The notes beneath the pieces were generated by a model. It had not been told where the DNA came from. It made no database searches and saw nothing but the letters and a program-made list of their open reading frames with translations. A program made the position numbers and the translations under genes. This document shows positions 1-39,480 of a DNA stretch of 39,480 nucleotides, in pieces (the stretch's first letter is position 1; every line of letters begins with the position of its first letter). Source of the stretch: Actinomycetota bacterium (GTDB taxonomy: Bacteria > Actinomycetota > Thermoleophilia > Gaiellales > Gaiellaceae). The stretch is from contig PMZQ01000100.1 in NCBI GenBank assembly GCA_003170155.1, positions 1 through 39,480 of the forward strand, given 5' to 3'.

Positions 1-41
1 TGGAGCTAAGCGGACTCGAACCGCCGACCTCCTGAGTGCGA
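1..41 (-). other. 3' half of a tRNA-Ala (CGC) gene, possible att core
   Basis: Read on the minus strand this is an exact tRNA 3' half: loop base T33, anticodon CGC, A37, a 3' anticodon stem TCAGG, variable loop AGGTC, T-arm GGCGG-TTCGAGT-CCGCT (paired apart from one G-T), then acceptor strand TAGCTCC and discriminator A. The acceptor would pair with GGGGCTA through a G3-U70 wobble, the alanine identity mark. The next minus-strand upstream bases (42 onward) do not pair with the anticodon stem and show no D-arm, so the 5' half is missing. A fragment running from the anticodon loop to the 3' end is typical of integrase attachment cores. CCA, if encoded, lies outside the window. Confidence 0.6.
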
Positions 42-357
42 TCTCGGCGCAGGCCGTTTCGGCTAGTTGCGGCTAGTCGCCAATCGGCCGCAGCGCAGAT
101 AACCGCGGATTACCTCTGCTTCGCCGCCGATCGCCAGGCAGTCGCCGCGAGGCGAGTCTCCGCGCCGGGTCGCGCCTCTACATCGTACGCGCACTCAACG
201 AGAAACGCGCGTCAATCGCGCCACCGAGCATTGAGCAATTATGGAGCCAAGCGGGTGCGATCAGTGGCAACCAGCCGCAAATACGCAGACCACGAAAACG
301 GCTCAAACAAGCGAAAACAGTTGCCGCCATTTGCCGCCATTTGCAGCGATAAACGCA
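42..357. other. Non-coding stretch between two tRNA halves
   Basis: I see no convincing gene here. Open frames exist only because GC content is high, and their translations have no recognisable domain. Just before the tRNA-Thr half there is a short direct repeat (TTGCCGCCAT twice, then TTGC, around 320-344). This resembles the small arm repeats found near recombination sites, although that reading is speculative. No integrase gene is present in the window. Confidence 0.4.
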
Positions 358-398
358 TGGTAAGGAGGGGGTCCACGGTTCGAGTCCGTGAGAGGGCT
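358..398 (+). other. 3' half of a tRNA-Thr (GGT) gene, possible att core
   Basis: The plus strand reads T33, anticodon GGT, A37, A38, stem GGAGG, variable loop GGGTC, a perfectly paired T-arm CACGG-TTCGAGT-CCGTG, then acceptor strand AGAGGGC and discriminator T. The acceptor complements GCCCTCT, the usual tRNA-Thr 5' end. No CCTCC stem partner, D-arm or GCCCTCT is found upstream, so only the 3' half exists. Its limits match those of the alanine fragment at the left edge. The last bases of the acceptor begin a sequence that recurs at 20342. Confidence 0.6.
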
Positions 399-482
399 TC
401 ACAAACTCCCTGCTAATCGCAGCTTTCTTTCTCAGAACGACTCGTAGATTCTCCACGCTGCGGTGCGTATGGAGCGTGTTTT
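394..482 (+). repeat. Dispersed repeat, copy A
   Basis: This stretch matches 20342-20430 without gaps at a constant offset of 19948; by eye 68 of 87 positions agree over 394-480. The shared part starts in the tRNA-Thr acceptor end (GGGCTTC) and includes CTCCA-N14-TGGAG, a potential hairpin whose arms are kept in both copies. No open frame is conserved. It could be old flanking DNA of a tRNA-Thr locus, a mobile-element end, or a small structured RNA. Confidence 0.55.
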
Positions 483-632
483 GGAGCTTTCAGTTCTGGA
501 CGAGGCCTTCACAGGGTGACCTAGGCCGAATAGACGCGCACTTCATGAGACAGCTTTCCAAGCCTGCCCCCACGGTCAGGGATCTCGACTAGGCGTCCAG
601 GAAGGACTTATTCGAGTCCTCCCAGCCGGGCC

Positions 633-1703
633 TCAGTGGACTGTTTTCGGTTCCTCGATATACCGCCCGAGCAGCGTGAGTTCGGGCTCGCCCAGTCGGT
701 CGGCGGCGGTGTCGGCCTGATGCCAGTGCGGGTAGATAAGCGGCGGAGCGCTAACCTCGTCCAGACTCGCGCGCTCGTCGTCGGTAAGCGTTAGGTCTGC
801 TGCCGCCAGGTTGTCGGCCAGCTGCTCGCCGGTGCGGGCGCCGACCACGATCGTTGCCACGCCCGGCCGACCAAGCAACCAGGCGAGCGCCACCTGCGCC
901 GCCGACACGCCGCGGGCCTCGCCGATTTCGACGAGCACATCCACGATGTCGTAGAGCTGGCTCGTGTCGCGGACGGGGGGCTCGCCCCAGTCAGTGAGGT
1001 GGCGTGAACCCGCCGGCGGATCCTGGCCGCGGCGGTACTTGCCCGAGAGCAGACCGCCCGCGAGCGGGCTCCAGACCATGATGCCGACCCCGAGGTCGAG
1101 GCCGGCGGGCACGAGTTCATACTCGGCATCGCGAGCCTGTAACGAGTAGTAGATTTGCTGACTGGCGTAGCGCGGTAGGCCCCGTCGCTCGGCGATGCCG
1201 ATCGACTTCGCGAGCTGCCAGCCCGAGAAGTTCGAGCATCCGACGTAGCGGACCTTGCCACTGCGCACCAGCAGATCGAGCGCCTCGAGCGTCTCCTCCA
1301 CGGGCGTCTGACCGTCCCACTCGTGTACCTGGTAGAGGTCGATGTGGTCGATCCCAAGGCGCCTCAAGCTGGCCTCGCAGCCCTCGATCAAGTGTTGGCG
1401 CGAGAGTCCTGCGTCGTTCGCGCCGTCCCCCATCGGCATGCGTACCTTCGTGGCCACGAGGACGCGGTCGCGACGGCCGCGAATCACCTCGCCGACGATC
1501 TCCTCCGAGAGGCCATCCGAGTACATATCCGCCGTGTCGATCAGGTTGACGCCGGCCTCCAGGCACTGATCGACTTGGCGACGCGCCTCCGCCACTCCGG
1601 TCGCGCCGACTTTGCCGAATTCGCCACGACCGCCGAAGGTCATAGTGCCGAGCGACAGGCACGAAACGCGTAGGCCGGTTCGGCCAAGCTGCCGATAATC
1701 CAT
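633..1703 (-). CDS. Aldo/keto reductase
   Basis: This 356-aa cytoplasmic protein is an NADPH-type aldo/keto reductase of the (beta/alpha)8 class. The catalytic tetrad is visible: Asp56 and Tyr61 in DTADMY, Lys86 in VATKV and His127 in YQVHEWD. The motif GKVRYVGCSNF and a C-terminal NADP-binding stretch (VVGARTGEQLADNL) follow. Length and order fit the YghZ/Tas-like group that reduces small aldehydes and keto sugars. The ATG start is preceded by GAGGAG five bases upstream. It has no operon partner; the flanks are the tRNA-half region and a 1-kb gene-poor stretch. The true substrate cannot be read from the sequence. Confidence 0.93.
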   Translation of the reverse strand: MDYRQLGRTGLRVSCLSLGTMTFGGRGEFGKVGATGVAEARRQVDQCLEAGVNLIDTADMYSDGLSEEIVGEVIRGRRDRVLVATKVRMPMGDGANDAGLSRQHLIEGCEASLRRLGIDHIDLYQVHEWDGQTPVEETLEALDLLVRSGKVRYVGCSNFSGWQLAKSIGIAERRGLPRYASQQIYYSLQARDAEYELVPAGLDLGVGIMVWSPLAGGLLSGKYRRGQDPPAGSRHLTDWGEPPVRDTSQLYDIVDVLVEIGEARGVSAAQVALAWLLGRPGVATIVVGARTGEQLADNLAAADLTLTDDERASLDEVSAPPLIYPHWHQADTAADRLGEPELTLLGRYIEEPKTVH

Positions 1704-2292
1704 GGTGCTCCTCGCGGGATCGGGGACCGGCCAACAGTATCAACCATGGCGCGAGACGCAGAGCGCGCAAAGCGAGCGCCGATGACAGCGTGCCAGTCAG
1801 ACGAAAAAGGAGCGATCACGCACCGATGATGCACCAGCCTGCTGCGTCTGGCGTCCACTCGAGCCCACCAAGCACCGAGCCTGACCGGGTTTCACGGAGA
1901 CCGTTTTTGTTGGGCTAAGCCTTTCTCTCGGTGAATGTAATCGCCTCTCCCGAGAGAGAGCGCGAGCGTTCCTCGAGCTCGGCCGACGAGATGTCACCGA
2001 GTGACTCGGGCAAGCGGATGTTGTTGAATCAACCGGCAGGGTCATGCGGATGTTCTCCGGCTTTACAAGTCCGCGCTCTCCCTCGGCGTCGCTCGCCGGA
2101 GACTTACGTCGTTGCCCGTACCGCCGTTACGAGTCCATCGAGCTGCAGCTCGCGATTGCAAGCGCTCCGTGTACTAGTCGAGGCACCGGGTCTCCTGTTC
2201 GGCGGTGAGAGATTCGAAGGGGCTAATGGCGCCGATGCGCGCCATCTCTCGTTCGGGAACCTTAAACTTCGACAACTAGCATTTATGGAGAC
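1704..2292. other. Gene-poor stretch with no recognised gene
   Basis: About 590 bases separate the aldo/keto reductase start from the WD40-like fragment. Both strands contain open frames of 60-120 codons, but they have skewed composition (Arg/Ser/Pro-rich), overlap one another on opposite strands and show no family motif. The words GCGGATGTT occur twice (around 2015-2055). I see no promoter or terminator I would defend. Confidence 0.4.
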
Positions 2293-2475
2293 GTGATCGT
2301 GGACACTTCGGCATACTGCGAAGAGCTGGAAGGAGTGGCTTCCGGTAGCCGCCTGCGTACGCTCCGGGGGCACACCGGCTGGGTACAGGGCGTCGCTTTC
2401 AACCCCGAGAGGAGCCTGCTTGCCTCCGCTAGCTCGGACAGCACGGTACGGCTTTGGGCCGTGGAGTTCTCGTAG
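2293..2475 (+). pseudogene. Orphan WD40-repeat fragment
   Basis: A 60-codon frame opens with GTG and ends with one clear WD40 repeat: [16 protein letters not shown], then [15 protein letters not shown]. This matches the family pattern GH...V..V.F.P....LASGS.D.TVRLWD. A working WD40 propeller needs about seven such repeats, and no further repeat is found in any nearby frame. It is therefore most likely the remnant of a larger WD40 or NACHT/STAND-type protein. No good ribosome-binding site precedes the GTG. A free-standing 60-aa protein is possible but less likely. Confidence 0.5.
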
Positions 2476-2546
2476 TCTCGGAATGAGGCGGCCGCGATGT
2501 CACTCGGATTCACGCGACTCACTTGATCTTCTCGCGTGGCGCTTAC

Positions 2547-2575
2547 TTGACGTCCTGTTATAACAGGAGTACAAC
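2547..2575 (+). promoter_or_regulatory. Promoter with palindromic operator in its spacer
   Basis: A -35 box TTGACG (2547-2552) and a -10 box TACAAC (2570-2575) are 17 nt apart. The spacer holds the perfect palindrome CCTGTTATAACAGG (2554-2567). The same arrangement stands before the SIS/ABC operon at 11217-11245, with 19 of 22 bases identical across operator and -10. A regulator bound here would block RNA polymerase. The GT-N4-AC core suits a HutC-type GntR repressor, and two such genes lie in the linked operons. The predicted leader to the kinase gene is about 150 nt. Confidence 0.7.
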
Positions 2576-2734
2576 TACTTCTACTCCGCAAACCGCTGCG
2601 AGCGCGAGACGGCGGAGGAGACGTCAGGTTTTCGTGTTATTGGGCCCACCATCCTTGTACGGTAGCCCGGATATGGCCGCAAGACAGGTGAGAAGGCCCG
2701 TGTCCTGCGGCTCGAGACTAAGGACAAGACGACA

Positions 2735-4225
2735 ATGATCCTCGCCCATGACCTCGGCACGACGGGGAACAAGGCATCACTCTATTCCCGTGACGGTCTC
2801 CTGGTTGGGAGCCAAACCGTTACCTATGCGACGAACTTCGGCCTTCACGGAATGGCCGTACAGAATGCGGAGGACTGGTGGCTCGCCGTTCGGCAGGGCA
2901 CGAAGCAGCTGCTTGAGAAAACGCGGACACAGCCAAAGGACATTGACTGTGTTGTGTTCTCAGGGCAGATGATGGCAGTTGTGCCGCTCGATGCCGACGG
3001 CGAGCCGCTCTGTCCTGCACTGATTTGGGCGGACACGCGCGCGCAGGAGGAGTGTGCTCAGCTGGTCGAGTCGATCGGAATGGAGCGCGCCTATGAGATC
3101 ACAGGCCACCGCCTGAACCCGACCTACTCTCTGCCGAAAATGATGTGGCTGCGCCGTACAGAGCCGGCCTTATGGAGCCGCCTCAAGACGATCGTGCAGC
3201 CAAAGGACTTCGTCACTTACCGCCTCACCGGCCGACTGGCGACCGACCCATCGGACGCCTCGGGAATGAACGCGTTCGACCAGAAGCAGGGTCGATGGTC
3301 TGAGGAACTCCTGTCGGCAGCCGGCATCGACGAGGCGCTGCTGCCGGAAATCGTTCCTTCGACGACGGTGCTGGGCGGCGTGACTCAGTCGGCGGCGGCG
3401 GCTACAGGTCTACTCGCGGGGACACCGGTTGTGGTCGGAGGGGGCGACGGTCCTTGCGCTGCGCTTGGAGCCGGGGTGGTACGCCCTGAATCGGGCGCCT
3501 ACACCTACCTCGGATCGTCATCGTGGATCTCGCAAGCATCGATGCAGCCACTCCACGATCCGCTGATGCGGACGATGACCTTCAGCCACGTTGTCCCCGG
3601 AATGTATCTCCCAACCGCGACGATGCAGGCGGGCGGCGCTTCGTTCGAGTGGGTCGTGGATCTACTTCACCCAGAGCCGGATCCGGAGCGCTTCGAGCGC
3701 CTGCTGGCAGCGGCCTCGGAGGTCGGCCCTTCTTCCGATGGGCTGCTGTTCCTGCCACATCTCCTGGGCGAACGATCGCCGTATTGGAACCCGCGTGCGC
3801 GCGGAGCGTTCGTCGGGCTTGCGAAGCATCACGGGCAGGCGCAGGTAGTCCATGCCGTGCTCGAAGGCGTCGCGATGAACCTCTACACGGCCGTGCTCGC
3901 CTTCGCCGAAATGGGGAGCCAAATCGAGTCGGTCGGCGCAATCGGAGGAGGAGCCCGCAGCGATGTTTGGCTACAGATCTTTGCCGACGTCTGGGGATTG
4001 CCTGTGCGTCGCCGCTCGATCGTCGAAGAAGCAAACGGGCTCGGCGCGGCCGTGGTCGGAGGCGTGGCGGTCGGCCTCTTCCCCGACTTCGACGTTGCCA
4101 CGACCTTGTCGGAAGTGCAGGCGGAGTTCGCGCCGAACGAGGAGCGGCATGGCCGCTACGAGACTCTCTACACCTCATTCCTCAACTCATATCGCGCGCT
4201 GGAGCCGATCTTCGATGAGCTCTGA
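2735..4225 (+). CDS. FGGY-family carbohydrate kinase (xylulokinase-like)
   Basis: This 496-aa protein has both FGGY ribonuclease-H-like domains. The N-terminal phosphate loop is HDLGTTGNK (5-13), the likely catalytic base is Asp238 in GGGDGPCAALG, and the C-terminal adenosine site includes GAIGGGARSDVWLQIFADV. Family members use ATP to phosphorylate ketoses or polyols; xylulokinase is the closest named type, but substrate specificity cannot be read. AAGGA lies about 11 nt before the ATG. A GntR regulator and a HAD hydrolase follow in the same direction. The promoter is nearly a duplicate of the one before the deglycase/ABC operon, so the kinase probably serves the same pathway. Confidence 0.92.
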   Translation: MILAHDLGTTGNKASLYSRDGLLVGSQTVTYATNFGLHGMAVQNAEDWWLAVRQGTKQLLEKTRTQPKDIDCVVFSGQMMAVVPLDADGEPLCPALIWADTRAQEECAQLVESIGMERAYEITGHRLNPTYSLPKMMWLRRTEPALWSRLKTIVQPKDFVTYRLTGRLATDPSDASGMNAFDQKQGRWSEELLSAAGIDEALLPEIVPSTTVLGGVTQSAAAATGLLAGTPVVVGGGDGPCAALGAGVVRPESGAYTYLGSSSWISQASMQPLHDPLMRTMTFSHVVPGMYLPTATMQAGGASFEWVVDLLHPEPDPERFERLLAAASEVGPSSDGLLFLPHLLGERSPYWNPRARGAFVGLAKHHGQAQVVHAVLEGVAMNLYTAVLAFAEMGSQIESVGAIGGGARSDVWLQIFADVWGLPVRRRSIVEEANGLGAAVVGGVAVGLFPDFDVATTLSEVQAEFAPNEERHGRYETLYTSFLNSYRALEPIFDEL

Positions 4226-4358
4226 CGTCTTCGCCCGACTTCGCTTTGAGAACTACCGGCCGTCGTTTCGGCACGGCTCGAGCGAAACGATTGCCGCGGC
4301 CGATGGAGATGCGTTAACTTGCCTCTGTTCTGAAGATCGCCGCATCATCGCCGCCTAG
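4215..4358 (+). CDS. Possible 47-aa protein overlapping the kinase stop
   Basis: An ATG eleven bases upstream of the end of the kinase gene opens a 47-codon frame that ends 17 bases before the regulator gene. The overlap would allow translational coupling. The product contains no recognised motif, and there is no separate Shine-Dalgarno sequence beyond the kinase coding region. It may be a chance frame or the relic of a larger gene. I include it because it fills the only gap in an otherwise compact operon. Confidence 0.22.
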   Translation: MSSDVFARLRFENYRPSFRHGSSETIAAADGDALTCLCSEDRRIIAA

Positions 4359-4375
4359 CTCCGGGAGAAGAAAGA

Positions 4376-5152
4376 GTGGACACGTCGCCACGAGGACTCG
4401 ATCGATCTTCACCGATCCCCTACTACTTCCAGCTCCAGCAGATACTCCGCGAGCTGATCGAGCAGGGCGAGCTCAAAGAAGACGAGCGGCTGCCGGGAGA
4501 GAACCAGCTGTGCCGGTCCTTCGAGGTCTCGCGGACGGTCGTTCGGCAGGCTCTGGGCGAACTCGAAAACGAAGGTCTGGTGGAGCGCCACAGGGGTCGC
4601 GGGACGTTCGTTGCACGGAAGAAGTTGCCCGATTTTCTCGTGCAGGATTTGACGGGACTCTATGAGGAAGCGCTTGCCCACGGGCGTCGCATCCAGAGCA
4701 CCGTACGAAAGCTCGAGCTGGTTCCGGTCGGGGGGCCGATTGCAAGAGAGCTCGCGCTGGCCGAGGACGACCCGGTGATTCTCCTCGACCGGATTCGCTA
4801 CATCGACGGCGAGTTGTGGACAGCGAACACGACCTATCTCCCGTACGAGCTTTGCCCGGAGCTGCTGCACGAAGACATGGCAGAGCAGTCTCTGTACGAG
4901 CTACTCGAGCACAAGTACGGAATCACGATCGCGACCGCGACGCGATCCGTAGAGGCGATACTTGCCAGCAGCTCGATCGCGAATGCGCTCGGGATCGGTG
5001 AGGGTACCGCCGTCCTTGTGCTCCGCAGCACCTCTTTCAAAGACGACGGGCGCCCGATCGAGTACTTCGTCTCCTATTACCCCGGCGAGAAGTCGCTCTT
5101 CGAGGTGACCCTCAGTCGTCGTCGCGATTCGACGGCTGCCGCCGATGTGTGA
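4376..5152 (+). CDS. GntR/HutC-family transcriptional regulator
   Basis: This 258-aa protein starts with a winged helix (about 14-80), including LPGENQLCRSFEVSRTVVRQ and the wing RHRGRGTFV. A UTRA effector domain follows (about 95-245) with DPVILLDRIRYIDG and the closing PIEYFVSYY motif. UTRA domains bind small ligands, often sugar phosphates or amino compounds, and release the repressor from DNA. The start is GTG with GGGAG upstream. It lies between the FGGY kinase and the HAD gene and overlaps the latter region closely. It is related in layout to the regulator at 14989. It is a candidate for binding CCTGT-N4-ACAGG. Confidence 0.92.
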   Translation: MDTSPRGLDRSSPIPYYFQLQQILRELIEQGELKEDERLPGENQLCRSFEVSRTVVRQALGELENEGLVERHRGRGTFVARKKLPDFLVQDLTGLYEEALAHGRRIQSTVRKLELVPVGGPIARELALAEDDPVILLDRIRYIDGELWTANTTYLPYELCPELLHEDMAEQSLYELLEHKYGITIATATRSVEAILASSSIANALGIGEGTAVLVLRSTSFKDDGRPIEYFVSYYPGEKSLFEVTLSRRRDSTAAADV

Positions 5153-5165
5153 CGGAGACGGCCGT

Positions 5166-5834
5166 ATGAGAGTCGGCACGCGCCGCTGGGAAGGAATCAT
5201 CTTCGATTGTGATGGCGTACTGCTCGATACCGAGGTGTGCTGGACACGCGCCGAAGAGGCGCTTTTTTTGTCCTACGGCAAGGTCTTCACGCTCGAGCAC
5301 AAGCGTCGTCTTCTTGGCACCGCCGGCGATGCCGCCGGTGAGCTGCTGGCGAGCGCACTGGAGTTACCCGATCACTCCAGCGAGTTGTTGGCCGAGCTTC
5401 ACGAGCTGGCTAGGCGGGAATTCGCCACCAGCTCGTCCGCGACAGAGGGCGCTATCGAGCTTCTGCGTGAATTGAAAGGCGAGGTTCGTATCGGCCTCGC
5501 GTCGAACACGCCGTGGGCGCTCGTCGAGGTCGCCTTGAGCCGAGCCCAAGTTGGCACCGACTACTTCGGCGCAATCGTCTGCGCCGACGAGATGCTCCGA
5601 CCGAAACCGGCGCCGGATCTGTACGAGGAGGCATGCTCTCGACTGGGCGTGGCCGCCTCCAGGTCGCTCGTCTTCGAGGATTCGCCCACCGGGGTTGCGG
5701 CCGCGAAAGCCGCCGGCCTGGCCGTTGTCGGTGTGCCGTCGATGCCGGGCATCCGGCTGAACGCGAACTGGATTTTCCCCACGCTGGCCGATCCGAAGTT
5801 GCACGCACTGCTGGGCCTCGGCCACCCCGACTAG
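5166..5834 (+). CDS. HAD-superfamily hydrolase (beta-phosphoglucomutase-like)
   Basis: All four HAD motifs are present: DCDGVLLDTE with nucleophile Asp14 and Asp16, SNTPW for motif II, the motif III Lys in RPKPAPD, and FEDSPTG for motif IV. A helical cap lies between motifs I and II. This is the layout of sugar-phosphate phosphatases and beta-phosphoglucomutases. I chose the ATG at 5166 because GGAG stands eight bases before it. An in-frame ATG at 5145 overlaps the regulator stop but has no ribosome-binding site. The gene is last in the kinase-regulator operon and converges on the dehydrogenase gene. Likely job: dephosphorylation or mutase step on a sugar phosphate. Confidence 0.88.
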   Translation: MRVGTRRWEGIIFDCDGVLLDTEVCWTRAEEALFLSYGKVFTLEHKRRLLGTAGDAAGELLASALELPDHSSELLAELHELARREFATSSSATEGAIELLRELKGEVRIGLASNTPWALVEVALSRAQVGTDYFGAIVCADEMLRPKPAPDLYEEACSRLGVAASRSLVFEDSPTGVAAAKAAGLAVVGVPSMPGIRLNANWIFPTLADPKLHALLGLGHPD

Positions 5835-5888
5835 GCTCCCCCTAAGGCGGCCTCTCCCGCGAGGTTAGCTCGTGGACATAACCCGTCG

Positions 5889-6911
5889 TCAACCGACTCG
5901 AAATCGAGGAACCCGCTCATGTCGGCCCGAGTGCGCCGACGAGGCGGTCGCAAGCGCGACGGCGAGCGCCTTGGCCCCGTCGACTCCGGAGGCGAGCGGC
6001 TCGCCCACGCCTCGTACGGCGGAGTTGAACGCGTCGATCGTGCGGGCAAACGGGTCGAGGCGATCAGGCACGGCAACCGGCTCCGGCTCGCGACCGTCCC
6101 GCAGGAGGATGATCTCTCCCACCGGCTCGCGCGCCATCACGCCTGTCGCTACGACCGAGGCGTCCGTCCCGTGAACCTGCACTCCGGTCCCGGCATGAGG
6201 AACCGTAAAAGCGTCGTGGAAGGAGACGAGGACTCCACGCGTCGTCCGCATCACGCCCATCACCGCGTCCTCGATTCCAGCCTTGGCAAGTCCCTGGTTA
6301 ACCGCAACAGCCGTCACCTCTTCGATCTCGTCTCCTAGCACGAAGCGCACGAGGTCGGCATCGTGCGGGGTCAGATCGAGGATCACTCCGGCCCCGGCTT
6401 TCCGGCCGTCCAGACGCCAAGTCTGGAGCCTGGGCGGTAGATATTCGGCGTGGAAGATTCGCATTGCCAGGGGCGCTCCAAGCGCTCCAGATGCGACGAG
6501 CTCGCGAAGCTTGCGATGAGTGGCGGCGCCGCGGAAGTTGTGACAGGTGGCGAGAACGATTCCCGTCTCCTCGGCCGCTCGGATCATCGCCGTTGCTTCG
6601 TCCAGACTGAGTGCCAGCGGCTTCTCGCAGAGCACGTGCTTGCCGGCTCTGGCGGCCGCAACAGTCTGTGGCGCATGGAGCTCGTTTGTCGTGCTGATGT
6701 AGACGGCCTGGACCTTGCTATCGGCGAGCAGCTGATCAAGCGAGGAGTAGGCTCGCGGCAGGCCGCACCGCTCGGCCAGCGCGCGCCCTCGCTCTAACGA
6801 GCTACTGAAAACGCCGCGGACGCTGGCAGCGTCTGCGGCGTCGATTACGCCCGCCACGTAGTCCTCGGCCATGAAGCTTGCGCCAATCAGTGCCCATCCG
6901 ATTTCGTCCAT
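5889..6911 (-). CDS. Gfo/Idh/MocA-family oxidoreductase
   Basis: This 340-aa protein has an N-terminal Rossmann fold (ALIGASFMAEDY) and the family EKP motif at 96-98 (CEKPLALS), in which Lys97 joins catalysis. The C-terminal alpha/beta domain carries GVILDLTPHDADL, where the His acts near the substrate. Members oxidise or epimerise sugars, inositols and sugar amines with NAD(P). AGGGG lies eight bases before the ATG at 6911; a GTG three codons upstream lacks this spacing. It is the last gene behind the ABC transporter genes, separated from the binding-protein gene by a very stable hairpin, and so may be expressed at a lower level. Confidence 0.9.
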   Translation of the reverse strand: MDEIGWALIGASFMAEDYVAGVIDAADAASVRGVFSSSLERGRALAERCGLPRAYSSLDQLLADSKVQAVYISTTNELHAPQTVAAARAGKHVLCEKPLALSLDEATAMIRAAEETGIVLATCHNFRGAATHRKLRELVASGALGAPLAMRIFHAEYLPPRLQTWRLDGRKAGAGVILDLTPHDADLVRFVLGDEIEEVTAVAVNQGLAKAGIEDAVMGVMRTTRGVLVSFHDAFTVPHAGTGVQVHGTDASVVATGVMAREPVGEIILLRDGREPEPVAVPDRLDPFARTIDAFNSAVRGVGEPLASGVDGAKALAVALATASSAHSGRHERVPRFRVG

Positions 6912-6931
6912 CCGCCTCACCCCTAGGAGGG

Positions 6932-6968
6932 CCCCCGGGGCAGGCTCACAGTGAGCCGGCCCCGGGGG
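6932..6968 (-). terminator. Very stable hairpin after the binding-protein gene
   Basis: CCCCCGGGGC (6932-6941) pairs with GCCCCGGGGG (6959-6968), and GGCTCAC pairs with GTGAGCC inside it, leaving a tiny loop at 6950. That makes 17 base pairs interrupted by one mismatch. No U-run follows, so it is not a standard intrinsic terminator. Placed ten bases after the binding-protein stop and before a co-directional gene, it may act as an mRNA 3'-end stabiliser or partial terminator that raises binding-protein level over the downstream dehydrogenase. Confidence 0.65.
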
Positions 6969-6977
6969 TATCGCGAG

Positions 6978-7964
6978 TTAGCTGGTTCGGTAGAGGTACT
7001 TGACGACGTTCGGAGAGTTGACGTTGGCCTTCGTGGCGAGCACGTAGGTCGGCGTCCACAATTTGGGCGGCTTCGTGCCGTTCTTGAGGTATGCGACCGC
7101 ATACTCGATACCCTTGACGCCCTCGTCGTAGCACTTCTGGACGATCAACATCGAGACGAGGCCGCGCCTGAGATCCTGGACCTCGGCCGGCTCGCCGTCG
7201 AAGGCGATGATCTTGACCTTGCCAGTCATATGCGCATTCTGTACCGCCGTCGCGGCACCTTGACCGTAGGCCGTGTCGGATCCGAACACACCCTTCAGGT
7301 CCGGATAACGGGTTAGCAGCGCACTTGTCAGCGTCGCGGCCGTGTTCGGGTCGTCGGCGCCGTACTGCGCTCCGACGAACACGAGCTTCGTCTTCTTCAA
7401 CTCGGCCGCGAAGCCTTCCTCGCGCTGGTCGGTGGAGAAGACACCGCGCTGCTCACCGACGTAGGCGACCTTAGAGCCGGCCGGTAGCTGCTTCGCCAAC
7501 TGCTGTGCTGCAATCTCACCGCCGAGCAAGTTGTTCGACGCGAGCAGGCCGAGCGGGATGCTCGTGTCGCGCACGGTCTCATCGATGAACAGGATCGGGG
7601 TGCCCCCGTTCTTGACCGCTCGCAACGGCGCAACAAGCGCGTTGACGTCGGTCGGAACCGCGATCAGGAAGTCGGGCTTGGTCGCCATGACAGCGTCGAG
7701 AACTGGAATCTGCTCTTGGGGGTTGTAGTCGGCCGGGCCTTGCCAAGTGAATTTCACTCCGAGCTTCTTGGCCTCCATTTTCGCGCCCGCAATCATGGTC
7801 ATAAAGAACGGATCGTGGTTGTCTCCGGTGAGGAGAGTGATCCGATACTGCTTCGATTTATTCGAGTTCGATGTCCCACACCCGCTCAGCACGGCAGCTG
7901 CCATGACAGACATCGCGAGCAGTACGACAACGGCCGGTAGTAGACGCTTACCGTTTGATCTCAT
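6978..7964 (-). CDS. Sugar ABC transporter substrate-binding lipoprotein
   Basis: This 328-aa protein belongs to the periplasmic-binding-protein 4 (RbsB-like) type. A signal peptide ends in LSGC with lipidated Cys29, so the protein is anchored outside the membrane. The mature part has the two-lobed fold order ITLLTGDNHDPFF, LIAVPTDVNALV, VAYVGEQRG and FGSDTAYGQGAATAV. AAGGAG precedes the ATG. It is downstream of a matching permease and ATPase and is followed by a strong hairpin. Ribose, fructose or other pentose/hexose-type ligands are usual for the family. With FrlB- and FrlD-like enzymes nearby, a sugar amine (Amadori product) is a reasonable guess. Confidence 0.92.
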   Translation of the reverse strand: MRSNGKRLLPAVVVLLAMSVMAAAVLSGCGTSNSNKSKQYRITLLTGDNHDPFFMTMIAGAKMEAKKLGVKFTWQGPADYNPQEQIPVLDAVMATKPDFLIAVPTDVNALVAPLRAVKNGGTPILFIDETVRDTSIPLGLLASNNLLGGEIAAQQLAKQLPAGSKVAYVGEQRGVFSTDQREEGFAAELKKTKLVFVGAQYGADDPNTAATLTSALLTRYPDLKGVFGSDTAYGQGAATAVQNAHMTGKVKIIAFDGEPAEVQDLRRGLVSMLIVQKCYDEGVKGIEYAVAYLKNGTKPPKLWTPTYVLATKANVNSPNVVKYLYRTS

Positions 7965-8040
7965 CGAGATCTCCTTCTCCTTCTTCTAGGTGCCTAAAGT
8001 AGCGGATGGGATTTGACGTGTTTTGGAAAGAGGAACGACG

Positions 8041-9105
8041 TCATGCGATTCGCGCTCGCCGCCGTCGCATCTGATCGATATAGACCGCAGTGATAAGGAC
8101 GCTCCCGAGCGCGACGTTCTGCCAGAACGGCTCCACTCCAATGAGAACGAAGCCGTTGCGTAGAGTCGCCGGAATGAAGGCACCGATGACCGTGCCGAGC
8201 ATGCGGCCACGACCGCCGAAGAGACTTGTGCCTCCGATTACGGCCGCTGTGATCGCGGTGAGGTTGTCCTGCGTATGAGCGAAGATCGAGGCCGTATCGA
8301 AGCGGGCCACGTCCATCACGCCGACGATCCCAGCGAGAAGGCCCATCAGCCCGTAGAGGCTGATCGTGTGCAGACGGACATTGATGCCGGCACGCCGTGC
8401 CGCCTCGGGGCTTGCGCCGATCGCGTAGGTGTGTAGGCCGTAACGTGTCAGCTCTAGCAAGACCCAGAGGATTCCGACGACAATTATCGCCGTCCAGACC
8501 AGCCAGGGAATCCCGAACAACTGCCCCGAGCCGTAGGAGTTCTGCAGCGCCGGTGGGATATTCGGAACGTTGAGCCCACCGGTGATGACCTGGGCTAAGC
8601 CGACCGCCACGCTTAAGGTTCCAAGAGTGACGATAAACGGGGGCACGCCCCATTTCGCGGTGAGAAGACCGTTCACCAGCCCCCAGCCGAGTCCGGCCAG
8701 AACGGCGACGGCGACTCCGGCCGTTATGCCGAGCGCGAGATGTGGGTAAGTGAATTGCGCAACCTGCGCTGGGCTTCCGGACAGCGCCACAAGCGTCTTC
8801 GCTCCCACGACAGATGAGAAAACGACGACCGATCCGATCGAAAGATCGAGTCCGGCCGCGACGATGATGAGCATCTCGCCGGCGGATAGGACCAGAATCT
8901 CGCTCGTATCAAGCGCGATGCTCCGGATATTGCCGGAAGAGAAGAACTCCCCGGAAGGCGAGAGGATCGTGAAGATAACGATCATCGCCCCGAGAATGGC
9001 TACCAGGAGGGCGCTCTCGAGTTTGAAGAATCTCGCCGCCAGTTCGCGAAGCTGTTTCGCCGGGCTGTGCTCGCTCGAGGCGCTCCCGTGAGTACCGATA
9101 TTCAC
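8041..9105 (-). CDS. Sugar ABC transporter permease (RbsC-like)
   Basis: This 354-aa membrane protein of the BPD_transp_2 (ribose/xylose/galactose) type has about eight to ten hydrophobic segments. It carries the family motif GLDLSIGSVV and the cytoplasmic EAARRAGINV loop that contacts the ATPase. I place the start at a GTG at 9105: its GTGA overlaps the ATPase stop, and GGGAGGG lies just upstream. A longer frame continues upstream, but that part lies across the ATPase gene and reads as shadow sequence. The protein forms the transport channel together with the ATPase and lipoprotein of the same operon. Confidence 0.9.
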   Translation of the reverse strand: MNIGTHGSASSEHSPAKQLRELAARFFKLESALLVAILGAMIVIFTILSPSGEFFSSGNIRSIALDTSEILVLSAGEMLIIVAAGLDLSIGSVVVFSSVVGAKTLVALSGSPAQVAQFTYPHLALGITAGVAVAVLAGLGWGLVNGLLTAKWGVPPFIVTLGTLSVAVGLAQVITGGLNVPNIPPALQNSYGSGQLFGIPWLVWTAIIVVGILWVLLELTRYGLHTYAIGASPEAARRAGINVRLHTISLYGLMGLLAGIVGVMDVARFDTASIFAHTQDNLTAITAAVIGGTSLFGGRGRMLGTVIGAFIPATLRNGFVLIGVEPFWQNVALGSVLITAVYIDQMRRRRARIA

Positions 9106-9887
9106 GCGCTTGCCCTCCCCTCGGTGTTCATGATCCCGGTCATTGCCCGCAAAAGCTCTTCCACGTCGGTCTCGGCCGTTGGCTTGGTCAGTACGGTCTG
9201 TCCATGGCGCAGGACGGTTACTCGATCGGAAGCCAGGAAGACGTGCGGGAGGTTGTGCGATATGAAGATCACCGCCAGCCCACGATCGTCGCGCGCACGC
9301 CTCATAAGCGAGAGCACGAACTCTGTCTGCTGCGGCGCAAGCGCAGCCACGGGCTCGTCCATGATCAGTATCCGCCGCCCCCATGCGGCGGCTCGGGCGA
9401 CTGCGACTGCCTGGCGCTGACCGCCGGAGAGATCCGACACCGGAATGGTGAACGACGGCAACTCGATCCCGAGCTCTTTGAGTTGCTCGGCCGCGTTACG
9501 TTTCATCGCTCGACGATTGATGAAGCCCAGCTTCGCGAGCGGCCCGCGGACGAGCAACTCGCGGCCGAGATGGATGTTCATGGCGGTATCGAGCGTCGAG
9601 GCGAGGGCGAGATCCTGGTACACGGTCTCAATCCCCGCAACCTGCGCGTCTCGAGGCGAGGCAAATCGCGCCGGACGGCCGTCGATCTCGAGGACGCCCT
9701 CGTCGGGCTGGACGTCACCCGAGAAGACCTTGATCAGCGTCGACTTGCCGGCTCCGTTGTCACCGACGAGCGCGTGGATCTCATGCTCGCGCAGTTCGAA
9801 ATTCGCTCCGCCGAGCGCCTGCACGTGGCCGTAGTTCTTGACGATTCCACGGGCAGAGAGCAGGACCTTGTCGGACGTAGGGTTCAT
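9102..9887 (-). CDS. Sugar ABC transporter ATP-binding protein, single domain
   Basis: This 261-aa ATPase shows Walker A GDNGAGKST (42-50), Q-loop YQD (90-92), signature LSGGQRQ (153-159), Walker B ILIMDEP (173-179) and the switch His in FISH. Ribose/xylose-type systems usually carry a double ATPase of about 500 residues. This is the single-domain form, which would work as a homodimer, as in FrcA-like systems. Its ATG overlaps the stop of a possible 51-aa frame, and its own stop overlaps the permease start, so the genes are translationally coupled. Confidence 0.92.
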   Translation of the reverse strand: MNPTSDKVLLSARGIVKNYGHVQALGGANFELREHEIHALVGDNGAGKSTLIKVFSGDVQPDEGVLEIDGRPARFASPRDAQVAGIETVYQDLALASTLDTAMNIHLGRELLVRGPLAKLGFINRRAMKRNAAEQLKELGIELPSFTIPVSDLSGGQRQAVAVARAAAWGRRILIMDEPVAALAPQQTEFVLSLMRRARDDRGLAVIFISHNLPHVFLASDRVTVLRHGQTVLTKPTAETDVEELLRAMTGIMNTEGRASA

Positions 9888-10039
9888 AGCGGGACCTCCT
9901 CGTGTAGCCCCCTCCGCGGAGAACCGCCGCGGCGGAGGTCTTCGACGGGCGCCTCGACGCCGGCCAGACCAATGCGGTCAAGCACTTCGTCGGCCGTCAA
10001 AACCCTGCCGCTGCTCGCGGCGAAGCTCTTAGGCCACAT
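9884..10039 (-). CDS. Possible 51-aa protein between deglycase and ATPase
   Basis: The ATG at 10039 lies within the last codons of the SIS gene, directly behind GGAG, and the frame closes with TGA overlapping the ATPase start (ATGA). The product reads plausibly in the middle (LTADEVLDRIGLAGVEAP, then VEDLRR), and its codons use G/C at third positions much like the neighbouring genes. I recognise no family. It could be a small coupled protein of the operon, or the relic of a C-terminal extension of the deglycase. Overlaps at both ends favour real translation, but no further evidence is available. Confidence 0.35.
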   Translation of the reverse strand: MWPKSFAASSGRVLTADEVLDRIGLAGVEAPVEDLRRGGSPRRGLHEEVPL

Positions 10040-11108
10040 CTCCGTAGTCCCCCCAATGGGAACCGATCTTGCCCATGTAGCGACGCTCGTCGACGTCGTG
10101 AGCCTTCTGAGCCGCCATGTACATGACCAACCACTCGGTTGGAACGAAGAGGGCGAATGGTGAGAAGAGCTCGCCGAACTCCGGGTAGTCCTTGGCATCG
10201 AAGACAAGCTGAGCTGAGCTGTGCTTCGTGCAGAAACGGATAGCACGCTCCGAGACGGTGCGCGTCGCGTCTGTTCCGACCAAATGCAGGATCGGCATTC
10301 GCAACTTCGACTCGCCTGCCGGAGGGATGATCTCGATTGGACCGTGGTAAAACTCGCCGGTATCGACCGGTGCAGCGTCGATCCAGAGGTTCTCGATCAC
10401 GACGCTCAGGGACAGCTTGTAAGCAAGTCCGAAAAGCGGTCCGGAGCCGAGTACATAGAAACCGCCCGCGTCGGCGAATTGGGAAGCCAGCTCGCGCGCG
10501 GGTTGCCGTGTGCTTGTGACCAGCTCCTCGATTTTGCCGGGTAGCCGACCGAGCTCATCGATGATCTGATGCCCGACGTCGGCATTCTGGTCGCGAACGA
10601 TCATGATGTGAGCGGCGAGCAGATAGACAATCGCGAGCGGCGCTGTGTAGACCGCCTTGCTCTGGTAGTCGAGCACCACCGAAGCACCCTGTGCAAGCGG
10701 AGTCTCCGGCGTGTTCGTGATCGCTACGACGGTGGCCCCTCGCTCGCCTGCCAGCTTCTTCGCCTCCAGCACCTCGGGTGTTTCGCCTGAGTAGGAAATG
10801 ACGAAGACGGTGGAGTTTTTATCGCACGCGTACGGCGCCCGGGCCAAGAACTGCCACCCGGTCATGACGTCAGACTTCACGTCGGTGAAGCTATCGAGCA
10901 GGTATTGCGCCCCCATCATCGCCGCGAGGGAAGCACCGCCGCCTACCATGAACAGCCGCGGCTCCTTCTGAGCCGCAATCTTCTTTGCGAGTTCTTCGAC
11001 CGGGGGAGCGAGCGTATCGCGTACGCGCTCGATGGCCGTGGGCGTCACCTTGGACGCGAAGAAAAGGGCTTCTGTGTTTATCAGCGACTCAGTCGTTTTA
11101 GTCGACAT
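10029..11108 (-). CDS. frlB: FrlB-like SIS-domain sugar-amine 6-phosphate deglycase
   Basis: This 359-aa protein has two SIS domains. The first has VISYSGETPEVLEAKKLA, the phosphosugar-binding Ser pattern. The second follows the FrlB pattern closely: GSGPLFGLAYK, DTGEFYHGPIEII, FVPTEWLVMYMA and the ending DERRYMGK. FrlB splits fructoselysine 6-phosphate into glucose 6-phosphate and lysine. Glucosamine-6-phosphate-type SIS enzymes are related, so another amine may be the substrate. The ATG follows GAGGAGG. The gene heads the transporter operon, about 110 nt behind its promoter; the FrlD-like kinase gene lies just upstream in the same direction. Confidence 0.85.
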   Translation of the reverse strand: MSTKTTESLINTEALFFASKVTPTAIERVRDTLAPPVEELAKKIAAQKEPRLFMVGGGASLAAMMGAQYLLDSFTDVKSDVMTGWQFLARAPYACDKNSTVFVISYSGETPEVLEAKKLAGERGATVVAITNTPETPLAQGASVVLDYQSKAVYTAPLAIVYLLAAHIMIVRDQNADVGHQIIDELGRLPGKIEELVTSTRQPARELASQFADAGGFYVLGSGPLFGLAYKLSLSVVIENLWIDAAPVDTGEFYHGPIEIIPPAGESKLRMPILHLVGTDATRTVSERAIRFCTKHSSAQLVFDAKDYPEFGELFSPFALFVPTEWLVMYMAAQKAHDVDERRYMGKIGSHWGDYGDVA

Positions 11109-11216
11109 GGGGCCTCCTCGTGGGGCTTAGTTTTTCCGCAATTAACCTGGGTCGCCGCTTCGCTCTCTCGTGCTTGCAGGTTTAGGAATTGGGCTGCGGG
11201 TTCGTAAGGTGGGGAA

Positions 11217-11245
11217 GTTGTACTCCTGTACTCACAGGATGTCAA
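11217..11245 (-). promoter_or_regulatory. Promoter with operator in its spacer, deglycase/ABC operon
   Basis: On the minus strand, a perfect -35 TTGACA (11245-11240) and TACAAC (11222-11217) are 17 nt apart. The spacer holds CCTGT-GAGT-ACAGG. The arms and all of GGAGTACAAC are the same as in the kinase promoter at 2547-2575. The predicted leader to the deglycase ATG is about 100 nt. The shared design means one repressor should govern both operons, and it makes this an internal promoter behind the kinase gene. Confidence 0.72.
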
Positions 11246-11346
11246 GCGAGAAGCTTTTACAGTCGAAAAGGCCGGCGAACGCCCGAGTCCGGTCGTGTTT
11301 CTTACCGAATCCCCGGACGTATGGCAGGGCGCTGTTGGACACGGAT

Positions 11347-12165
11347 TCATGCCCGAGTCTCCCCGTACAGCTCCGCGCCCAGTAAGCCGCCGACGTGGAG
11401 ACAGGTCTTTGCCGCGAATTCAGTTGCGACCAGCATGCACTCCCTTAACAACGAGCCCTCCAATCGCTCTGTGAGGAAGGAGGCGATATAGGCGTCTCCT
11501 GCGCCTGTCGTATCGACGGGGTAGAAAGGCAACGCCGTCACGTCCTCGACCGTTTCGCCTTCGATAGCGACGCTTCCCTGCGAGCCGCAGGTAACAACAG
11601 CCACCGTCGCGCCCGAGGCGACGGCATGCCGTGCCAGCTCAACTGGCGCGATGCCGGGTCGAGCCGAAAAGAACGCGACATCGAGCGTGCGCAGGTCGGG
11701 CGGAGCGTCCTTGGTCGAGAAGTCGTACGACACCCTGGCGCCTCTCTCGTACAGGGCCGCCAGAAAAGCCTCTACGTCCCTCGCGCCAGCGCCGTGGACG
11801 AGGTCGCTCTCGACCGCGCGGTCGAAATCGTCTTCGCTTGGCTCGTAGTCGGCGACGACGCCGAAGTCCTCGTGCAAGAAGACGCGCTCGCCGCCTTCCT
11901 GGAGCTCGATCTTCGTCACAGATGTGTGTCCGGGCAGCAGCTGCAAGCGCTCAATCGCTACGTGCTCGCGCTCCAGCACTCTCCGTAGTGCACTTCCGTT
12001 GGCGTCATTTCCGACGGCACCCATGTACTCAGTTGCGAAACCACGCCGAGCGAGCTGCACCGCGACGTTGTAGGCGTTACCACCCGCAAACCTGCGCCGC
12101 ACAGGCTCGATGAATACGTCGACGCAGTTGTCACCGATCGCTGTAGCGTGTCGGCTTACGGTCAC
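11347..12165 (-). CDS. frlD: FrlD-like fructosamine kinase (PfkB family)
   Basis: This 272-aa protein opens with ATAIGDNCVDVF and RRRFAGGNAYNVAV, the N-terminal pattern of fructoselysine 6-kinase FrlD, and ends with the PfkB signature DTTGAGDAYIASF holding catalytic Asp224. The family length is about 260. The reaction would be ATP-dependent 6-phosphorylation of an Amadori compound, giving the FrlB substrate. I start at the GTG at 12165, which fits FrlD N-termini; a TTG 18 codons upstream adds unrelated residues. It lies 115 bases behind the GntR gene in the same direction and is followed by the deglycase promoter. Confidence 0.85.
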   Translation of the reverse strand: MTVSRHATAIGDNCVDVFIEPVRRRFAGGNAYNVAVQLARRGFATEYMGAVGNDANGSALRRVLEREHVAIERLQLLPGHTSVTKIELQEGGERVFLHEDFGVVADYEPSEDDFDRAVESDLVHGAGARDVEAFLAALYERGARVSYDFSTKDAPPDLRTLDVAFFSARPGIAPVELARHAVASGATVAVVTCGSQGSVAIEGETVEDVTALPFYPVDTTGAGDAYIASFLTERLEGSLLRECMLVATEFAAKTCLHVGGLLGAELYGETRA

Positions 12166-12280
12166 CTCGCCCCCCGTTCGGCCGGCACGCGACTGCGCGT
12201 CTTCGGAAGTTCCAAGCAAGCCACGGGCTCAGTCACCAGTTTCCGAGTGAGCGGTGTCCGATTGTCTGGCATCGGGACGG

Positions 12281-13018
12281 TCACGTCGCCCGTTGACGGA
12301 GCACGTAGAACGAGAAAACATCGGCGCGATGGAAATCCTGCGAGTAGAGAACCGGTACTCCGGCAGGATCGACGCAGCGCTCGCTGATAAGAAGCCACGG
12401 GTTCTCGCCATTGGTTCCCGGTAGCTGAGCAGCCTCGGCGGGTAGGACCGTGGCTCTGATTCTCGCGGCCGAAGAGATGGGCTGGTGCCCACGCTCGCCG
12501 AACCATTCGTTCAGCGATCCCGAGAAGTCACTTTTCTTTACGCTCTCGCCCTGGAGCAGCGCCGCGTCGAAGGTGTTGATGTCGTAAATCAACACCTTTT
12601 TCTTGTGCATGCGAAGACGCTTCACACGCACGACCTCGGCATCGGGAGCGAGTTCGAGCGCTACGGCTTCCTCCTCGGTGGGTCGACCTTGCTCGACCGA
12701 TATCACCTTGTTGACCGGCTCGTAGCCGAGTCCTGTCAGCATCTCGGTCACGCTCTCGAACTCGGTCACGGGCCGCTCGACCAACAGACCGGAGATCGCC
12801 GAGACGAAACGGCCTCGACCGTGCTTGACATCGATCAATCCGTCCTGCTCGAGCAGTTTGAAGGCCTCGCGCACCGTTCCTCGAGCGACGCCGAAGCGGG
12901 TGGCCACCTCGGCCTCGGGCAGCATCTGATCGCCCGGCTTGAGACCGTTGCTTGCGATCAGGTTCTTTAGCTCATCACGTAGCTGGAGGACGACCGAGCG
13001 TCTCTTAATCACCGGCAT
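12281..13018 (-). CDS. GntR/HutC-family regulator (FrlR-like position)
   Basis: This 245-aa protein has an N-terminal winged helix (about 5-70; LPEAEVATRFGVARGTVREA and KHGRGRFVS) and a UTRA-type ligand domain that ends FSFYVLRQR. The start at 13018 is supported by AGGAGG nine bases upstream; an ATG nine codons earlier lacks one. It is divergent from the epimerase gene and leads into the kinase gene. In Escherichia coli the fructoselysine operon is likewise run by a GntR member (FrlR). The promoter appears to be TGGAAA-17-TAGGAT, with GGTGTAGGATACC across the -10 box, so self-regulation is likely. Confidence 0.9.
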   Translation of the reverse strand: MPVIKRRSVVLQLRDELKNLIASNGLKPGDQMLPEAEVATRFGVARGTVREAFKLLEQDGLIDVKHGRGRFVSAISGLLVERPVTEFESVTEMLTGLGYEPVNKVISVEQGRPTEEEAVALELAPDAEVVRVKRLRMHKKKVLIYDINTFDAALLQGESVKKSDFSGSLNEWFGERGHQPISSAARIRATVLPAEAAQLPGTNGENPWLLISERCVDPAGVPVLYSQDFHRADVFSFYVLRQRAT

Positions 13019-13050
13019 GTTGTCGGACCTCCTATCATCGGACAAGGCGG

Positions 13051-13085
13051 TATCCTACACCGGTCAATGGACGATTTCCAGCGAA
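13051..13085 (-). promoter_or_regulatory. Divergent promoter region, regulator/epimerase
   Basis: Minus-strand -35 TGGAAA (around 13080-13075) and -10 TAGGAT (13057-13052) are spaced 17 nt and would start the regulator transcript about 27 nt before its ATG. The -10 box sits inside the imperfect palindrome GGTATCCTACACC. A repressor bound there would also affect the divergent epimerase gene. The site differs from the CCTGT-N4-ACAGG operators. Confidence 0.4.
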
Positions 13086-13097
13086 AGGAGATTTGAG

Positions 13098-13979
13098 ATG
13101 ACCGGTCGGCTGCGCTATGCGGCACACGCCTACGCCTGGACATCGAGCTGGAGCAACGACGACCTCGGGATGCTCGCGCGCGCTCGTGATCTCGGCCTCG
13201 ATTACGTCGAAATTCCTCTGATGGAGCCCGATGCCGTCGACGCGGCCGCGATCCGTGCGGCCGCCGCTGAGGCCGACATCGGTATCGTCACGTCGATCGC
13301 CGTTACTGACCACGCCGATCCCTCGAGCGAAGACGAACGGATACGCGCGGCAGCCACAACGCTTCTCAACCGCTGTGTCGACCTTACAGCCGAGATGGGC
13401 TCGATCCTCTTCTCCGGAGTGATCTACTCGGCAATCGGCCGGCGTCTCGACCGTAGCCCCGACGAAGGTGACTATGCCCGTTCCGCCGCGGTGCTAAAGG
13501 ATGTCGCGCGCAGAGCCGCCGCACACGGAATCACGATCGCAATCGAGCCCGTCAACCGCTACGAGACGTTCCTGGTCAACACCGCGGCGCAGGCGCTCGA
13601 GCTCGTGCGGATGATCGACGAGCCGAATGTCGCCGTGCATCTCGACACCTTTCACATGAACATCGAAGAGGACGACTTCCACGACGCGGTCGCCTCGGTC
13701 ACCGGAGAGCTCGCGCACTTCCATCTAGTCGAGAGCCACATGGGGATGCTCGGACATGGCACCGTTGACTGGGATGGGGTCTTCCGCGCACTCGCCGAAG
13801 CCGACTACCGAGGGATCGTCGGCTTTGAGTCGTTTAGCGACATCAACGCGGCAATCCGCGCCGGAACGCCGATCTGGCGCGATCTCGCTCCGAGCAGCGA
13901 TGCTCTGGTTGTGGAGGGACTGCGATTCCTTCGAATGCTCGAGGATCGGTACTACGGAGAGTCACTGGCAACGGTTTGA
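13098..13979 (+). CDS. D-tagatose/psicose 3-epimerase-like sugar epimerase
   Basis: This 293-aa (beta/alpha)8 protein is of the AP-endonuclease-2 / sugar-phosphate-isomerase class. The four metal ligands of ketose 3-epimerases are in place: Glu150 (IEPVNRYE), Asp183 (HLDTFHMNIEE), His209 (HFHLVESH) and Glu244 (VGFESF), with spacing as in the Pseudomonas cichorii D-tagatose 3-epimerase. FrlC of the fructoselysine pathway (a 3-epimerase) has the same fold, so this gene can fill that role beside FrlB- and FrlD-like proteins. AAAGGAG lies seven bases before the ATG. It is divergent from the GntR gene and converges on the hydrolase gene with only three bases between the stops. Confidence 0.9.
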   Translation: MTGRLRYAAHAYAWTSSWSNDDLGMLARARDLGLDYVEIPLMEPDAVDAAAIRAAAAEADIGIVTSIAVTDHADPSSEDERIRAAATTLLNRCVDLTAEMGSILFSGVIYSAIGRRLDRSPDEGDYARSAAVLKDVARRAAAHGITIAIEPVNRYETFLVNTAAQALELVRMIDEPNVAVHLDTFHMNIEEDDFHDAVASVTGELAHFHLVESHMGMLGHGTVDWDGVFRALAEADYRGIVGFESFSDINAAIRAGTPIWRDLAPSSDALVVEGLRFLRMLEDRYYGESLATV

Positions 13980-13982
13980 AGA

Positions 13983-14906
13983 TCACATCGCCGTCTGGTC
14001 GAGCGAGAAGGCCCGCCGTGGGTTGTCGATGAAGATCTGACGAGAGAGCTGTAAACCCAACTCCCGCTCGAGTCGCGCTTTGAAACGGGCGAACAGATAG
14101 TCGAGTCCGGGGCCGCCGCCGTAAGCGCGGATCATCGAGCGCCGGCCAGTATCGCCGCCGAGCAGGATCCGGTCGTCGTAACCGCGCGCGCAGAGATCGG
14201 CAATCAGTTGGAGGATGGTGGAGCCAGGCCAGTACTTCGCTCTTCCTAGGCCGTCGAGCTGGAGCCAGGCGCCGGTCGAGGCCGTCTCGGCATGCTCGAC
14301 CGGATCTGGGTTTCGGTCGAGATGGGCAAGGACGATCGAGGTTGGGGCGACACCGTTTGCGACGAGTCGCTCGACGATGCCTAGGCCCATCGTCCCGTGC
14401 TCGGTGTGCACGCAGACCGGAGCACCGGTGCGGGTATGTGCGAGCGCGGCGGCCTCAAAGACCCTTTGCTCGAACGGAAGCAGGCGGTGGTAGCTGGCTC
14501 CGACCTTGATGATCCCGCACCTGACACCGCCGCCGCAGGTATCCGCGATAAAACGCTCAGCGAGAGCATCGATCGTCTCCGACCGAAGCGGATGCTCGGG
14601 CGCGTAGTGCACGTCGCTGTGAATTCCGGTAGCAGCGATCACGTGCAGGCCAGTCGCTTCCGAGACGGCTCGGAGGCCGTCGAGATTGCGTCCCAAGCCG
14701 ATTGGCGTCCAGTCAACCAGCGCCTCGGCGCCCGCTGACAAGAGAGTTCGCGCTTCCTCGATAGCCGGAGCGAGATCGGCGAACTCGTCGCCGGGCTGTG
14801 TTCGCGTCGATAGGAAAAGGTGCTCGTGCGCATCGGTTGCGCCGAGCTCGGAAGCGTCGATGTCGCCGCGGACTGTACGAACGTTTTTTGACCCAGCGAG
14901 GGACAT
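13983..14906 (-). CDS. Phosphotriesterase-family metal hydrolase (lactonase-like)
   Basis: This 307-aa amidohydrolase-fold enzyme has the full binuclear metal set: His27 and His29 in DAHEHLF, bridging Lys134 in IIKVG, His167 in VHTEH, His195 in LAHLD and Asp252 in GGDTGRR. Members of this group include lactonases and sugar-phosphate lactonases as well as true phosphotriesterases, and a lactonase fits the sugar-acid genes opposite. The N-terminal start is uncertain. I take the ATG at 14906, which puts VRTVRGDIDASELG at the usual place; a GTG at 14939 is the alternative, and longer frames run into the operator. Confidence 0.87.
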   Translation of the reverse strand: MSLAGSKNVRTVRGDIDASELGATDAHEHLFLSTRTQPGDEFADLAPAIEEARTLLSAGAEALVDWTPIGLGRNLDGLRAVSEATGLHVIAATGIHSDVHYAPEHPLRSETIDALAERFIADTCGGGVRCGIIKVGASYHRLLPFEQRVFEAAALAHTRTGAPVCVHTEHGTMGLGIVERLVANGVAPTSIVLAHLDRNPDPVEHAETASTGAWLQLDGLGRAKYWPGSTILQLIADLCARGYDDRILLGGDTGRRSMIRAYGGGPGLDYLFARFKARLERELGLQLSRQIFIDNPRRAFSLDQTAM

Positions 14907-14960
14907 GAGGTCTGTTCGGGGAGAGGTTTGCTCGCGCACAATAGCCGTGCTAACGTGCCT

Positions 14961-14978
14961 TGTATAGATGTCTGTACA
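14961..14978. promoter_or_regulatory. 18-bp near-palindromic operator in divergent promoter
   Basis: TGTATAGATGTCTGTACA is an inverted repeat in which seven of nine base pairs match. It sits between the divergent hydrolase and GntR genes and overlaps likely -10 boxes in both directions (TATAGA on plus, TATACA on minus). The GntR gene at 14989 has no Shine-Dalgarno sequence and would have a leader of only about 12 nt. Autoregulation by that protein is the natural reading. Confidence 0.55.
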
Positions 14979-14988
14979 TTTCCCACCT

Positions 14989-15789
14989 ATGTCCGACAAG
15001 ATCTTCGAGCGCTCGGCCCCTGTCCCGCTCTACCACCAGCTCAAAGAGTGGATTTCCAGCAGAATTCTCTCGGGAGAACTTGCTCCCGGGACGCGACTGC
15101 CGGGTGAGTACGAGCTGTGCGAGAAGCTCGGCATCAGCCGCGGCGTGGTGCGACAAGCGCTCAGCGAGCTTCGCTACGAGGGGCTCATTCACCGCGCGCG
15201 AGGGAAAGGAACCTTCGTCTCCGAGCCCAAGGCGACGGAAGGTTTGATCGAGGGGCTCTGGGGTCTCGCCGATGACGCAGCTCTCCGCGGAAGGCGGATC
15301 GAAAGCAAGGTCTTGTTGTGTCGGGAAGGCCCCGCGAGCGCGGCGGTCGCCAGCGTACTGGAGCTGGCCCCGGGAGATCCGGTGGTCGAGATCGAGCGCC
15401 TGCGCGCTCTCGACGGAGTCCCGCAGGTGCTGGCGCTCACCTATCTTCCGGCCGCGATGGTGCCTGGTCTCGTCGACCACGAGCTCGGCGGTCAAGAGTC
15501 TCTCTACCGCGTTCTGCGAGAGGAGTACGGGCTCAGGATCCTTTCCAGCGTGCGGCGTGTGGAGGCAATCGTGGCCGACTCTCGCGAGGCTCGTCTCTTG
15601 CAGGTGAGCACGGGCGATCCCCTGCTCGTCTTGCGCTCGGTCGGCTACACGACCGAGCGTCGTCCTTTCGACTACTTCATCGCGCACCATCGTGGCGATC
15701 TGAACGCCTTCGAAGTGGTCTTGCCCGGGCCAACCGCCGCCGTCGGGAGTTTCGCCAGCGTCCCACTACCCGAGGAGAGTTCGAAGTGA
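14989..15789 (+). CDS. GntR/HutC-family transcriptional regulator
   Basis: This 266-aa protein has a winged helix (about 10-75; LPGEYELCEKLGISRGVVRQ and ARGKGTFVS) and a UTRA domain (about 90-240; DPVVEIERLRALDG and the closing PFDYFIAHH). It is similar in layout to the regulator at 4376. I start at the ATG at 14989; an in-frame ATG at 14968 lies inside the operator palindrome. Its stop overlaps the GTG of the dehydrogenase gene, so it leads the operon of dehydrogenase, aldolase and AroE-like protein and probably controls that operon and the divergent hydrolase. Confidence 0.92.
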   Translation: MSDKIFERSAPVPLYHQLKEWISSRILSGELAPGTRLPGEYELCEKLGISRGVVRQALSELRYEGLIHRARGKGTFVSEPKATEGLIEGLWGLADDAALRGRRIESKVLLCREGPASAAVASVLELAPGDPVVEIERLRALDGVPQVLALTYLPAAMVPGLVDHELGGQESLYRVLREEYGLRILSSVRRVEAIVADSREARLLQVSTGDPLLVLRSVGYTTERRPFDYFIAHHRGDLNAFEVVLPGPTAAVGSFASVPLPEESSK

Positions 15790-16763
15790 CACCTTCCGTT
15801 CGCGACCAGATTCCGCTGCGGCATCTGAGCGACTGCGTCGTCGTCGTGACGCCGCGCTCGTTCGGGATGCACGACGCGAGCCTTCGCGCCGAGCTCGAGC
15901 GCAAAGTCGGCGAGGTGCGGTATCAGCCCGGACCGCTCAGCGCCGATGATCTCGCGGCCGCTATCGCCGGCGCCGACGGTCTCCTGGCGGGCGTTGACGA
16001 GATCGACGCGAGCGTGTTTGAACGTGCGCCGCAGCTTCGCATCGTCGCGCGCTATGGCACCGGGGTCGACCGCGTCGACCTGAAGGCGGCCGCGCAGCAC
16101 GGTGTTACCGTCACCACGACGCCTGGCGCTAACGCAAATGCCGTTGCGGAGCTGACCATTGCCCTGATGCTCACACTCGCGCGGCCGATCGTGACCGGCC
16201 GTGATCGGGTGCGCGCCGGGGAATGGCCTGCGCTACAGGGGATCGAGATCGCCGGACGGACGATCGGGCTGTTGGGGCTCGGTCGCATCGGCGGGCTGGT
16301 CGCCAAGAAAGCGGCAGGGCTCGGGTTGCGGACGATCGCCTACGACCCGTATGTCTCCGCCGGTGAGGTCGATGCGCTCGTGGATCTCGATGCGCTCGCC
16401 TCCGAGTCTGACTTCTTGTCGGTGCATGCTCCGCTTACGGCGGAGACTCGGGGAGTTGTCGGCCGGACGCTTCTCGAGCGGATGAAGCCCGGCTCCGTAT
16501 TGATAAACACCGCACGCGGCGATCTCGTCGACGAGTACGCGCTCGTCTGGGCGCTCGACCACGGGCCGCTGCGCGCGGCGGCTCTCGACGTGCTCTCCGA
16601 AGAGCCTCCGCCCGCGGACAGTCAACTGCTCCCCAGAGACGATGTCTTGATCACACCGCATGTAGGTCCACACACCGCCGAAGCAACCACGGCAATGGGG
16701 CGGATCGCGCTCGACGAGCTGCTTGCCGTTCTCTCCGGCCAACCTCCGAGGTACCCAGCATGA
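15786..16763 (+). CDS. D-2-hydroxyacid dehydrogenase (SerA-like)
   Basis: This 325-aa NAD-dependent enzyme has the nucleotide motif GLGRIG (164-169) and the catalytic Arg244 (NTARGD), Glu273 (LSEEP) and His292 (TPHVGPHT). It lacks the C-terminal regulatory domains of long SerA proteins, so it matches the short 3-phosphoglycerate/hydroxypyruvate/2-keto-acid reductase type. The GTG start overlaps the regulator stop as GTGA, with GAGGAG upstream. Its stop overlaps the aldolase ATG. In a sugar-acid pathway it may reduce or oxidise a hydroxyacid made by the aldolase, but the substrate is unknown. Confidence 0.9.
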   Translation: MTPSVRDQIPLRHLSDCVVVVTPRSFGMHDASLRAELERKVGEVRYQPGPLSADDLAAAIAGADGLLAGVDEIDASVFERAPQLRIVARYGTGVDRVDLKAAAQHGVTVTTTPGANANAVAELTIALMLTLARPIVTGRDRVRAGEWPALQGIEIAGRTIGLLGLGRIGGLVAKKAAGLGLRTIAYDPYVSAGEVDALVDLDALASESDFLSVHAPLTAETRGVVGRTLLERMKPGSVLINTARGDLVDEYALVWALDHGPLRAAALDVLSEEPPPADSQLLPRDDVLITPHVGPHTAEATTAMGRIALDELLAVLSGQPPRYPA

Positions 16764-17419
16764 ACGCTTCAGCAGGCTCCAATTCACGCGCGCTCGAGAC
16801 ACTCGATCGCCTGAAGGCGCTACGAGCAATCGCGGTCGTCCGTGCCCGTGATCCGGAGGAGGCAGTCGCGATCGCGGACGCTCTCTTCTCCGCCGGCCTC
16901 AAGGCAATCGAGCTGACGTTCACGACCCCGGAGATCGAGCGGGCGTTCCCGGAGGTGCGCCGGCGCCTCGGCTCGCGGCTTCTACTCGGCGCAGGGACGA
17001 TTACGACCCTCGAGCAACTGCAAGCCGCGGTCGATGCCGGAGCGGACTTTCTGGTTTCGCCGCACCTGAACCCGGTTCTACTGAAGGCGATGCTCGACAC
17101 CGATCGGTTGGCGATCCCGGGTGTCCTCACGCCGTCGGAGATCGCGTCCGCACTCGGTCTCGGCGCAGTCGTGGTCAAGTTGTTCCCGGCCTCGACCGTC
17201 GGACCGGAGCACATGAAGGCCTTGTTCGGCCCGTTCCCGGGGCTACGAGTCGTGCCCACTGGCGGAATCACCATCGCCTCGGCCGGAGCGTGGCTGAACG
17301 CGGGAGCGGTCGCTGTCGGTCTTGGCGGCGAGCTCCTTCCGAAGGCCCTGCGAGACGCCGGCGCATGGGACGAGATCAGTGCCAACGCCACGAGACTTCT
17401 GAGTGATCTTCCTAAGTGA
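16760..17419 (+). CDS. 2-dehydro-3-deoxy-phosphogluconate (KDPG)-type aldolase
   Basis: This 219-aa class I aldolase has the Schiff-base Lys140 in VVVKLFPAS and Glu51 in KAIELTFTT, with the conserved phosphate-binding region VVPTGGI. The position equivalent to Arg49 of the Escherichia coli enzyme is Thr, a variation also seen in some thermophile KDPG aldolases. It splits 2-keto-3-deoxy sugar-acid phosphates into pyruvate and an aldehyde. The ATG overlaps the dehydrogenase stop (ATGA). Substrates could be KDPG, KDPGal or a related C5/C6 acid. Confidence 0.92.
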   Translation: MNASAGSNSRALETLDRLKALRAIAVVRARDPEEAVAIADALFSAGLKAIELTFTTPEIERAFPEVRRRLGSRLLLGAGTITTLEQLQAAVDAGADFLVSPHLNPVLLKAMLDTDRLAIPGVLTPSEIASALGLGAVVVKLFPASTVGPEHMKALFGPFPGLRVVPTGGITIASAGAWLNAGAVAVGLGGELLPKALRDAGAWDEISANATRLLSDLPK

Positions 17420-17440
17420 TCTTCGAGCCAAGGAGCATCG

Positions 17441-18436
17441 ATGAACGAGAAGGAGTTCTCTACGAGTAATACGGACACTCAAATCGAGCTCCCGGAGCGT
17501 TCTGCGACGGCGCCGAGTCGTTTCTCGTTCATAGGTGTCACGACCGGTAAGTCGGCGATTATGCGCGTTTTCCCGAAATGGGCCGAGCACCTCGGGCTTG
17601 GCGGCGTCATCATGGCTGGCTGCGATCTGCCGATTCACGCCGAGCCCACCTGCTACCGACAGGTCGTGAGCGCAATCAAGGCTGATCCACTCGACTTGGG
17701 CGGTCTGGTTACGACGCACAAGATCGACCTCTTCACCGCCTGCCGCGACTTGTTCGACTACGTCGATCCTTACGCCGAGCTCTGCGGTGAGGTCTCGTGT
17801 CTCTCGAAGCTCGATGGGAAGTTTCGAGCCCACGCCAAGGATCCGATCTCCTCGGGTCGCTCAATCGACGAGTTCATCCCGCAGAACTACTGGAACGAGA
17901 CGGACAGCGAAGTGCTTCTGTTTGGAGCCGGCGGCTCCAATCTCGCGATCACGCTCCATCTGATGACGGCGCGAGAGGATCACGATCGGCCGCGCCGGAT
18001 CGTGGTCGTCAACCGCAGTCCTGCCAGGCTCGCGTCGATGCGCGCCCTTCACGAGAAGCTGAATAGCGGCGTTCGAATCGAATACATCGAGAACGCTGAC
18101 GCGAGCGAAAACGACCGGCTGGTGACGGCGCTTCCGGCCGGATCGCTGGTAGTCAACGGCACCGGCATGGGCAAGGACATACCCGGAAGTCCAATCACCA
18201 AGGAGGCTGTTTTCCCCGAGCGAGGCCTTGTCTGGGAACTCAACTACCGCGGTGAGCTCGATTTCCTTCACCTCGCGGAGCGACAACAGCGGGTTCGCTT
18301 CCTAACGGTCGAGGATGGCTGGCGCTACTTCGTGCACGGGTGGACGTCTGTCATCGAGGAGGTATTCGACGTCGACATCACATCATCGATTGTCGATGAG
18401 CTTGCTAAGATCGCACTGCCGCTTCGAGGCGCGTGA
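17441..18436 (+). CDS. AroE-like (shikimate/quinate dehydrogenase-type) protein
   Basis: This 331-aa protein has the shikimate-dehydrogenase architecture. The N-terminal substrate domain has GVTTGKSAIMRVFP and the catalytic-lysine region GGLVTTHKIDLF (Lys94), followed by the NAD(P)-binding loop FGAGGSNLAI (161-170) and LVVNGTGMGKD. Several landmark residues differ from AroE: the usual SxS is replaced, and NTDG becomes KDPISSG. It is therefore unlikely to make shikimate. Position at the end of a sugar-acid operon suggests oxidation of a hydroxylated acid. AAGGAG lies five bases before the ATG. The protein is about 50 residues longer than normal AroE. Confidence 0.8.
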   Translation: MNEKEFSTSNTDTQIELPERSATAPSRFSFIGVTTGKSAIMRVFPKWAEHLGLGGVIMAGCDLPIHAEPTCYRQVVSAIKADPLDLGGLVTTHKIDLFTACRDLFDYVDPYAELCGEVSCLSKLDGKFRAHAKDPISSGRSIDEFIPQNYWNETDSEVLLFGAGGSNLAITLHLMTAREDHDRPRRIVVVNRSPARLASMRALHEKLNSGVRIEYIENADASENDRLVTALPAGSLVVNGTGMGKDIPGSPITKEAVFPERGLVWELNYRGELDFLHLAERQQRVRFLTVEDGWRYFVHGWTSVIEEVFDVDITSSIVDELAKIALPLRGA

Positions 18437-18657
18437 CGTTTGAGCACACGGAATTAGTCGCCTCGTGTGGACGCCCGGGCGATCAGGCTGCCCACGTCTG
18501 GCCCGCGGCTCGGCTATCCCGCACGACTGGCGAAAGTGGCCCAGCTTTGTAAGCCGGCCGCCTTCAGCCTGTGGTAGACGACGTCGGAGGGGCGTCGTCG
18601 CAGCAGCCGCAGCGCCTCTTCGAGTAGTCCGAACGTGCATTCATGCTGGCCAGTCCC

Positions 18658-18673
18658 GTAGTATCAACAGCTA
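18658..18673 (+). promoter_or_regulatory. Possible leaderless promoter for the GH5 gene
   Basis: A -10-like TAGTAT (18659-18664) ends eight bases before the ATG at 18673, and no Shine-Dalgarno sequence is present. Transcription would begin at or next to the start codon. The -35 region is weak. Leaderless genes are common in high-GC Gram-positive bacteria. Confidence 0.3.
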
Positions 18674-20262
18674 TGTCCACGCCCTCGCTCGCCTGGCTCG
18701 CACGCAGCGGCCGACACGTCGTGGACGAGCGCGGCGCACCGTTCTTCCTGCGCGGCGTCGGCCTGGGGAACTGGCTGCTCCCGGAGGGCTACATGTGGCT
18801 GTTCGGCGACGAGTGCGCGAGCCCGCGCCAGATCGAGGGCCTGGTCGCGCGGCTGATCGGCGACGAGGACGCTGCTGCTTTCTGGCGGCGCTTCCGCGAC
18901 ACCTATGTGACCGAGGAGGACATCGCCGCGATCGCCGCGTGCGGCTACAACTCGGTGCGCATCCCGATCAACTCGCGGGTCGTCCTCGACGAGGATGGCG
19001 GCTTCCGCGAGGACGGCTTCGTGCTGATCGAGCGCTGCGTCCAGTGGTGCCGCGAGCACGAGCTCTACGTCATCCTCGACCTGCATGGCGCGCCGGGCGG
19101 GCAGACGGGCGCGAACATCGACGACTCCCTGGGCTGGCCCGACCTCTTCACCGACCGGCGCAACGAGGAGCTGACGATCGCCCTCTGGGTCGAGCTGGCG
19201 CGCCGCTACCGCGACGATCCGACGATCGCGCTGTACGACCTCCTCAACGAGCCCGTTCCCGGCGATCACCGCGCGCAGTACACCGAGCCGCTCGTGCGCC
19301 TCTACAAGGAACTGATCGCCGCGATCCGCGAGGTCGACACCCGCCACCTGATCACGCTCGAGGGCACGAATTGGTCGAACGACTGGAGCATGTTCGACGG
19401 GCTCTGGGATGACCAGCTCGTCCTTCAGTTCCACAAGTACTGGAACCCACCCGACGTGGCGAGCATCCAGCACTACCTGGACGAGCGGGAGCGCCTCGAC
19501 GTGCCGATCTGGCTCGGCGAGAGCGGCGAGAACGGTCTTGGCTGGTTCGAGGCGACCTTCGGCATGTGCGACGAGCTCGGCATCGGTTGGAACTTCTGGC
19601 AGTGGAAGAAGCTCGGCACCGAGATCTCGCCGGTCTCCATCCGCGTTCCCCGCGACTGGGAGCGCATCCGCGCGGCTGCGCGGGGCGAGGAGGACGTGCC
19701 CCGCGAGGACGCGACGCGGATCTTCGAGGAATACCTAGCGAGCATCCCGCTGGCCGCGTGCGAGCGGCTGACCCGCGTCGCGAATGCGATGCTGCGGCGC
19801 GTGCCGGTGCTGCTGCACGCGGAGCACTTCGGCCACCGCGGCGAGGGTGTCTCGTGGCACGGCGCGAAGCGCGACACGGGACTCGTCGGCTTCCGCGAGG
19901 ACGACGGCATCACGATCGGCTTCGTCGATCCCGCGCGCACGGGGGAGATCGACTTCCGCGACCTGCGCCAGGCGGACCGCGAGACGGAGAAGCTGGAGGT
20001 ACGACTCGTCGCGGGCGAGTGGGCCGCCTACGAGGTGGAGCTCGCCGCGCCTGGGCGGATCGCCGTCGCCGTGGAGGGAGTGGCGGGCGTAGACGGTGTC
20101 GTCGAGCTGAGCATCGGCGGAGCGGTGGCAGAGCCGGTGGAGGCCGGGGAATCGCTTTTCTCCGCGCGTTCAGCGGAGCTTCCCGCGGGGAGACACGAGT
20201 TGCGCGTGGCCGTTTCGTCCGGGTCTGCGGCGATCCGCACGCTCGATGTCCGCCTCGCCTAG
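18673..20262 (+). CDS. GH5-type glycoside hydrolase with C-terminal CBM6-like domain
   Basis: This 529-aa protein has a (beta/alpha)8 cellulase-family domain (about 10-330). The acid/base is Glu193 in YDLLNEP and the nucleophile Glu283 in WLGESG; the motifs SVRIPIN and LDLHGAPGGQ are typical. Residues 385-529 form a beta-sandwich with LLHAEHF, WAAYEVELAAPGR and LPAGRHELRV, the layout of CBM6/35 sugar-binding modules. No signal peptide is visible, so it would act inside the cell on imported oligosaccharides unless exported by another route. An in-frame ATG at 18643 is possible. It is followed on the same strand by a GH15 gene. GC content appears higher than in the preceding operon. Confidence 0.88.
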   Translation: MSTPSLAWLARSGRHVVDERGAPFFLRGVGLGNWLLPEGYMWLFGDECASPRQIEGLVARLIGDEDAAAFWRRFRDTYVTEEDIAAIAACGYNSVRIPINSRVVLDEDGGFREDGFVLIERCVQWCREHELYVILDLHGAPGGQTGANIDDSLGWPDLFTDRRNEELTIALWVELARRYRDDPTIALYDLLNEPVPGDHRAQYTEPLVRLYKELIAAIREVDTRHLITLEGTNWSNDWSMFDGLWDDQLVLQFHKYWNPPDVASIQHYLDERERLDVPIWLGESGENGLGWFEATFGMCDELGIGWNFWQWKKLGTEISPVSIRVPRDWERIRAAARGEEDVPREDATRIFEEYLASIPLAACERLTRVANAMLRRVPVLLHAEHFGHRGEGVSWHGAKRDTGLVGFREDDGITIGFVDPARTGEIDFRDLRQADRETEKLEVRLVAGEWAAYEVELAAPGRIAVAVEGVAGVDGVVELSIGGAVAEPVEAGESLFSARSAELPAGRHELRVAVSSGSAAIRTLDVRLA

Positions 20263-20574
20263 ATGTCCCCGTAGCGTACGTTTATTCGAACTGCCTGCAA
20301 AATAGGTTAATTCTGGCGACAGACGAGTTTCCGCACGCCACGGGCTTCGCAAACTCCCTGGTAGTCGCAGTGTTCTCTCTCGGAGCCACCTGCAGGATCT
20401 CCATGCCGCGGTGGGTATGGAGCAGGTTTCGAAGTAGTCATTTCGAAAGGGGTTGGGTGTTGGTTCCTGGACTGAATTCCCCTCACCAACGGGTTTGCCG
20501 CGGTTATCGAGACTCGAGCGAGAAATGGTGGAAGACCGAGGCGATGTACCAGTCAACAGCGCAGAGAAACCAGC
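20263..20574. other. Intergenic stretch holding repeat copy B
   Basis: About 310 bases separate the GH5 and GH15 genes. The main content is the second copy of the dispersed repeat (20342-20430), with a hairpin CTCCAT-N12-ATGGAG. The rest shows no gene or clear promoter. A composition change (more A/T near 20280-20320) marks the junction. Confidence 0.4.
20342..20430 (+). repeat. Dispersed repeat, copy B
   Basis: This is the partner of 394-482: same orientation, no gaps, roughly 78% identity. The hairpin arms CTCCAT and ATGGAG pair perfectly here over six bases and over five in copy A. The tRNA T-arm that precedes copy A is missing upstream, so the tRNA part was not duplicated. Confidence 0.55.
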
Positions 20575-21714
20575 TTGAGCGCGGATAATCTCCGGCATCT
20601 GCGCGACCTCTGCGATCGCAGCGTCGAGATCATCCGAGCTAACCAACACGATTCTGGCGCCTACGTAGCCTGCCCGAGCTTCCCGGTCTACCGGTACTGC
20701 TGGTTTCGCGACGGCGCGTTCATTGCCGACGCGATGAGCAGGATCGGCGAGTACGAAAGCGCGGAGGCCTTCTTCGACTGGTGCTCGCGCGTTCTCGTCA
20801 GCCGATCGAGCGTCATCGGCAGCGTGATCGCGCGCGCGCGGGAGGGCGAGGAGGTCGCGGACACCGAACTGCTCCCGTGTCGCTACCGACTGGACGGGGA
20901 CGATGACGACGAGCCGTGGACCAACTTCCAGCTCGATGGCTATGGAACGTGGTTGTGGGCACTCAGCGAGCATCTCCGCCGCTCGGGTCGTTCTACATCC
21001 AGTCTCTGGCGCAGTGCGGCAGGCCTGACGGTCGACTACCTATCCGCGTTCTGGTCCCGTCCCTGCTACGACTGGTGGGAGGAGCATGGCGACAAGCGCC
21101 ACGTCGGCACGCTCGGTGCGATCGTGGGCGGACTCGAGGCGATTGCCCGAGAGGACTTTGTCGACGACGAGCACCGGCGCGTAGCGCAGACCGCCGCCGC
21201 TGCGGCTCGCGACGAGGTTCTGCGTCTCGGCGTGCAAGACGGACATCTCTGCAAGTGGTACGGAACGAACGCCGTCGACGCGAGCCTGCTCAGCTGCATC
21301 ATCCCCTTCAGGCTCGTCGAGCCCGAAGAACCGATCGCTCAAGCGACACTGGCGGCCGTCGAAACCGACTTGGTGTCGGTGGGCGTTCACCGATATCTGG
21401 CCGATACCTACTACGGCGGAGGAGAATGGCTACTGCTCTCGGCATTCCTCGGCTGGCAGCAGCTCTCTTTCGGACGCGCCAAAGACGCCGCTACGCAGCT
21501 GTCCTGGATTGCAGCCCAAGCGGAGCCGAACGGTTACCTGCCAGAGCAGGTCGCCGGTCACCTCCTTGCCGCTGATCGGGAAGCCGAATGGATCGCATCC
21601 TCGGGCCCGGTGGCGAGCCCCCTACTCTGGTCGCACGCGATGTTCATCACTCTCGCTGCTGAGCTGGGGATAGTCCCGGAATCGGCTCCGGACAGGCCAC
21701 GATTCCAGGCGTGA
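20575..21714 (+). CDS. GH15-family glucosidase (isomaltose glucohydrolase-like)
   Basis: This 379-aa (alpha/alpha)6-barrel enzyme shows YRYCWFRDGAF (substrate-binding Arg45-Asp46), the general acid Glu169 in DWWEEHGD, the general base Glu324 in GYLPEQV, and the closing PLLWSHAM. It is the short form without a starch-binding domain or signal peptide, so it is likely cytoplasmic and hydrolyses short alpha-glucosides such as isomaltose-type sugars. The start is a TTG at 20575 with no strong ribosome-binding site; no better start is in frame upstream. It follows the GH5 gene and converges on the GH3 gene. Confidence 0.85.
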   Translation: MSADNLRHLRDLCDRSVEIIRANQHDSGAYVACPSFPVYRYCWFRDGAFIADAMSRIGEYESAEAFFDWCSRVLVSRSSVIGSVIARAREGEEVADTELLPCRYRLDGDDDDEPWTNFQLDGYGTWLWALSEHLRRSGRSTSSLWRSAAGLTVDYLSAFWSRPCYDWWEEHGDKRHVGTLGAIVGGLEAIAREDFVDDEHRRVAQTAAAAARDEVLRLGVQDGHLCKWYGTNAVDASLLSCIIPFRLVEPEEPIAQATLAAVETDLVSVGVHRYLADTYYGGGEWLLLSAFLGWQQLSFGRAKDAATQLSWIAAQAEPNGYLPEQVAGHLLAADREAEWIASSGPVASPLLWSHAMFITLAAELGIVPESAPDRPRFQA

Positions 21715-21779
21715 AGAGTGCCGCTACTCGTGGCGCGTTTCATGCGGCAGTTCGGTGGTACTCGTGGAGGAGGTTGCCG

Positions 21780-21882
21780 AGCCGGTCGCGGCGACGGCAA
21801 GCAGGGCGCGATCGTTGCGCTGTAGCTTCAAGCGCCCAACCTGACGATGCAGAGCCCCGAGCTCATTGCGGAGCGCAAGCAC
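21780..21882 (-). pseudogene. Remnant of an rve-type transposase (N-terminal part)
   Basis: On the minus strand a short frame reads LALRNELGALHRQVGRLKLQRNDRALLA. This strongly resembles the conserved N-terminal stretch of actinobacterial integrase-core transposases (pattern LR.EL.VLRRQVGRP.L...DRALLAAL). The rest of the protein is absent and no inverted repeats were seen. It lies in the 250-base gap between the converging GH15 and GH3 genes, which otherwise shows nothing recognisable. A later part of the same kind of transposase survives at 32362-32497. Confidence 0.5.
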
Positions 21883-21963
21883 TCGACATCCTTAACGTCC
21901 GGGCCAGCACCAAGACGCCCGTGACCCGGGTAATGGCACTCCGCGAGTAACGCAGTCCTACTG

Positions 21964-23727
21964 TTACTCGTACGCGAGTCCGAAGCCGAATGCGAACAGC
22001 GGGTCGTAGTCGGCATCCCCGACGTTGATCGGAACCTGCTCAGCGGTGCGCGGCCAGGAATGAGGGAGCTTGCCCGTCGGTGTTGCCTCCTCGAAGAGAA
22101 CGTCGGCGACGCCTCCGCCCTCTGCGCCTGGAAGCCAGGCGATGACCAGCGCGTCCCAATGAGCTAGCTGCTCGGTGATCACGAGCGGCCTTCCGGAGAC
22201 GAGCACCGCCACGGTTGGAACGCCGCTTGCAGCGACTCGCTCTGCGACACGTAGATCGTCGTCACCGAGACCGAGAGTGTCCGGCGCCCGTCGGTCGCCG
22301 CTGAACTCCGCATACGGCTCCTCGCCGACGACGACGATGGCGACATCGTGCCCGTCTGCGCCGACGCCATCGGCCGCGAAATCGACGGTGTTGGCCGATC
22401 CGGCGACCTCGCGAATCCCGTCGAGGATCGAGGTTCCGGGAACGGTCGGCCCGCTCCCTCCCTGCCAGGTGAGCGTCCAGCCGCCACACTGGTGGCCGAG
22501 GCTATCGGCGTTCTCGCCGGCAACGAAGATCTTCAGTCCATCCTTCGCGAGCGGGAGCAGGCTCTGCTCGTTCTTCAGCAGCACGAGCGATGACCGGACG
22601 GCGCGACGCGCGAGCGCCCGGTGAGCAGCGCTGTTGATCTCGGGTGCGAGCGCCCGATCGGCAAACGGGTTCTCGAACAGGCCGAGCTCGAACTTCTTGC
22701 GCAGAATGCGAACGACCGCGTCGTCGATGCGCTCTTGGGAGATCGCGCCGGATGCGACGACCTGCATGAGCAATGCGAACATCTCCTCGTAGAGCTCCGG
22801 CACCATGATCATGTCGATGCCGGCCTCGACGGCGGTTGCGACGTCGGACGCGGAAAAGCCGGGATCGCCGTCGAGAGCGTTGATTCCAGCCCAGTCGCTG
22901 ACGACGAAACCGTCGAAGCCGAGCTCGCCCTTGAGTAGATCGTTGAGGAGGTATGCGTTCCCGTGCAAGAGGGCCCCGTTCCAGCTCGAGTAGCTCACCA
23001 TGATCGAGCCGACGCCGGCGGCAATCGCGTCAACGAAGGGCGGGAGGTGGATCGCGCGCAGCTCCTCCTCCGGAAGCTCGGTGTCTCCTTGGTCAACGCC
23101 GCCTGTCGTACCGCCGTCGCCGACATAGTGCTTTGCCGTCGCCAGCATCGACGCCGGCGTGATCGTCTCTCCCTGGAGCGCCGTCACGAGCTTCGCGACC
23201 GTCAGGGCGAGCGCCGGGTGCTCTCCAGCACTTTCGTACGTTCGTCCCCAGCGCTCGTTGCGCGCAACCGCGAGGCAGGGGGCGAATGTCCAGCGTGGCC
23301 CTGTCGCGCGAATCTCAACGGCAGTCGCTTCTCCGATCTGCCGCATAAGCTCAGGGTCGTTGGCCGCGCCAAGACCGATGTTATGGGGGAAGATCGTGGC
23401 GCCGTAGAGGTTGTTGTGTCCGTGGACGGCGTCGGTTCCGTACAGGAGAGGAATGCCGAGCCGGGTCGAGAGCGCAACGCGCTGGAAGCGATCGACCATG
23501 TCCGCCCACGTCTTCGCATCGTTTGGCTCAGGCGCCGAGCCGCCGCCGCTCAAGAGCGAGCCGAGGTGAAACGTCGCAAGGTGTGCCTCGTCGTGTAGGT
23601 AGCGACGGTCGATCTGCATCATCTGCCCGAGCTTCTCCTCGATCGTCATCCGCTCGAGAAGATCGGCCACGCGGTCCGCGACGGGTGCCGACGGCTCTCG
23701 GTAGATCAGGTTGGTGACGTTATTCAT
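21964..23727 (-). CDS. GH3-family beta-glucosidase
   Basis: This 587-aa exo-acting glycosidase has a TIM-barrel domain with the Lys-His pair at 199-200 (ATAKHYVGDG) and nucleophile Asp278 (FVVSDWAGI). A second alpha/beta domain contains VAGENADSLG and GEEPYAEFSGD, where the acid/base Glu of barley-type GH3 exohydrolases lies. Length and motifs fit the ExoP/barley exo-beta-glucanase type, active on beta-1,3-, 1,4- or 1,6-glucosides. It has no signal peptide. AGGGG precedes the ATG. It is the last gene of a minus-strand cluster with the GH1 gene and the Opp-like importer. Confidence 0.92.
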   Translation of the reverse strand: MNNVTNLIYREPSAPVADRVADLLERMTIEEKLGQMMQIDRRYLHDEAHLATFHLGSLLSGGGSAPEPNDAKTWADMVDRFQRVALSTRLGIPLLYGTDAVHGHNNLYGATIFPHNIGLGAANDPELMRQIGEATAVEIRATGPRWTFAPCLAVARNERWGRTYESAGEHPALALTVAKLVTALQGETITPASMLATAKHYVGDGGTTGGVDQGDTELPEEELRAIHLPPFVDAIAAGVGSIMVSYSSWNGALLHGNAYLLNDLLKGELGFDGFVVSDWAGINALDGDPGFSASDVATAVEAGIDMIMVPELYEEMFALLMQVVASGAISQERIDDAVVRILRKKFELGLFENPFADRALAPEINSAAHRALARRAVRSSLVLLKNEQSLLPLAKDGLKIFVAGENADSLGHQCGGWTLTWQGGSGPTVPGTSILDGIREVAGSANTVDFAADGVGADGHDVAIVVVGEEPYAEFSGDRRAPDTLGLGDDDLRVAERVAASGVPTVAVLVSGRPLVITEQLAHWDALVIAWLPGAEGGGVADVLFEEATPTGKLPHSWPRTAEQVPINVGDADYDPLFAFGFGLAYE

Positions 23728-23761
23728 TGGGGCACCCCTTGACGGTTAGGCTGTTTGCTTC

Positions 23762-25150
23762 TCATTCGCTCGCCGTCCGGGCGGACGGCGAGGGTCGCGA
23801 AACCGAACGGTGGCTCGCGATAAAGTCGCGGTACCAGTAGAAGCTGTCCTTCGGCACGCGCTCGAGCGTCGGATAGTCGATGTACACGATCCCGAAGCGC
23901 TTCGAGTAGCCGCTATCCCACTCGAAGTTGTCGAGCAGGCTCCAGACGAAGTAGCCCTTGACCGGAGCGCCTTCGGCGGCAGCCCGGGCTACTGCACCGA
24001 GGTACTCCTCGACATACGCTGTCCGCTCGGGGTCGTGCACCTTCCCGTCATGGCCGCGAATGTCGCCGAAGGCGGCGCCGTTCTCGGTCACATACAGCGC
24101 CGGCGGCGAGTAGTCCTCGGCGACGCGGACGAGCAGCCGGTACAGGCCCTCGGGGTACACCTCCCAGTCCATGTCGGTGTACTGCCCTTCCGGGCGCAGC
24201 TGCCGCGGGCGCTCGCCCCCGGCGGCCACGACTTGGCGGAAGTAGTTGTTGACGCCGAGGAAGTCGATTGGCGCGGCGATCGTCTCGAGATCGCCGTCGC
24301 GCAAATGCGGCGCGACGAGCTCGTTCCGCTCGACCAGGTCGGCCGGGTACGAGCCGCGGAAGACCGGGTCGAGGAACCAGCGGTTGTGCTCGCCGTCCAT
24401 CTGCCGCGCCGCCGCCTCGTCCTCGGGCGAGTGGCTCGCGGGGTACATGTGCAAGAGGTCAAGTGTGATCCCGACCTTCGCCGCCGGCGCGGCGCGCCGA
24501 ATCGCGTCGACTGCCCAGCCGTGTGAAAGCAGCAAGTGATGCGCAGCCGCAACCGCGTCGGCCTCGCTCGCCCGACCGGGGGCATGCCTGCCCTCAGCGT
24601 GCCCGATCCAGGAAACGACCCACGGCTCGTTGTGCGTGATCCAGTGCCCGACGCGATCACCAAGCCGTTCCGCCACCACCTCGGCGTACTCAACGAAGGC
24701 CTCCGCCGTCGCGCGCACCGTCCAGCCGCCGGCGTCTTCGAGCGCCTGAGGCGTGTCCCAGTGGAAGAGCGTCGGGAACGGCTCGATGCCATTGGCGAGC
24801 AACTCGTCGACCAGCCGGTCATAGAAGTCGAGGCCGGCCTGGTTGACGGAGCCCCGTCCCTCCGGGAGCACGCGCGGCCACGCGATCGAGAAGCGGAACG
24901 CATCGAGCCCCAACTCGCGCATCAACCCGATGTCCTCGCGGTAGCGATGGTAGAAGTCGCACGCGATCTCACCGGTGTCGCCGTTGCGTACCTTGCCGGG
25001 TGTCGCCGCGAAGCGGTCCCAGACGCTCTCGCCTCGCCCGTCTTCGCGGACGGCACCCTCGATCTGGTAGGCCGCCGTCGCAGCGCCCCAGACGAAGTCG
25101 GCAGGAAAGCCGATAGTCGTCTCGGTGGTCGTGGTCGTCCTTTCGGTCAA
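23762..25150 (-). CDS. bgl: GH1-family beta-glucosidase
   Basis: This 462-aa retaining glycosidase has its acid/base Glu175 in THNEPW and nucleophile Glu356 in YVTENGAAF. The N-terminal signature FVWGAATAAYQIEGA is complete and the length is standard. It would hydrolyse cellobiose and related beta-glucosides in the cytoplasm. Its ATG overlaps the stop of the preceding ABC ATPase gene (ATGA), directly tying sugar uptake to hydrolysis. That coupling is good evidence that the Opp-type importer carries oligosaccharides rather than peptides. Confidence 0.95.
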   Translation of the reverse strand: MTERTTTTTETTIGFPADFVWGAATAAYQIEGAVREDGRGESVWDRFAATPGKVRNGDTGEIACDFYHRYREDIGLMRELGLDAFRFSIAWPRVLPEGRGSVNQAGLDFYDRLVDELLANGIEPFPTLFHWDTPQALEDAGGWTVRATAEAFVEYAEVVAERLGDRVGHWITHNEPWVVSWIGHAEGRHAPGRASEADAVAAAHHLLLSHGWAVDAIRRAAPAAKVGITLDLLHMYPASHSPEDEAAARQMDGEHNRWFLDPVFRGSYPADLVERNELVAPHLRDGDLETIAAPIDFLGVNNYFRQVVAAGGERPRQLRPEGQYTDMDWEVYPEGLYRLLVRVAEDYSPPALYVTENGAAFGDIRGHDGKVHDPERTAYVEEYLGAVARAAAEGAPVKGYFVWSLLDNFEWDSGYSKRFGIVYIDYPTLERVPKDSFYWYRDFIASHRSVSRPSPSARTASE

Positions 25151-26211
25151 ACTGGTTTCTGTGCGAGGGCGACGCCGGGATGCCCGTCGTCCGCCAGGCC
25201 GTACAGAACGCAGCGAACGCGATGGCGCTCTCCGACGTCACGCCATTCCGGCAACGCCGTCTGGCACTCGTCGCGTACGAACGGGCAGCGAGGGACGAAA
25301 GGACAGCCCGGGGGCAGGGAGGTGAGGTCGGGTGGGTCGCCCTGCGCCTCAAATTGCGAGTCTCGGCCGAAGTCACCCTCGGGGTCAGGCGCGGCCCGGC
25401 GGAGCAGCTGAGTGTACGGGTGGCGCGGCTCGCCCATCACCTCTGATGAGGGCCCGATCTCCAGTAGGTGACCCGCGTACATGATGGCAATCCGGTCGCT
25501 CATGTAGTAGGCGCCAGCAAGGTCATGAGTGACGAAAACGAGCGAGAGCGACTGGCTGCTCCGCAGGTCGAGCAGCAGGTTCATGATGCTGAGCCGGATG
25601 GAGACGTCCAGCATGGACGTCGGCTCGTCCGCCAGGAGCAAAGCCGGGCGCGCCGCCAGCGCCCGGGCAACCCCGACCCGCTGGCGCTGCCCACCTGAGA
25701 GCTGGTACGGGTGACGGTCGAGAAAGTCGCCGGCAGGCACCAGACCCACCTGGGTGAAGAGATCCTCGACGGCTTTACGCTCAGCACTCCGGGGCACGAT
25801 CCCGAACGCGCGGAGAGGGCGGGTGACGCTATAGCGAACCGTGTGCAGCGAGTCGAGCGACGAGTAGGGGTCCTGGAAGATCATCTGCACATGGCGGCGG
25901 TGCTCGCGCAACCTGCGCTGACTGGGCCGCTTGGGCAGCGCCTCCCCCCCTTGCACTCGGATCTCGCCGGCCGTCGGTCGGTCGAGCTGGAGAACCGTAC
26001 GGATGAAGGTTGTCTTGCCCGAACCGGATTCTCCCACCAGCCCCAGGACCTCACCCTTCTCCACGGAGAGGTCTATATCGCTCAGCGCGTGCACGGTCTT
26101 CTGTCGCCCCAGCCGGCCGACCGAGTAGTGCTTGGTGAGCCCGCGCACCTCGAGGACAGGTGCCTCCTTGGTCTCCTCCGTGCCGACCACCGGCTCCAGC
26201 GCGCTAGCCAA
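25147..26211 (-). CDS. Opp/Dpp-type ABC transporter ATP-binding protein (OppF-like)
   Basis: This 354-aa ATPase shows Walker A GESGSGKTT (60-68), signature LSGGQRQR, Walker B LLLADEPTSMLD, the switch His in VTHD, and the C-terminal oligopeptide-type extension with the CPFVPRCPF cysteine motif. It pairs with the ATPase encoded just upstream, overlapping its stop by eight bases, and its own stop overlaps the beta-glucosidase start. In several bacteria such importers flanked by glycosidases carry cello- or beta-gluco-oligosaccharides. Confidence 0.92.
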   Translation of the reverse strand: MASALEPVVGTEETKEAPVLEVRGLTKHYSVGRLGRQKTVHALSDIDLSVEKGEVLGLVGESGSGKTTFIRTVLQLDRPTAGEIRVQGGEALPKRPSQRRLREHRRHVQMIFQDPYSSLDSLHTVRYSVTRPLRAFGIVPRSAERKAVEDLFTQVGLVPAGDFLDRHPYQLSGGQRQRVGVARALAARPALLLADEPTSMLDVSIRLSIMNLLLDLRSSQSLSLVFVTHDLAGAYYMSDRIAIMYAGHLLEIGPSSEVMGEPRHPYTQLLRRAAPDPEGDFGRDSQFEAQGDPPDLTSLPPGCPFVPRCPFVRDECQTALPEWRDVGERHRVRCVLYGLADDGHPGVALAQKPV

Positions 26212-27187
26212 CGTGGGCCTCTTTCTCGCTGTACAGGTGGCACACGACTACGCGCTCGCCATCTACCCGGATCGAGGGAGGATCGATTCTCTCGCAGGTG
26301 CCTGCGATGACCTCGGGGCAGCGAGGGGCGAAGGAGCAACCGCCAGGCAGGCGCCGCATGTCCGGTGGCACGCCGGTAATACCCTCCAGCCGCTGGCGGG
26401 AGCCGCCGAGCGGCGGAAAGGAGCTCATCAGCGCGCGGGTGTAGGGGTGGCAGGGATTTTTGTAGAGATCCCGCGCCGCTGCCTCCTCGACAACGGCGCC
26501 GGCATACATGATCGCGATCCGGTCTGCGATCTCGACGAGCAGGGAGAGGTCGTGAGTGATGAACACGACGCCGAAGCCGAGCTCGCGGCGGAGGTCGTTG
26601 AGCGACTGCAGGATGGAGCGCTGCACCACGACGTCGAGGGCGGTGGTCGGCTCGTCCAGGAAGAGCAGCTTCGGGCGCAGGACGAGCGCGAGGGCGATCA
26701 CGGCTCGCTGGCGCATGCCGCCGCTGAGTTGGTGCGGGTAGGCGTCGAAGTACCGCCGGGGGATCTTCACGAGATCAAACGTTTCCTCGGCGCGCGCCCG
26801 AGCCTCCTCCGAGGAGCGAACGCCGTGCGCCGCCATCCCGTCCAGGAACTGGTCGCGGATGCGCATCACCGGGTTGAGCACGTTCATCGACGCCTGAAAG
26901 ACCATGGAGATCTCGCTCAGGCGAAGGCTCCGAAGCTCCTGCGGCGAGAGGGAAACCAGGTCGGTTCCCTGGTAGCGCACCGAGCCCGACAGTACCCGAC
27001 CCGGCGGTTCGAGCAGCCCGGTCGCGGCGAGCGCCAGCGTGGTCTTGCCACAGCCGGACTCGCCGGCGATCCCCACCACCTCGCCGGTGTCGACCGTCAG
27101 GTTCACGTCGCGGACAATGGTGACCATCGGTCGCCCAGGCCAACCGTACCCGACAGTGAGCTCGTCGATTTCCAGTACAGCGGTAAT
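26204..27187 (-). CDS. Opp/Dpp-type ABC transporter ATP-binding protein (OppD-like), possible ATT start
   Basis: This ATPase shows GESGCGKTT, signature LSGGMRQR, Walker B LLFLDEPTTALD, FITHD and the C-terminal CSFAPRCP motif. The first ATG in frame (27127) would cut off the expected N-terminal strand. The frame continues upstream in family-like sequence (VLEIDELTVGY) back to an ATT at 27187, which has AGGAGG exactly seven bases before it and no ATG, GTG or TTG in between. I therefore place the start at the ATT, a rare but known initiation codon, giving 327 aa. If this is wrong the protein begins at 27127 (307 aa). The permease stop lies one base before the ATT. Confidence 0.82.
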   Translation of the reverse strand: MTAVLEIDELTVGYGWPGRPMVTIVRDVNLTVDTGEVVGIAGESGCGKTTLALAATGLLEPPGRVLSGSVRYQGTDLVSLSPQELRSLRLSEISMVFQASMNVLNPVMRIRDQFLDGMAAHGVRSSEEARARAEETFDLVKIPRRYFDAYPHQLSGGMRQRAVIALALVLRPKLLFLDEPTTALDVVVQRSILQSLNDLRRELGFGVVFITHDLSLLVEIADRIAIMYAGAVVEEAAARDLYKNPCHPYTRALMSSFPPLGGSRQRLEGITGVPPDMRRLPGGCSFAPRCPEVIAGTCERIDPPSIRVDGERVVVCHLYSEKEAHVG

Positions 27188-27188
27188 C

Positions 27189-28022
27189 TCAGTCCCTCCT
27201 CAGGTTGGGGTTGGCGATCTCGTCGACGGCGAAGTTGAGCAGCCCCAGCGAGGTGCCGAGCAGCAGGATGCAGAGGCCGGGCGCCAGGATCCAAACCCAC
27301 ATCCCCTGCAGCATGGCCTCGCTGTTCTGGGCCCAGTAGAGCATCGTCCCCCAGGTGACGGTGCTGGGATTGCCGAGCCCGATGAACTCCAGGCCCGCTT
27401 CGGCGAGCACGGCAAACAGCGCAGCGCCGAAGAAATTCGCCACCATAATCCCGAGCATGTTCGGCACGATGTGCGCGAGGACGATGTGCCAGCGGCTTTC
27501 ACCCGAGATTCGGGCGGCCTCCACGAAGGGGCGGTTCCTCAGGGCGATCGCCTGCGCTCGCAGCACCCTAGCGCCCCAGGCCCAGCCGGTGATGGCGATC
27601 ACACCGACGAGCACGAACACGCTCCCGCCCCGCAAGTAAGCAGAGAGGACGATCAGCAGCGGAAGCGTGGGAAGAACGAGGAAGACGTTGGTGACCGATG
27701 AGAGCGCGGTGTCGGCCTTGCCGCCCACGTAGCCGGAGAACACGCCCATCACGAGCTGCACCAGGCAGATCAACGTGCCCGTCAGGAGCCCGACGGACAG
27801 GCTTGTTCGCGCGCCCCAGATCAGCTGGGAGAAGATGTCCTGGCCGTTCGAGTTGGTGCCGAGTAGATGCTTCGCGCTCATCGCGAGCCCCGGGGTGTAG
27901 TTCATATTCGAGGGCGAGTAGGGCGCGATGAGCGGTGCCAGCAGGGCGACCAGGGCGAAGAAGACCAGGATCGACGCACCCACGGCGGCGCGCCGGTTGT
28001 GGAGTAGCGCCCGCGGGCTCAC
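27189..28022 (-). CDS. Opp/Dpp-type ABC transporter permease (OppC-like)
   Basis: This 277-aa inner-membrane protein has about six helices. It carries the DppC hallmarks: an N-terminal helix ending APLIAPYSP, then HLLGTNSNGQDIFSQLIWGARTSL, and the EAA loop FVEAARISGESRWHIVLAHIVPN that contacts the ATPases. It starts with GTG in a GTGA overlap with the OppB-like gene. It works as a heterodimer with that protein. The order permease B, permease C, ATPase D, ATPase F is the standard Opp order. Confidence 0.93.
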   Translation of the reverse strand: MSPRALLHNRRAAVGASILVFFALVALLAPLIAPYSPSNMNYTPGLAMSAKHLLGTNSNGQDIFSQLIWGARTSLSVGLLTGTLICLVQLVMGVFSGYVGGKADTALSSVTNVFLVLPTLPLLIVLSAYLRGGSVFVLVGVIAITGWAWGARVLRAQAIALRNRPFVEAARISGESRWHIVLAHIVPNMLGIMVANFFGAALFAVLAEAGLEFIGLGNPSTVTWGTMLYWAQNSEAMLQGMWVWILAPGLCILLLGTSLGLLNFAVDEIANPNLRRD

Positions 28023-29026
28023 TTGCCCGCCTCCACCCTAATGCGCGGGTCGATAAATACATACAGCATCTCGACCAGGAAGTTGGCCAAAAGGAGGGTG
28101 AGGGTGAAGATGAGGAAGATCCCCTGCATGAGCGGGTAGTCCTGGTTATAGACCGCCGTCAGGAGCAGGTAGCCGATCCCCGGGTATGAGTACACGATCT
28201 CGATGAAGACCTGGCCGCCGACGACGACGCCCAGAGCCATCGCGAACTGCGTGAAGATAGGCAGGATCGCATTGCGAGCTGCATAGCGATAGGCGATCGA
28301 TCGATTCGGGAGGCCCTTGGCGCGGGCGAACTTCACGAAGTCATCGTTCAGGACGGTGAGCATGCTGTTGCGCATGAGCAGGATCCAGCCACCCATCGCG
28401 ATAAGCGTGAGGGTGAACGCAGGAAGCACTGCGTGCCGGGCGATGTCGATCAAGCCGGCGCTGCTGCTCTTCGCCAGTCCCGGCTTGATGCCGCCGCCGA
28501 TCGGGAACCAGCCGAGCTTGTAGCTGACGAAGTACACGAGCATCATCGCGAGCCAGAACGGCGGCATCGCGCTCAGCATCACGCCGGTGGGCACCAAGGC
28601 GGTGTCGAGGCGCGATTCCCTGTGCCAACTTGCCGAGCCGCGGCGCCAGGCCGCCACCATTCCAAGCCCGATCCCGAAGAGGAAGGCGAGAATCGTCGCA
28701 AACCCGACCATTCCGAGCGTCCAGGGGAGGGCCTGTCGGATCATAGAGGTGACGCTCGCCGGGAAAAAGGTATAGGACGTGCCGAGGTTGCCGGTGAGGA
28801 TTTGCCCCAGGTAGCTGAAGTACTGACCGAGCAAGCTCTGGTGGGTGTTCAGCCCGAAGTCGATCATTATGGCTTCCCGCGCTCTAGGGCTCATCTGGCC
28901 CCCATAGCGGGCGATCATGTTCGACGCGGGATCACCCGGCATCAGTCGCGGCAAGGCGAAGTTGACCGTCACGGCGACCCACGCGGTCAGGAGCAAAACC
29001 GCGACACGTCTCAGCAGGTATCGCAC
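28019..29026 (-). CDS. Opp/Dpp-type ABC transporter permease (OppB-like)
   Basis: This 335-aa membrane protein has the OppB N-terminus (RYLLRRVAVLLLTAW, then LPRLMPGDP) and the EAA-type loop DDFVKFARAKGLPNRSIAYRYAARNAILP, with about six membrane helices. It is the first permease gene after the binding-protein gene. Those two are 250 bases apart, and the gap holds a 17-bp hairpin and 56-bp repeats. SBP mRNA may therefore be more abundant than the permease mRNA. Confidence 0.93.
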   Translation of the reverse strand: MRYLLRRVAVLLLTAWVAVTVNFALPRLMPGDPASNMIARYGGQMSPRAREAIMIDFGLNTHQSLLGQYFSYLGQILTGNLGTSYTFFPASVTSMIRQALPWTLGMVGFATILAFLFGIGLGMVAAWRRGSASWHRESRLDTALVPTGVMLSAMPPFWLAMMLVYFVSYKLGWFPIGGGIKPGLAKSSSAGLIDIARHAVLPAFTLTLIAMGGWILLMRNSMLTVLNDDFVKFARAKGLPNRSIAYRYAARNAILPIFTQFAMALGVVVGGQVFIEIVYSYPGIGYLLLTAVYNQDYPLMQGIFLIFTLTLLLANFLVEMLYVFIDPRIRVEAGK

Positions 29027-29039
29027 AAGCCTCCTCTCA

Positions 29040-29222
29040 CAGCCGGTTTCCTCATGGAGTGACTCACCATCGTTTCACAGCCGGTTTCCGGAGCGAGCGA
29101 CTCACCATTTCCCGCGTCGTTCGCCGCATAGCTTAACCAGTTTCCACAGGGAGCGACTCACCATTTCGCGCGTCGTTCGCTGCATTGTTTGGCCAGTTTT
29201 CGCAGGGAGCGACTCACCATCC
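29040..29222 (-). repeat. Imperfect tandem 56-bp repeats
   Basis: The word GACTCACCAT occurs at 29061, 29099, 29155 and 29211, giving spacings of 38, 56 and 56 bases. Around it the units share GCCGGTTTCC or CCAGTTT, GGGAGCGACTCACCATTTC and CGCGTCGTTCGC(C/T)GCAT. The units lie between the binding-protein gene and the permease genes and are non-coding. Repetition with a shared core resembles REP-type elements that affect mRNA decay. Confidence 0.6.
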
Positions 29223-29239
29223 GGTGAGTCGCTCCCTGC
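29202..29239 (-). terminator. Perfect 17-bp hairpin after the SBP gene
   Basis: GCAGGGAGCGACTCACC (29202-29218) pairs fully with 29223-29239 across the four-base loop ATCC. It starts 35 bases after the SBP stop on the minus strand. No U-run follows, so partial termination or 3'-end protection is more likely than full termination. One arm is the last of the four 56-bp-repeat cores, so the hairpin seems to have grown out of an inverted copy of a repeat unit. Confidence 0.65.
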
Positions 29240-29274
29240 ACAGCTTGCTAGTTACAGCCCTTCAGAACCAAGTG

Positions 29275-30984
29275 CTATGACAGGTGCACGTTGAGGTAGA
29301 GCAACCTGGCACCCGGCGAGTCAGGTGCGCCCGCATCGTTGTAGGGATTCGTCGCGTCCGGGAAGCCGGTGAACGACTTGGTCTGGTAGTCAAACCAGTT
29401 CGGCCGACCCGTGAGGGCCACCATGGGCGCGTTCGTCATCACCTGCTGCATGATCGTGGCCATGGCCGTCTTCTGCACCTTCAGGTCGCTGCTTCCCCGG
29501 TAGGTGACCAGCGCTTTATTGATCGTCGGGTTCCAGAAGCGAGACCAGTTGGTGCCAGTTGCTCCGATTTTCGACTTCGAGAAGTCGTTGTAGTCCATGA
29601 AGTAGGGCGTCGGGCCGGGCCCGTTGCCCCACGAGATGGCCAGTTGGTAGTTGCCCTTCGGGAGGTTGGTGCTGTAGCTCCCCCAGGGCTGCTGCACGAC
29701 CGAAGAGCTAATGCCAAGCGCCTTCAGCTCTTGGGAGACCATCGTGGCTATGACGATGTAGTCAGTCCAGCCGGGACCCCCGATCAGGATTTGCTGCTTC
29801 GGAATGGCCTTACCCTTCGGCGTTAGAAGCTTGCCGCCCTTCAACTTGTAGCCGGCCTTCTTGAGGAGTGCCTTCGCCGTCTTCACGTTGTAGCTCCACT
29901 CCAGCTTCTTGAGCGAGCTCGGATACCAGGCCTTCAGCTGACCCCCGGTGACCGCGGCGTCCTGTCCGCCGTTGGATGCGTCGACCCCTCCGTAGTACGC
30001 GCGCTGGGCGATGAGCTTCGTGTTCATCCCGAAAGCGATTGCCCTGCGGAGTTTCGGGTCGTTGAAGGGAGCCTTTGTGGTGTTGAAGTACAGGAAGTTG
30101 ATGTTGGTGTCCGGCCACCAGTACTTGTTCGTCGCAGGATTCTTGGCGACATAAGTCTTGGCGGGGTTGGTAATCGCGTCGTAGGTGTAATCGATGTTGC
30201 CCGCGAGCAGATCGAGCAAAGCGGTGTCATTCGACTTGACGGCCGCCAAAACCACCGTGTTGATGGAGGGCTTGCCTGCCATCCAGTAGTTGGGGTTCTT
30301 GTCGTAGATGACAGCAGTCGGCGAGAACGACTTCAGCACGAACGGCCCCGTCCCCACTGGCTTGGTATTCGTATCGGTGTTAGGCGAGGTGTTGCTGGAC
30401 CAGATGTGCTCGGGAATGATGTACACGCCCGCGATGAACACGAACATCGGAGTGTTCGGCTTGGAGAAGGTGAACACGACCGTGTTCGCCCCCGTCGCCG
30501 CCACCGAGGTCAGGCCGCTGCCCTTCCAGATGCTGTTCAGGTCGATCGCCGGGTATTGCTTTATGTAGTTGAACGTGAAAGCCACGTCGGCAGCCGAGAA
30601 CGGCTTGCCGTCGCTCCACGTGACACCCGAACGTGTGGTGATCGTGAGCTTCAGGCCATCCTTTGACCACGCAGATTTCGTGCCGAGGACCGGCACTATC
30701 TGGCTCGTCACCGTGTTCAGGAAGAAGAGCTGCTCGTAAAGGCAACTCAGAGTTCCGCCGGCGTTGGTGCCATTGGGAACCATGGGGTTGAAGTTGTCCG
30801 CGATCGTCCCCCACGGCATCTCGATGTTCAGCGTCCCGCCGCTCGCCGCCGATGCGGCGCGCGCGGATGTCGTCACCCCGAGGGCCAGGCTCAGAACCAC
30901 AGCCACCCCGACGACGCCGACGAGTGTCGCAAGCGCCCTCCTCGGCTTGATCGACTTGGCGCCCTGTTCAATACGGCGTTTCAC
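29275..30984 (-). CDS. Extracellular solute-binding protein, family 5 (oligosaccharide-type)
   Basis: This 569-aa protein has an N-terminal signal sequence (Arg-rich start, hydrophobic core, ALGVTTSARA) and no lipobox Cys. The family-5 pattern is clear: WSKDGLKLTITTRSGVTWSDGKPFSAADVAFTF-type motif, then PVGTGPFVLKSF, INFLYFNTTKAPFNDPKLRRAIAFGM and the C-terminal SBP lobe. Members bind peptides, nickel or oligosaccharides. Here GH1 and GH3 genes and a LacI regulator point to an oligosaccharide. The start is GTG with AAGGAG seven bases upstream. Aromatic residues are abundant, as expected for sugar stacking. Confidence 0.9.
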   Translation of the reverse strand: MKRRIEQGAKSIKPRRALATLVGVVGVAVVLSLALGVTTSARAASAASGGTLNIEMPWGTIADNFNPMVPNGTNAGGTLSCLYEQLFFLNTVTSQIVPVLGTKSAWSKDGLKLTITTRSGVTWSDGKPFSAADVAFTFNYIKQYPAIDLNSIWKGSGLTSVAATGANTVVFTFSKPNTPMFVFIAGVYIIPEHIWSSNTSPNTDTNTKPVGTGPFVLKSFSPTAVIYDKNPNYWMAGKPSINTVVLAAVKSNDTALLDLLAGNIDYTYDAITNPAKTYVAKNPATNKYWWPDTNINFLYFNTTKAPFNDPKLRRAIAFGMNTKLIAQRAYYGGVDASNGGQDAAVTGGQLKAWYPSSLKKLEWSYNVKTAKALLKKAGYKLKGGKLLTPKGKAIPKQQILIGGPGWTDYIVIATMVSQELKALGISSSVVQQPWGSYSTNLPKGNYQLAISWGNGPGPTPYFMDYNDFSKSKIGATGTNWSRFWNPTINKALVTYRGSSDLKVQKTAMATIMQQVMTNAPMVALTGRPNWFDYQTKSFTGFPDATNPYNDAGAPDSPGARLLYLNVHLS

Positions 30985-31041
30985 AATGCCACTCCTTCCA
31001 TTGCGCTATTGCATTCCTTCCGTTGCCCTTCGCACAAGATC

Positions 31042-31193
31042 GAGAGACAACCGGAAGAGAGACAACCGGAATGTTCCGGAAACACTATCTCACATCCAAC
31101 CGCCAAGAACACAAAAAGATCTAAGAAAGACATAAGAAAGACATCGGTGGTTCCCCGGAATCGCCTGCTTCCCCGGTTACGGACTTTCCCGGA
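31042..31193. promoter_or_regulatory. Divergent regulatory region with repeated CCGGAA motifs
   Basis: GAGAGACAACCGGAA occurs twice in direct tandem (31042-31056 and 31057-31071) and runs into the inverted repeat CCGGAA-TG-TTCCGG (31066-31079). Further CCGGAA copies are near 31155 and 31190. All lie between the divergent binding-protein and LacI genes. These are the best candidates for the binding sites of the LacI protein. Confidence 0.5.
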
Positions 31194-31194
31194 A

Positions 31195-31210
31195 CATGCT
31201 TCAATGCATG
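31195..31210 (+). promoter_or_regulatory. Small inverted repeat before the LacI gene
   Basis: CATGC-TTCAAT-GCATG lies one base before the GTG start of the LacI gene. There is no Shine-Dalgarno sequence, so translation may be leaderless or weak. The repeat may be an autoregulatory site or may mask the start in a short leader. Confidence 0.35.
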
Positions 31211-31211
31211 T

Positions 31212-32261
31212 GTGAGACAGGTTGTAAACACAGGCCGTCATCGCCCTCATCGGGTAACGATTCGCGAGATCGCCGAGCTTGCCGGCGTCTCGGTCGCGAC
31301 CGTCTCGCGCGTCGCCAACGGCCGCGGCGATGTCGCCAACGACACTCGTCTGCTCGTCCGCCGCATCATCCGCGAGCACGGCTACGTTGCCAACCGGAAC
31401 ACACGAGGCGTCTCCACAGGTTCCGAGCTCCTCGTCGTCGGAGTACTGGTGCCACTCGTGCATCGCGTCTACTTCTCGACCATCCTTGCCGGCGCAGCCG
31501 AGGCGCTCTGGGAGCGGAACATGCGGCTCGTACTCTCGCCGACCCTGCACGAGCACCAGCGCGAGATCTCGGTGCTCGAGAGGCTGATGCACGGGAAGAG
31601 CGACGGCGCCCTGCTGATCCTGCCGGACGAATCGAGCGAGGAACTCGAGCGCCTCCTCGACCAGGGATACCGGTACGTCGTCATAGACCCGCGGAAACCG
31701 CTGGCCGAGCGGATCCCGTCGGTGTCTGCCGCACACACGTCGGGCACCACTCAAGCGATGCAGCACCTACTCGGACTCGGTCACCGTCGGATCGCAGTGG
31801 TCACAGGCCCGGCCGGCTGGCCCGCGACCGAGGACCGCCGCCGCGGCTACCGCGCGGCGCTCGCCGGCGCAGGGATCATGCTCGACCCAGCCCTCGAGGT
31901 AGAGGGAGACTTCGAGGTCGCTGGAGGACGCAAAGCCGGCGACTACCTGTTTGAGCTGAGCGACCCACCGACGGCCGTCTTCGCCTTCAACGACTATCTC
32001 GCGATCGGCGTGATCCAGGCCGCGCGCGCATGCGGCCTGCGCGTTCCGGAAGACGTCTCAGTCATGGGCTTCGACGACCTCGAGCACGCCACGATCGTCA
32101 CGCCACAGCTGACGACCATCCGCCAGCCACTCGCGGAGATGGGGCGAACAGCCGTGAGCATGCTGGTCCGTCTGCTCGAACGCCAACGATTCGAGACGCT
32201 CCACGTCGAGCTCGGAACGCGGCTCATCGTCCGCCACTCGACGGCGGCGGCTCCGCGCTAG
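31212..32261 (+). CDS. LacI-family transcriptional regulator
   Basis: This 349-aa protein has an N-terminal helix-turn-helix (about 14-35: VTIREIAELAGVSVATVSRVANG) with a hinge helix, then a periplasmic-binding-protein-like ligand domain (about 70-345) with GRRKAGDYLFE, the FAFNDYLAIGVIQAA motif and VSVMGFDDLE. Such regulators repress sugar genes until an oligosaccharide binds. It is divergent from the binding-protein gene and shares a 230-base regulatory region with it. It most likely controls the importer and the GH1/GH3 genes. The start is GTG. Confidence 0.93.
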   Translation: MRQVVNTGRHRPHRVTIREIAELAGVSVATVSRVANGRGDVANDTRLLVRRIIREHGYVANRNTRGVSTGSELLVVGVLVPLVHRVYFSTILAGAAEALWERNMRLVLSPTLHEHQREISVLERLMHGKSDGALLILPDESSEELERLLDQGYRYVVIDPRKPLAERIPSVSAAHTSGTTQAMQHLLGLGHRRIAVVTGPAGWPATEDRRRGYRAALAGAGIMLDPALEVEGDFEVAGGRKAGDYLFELSDPPTAVFAFNDYLAIGVIQAARACGLRVPEDVSVMGFDDLEHATIVTPQLTTIRQPLAEMGRTAVSMLVRLLERQRFETLHVELGTRLIVRHSTAAAPR

Positions 32262-32632
32262 CGCGTGCAGGTTCTGCGACCGACGACCTGATTGCACGCC
32301 GCAATGTCGATGCGTTCGAGGACGTCCTAGCGTCGAGCGGCGTCTTTCACGCTCCTCAGGCGCGAGATAAGCAGCTGAAGGAGAAGACGCCGAGGTGCCA
32401 CAGTGCCGACCCCAGGCCCGAGCTCGAGCAGCTCGCCTTGGATGCGCATGTAGACCCACCTCGGGTTCTCGCGCACCAGCCGCCCGATCAGGCCACGCGT
32501 CTTAGCGCCAAGCGGGGGACAGCCGGGCCTGCGGCGACGGCCTCTTCGACCTCCCTCGTGCAGAGTTCGATGGCGGAGACGCGCACAAAGCTAGAGAGCC
32601 CCTAGCGGACTAAAAGACCCGTCGTCTGGGCG
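32262..32632. other. Gene-free stretch with transposase remnant
   Basis: About 370 bases between the converging LacI and GNAT genes. The only recognisable content is the degraded transposase piece at 32362-32497. The remainder shows no gene. A weak hairpin with CTTTT on the minus strand (around 32608-32630) follows the GNAT gene and could be a terminator. Confidence 0.4.
32362..32497 (-). pseudogene. Remnant of an rve-type transposase (middle part)
   Basis: On the minus strand the frame reads LIGRLVRENPRWVYMRIQGELLELG, an almost ideal match to the helix-turn-helix region of integrase-core transposases (LI.RLA.ENPRWGY.RIQGELL.LG). The downstream integrase catalytic domain and the N-terminus are missing. 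The fragment is of the same type as the one at 21780-21882, so both could be leftovers of one kind of element. Confidence 0.6.
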
Positions 32633-33151
32633 CTAGCTCGCGACGGGCTCCAGGCTAATCTGCATCAGCACGGTGTCGATCCACTGTCCGTGCTTGAAGC
32701 CGACCCTGACAAGCCGTCCCGCCTCTACGAAGCCGGCACTCCGATGCAGCGCCTGCGAGGCCGGGTCGCCGGTGTCGGCGATGACAGCAATCAGCTGCTC
32801 TATCCCCGTCTTCCGGCAGTTCTCGATCAGGGCGTCGAGGAGCAACCGGCCGATACCTAGGCGCAGGTTCGACGGAGCGACGTAGACGGTGTCCTCGACC
32901 GTGTGACGGTAGGCCGGACGCGGCCGCCAGGGATTCGCGTAGGCGAAGCCGGCAATCTCGCCGCCGACCTCGGCGACCAGGAAGGGCAGGCCGCGGGCGA
33001 CGATGCTTACGGCTTTGGCCGACCAGGCATCGACATCCGGAGCAACCTCGTCGAAGGTGGCGCTGCCATTCGCTACGTAGTGAGCGTAGATCGCAGCCAC
33101 CTGCTCCATGTCCTTCAGCTCGAGCGGGCGTAGGCTAGGTGTGCCTGTCAC
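32633..33151 (-). CDS. GNAT-family N-acetyltransferase (Pat/MnaT-like)
   Basis: This 172-aa protein resembles phosphinothricin/methionine-sulfoximine acetyltransferases: MEQVAAIYAHYVANGSATFDEVAP at the N-terminus, VYVAPSNLRLGIGRLLLDALI for acetyl-CoA binding, and ALHRSAGFVEAGRLVRVGFKHGQW with the usual aromatic end. It would move an acetyl group from acetyl-CoA to an amine in the cytoplasm, often detoxifying amino-acid analogues. The GTG start follows AAGGAGG. It has no clear operon partner. Confidence 0.9.
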   Translation of the reverse strand: MTGTPSLRPLELKDMEQVAAIYAHYVANGSATFDEVAPDVDAWSAKAVSIVARGLPFLVAEVGGEIAGFAYANPWRPRPAYRHTVEDTVYVAPSNLRLGIGRLLLDALIENCRKTGIEQLIAVIADTGDPASQALHRSAGFVEAGRLVRVGFKHGQWIDTVLMQISLEPVAS

Positions 33152-33328
33152 TGGTCTTCCTCCTTCGAATCGGCCGTAGCGTACTGCGCCGCGCGCCTCG
33201 TCGGGCCGTGAGCAGCGCCGCCGACCGGCGCCTCGGGGGAAATCGACGTATTCCCCGGCGTTTTCCCTCGATACCGTGTCACGCTCGTGGATGGGAGTGG
33301 AGAGGTGGGTATTGCCGCTCTGATCGCT

Positions 33329-35008
33329 TCAGCAGCTGCGCGCCTTTTCGCCGGCGAGCACGGCGAGGGCCTGACCTGCGCCGACGTTGAAGTCGAGTCT
33401 GATCGCCCCGGCGCGGGGTGAGACGAGCTCCGTCATATTGTCGCCAGTCTCCTCGAGGCAGGCGCCCAGCGCGTTCGAATAGGGGGAGAAATGAACGGCC
33501 AGCCGGTAGCGGCCGGGCCTGGAGAGCCATAGCTGGATCTGCGTCTCGCTGAGCGACAGAACTCGCGGCCGGCCCGGACCGGTGATGATCGACCGTGCTC
33601 CGGGAACTTCGTAGACAGTCAGGTTGGGTGCGCGGAAGACGGGCAGCAGTCCCGAGAGCCCACTTCTTATCAGCGCCGCCTCGTCGCGCGAGCTGTAATC
33701 GGTCGGAGCCTGGGTCAGGATCACGTAACGCACTCCCTGACTGCGCAGCCAGCTCAGATAGGCACGCCTGGTCGGATCCCTGTAGAGAATCTCGTTCTGC
33801 GGATAATCGTCCTGCCGAAACCAGCCGCGCGTGATCGGAATGCCGGCTTGTGGCAGGTAGGCCGCCGCCCAGTGATCGGAAGTATCGACAACCTCGACCC
33901 GGTAAGACGGTGTCAGGTTCTCATGCAGAAAGACGATCGCCGGGCTCCAGTAGTCCGGGTTGGAACCGGGATCGCTGCGCCCGTGGTTGAACCCCTCGGC
34001 GATCGGCCCGAGGTTCCAGAACAAGGCCAGTGCCAGCACCGGCGCGACGAAGAGACGCGGACGGTAGCCCCGGAGCGAGAAGGCGAGTAGAACGACCGGT
34101 AATGCCACCAGGCGCAAGCGCCCGACGTTGGCGCCGACCTGCGACGGCACCGCGAACACGATCAGGCTCGCGGCCAGGTAGACGGGAAAGATCCAACGAA
34201 GCAGCCGCGCGCGCTCCACACGCCAGGTCAGTGCGGCGCCGAATGCGCAGAATGTGACGATCTCGAGCAGCGCCCTGATACCGAACGGATAGCGACCCTG
34301 ACTCGGGAACATGCGCCACGTGAGCAATCCGATGAAGACGCAAACGATCAGAGCCAGAGCCGGTGAGCGCAGTCGCGAAAGATCGCGCCGGTGCGCCAGT
34401 TCTTTTACCCGGCCCAACCCGAGCCCAGCGGTGACCACGGCCAGAAAGACGAAGGCGAGTGGACTTGCGATCATCGCCAGGGCGGAGAGCACCGCGAAAC
34501 GCCAGCGAGCGTGCGACTGCAACGCCCAGATCGCATACAGCGCGATCATCGCCCCGAGCACGAAGGGGAACGCGGCCGAGAAGATGATCCCCGCCCAGAG
34601 CACCGCGAAGCTTCGACTCGACCAGCGCGCTGTCGAGCCCCATTGCCTTCCGATCACGACCGCGAAGGCGAAGGCGGCCGCGGCGATCGAGAGTGTGGCC
34701 AGCAGACGGATCCCGATCAGTCCCGCCAAGGGGTAGTAGAGCGGGCTGTAGGTGATGTAGCTGTAGCGTCCCGAATACCAGAGGTTGCTCCAGAGGGCGA
34801 GGCCGTGCTGGAGAAACTCCCAGCGCAGGTAAACGTGGGCGGCGAGGTCGTTCCCGGGCGGGCCGAGCCAGGCGAAGAGTGCGGCCAGAGTGCCCGCCAG
34901 AGATGCGGCGATGATCGCTTCTCGGAAGAGAGCGTCGGCCAACGCTGCGCGCAGACGGCGCGCAACCCTGCCCTGTCTCACGCAGCTGCTGACCAGGGCG
35001 CGGATCAC
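33329..35008 (-). CDS. Polytopic membrane protein, GT-C-like
   Basis: This 559-aa protein has about ten hydrophobic segments in its first 340 residues. An early loop with PPGNDLAAHVYLRWEFLQHG and WYSGRYSYITYSPLYY recalls the acidic first loop of GT-C type lipid-linked glycosyltransferases and YfhO-like proteins. The last 200 residues are mostly soluble, with LHENLTPSYRVEVVD and VRYVILTQAP, as in the extracytoplasmic domain of that group. I cannot assign a substrate. The GTG start has no strong ribosome-binding site. It is 45 bases downstream of the CbiO gene on the same strand but is probably unrelated to metal uptake. Confidence 0.7.
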   Translation of the reverse strand: MIRALVSSCVRQGRVARRLRAALADALFREAIIAASLAGTLAALFAWLGPPGNDLAAHVYLRWEFLQHGLALWSNLWYSGRYSYITYSPLYYPLAGLIGIRLLATLSIAAAAFAFAVVIGRQWGSTARWSSRSFAVLWAGIIFSAAFPFVLGAMIALYAIWALQSHARWRFAVLSALAMIASPLAFVFLAVVTAGLGLGRVKELAHRRDLSRLRSPALALIVCVFIGLLTWRMFPSQGRYPFGIRALLEIVTFCAFGAALTWRVERARLLRWIFPVYLAASLIVFAVPSQVGANVGRLRLVALPVVLLAFSLRGYRPRLFVAPVLALALFWNLGPIAEGFNHGRSDPGSNPDYWSPAIVFLHENLTPSYRVEVVDTSDHWAAAYLPQAGIPITRGWFRQDDYPQNEILYRDPTRRAYLSWLRSQGVRYVILTQAPTDYSSRDEAALIRSGLSGLLPVFRAPNLTVYEVPGARSIITGPGRPRVLSLSETQIQLWLSRPGRYRLAVHFSPYSNALGACLEETGDNMTELVSPRAGAIRLDFNVGAGQALAVLAGEKARSC

Positions 35009-35053
35009 GAGAAAAACCTACTCGTTCGGTTGATTGGCGGCAACGTAGATCTC

Positions 35054-35899
35054 CTACACGCCCGACGGGAATCCATGCTCACCCGAGTCTCGGTGGTGGT
35101 GGCCACGCTTGTGCGCGTGGCTGTGTAGGAGCTTGCCGTGACGATGCGTGTGCTCATGGACCAGGTTGGCGGAAAGGAGCAGCTCATAGTCGGCGAGGAT
35201 CTCGGCGGGCACGCCTGCGCCAAGGCTGCGGTGCTGCTCGGAGAGGACGAGGCAACGGTCGGCGATCGATTCCAGCTGATCGAGCTCGTGGGTGGCGAAT
35301 ACGATCGTCTTGCCTGCCTCTCCGAGTTCGATCATCAGCTCGAGCAACCAGTGACGGCTGCGTGGATCGAGGCCGGCAGTGGGCTCGTCGAAGAGCAAGA
35401 GTTCTGGGTTCATCGCCAGCACCGAGGCGATCGCGACCCGCTTCTTCTGTCCCGCGGAGAGCTGGTAGGGCGCCCGTTCGATCAGATCCCCGATCTCGAG
35501 CATCGCCGTCACATCGCTGATCCGGGTTTCGATCTCATCCGGCTCGAGGCCGAGTTGTAGTGGCCCGAACGCGATCTCTTCGCGCACCGTCGGCGAGAAG
35601 ACCTGCGCATCGGTGTTCTGGAAAACGAAGCCCACCCGCGAGCGAAAGGCGGCCGAGAACTGCTCGTCCTCGAGTTTCTCCGCGTTCACCTCCTCGCCGA
35701 AAGCCAGGTAGCTACCCCGGTCGGCGAAGAGCAACCCAGCCAGGATCTTGAGCAGCGTCGATTTGCCACAGCCGTTCGCGCCCAGAAGCGCCAGCCGCTG
35801 GCCGCGGGCGACCTCGAGTGAGACTTCCTCCAGCGCGGGAAAGCGCTCGAGGTAGGAGTAGGACAGGCCGTTCGCGACTAGTAGAGGCTCAGAGCTCAT
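35054..35899 (-). CDS. cbiO: Cobalt/nickel ECF transporter ATPase CbiO with His-rich tail
   Basis: This 281-aa energy-coupling-factor ATPase shows Walker A GANGCGKST (40-48), the CbiO-type QNTDAQVFSPTVREEIAFGP segment, signature LSAGQKKR, Walker B LLLFDEPTAGLD and ATHE. Residues after about 245 form a tail with eleven histidines in about 30 residues, a likely Ni/Co-binding stretch. I take the ATG at 35899 since it fits the family N-terminus; a longer frame adds 24 unrelated residues. It is the last transporter gene, 370 bases behind cbiQ. Confidence 0.9.
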   Translation of the reverse strand: MSSEPLLVANGLSYSYLERFPALEEVSLEVARGQRLALLGANGCGKSTLLKILAGLLFADRGSYLAFGEEVNAEKLEDEQFSAAFRSRVGFVFQNTDAQVFSPTVREEIAFGPLQLGLEPDEIETRISDVTAMLEIGDLIERAPYQLSAGQKKRVAIASVLAMNPELLLFDEPTAGLDPRSRHWLLELMIELGEAGKTIVFATHELDQLESIADRCLVLSEQHRSLGAGVPAEILADYELLLSANLVHEHTHRHGKLLHSHAHKRGHHHRDSGEHGFPSGV

Positions 35900-36271
35900 C
35901 TCGGAACGACATTCCCCTGCCCGTTCAATTGACGCGTTCGCGCGAGGGCACTTCTTTCCGCCGCCCGCCACCGAAGAGCGTCAAGCGGAATGAAGACCCG
36001 TCGACTGGGTGCGATCGGTGAGTGCGAGGCAAGGACGCAGTGTCGCGTTCGTAGCCGGAAGCTACGGGCGCGACCGAGGACGCAGTATCGCGCCGCCGAG
36101 CGCGGCCAGGCGATGGAGTGCTTCGTTTCGTTTGGCGCTCCAACAACCCACCCGCGGGGTCGTGAAACGGTACCGAGAAACTGCCCGGCGAATGTGCCGT
36201 TTCTGTGCCGAGCTAGCAGCACGCCATCGAGCTCGGCCAAGCGGCGTTGCGCTTCATCCCGGCGCGAGCTC
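35900..36271. other. Intergenic spacer with repeats between cbiQ and cbiO
   Basis: This 370-base gap breaks an otherwise compact operon. I see no gene. It holds the repeat-hairpin element at 36031-36092. A purine-rich stretch near 35975-36000 has no evident role. The gap may be an insertion, because cbiQ and cbiO usually abut. Confidence 0.45.
36031..36092. repeat. Direct repeats flanking a hairpin
   Basis: AAGGACGCAGTGTCGCG (36031-36047) and GAGGACGCAGTATCGCG (36076-36092) match at 15 of 17 positions. Between them lies CGTAGC-CGGAA-GCTACG (36050-36066), a perfect six-base stem. The design resembles a small palindromic repeat element of the REP/MITE class. Nothing nearby identifies a mobilising enzyme. 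Confidence 0.5.
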
Positions 36272-37198
36272 TCAAAGTCCGAGCGCACGATCCCCTCCGA
36301 TCGTGAGCAGTGCCAGAGACAGGCATGCTGCGAGCCAGACGCCGTCCGCGATGCACAGGGAAGAACGTTCGAGCAATCGCGCCTCGCCGCGATAGCCCCG
36401 CGCCAGCATCGCCTGATGAATCTCCTCGCTGAGTGCGTGCGCCTTGCCGAAGAGCGCACCGCCCGAAAAGCCGGCGACCACCCGCGCCCCGCGCCCGTCC
36501 TTCCTGCTCGAGACGGTCCGCGCTCTGCGCGCCGTGATCATCTCGGAGACGGCGTCGAGCAACACGAACAGGTAGCGATAGGCCATTCCGAGCACCAGCA
36601 CGATCAGCCGCGGCGCCAGCAGCGCACGTAGCGCCGAGAGCAGCCGCGGCCAGGAGGTCGTCAGCGTCAAGAGCACCACCAGCGAGATCGACGTCGCCAC
36701 CCGGCTGACGATCAGTCCCATCGAGGTCAAGCCCTGACGGGTCAGCCCGACCTCGTGCCCGAACCAGTGCCCAAGCGGCAGCACCACCTCGCCCGGTGTG
36801 ACGAAGCTGAACATCGCCGGCGCCACGATCACGCCGGTGAAAAGTGGGATGAAGAGCCAGACCCGCTTGACGAACCAGCGAAGCCCGATCCGCGACGCGG
36901 CGGCCAGAACGAGAGTGAGCCCGTAGAGCCCGAGCAGCACCGGGATGTCCCGCACCAACCCGGCCGCGAGCAGAAGAGCGAGAACCCCGAGCAGCTTGGC
37001 CCTCGCGTCGAGGCGCTGCAGTAGACCTCTCCGCGCGGCGATCTCCTCGCTCAGCAGAGCCTGCCTGGCCACCCCCGCGAAACCGTCGATCGTCTTCTCG
37101 ATCGCGCTGCCCCGGCGGCGCCGGCCGCTGCAGCCGATCGGGAAGGCGCCGGTCTCGCTTTCGAGTAGCCAGGAAGGCGTGGACGCGTTTCGAATCAC
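36272..37198 (-). CDS. cbiQ: Cobalt/nickel ECF transporter transmembrane protein CbiQ
   Basis: This 308-aa T-component has about five to six helices (LLGVLALLLAAGL, PVLLGLYGLTLVLAA and others) and the CbiQ Ala-Arg-Gly motifs that couple to the ATPases: MITARRARTVSSR and MLARGYRGEARLL. It is the scaffold between CbiM and CbiO. It starts at a GTG that overlaps the cbiM stop (GTGA). The N-terminal 60 residues are longer than usual (SAIEKTIDGFAGVARQ is the family start region). Confidence 0.9.
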   Translation of the reverse strand: MIRNASTPSWLLESETGAFPIGCSGRRRRGSAIEKTIDGFAGVARQALLSEEIAARRGLLQRLDARAKLLGVLALLLAAGLVRDIPVLLGLYGLTLVLAAASRIGLRWFVKRVWLFIPLFTGVIVAPAMFSFVTPGEVVLPLGHWFGHEVGLTRQGLTSMGLIVSRVATSISLVVLLTLTTSWPRLLSALRALLAPRLIVLVLGMAYRYLFVLLDAVSEMITARRARTVSSRKDGRGARVVAGFSGGALFGKAHALSEEIHQAMLARGYRGEARLLERSSLCIADGVWLAACLSLALLTIGGDRALGL

Positions 37199-38262
37199 AC
37201 CGAGCCCGTCTGCACGTTCGGACGCCGCCGCGCAATCAGCCGGACGCCGGCGATGAAGAGAAAGATCACAGCTCCGACCGCCATCGCACCGGCGATCGCC
37301 GAGACGACGTAACCGAGATTCGCGTGCCTGCCAGACGAGAAGCCGTAATCGCCGAGCAGCTTGTGCTTCCAGAAGCCGTTGTAGTGCTGGAGCCCGCTGG
37401 GAATCGCACTCAGACCGTACGTGTGCAGGTCGAGGCCGCCCGGCGCATCCTCGCCGTAGGCGCCACCGGGCGCGAGCAGCCCAAGCGGCGAGAGAACGAT
37501 CATGGTCGCGATCCCGATCAGAGCCCAGCGCAGCGCCGGCCGCCCGCTTTGCGGAGCCAGCTCCGCATCCGTGTCGACGATGCCTGCGTGGTTGATCCGA
37601 AGCAGCGGCAGATTCGCCCGTTGCAGATAGGCGACGATGCCGACGGTCAGAATGAACTCGGCGGCACCGGCGGCGGTGAGGTGCGCGAGCGCCATCGCGG
37701 GAATCGTCTGCGCAAGGTGGAAGGGCGCATAGAGCGGTGTCCCGTTCGCCGTGTGGAAGAGAACCGGCTGCAGTCCAAGCTCGGTCGCGGCGCAGAAAGC
37801 TGCCACGTTCAACCCGACGTAGCCACCGATGCCCGCCGCGAGCGCCCGCCGCCTAGATGCCAGCGATGTGTTCCGGGTCAATAGTCGGTAGACGCCGTAG
37901 CCGGCGAACGGCATCACGAAGGCCATGTTGAAGGTGTTGGCACCAAGCGCGAGCACGCCGCCGTCGCCGAAGAAGAGAGCCTGGATCACGAGCGCGACGC
38001 TGACGCAAACCACGGCCGCCCAGGGCCCGAGTAAGACGGCTATCAGCACCGCCCCGACCGCGTGCGCCGTCGTGCCGCCCGGAATCGGCACGTTGAACAT
38101 CATCACCAGGAAGCTGTAGGCGGCACCGAGCGCCAGTAGCGGCGCGTGACGATCCTTGACGACCTTTTTCGCCCGGCTGCAGGCGATTCCGATCACGGGC
38201 ACCATCGCGGCGCCGGCAACCGCGCAGGTGGCCGGGCTCAGGTAGCCGTCAGGGATGTGCAT
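37195..38262 (-). CDS. cbiM: Cobalt/nickel ECF substrate-binding protein CbiM fused to PDGLE/CbiN-like domain
   Basis: This 355-aa membrane protein begins MHIPDGYL, the hallmark in which the amino terminus and His2 bind the metal. About seven helices of CbiM follow (FNVPIPGGTTAHAVGA, then NTFNMAFVMPFAGYG, and others). The last 110 residues carry a helix, an external loop and a second helix of the PDGLE/CbiN type, so the M and N parts are fused. The ATG at 38262 overlaps the end of the Fur-family gene by 14 bases. Codons upstream of this ATG are shadow sequence. Confidence 0.92.
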   Translation of the reverse strand: MHIPDGYLSPATCAVAGAAMVPVIGIACSRAKKVVKDRHAPLLALGAAYSFLVMMFNVPIPGGTTAHAVGAVLIAVLLGPWAAVVCVSVALVIQALFFGDGGVLALGANTFNMAFVMPFAGYGVYRLLTRNTSLASRRRALAAGIGGYVGLNVAAFCAATELGLQPVLFHTANGTPLYAPFHLAQTIPAMALAHLTAAGAAEFILTVGIVAYLQRANLPLLRINHAGIVDTDAELAPQSGRPALRWALIGIATMIVLSPLGLLAPGGAYGEDAPGGLDLHTYGLSAIPSGLQHYNGFWKHKLLGDYGFSSGRHANLGYVVSAIAGAMAVGAVIFLFIAGVRLIARRRPNVQTGSV

Positions 38263-38740
38263 TTGGGCCGCCCTCGTGATCGCGACTCTCCTCGATACAG
38301 TCGGGACAGAGCCCGACGAGTGGGAAATGGGTGAAGCGAGCCTCGAAGCCGAAGCGCTCGAGCACCTGCCCGCGGATCTCGTCCAGCTCCTCCTTCGCAA
38401 CCGAGCGAACGGCGTGGCAAGACTCGCAGACGAGGTACTCGTGCTCGGGCGCAGCCAGCGCATACAGCCCCGGCCCGTGGCCGAGATGGACGTGACGGAC
38501 GAGCCCGACTTCCTCCAGCGTCTCCAGGTTGCGGTAGACCGAGGCGAGGTCGGAACGCGGCAGCCGGCCTTCCAGTCCCTCCGCTAGGCGCTCGGCCGAA
38601 AGCGGACCCTCGGCGCCGAAGAGCGCCTCGAGCACGAGCCGCCGGGCGGCGGAGGCGCGGAGACCGCGCTCGCGCAGAGCTTCGACGGCCGCCTCGACGC
38701 TGTCGGCGACGAGCGCCGGACTACGGTGGGTTGTGGTCAA
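38249..38740 (-). CDS. Fur-family metal regulator (Nur/Zur-like)
   Basis: This 163-aa protein has an N-terminal winged helix (VEALRERGLRASAARRLVLEALF and ASVYRNLETLEEVGLVRH) and a C-terminal dimer domain with HVHLGHGP, HEYLVCESC and GLCPDC; the two CxxC pairs hold structural zinc. The start is a TTG at 38740 with AGGAGG five bases upstream; frames extending further overlap the divergent gene. It leads into cbiM, so it most likely senses nickel or cobalt and represses the transporter. A palindrome resembling the Nur box lies 30 bases upstream. Confidence 0.9.
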   Translation of the reverse strand: MTTTHRSPALVADSVEAAVEALRERGLRASAARRLVLEALFGAEGPLSAERLAEGLEGRLPRSDLASVYRNLETLEEVGLVRHVHLGHGPGLYALAAPEHEYLVCESCHAVRSVAKEELDEIRGQVLERFGFEARFTHFPLVGLCPDCIEESRDHEGGPNAHP

Positions 38741-38769
38741 CTCCGCCTCCTCTCGAGATAGCGACGTAA

Positions 38770-38786
38770 TTGCGAGTCGTTCGCAA
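38770..38786. promoter_or_regulatory. Nur-like operator TTGCGA-N5-TCGCAA
   Basis: A perfect six-base inverted repeat with five-base spacer lies in the 117-base gap between the Fur-family gene and the divergent secreted-protein gene. The Streptomyces nickel regulator Nur uses TTGCAA-N5-TTGCAA boxes, which differ at one base per arm. It could control both genes. Confidence 0.6.
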
Positions 38787-38857
38787 AAACTAGCGATTCG
38801 CGCCTCGGGTCGCGCCGGTACCAAAGCGGCTGTCTCGGTTGCTAGGCTCGCCGCCTC

Positions 38858-39480
38858 ATGGCACGGTCTCGGATCTCCTTCCTCCTCGCTCTGGTAGGCG
38901 CACTGGTGCTCGTTGCGACCTGCCCGGCCGCGACCTCGCTCGGGCGCGGCGCCTCCTATCTGCTCGCTCGTCAGCAATCCGACGGAGGCTTCGCCGAGTC
39001 TGGTGCCTCCTCGAGCGCCGGGCTGACAGCCTGGGCCGTGCTCGGGCTCGCGGCGAGCGGCCGGGCTCCCGCTCGAGCGCAGGCGGCCGCCGACTACATG
39101 GCTCAGGCCCCGGCACCCCAGGCGACCGACCTCGAGTTACGCCTGCTCGCACAGAGGGCGCTCGGACAGGACACGTCCAAACTCGCCGATGCGATCGAGC
39201 AACTGAAGCACGCAAGCGGCCGCATCGGCCCGGCGCTCAACTCGACCTACTGGGGCGCGATCGCGCTCGAGGCGGCCGGCCGCAACCCCGGCATCGCGAC
39301 GGTTCGCTACCTCCTGCGCGCCCAGCGAGGGAACGGCGGCTGGTCCTGGAGCCCGAACGCAGCCCCCGACGCCGGCGACACAGCCGCGGCGATCCAGGCC
39401 CTGCGCACAGCCGGCGCCAGCGCCCGCTCGGCTCCGATCAAGCGAGCCGTCCGCTTCCTCCGCCGCTGCCAGAACCGAGA
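38858..39480 (+). CDS. Secreted terpenoid-cyclase-like repeat protein (partial, runs off the end)
   Basis: An open frame from the ATG at 38858 continues past the window end (207 codons seen). The first 28 residues are a signal peptide (MARSRISFLLALVGALVLVA and on to about residue 27). The rest holds prenyltransferase/squalene-oxidase type repeats: YLLARQQSDGGFAESG, AGLTAWAVLGLAA, YWGAIALEAA, YLLRAQRGNGGWSWSP and DTAAAIQALRTAG. Such alpha/alpha-barrel repeats also form the main domain of cobalamin-binding intrinsic-factor-like proteins. It diverges from the metal-regulator gene and shares its operator. A terpenoid enzyme is less likely because of the export signal. Confidence 0.8.
   Translation, partial: MARSRISFLLALVGALVLVATCPAATSLGRGASYLLARQQSDGGFAESGASSSAGLTAWAVLGLAASGRAPARAQAAADYMAQAPAPQATDLELRLLAQRALGQDTSKLADAIEQLKHASGRIGPALNSTYWGAIALEAAGRNPGIATVRYLLRAQRGNGGWSWSPNAAPDAGDTAAAIQALRTAGASARSAPIKRAVRFLRRCQNR

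Follow-up and report, generated by a model that had tools for sequence, protein, structure and literature searches.

Twin operator-promoters suggest a local sugar regulon under the HutC-type regulator GntR1 in a Gaiellaceae genome

Two convergent operons and their putative twin promoters

Two near-identical putative promoter elements were found in the window, i.e. the whole stretch of 39,480 nucleotides of actinomycetotal DNA (Gaiellaceae) that was analyzed. With a probability of about 0.82 they represent the operator-promoters of one local regulon, which is controlled by an autoregulated repressor of the HutC/UTRA type, here called GntR1. The system would be a small, self-contained local HutC-type regulon of an ordinary kind. 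The first-pass annotation had noted that almost identical elements, TTGAC(G/A)-17 nt-TACAAC, head two operons on opposite strands and that CCTGT-N4-ACAGG fills the spacer of both; both observations were borne out by direct reading. Promoter 1 (2547-2575, plus strand) reads TTGACG-TCCTGTTATAACAGGAG-TACAAC and promoter 2 (11245-11217, minus strand) reads TTGACA-TCCTGTGAGTACAGGAG-TACAAC, with the operator occupying the 17-nt spacer in each case. The predicted operator 1 (2553-2568, no strand) is a perfect palindrome, TCCTGTTATAACAGGA, as had been claimed, its length being 16 bp and not 14 bp, while the predicted operator 2 (11224-11239, read on the minus strand) is TCCTGT-GAGT-ACAGGA.

Direct comparison of the two elements revealed 25 identical bases out of 29, and no similarity was detected in the flanking sequences past the element edges. 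Both window copies also show TTG/CAA symmetry at their outer ends, which is a product of the promoter hexamers and is not retained in other genomes. Regarding the position before the coming gene, which had been described as the same, the orientation is indeed alike but the distance differs, because 159 nt separate the -10 box from the start codon of the FGGY gene and 108 nt from that of the SIS gene. The -10 hexamer TACAAC matches the consensus at four of six positions in both promoters, and a strict sigma-70 consensus scan missed promoter 1 as well as promoter 2. The combination of TTGACA or TTGACG with TACAAC at 17 nt distance is seen twice in the window and is kept in two of the genomes discussed below (G451 and G047), the -10 boxes being weak. 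Comparison of the leaders of both operons with Rfam matched no known RNA element. On the other side of promoter 1, a WD40-repeat-like reading frame (2360-2476) ends approximately 70 nt before it.

Operon 1 comprises three genes on the plus strand, which encode a xylulokinase-like carbohydrate kinase of the FGGY family (2735-4225; Pfam FGGY_N/FGGY_C, TIGR01312 above cut-off), the regulator GntR1 (4376-5152), and a HAD-family sugar phosphatase identified by profile match (5145-5834). The domain composition of GntR1 is that of the HutC type, since the N-terminal GntR winged helix-turn-helix (PF00392, 74.9 bits) and the C-terminal UTRA domain (PF07702, 129.9 bits) both score above the cut-off. The phosphatase gene also adjoins the GntR1 ortholog in G047 and G451. 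Operon 2 on the minus strand begins with a FrlB-like sugar-phosphate isomerase/deglycase with a Pfam SIS domain (10029-11108), followed by genes assigned by profile matches to a sugar ABC transporter, namely its ATPase (9102-9887), a BPD_transp_2 permease (8041-9102) and a Peripla_BP_4 sugar-binding protein (6978-7964), and ends with a Gfo/Idh/MocA oxidoreductase (5889-6920). The permease probably starts close to where the ATPase gene ends, though its open frame extends to 9384. Both operons are convergent and meet at 5834/5889. A PfkB kinase (11347-12219) and a second HutC-type regulator, GntR2 (12281-13045), are encoded upstream of promoter 2 and do not belong to operon 2, and a third one, GntR3 (14968-15789), is located beside a phosphotriesterase-like gene.

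Rarity and conservation of the operator

The exact motif CCTGTN4ACAGG occurs only twice in the 2.11 Mb source genome, and both sites are the twin elements. For the window, a first-order Markov model predicts 0.019 exact motifs and 0.001 occurrences of the longer TCCTGTN4ACAGGA, while two are present in each case. When up to three mismatches were allowed, matches to the full 29-bp pattern were again restricted to the two elements in the entire genome, and a weight-matrix scan of the window returned no site beyond the two operators. With two mismatches permitted, the motif appears in the window at chance frequency without enrichment, hence the signal resides in the exact core. This latter finding could be taken to mean that the two copies arose by chance, or by recent duplication of a promoter cassette, and have no regulatory meaning. 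However, the excess of exact copies over expectation, the dissimilar flanks, and the conservation of the motif next to the regulator of four further genomes make such an explanation practically negligible. Sites with one mismatch at other places in the genome coincide with long open frames and appear to be fortuitous. The LexA box of E. coli, CTGT-N8-ACAG, was also considered as identity of the motif and rejected, because the spacing is 4 here instead of 8. Among 299 genomes of the class, the full 29-bp element was matched in the source genome alone; the promoter as a whole is thus not preserved base for base.

Conservation of the operator was assessed via the regulator GntR1, because orthologs of the SIS gene are missing in close relatives: none was found below E 1e-60 in the searched genomes of the genus and family, and the search in the order gave one distant match. 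Orthologs of GntR1 were sought in the class, a second order, and the phylum, which identified four genomes, here designated G451 (58% identity over the aligned part), G047 (52%), G406 (50%), and G386 (45%); together the orthologs do not form a single strongly supported clade. The scan of related genomes proposed by the first-pass annotation revealed the motif to be conserved before relevant genes in all four. Their whole genomes contain one, two, one and two exact sites, respectively, and all six are situated on the contig of the GntR1 ortholog at a distance of 12.3 kb or less. Including the source genome, 8 of 8 exact sites are found near GntR1 or its ortholog, in approximately 0.75% of the 16.4 Mb that make up the five genomes on which the conservation evidence is based. 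The distance limit of 12.3 kb was set after the data had been seen, but this choice is of no consequence for an effect of this size. The exclusive co-localization supports the earlier suggestion that the FGGY kinase/GntR/HAD operon and the FrlB-like/ABC operon belong to one regulon.

The genes behind the sites encode FGGY kinases, ABC transporters, Gfo/Idh proteins, a transketolase or regulators, with FGGY, ABC transporter, Gfo/Idh and GntR itself as recurrent targets. In G451, the promoter TTGCAA-TCCTGTAATTACAGGAC-TATAGT heads an operon that starts with a cupin-type phosphoglucose isomerase and an FGGY kinase 64% identical to that of the window; one promoter of like architecture thus precedes both. 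The operon continues with a hydroxyacid dehydrogenase, a homologue (53%) of the window protein encoded at 17441-18436, an ABC transporter, and an SDR protein; the window protein is shikimate-dehydrogenase-like by sequence reading and has no Pfam match. In G047, the promoter TTGACA-TCCTGTAATCACAGGATA-TACACT precedes genes for a permease, an ATPase, a binding protein, an aldo-keto reductase and an epimerase-like TIM barrel, and an FGGY gene is divergent from this permease-headed operon. The second G047 site precedes a transketolase, a DeoC-like and two aldehyde-dehydrogenase-like genes, the last three being named by sequence reading. The register TTG-N3-TCCTGT-N4-ACAGGA is retained in the G451 and G047 promoters. 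Moreover, the weight matrix found extra sites, absent from its training set, before the G451 transporter (L028:13683) and the G047 permease (L022:13358). In G406, the site occupies the gap between the regulator gene and a divergently oriented transporter operon. In G386, sites are found before the genes for binding protein, ATPase and permease as well as before FGGY, and a one-mismatch site precedes a Gfo/Idh gene. Two of the G386 operators are positioned just 3' of the -10 box and not in the spacer, which indicates that the exact placement is not universal.

The regulator likely to read the operator

The motif had initially been offered as binding site for one of the GntR proteins, and the comparison of genomes narrows this idea to GntR1 as the predicted binder, in preference to GntR2 and GntR3. 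Judged from these sequence data, GntR1 clearly outranks the other two as candidate. That the operator belongs to, or is shared with, GntR2 or GntR3 is conceivable in so far as both are HutC-type regulators encoded on the same island and GntR3 shares about 40% identity with GntR1. However, no CCTGTN4ACAGG is present near the GntR3-type regulators of G233 (66% identical to GntR3) and G189 (56%); the exact copies in these genomes are on other contigs. Instead, GntR3 and its G233 ortholog share the motif ATGT-N4-ACAT, which reads ATGTCTGTACAT at 14968-14979 of the window and ATGTATGGACAT at 1562-1573 of L020. The window copy lies where GntR3 begins, in the gap that separates this gene from the divergent phosphotriesterase-like gene, and is probably a separate operator of GntR3. 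GntR2 is only 23% identical to GntR1 and shows no link to the motif, and no site in the other genomes stands beside a better match to GntR2. A role of either protein as reader of the operator is therefore quite improbable.

The DNA-contacting residues are in agreement with GntR1 as the binder. In the structure of the NagR-DNA complex, Arg38 reads G-5 and Arg48 reads G-4 (PMC4333415). According to the alignment, the second, Arg48-type arginine is preserved in GntR1 and its orthologs, while the Arg38 position is taken by Asn, His or Ala; the operator base before GT, which is read as G by Arg38 in NagR, is T. Position 28 of the HutC helix-turn-helix covaries with the base before GT (PMC4494728); the loss of the Arg38-type residue together with T at this place fits this amino acid-base correlation.

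Proposed mechanism and relation to known HutC systems

For a repressor of this type, an operator in the promoter spacer or over the transcription start is the expected position. A GntR1 dimer is predicted to bind TCCTGT-N4-ACAGGA, and because the operator occupies the spacer between -35 and -10, the bound protein should exclude RNA polymerase from both promoters. Once the cognate sugar has been taken up, the UTRA domain would bind an effector, most likely a phosphorylated pathway intermediate, and the repressor would leave its operators. The kinase-regulator-phosphatase operon and its convergent neighbour for isomerase, transporter and dehydrogenase would then be induced together. As GntR1 is encoded in operon 1, it would also control its own synthesis. 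The presence of kinase, isomerase, dehydrogenase, phosphatase, and transporter points to a monosaccharide or a derivative as substrate.

Binding and the type of effector are here inferred by analogy, as is repression rather than activation. NagR blocks transcription and is released by sugar phosphates (PMC4333415), the same is described for DasR (PMC4918961), and for FrlR repression and release by a sugar phosphate have been discussed and proposed (PMC12632257). It might be that GntR1 binds the operator but activates transcription, or acts together with a second regulator. The weak -10 boxes of both promoters and one G047 site without a good -35 box would agree with activation, and even the sign of action of FrlR was disputed (PMC12632257). 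On the other hand, the sites in spacers and at transcription starts are positioned like those of repressors, and HutC relatives of known structure act as repressors that sugar phosphates release (PMC4333415, PMC4918961, PMC12632257), which makes either mode unlikely. Simple repression by GntR1 remains the preferred mode of action.

The best solved relative of GntR1 is NagR (YvoA) from Bacillus subtilis (E 1e-34; PDB 4u0v, 4wwc). The NagR system with its dre-sites shares the winged helix-turn-helix plus UTRA architecture, a palindromic GT-N4-AC operator and the association with sugar operons, and NagR is the one released by sugar phosphates. The dre-sites of NagR and DasR are, however, characterized by G before GT, read by Arg38, while the GntR1 operator has T at this position and CC/GG outside. 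Among the HutC regulons derived from genome comparisons (Suvorova et al. 2015, PMC4494728), the operator core is GT-N4-AC, and palindromes of this type are found near regulators and target operons as observed here; all our sites contain it as CCT-GT-N4-AC-AGG. The published consensus is GTMTAKAC with mostly A/T neighbours (PMC4494728), whereas the centre is free and flanked by CC/GG in the present sites. The strict centre, which is typical but not obligatory, is absent, given the centres TATA, GAGT, AATT, AATC and AGGT. The outer operator bases may be new, because no description of them was found in the literature searched; a literal search for the motif string gave no match either, which is weak evidence of novelty.

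The Frl system with its repressor FrlR (PMC12632257) shares a deglycase-like SIS gene, a PfkB-family kinase nearby, transporter genes, and a repressor gene convergent with the operon. Nevertheless, the SIS protein reaches 172.6 bits against the FrlB equivalog cut-off of 430, and the PfkB protein 170.2 bits against 247 for FrlD, with the PfkB gene lying outside the regulated operon. Moreover, the transporter is of the ribose type and not of the FrlONM type, and the regulator gene shares its transcription unit with an FGGY kinase gene, unlike in the Frl system.

For most specialists this will be a solid but ordinary regulon. A regulator without a prior target is assigned a predicted operator and a regulon of two operons in this genome, along with an induction model open to testing. 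Furthermore, the FGGY kinase and the FrlB-like isomerase become tied to one pathway, because in G451 an isomerase of a different fold is found in the kinase operon behind a similar promoter.

The nearest relatives of the SIS isomerase were found in Chloroflexota/Thermomicrobiota (58-63% identical), which, together with their absence from the searched genomes of its own genus and family, suggests that it was horizontally transferred. None of these relatives has the motif directly before the SIS gene. At their loci, the motif is present before a GntR gene in L003, as half motif in L004, and absent from L005. The L003 site (9117-9132, uncultured Chloroflexi bacterium) reads ACCTGTAATGACAGGT and is situated 27 nt before the start of the GntR gene that heads a GntR-SIS operon. 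This regulator belongs to a clade other than that of GntR1, yet the same CCTGT-N4-ACAGG core is found upstream of its own operon. Two further regulators, in G715 and G189a, are 42% identical to GntR1 and are associated with TTGT-N4-ACAA. It is possible, but rather doubtful, that sister HutC repressors (39-66% identical) kept a TGT-N4-ACA core while the outer pairs diverged (CC/GG for GntR1 and orthologs, TT/AA for G715 and G189a, AT for GntR3 and its ortholog), and that the isomerase operon kept its operator but swapped the regulator after horizontal transfer; the latter idea comes from the Chloroflexi operon. Sister regulators with differing outer bases offer a natural series for how HutC repressors read DNA.

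Elsewhere in the window, at 29060-29235, an approximately 60-nt unit (GGAGCGACTCACCATTTC...CAGTTTYCRCAGG) is repeated head to tail in several degenerate copies, the final copy being inverted; the array lies downstream of a gene for an oligopeptide-binding protein.

Follow-up and report, generated by a model that had tools for sequence, protein, structure and literature searches.

Herein, our comparative analysis indicates that, in this uncultured soil actinobacterium, the palindrome at positions 38770-38786 is most likely the operator at which the adjacent Nur-like repressor controls a nickel-uptake operon that includes its own gene, a reading to which we assign a probability of about 0.85. 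The site (TTGCGAGTCGTTCGCAA) reads TTGCGA-GTCGT-TCGCAA, a 6-5-6 dyad. It lies near one end of the window (the whole 39,480-bp stretch of DNA analyzed), which carries the following features.

35054..35899, minus strand: CbiO/NikO, ECF ATPase (ABC_tran, PF00005)
36272..37198, minus strand: CbiQ/NikQ, ECF T-component (TIGR02454, over cut-off)
37195..38262, minus strand: NikM-type ECF S-component (CbiM/NikM) with a C-terminal PDGLE-like (NikN-like) extension (PF01891)
38249..38740, minus strand: gene of the predicted Nur-like Fur-family repressor (P0001), TTG start, 163 aa (PF01475, tree, 3EYY match)
38746..38751, minus strand: ribosome-binding site AGGAGG of the regulator gene (sequence)
38770..38786, no strand assigned: predicted operator, 6-5-6 dyad TTGCGA-GTCGT-TCGCAA (exact match, congener conservation, same box in other genera)
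38787..38792, minus strand: possible -10 element TAGTTT, adjoining the box on its upstream side (no variation in TAGTTTTTGCGA across six genomes)

The original prediction described a TTGCGA-N5-TCGCAA palindrome with the arm and spacer lengths of the Nur box, placed before a Fur-family gene that leads a CbiM-type transporter. Both points were confirmed: the palindrome is present at 38770-38786, the TTG start of the Fur-family gene on the minus strand is 29 bp away, and the end of this gene overlaps CbiM/NikM. The exact palindrome occurs as a single copy in the whole 2.11-Mb genome. Across 40 other relatives, it was found twice in total (L002 and L003), or about 0.05 copies per genome, a number that fits the background level. 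The orthologous promoter was recovered in five congeners, giving a six-genome comparison. Invariant bases made up 11 of 12 arm positions, 0 of 5 spacer positions, and 49 of 105 positions in the remaining non-coding region (Fisher p = 0.003 for arms against the rest and p = 0.001 for arms against the spacer). The outermost base of the right arm is A, G or C among the six genomes. The perfect palindrome is thus a peculiarity of the source genome, and the conserved core is TTGCGA-N5-TCGCA. On the gene strand, all six genomes read TAGTTTTTGCGA-N5-TCGCA(A/G/C)TTAC. Conserved arms around a free spacer suggest a protein-binding dyad and are the pattern expected of a dimeric repressor. Spacing alone is weak evidence for Nur, because other Fur-family boxes share a similar dyad geometry. 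The possible -10 element TAGTTT matches TANNNT, and no clear -35 was found upstream of it. GGAGG ahead of the conserved TTG start is also present in the congeners. On the other side of the box, a divergent gene (38858-39480) encodes a secreted prenyltransferase-toroid protein, the family being taken from the homologue in G003. The gene starts 71 bp from the box, keeps this position in the congeners, and may share the operator.

The regulator belongs to the Fur family (PF01475, 60.9 bits against a cut-off of 23.1), and among PDB sequences it matches 3EYY, the Nur of Streptomyces coelicolor, best. Its AlphaFold model (pLDDT 91.8) has the Fur fold, with 3EYY among the top structural matches. A tree was built from Nur and 62 sequences from the class, together with Zur, PerR, Fur and same-order paralogues. 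A branch with support 99/88 sets Nur and the 62 class sequences apart from the rest. Residues H83, H85 and H138 of the regulator align with H70, H72 and H126 of Nur, which we take to be its nickel site; they are present in 61/62, 61/62 and 59/62 of the class orthologues, and the full set occurs in none of the Zur, PerR and Fur references. Both CxxC pairs are kept in the regulator.

The second metal site of Nur, the M-site, presumably consists of H33 and the HHHxH loop; the residue numbers for both Nur sites reportedly come from An et al. 2009. In the alignment, the four-histidine M-site has no match in the regulator clade, which has no His at the H33 equivalent and, in place of the HHHxH loop, mostly E/R-E-Y. 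The combination of kept nickel-site histidines and a missing M-site is common to about 60 orthologues in the class. Both sites are kept in Streptomyces Nur and mostly kept in other actinobacterial Nur-like proteins. Of the two metal sites present in its best-studied relative, the regulator thus seems to retain only one. We expect it to act as Nur does, but the absence of the M-site from the alignment places it as a variant of Nur and not as a standard Nur. A review assigns to Nur a four-histidine M-site plus a nickel site of three histidines, and cautions that the coordination at the latter may be a crystallisation artefact (PMC7055735). The retention of the nickel site in 59 of 62 proteins lacking the M-site argues that the site is real. 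We see an even chance that, in this class-wide Nur-type branch, the Fur-family M-site has been lost and nickel is sensed through the suspected-artefact histidine site alone. If so, the loss would be a natural experiment on which Nur site is the sensor, and it offers proteins in which the Nur nickel site stands without the second site.

The same box was found in other genera of the class. The regulator was used to search 399 class genomes, and 58 loci were taken (470 kb; 55 non-redundant loci). With up to one mismatch, TTGCRA-N5-TYGCAA gave 14 matches in the 470 kb, counting the window site and leaving out close congeners, and 13 of these immediately precede the regulator, nikM/cbiM, NiCoT or znuA. 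The reversed control pattern gave no matches in the same 470 kb. In the target regions, the best match had at most one mismatch in 13/55 loci and at most two in 27/55, against 0.075 and 1.6 expected from dinucleotide shuffles. Controls with wrong spacings or scrambled arms in these regions gave 0-1 loci with at most one mismatch and 1-4 loci with at most two. The box was not found with up to two mismatches in 28 of the 55 orthologous loci. Among the 55 loci, the regulator adjoins NikM/CbiM in 11, NiCoT in 20, ZnuA in 8 and at least one hyp gene in 16, and most of the remaining loci adjoin a TPR/NicO-type gene. L119, L123, L127, L146, L152, L172 and L174 have DUF4331, TPR and (where checked) NicO-type genes beside the Nur-like regulator. 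Unrelated transporter types under one box, with hyp genes adjoining, point to nickel. From these results, a nickel regulon and the operator consensus TTGCRA-N5-TYGCAA can be predicted for a large group of soil actinobacteria, most of them uncultured.

The transporter is NikM-like. The genes run in the order regulator, NikM/CbiM, CbiQ and CbiO, with overlapping ends among the first three. The closest solved structure to the S-component is 4M58 (NikM) at 59% identity, with an E value of 2e-80 against 1.5e-14 for the cobalt CbiM 5X3X. Its C-terminal extension gave a weak match to PDGLE (E 1.4e-4; 22.1 bits, below the cut-off of 27), which we take to be a NikN-type domain, and a profile search found no match to CbiN in the extension. 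For CbiO/NikO, ECF ATPase and cbiO models scored best, below their own cut-offs. There is one CbiM per genome in the six genus genomes. 4M58 was deposited as CbiM and was identified as NikM, a nickel/cobalt transporter S-component (PMC5037267); CbiN is specific to cobalt systems and NikN to nickel systems (PMC2667541). Within the nikQ-nikO gap (window 35900-36271) is a dispersed ~140-bp repeat; further copies, 82-86% alike, occur at L077:5047-5197, L084:2539-2678 and L178:1575-1713. In G003, nikQ and nikO overlap.

The metal needs of the genus were judged on six genomes that are 77-93% complete; for genes absent in all six, an assembly gap is unlikely. The [NiFe]-hydrogenase large subunit is present in 6/6; in the genome read, its gene shares an operon with those for the small, flavin and iron-sulfur subunits and with hyp genes. 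Read by eye, the enzyme looks like group 3b. CbiC, a marker of corrin-ring synthesis, was found in none of the six genomes. Each carries one full-length cobalamin riboswitch, and one genome also has a partial match. In two genomes read, the riboswitch precedes a DUF4430-EcfT-EcfA-EcfS operon, presumably a B12 importer. In L077 from 6865 (G000:C83), the order is cobalamin riboswitch, two DUF4430-type secreted proteins, EcfT, a double ATPase and an S-component. An organism with putative B12 uptake and a nickel enzyme would need nickel more than free cobalt. Cobalt control, with the regulator sensing cobalt and the CbiM-type transporter supplying it, is an unlikely alternative. NCBIfam names the S-component cobalt transporter CbiM, and some members of the NiCoT and CbiM families carry cobalt, but the S-component is far nearer NikM, corrin-ring synthesis lacks its marker, B12-type uptake is riboswitch-led at another locus, and hyp genes stand beside the regulator in 16/55 loci. 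"Cobalt transporter CbiM" annotations in this group may be readable as nickel importers.

Zinc control, with the regulator as a second Zur, is less probable still. ZnuABC-like systems usually carry zinc or manganese, and such operons adjoin the Nur-like regulator in eight loci (L122, L124, L129, L131, L139, L142, L151 and L160), several of them with the box. These ZnuA loci are the main reservation to the nickel reading. HypF is also present in five of the eight, however, suggesting that these supposed zinc transporters carry nickel. The source genome encodes a second Fur-family protein (G000:C68), which is closest to Mycobacterium tuberculosis Zur (102.6 bits); a perfect palindrome of the Zur type, TGAGAATGATTCTCA, precedes the start of its gene (L043:1928-1942). 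By homology, this protein is clearly a Zur in its own right, with a canonical box of its own. The regulator itself has no HHHH loop of the Zur kind, and in the tree it sits with Nur.

Peroxide or iron control, with the regulator as PerR or Fur, is very improbable. The best NCBIfam model is PerR, below cut-off, and PerR is among the best structural matches, but the equivalents of H37 and H93, which we take to be the PerR metal-site histidines, are not conserved, the tree separates the regulator from both families, and its neighbours are nickel-type transporters. A chance palindrome without function is scarcely credible. When up to three mismatches are allowed, the window has 22 matches, about as many as shuffled sequence would give (22.2), and the exact site alone is unusual. 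Against chance, the arms of the site are conserved around a free spacer in six genomes, and the box is enriched more than 100-fold in other genera.

Nickel control, which the original prediction preferred to cobalt or B12 control, is the best-supported reading. It rests mainly on evidence that the original prediction lacked and that is stronger than box geometry: the Nur grouping, the nickel-site histidines, the NikM-like transporter, the [NiFe]-hydrogenase, the lack of a corrin-ring marker, a Zur with its own box for zinc, and the occurrence of the box before nickel-type transporters in many genera. The regulator is predicted to bind DNA in a metal-dependent manner, with nickel as the effector. 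When nickel is sufficient, the nickel-loaded dimer would bind TTGCGA-N5-TCGCAA. This sequence overlaps the presumed promoter, and binding would repress the regulator gene and the nikM(N)-nikQ-nikO genes downstream of it. Under nickel shortage, repression would be lifted and uptake would rise, and the imported nickel would probably serve the [NiFe]-hydrogenase.

The S. coelicolor Nur box is tTGCaa-N5-ttGCAA (PMC3919588). Our site shares its 6-5-6 dyad and TTGC/GCAA ends but has G as the fifth arm base (TTGCGA vs TTGCAA). The regulator resembles S. coelicolor Nur (3EYY) in its Fur fold, its tree branch, its equivalents of H70, H72, H75 and H126, and its link to nickel uptake genes. It differs in lacking the M-site histidines (H33 and the HHHxH loop), in adjoining NikMNQO where the S. 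coelicolor protein is linked to nikABCDE and sodF, and in heading its own predicted target operon. With the NikMNQO nickel ECF transporters (4M58; PMC5037267, PMC2667541), our system shares the M, Q and O subunits, the MHIPDG start and the 59% identity in M. Unlike them, its N-like domain, with the weak PDGLE match, is fused to M, and its operon starts with a Nur-like gene. As in E. coli NikR-nikABCDE, a nickel repressor gene would stand beside the uptake operon it controls, but the regulator family and operator are unrelated. Actinobacterial Zur shares the Fur family and a short dyad near the gene, whereas its box (TGAGAATGATTCTCA in the source genome), metal-site residues and branch are different.

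The regulon appears, from genome scans, to be this operon only. A degenerate scan of the six genus genomes found no second conserved box, the regulator site alone being common to all. The original prediction proposed a search for the same box before nickel enzymes, and such a box was not borne out: none was found with up to two mismatches in the hypF-hydB promoter region before the hydrogenase, and urease alpha is absent from the six genomes. With no other genus-wide site and none before the hydrogenase, the regulator looks like a dedicated operon repressor. Absence of the box elsewhere had been proposed as grounds for rejecting nickel control. Such absence holds within the source genome, and the box is present in other genera. 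Its absence elsewhere in the genome limits the regulon to this operon and does not refute nickel control. A conserved dyad between hypF and hydB, [AG]TGCGGGCTTTCCGCAA (L078:4795-4811), has three mismatches from the box and is not claimed as Nur-type; one of its spacer bases differs in G005. The same intergenic region (L078:4746-4761, G000:C17) also holds the palindrome AGCGTA-GATG-TACGCT, which is invariant in 6/6 genomes and is probably the site of another regulator.
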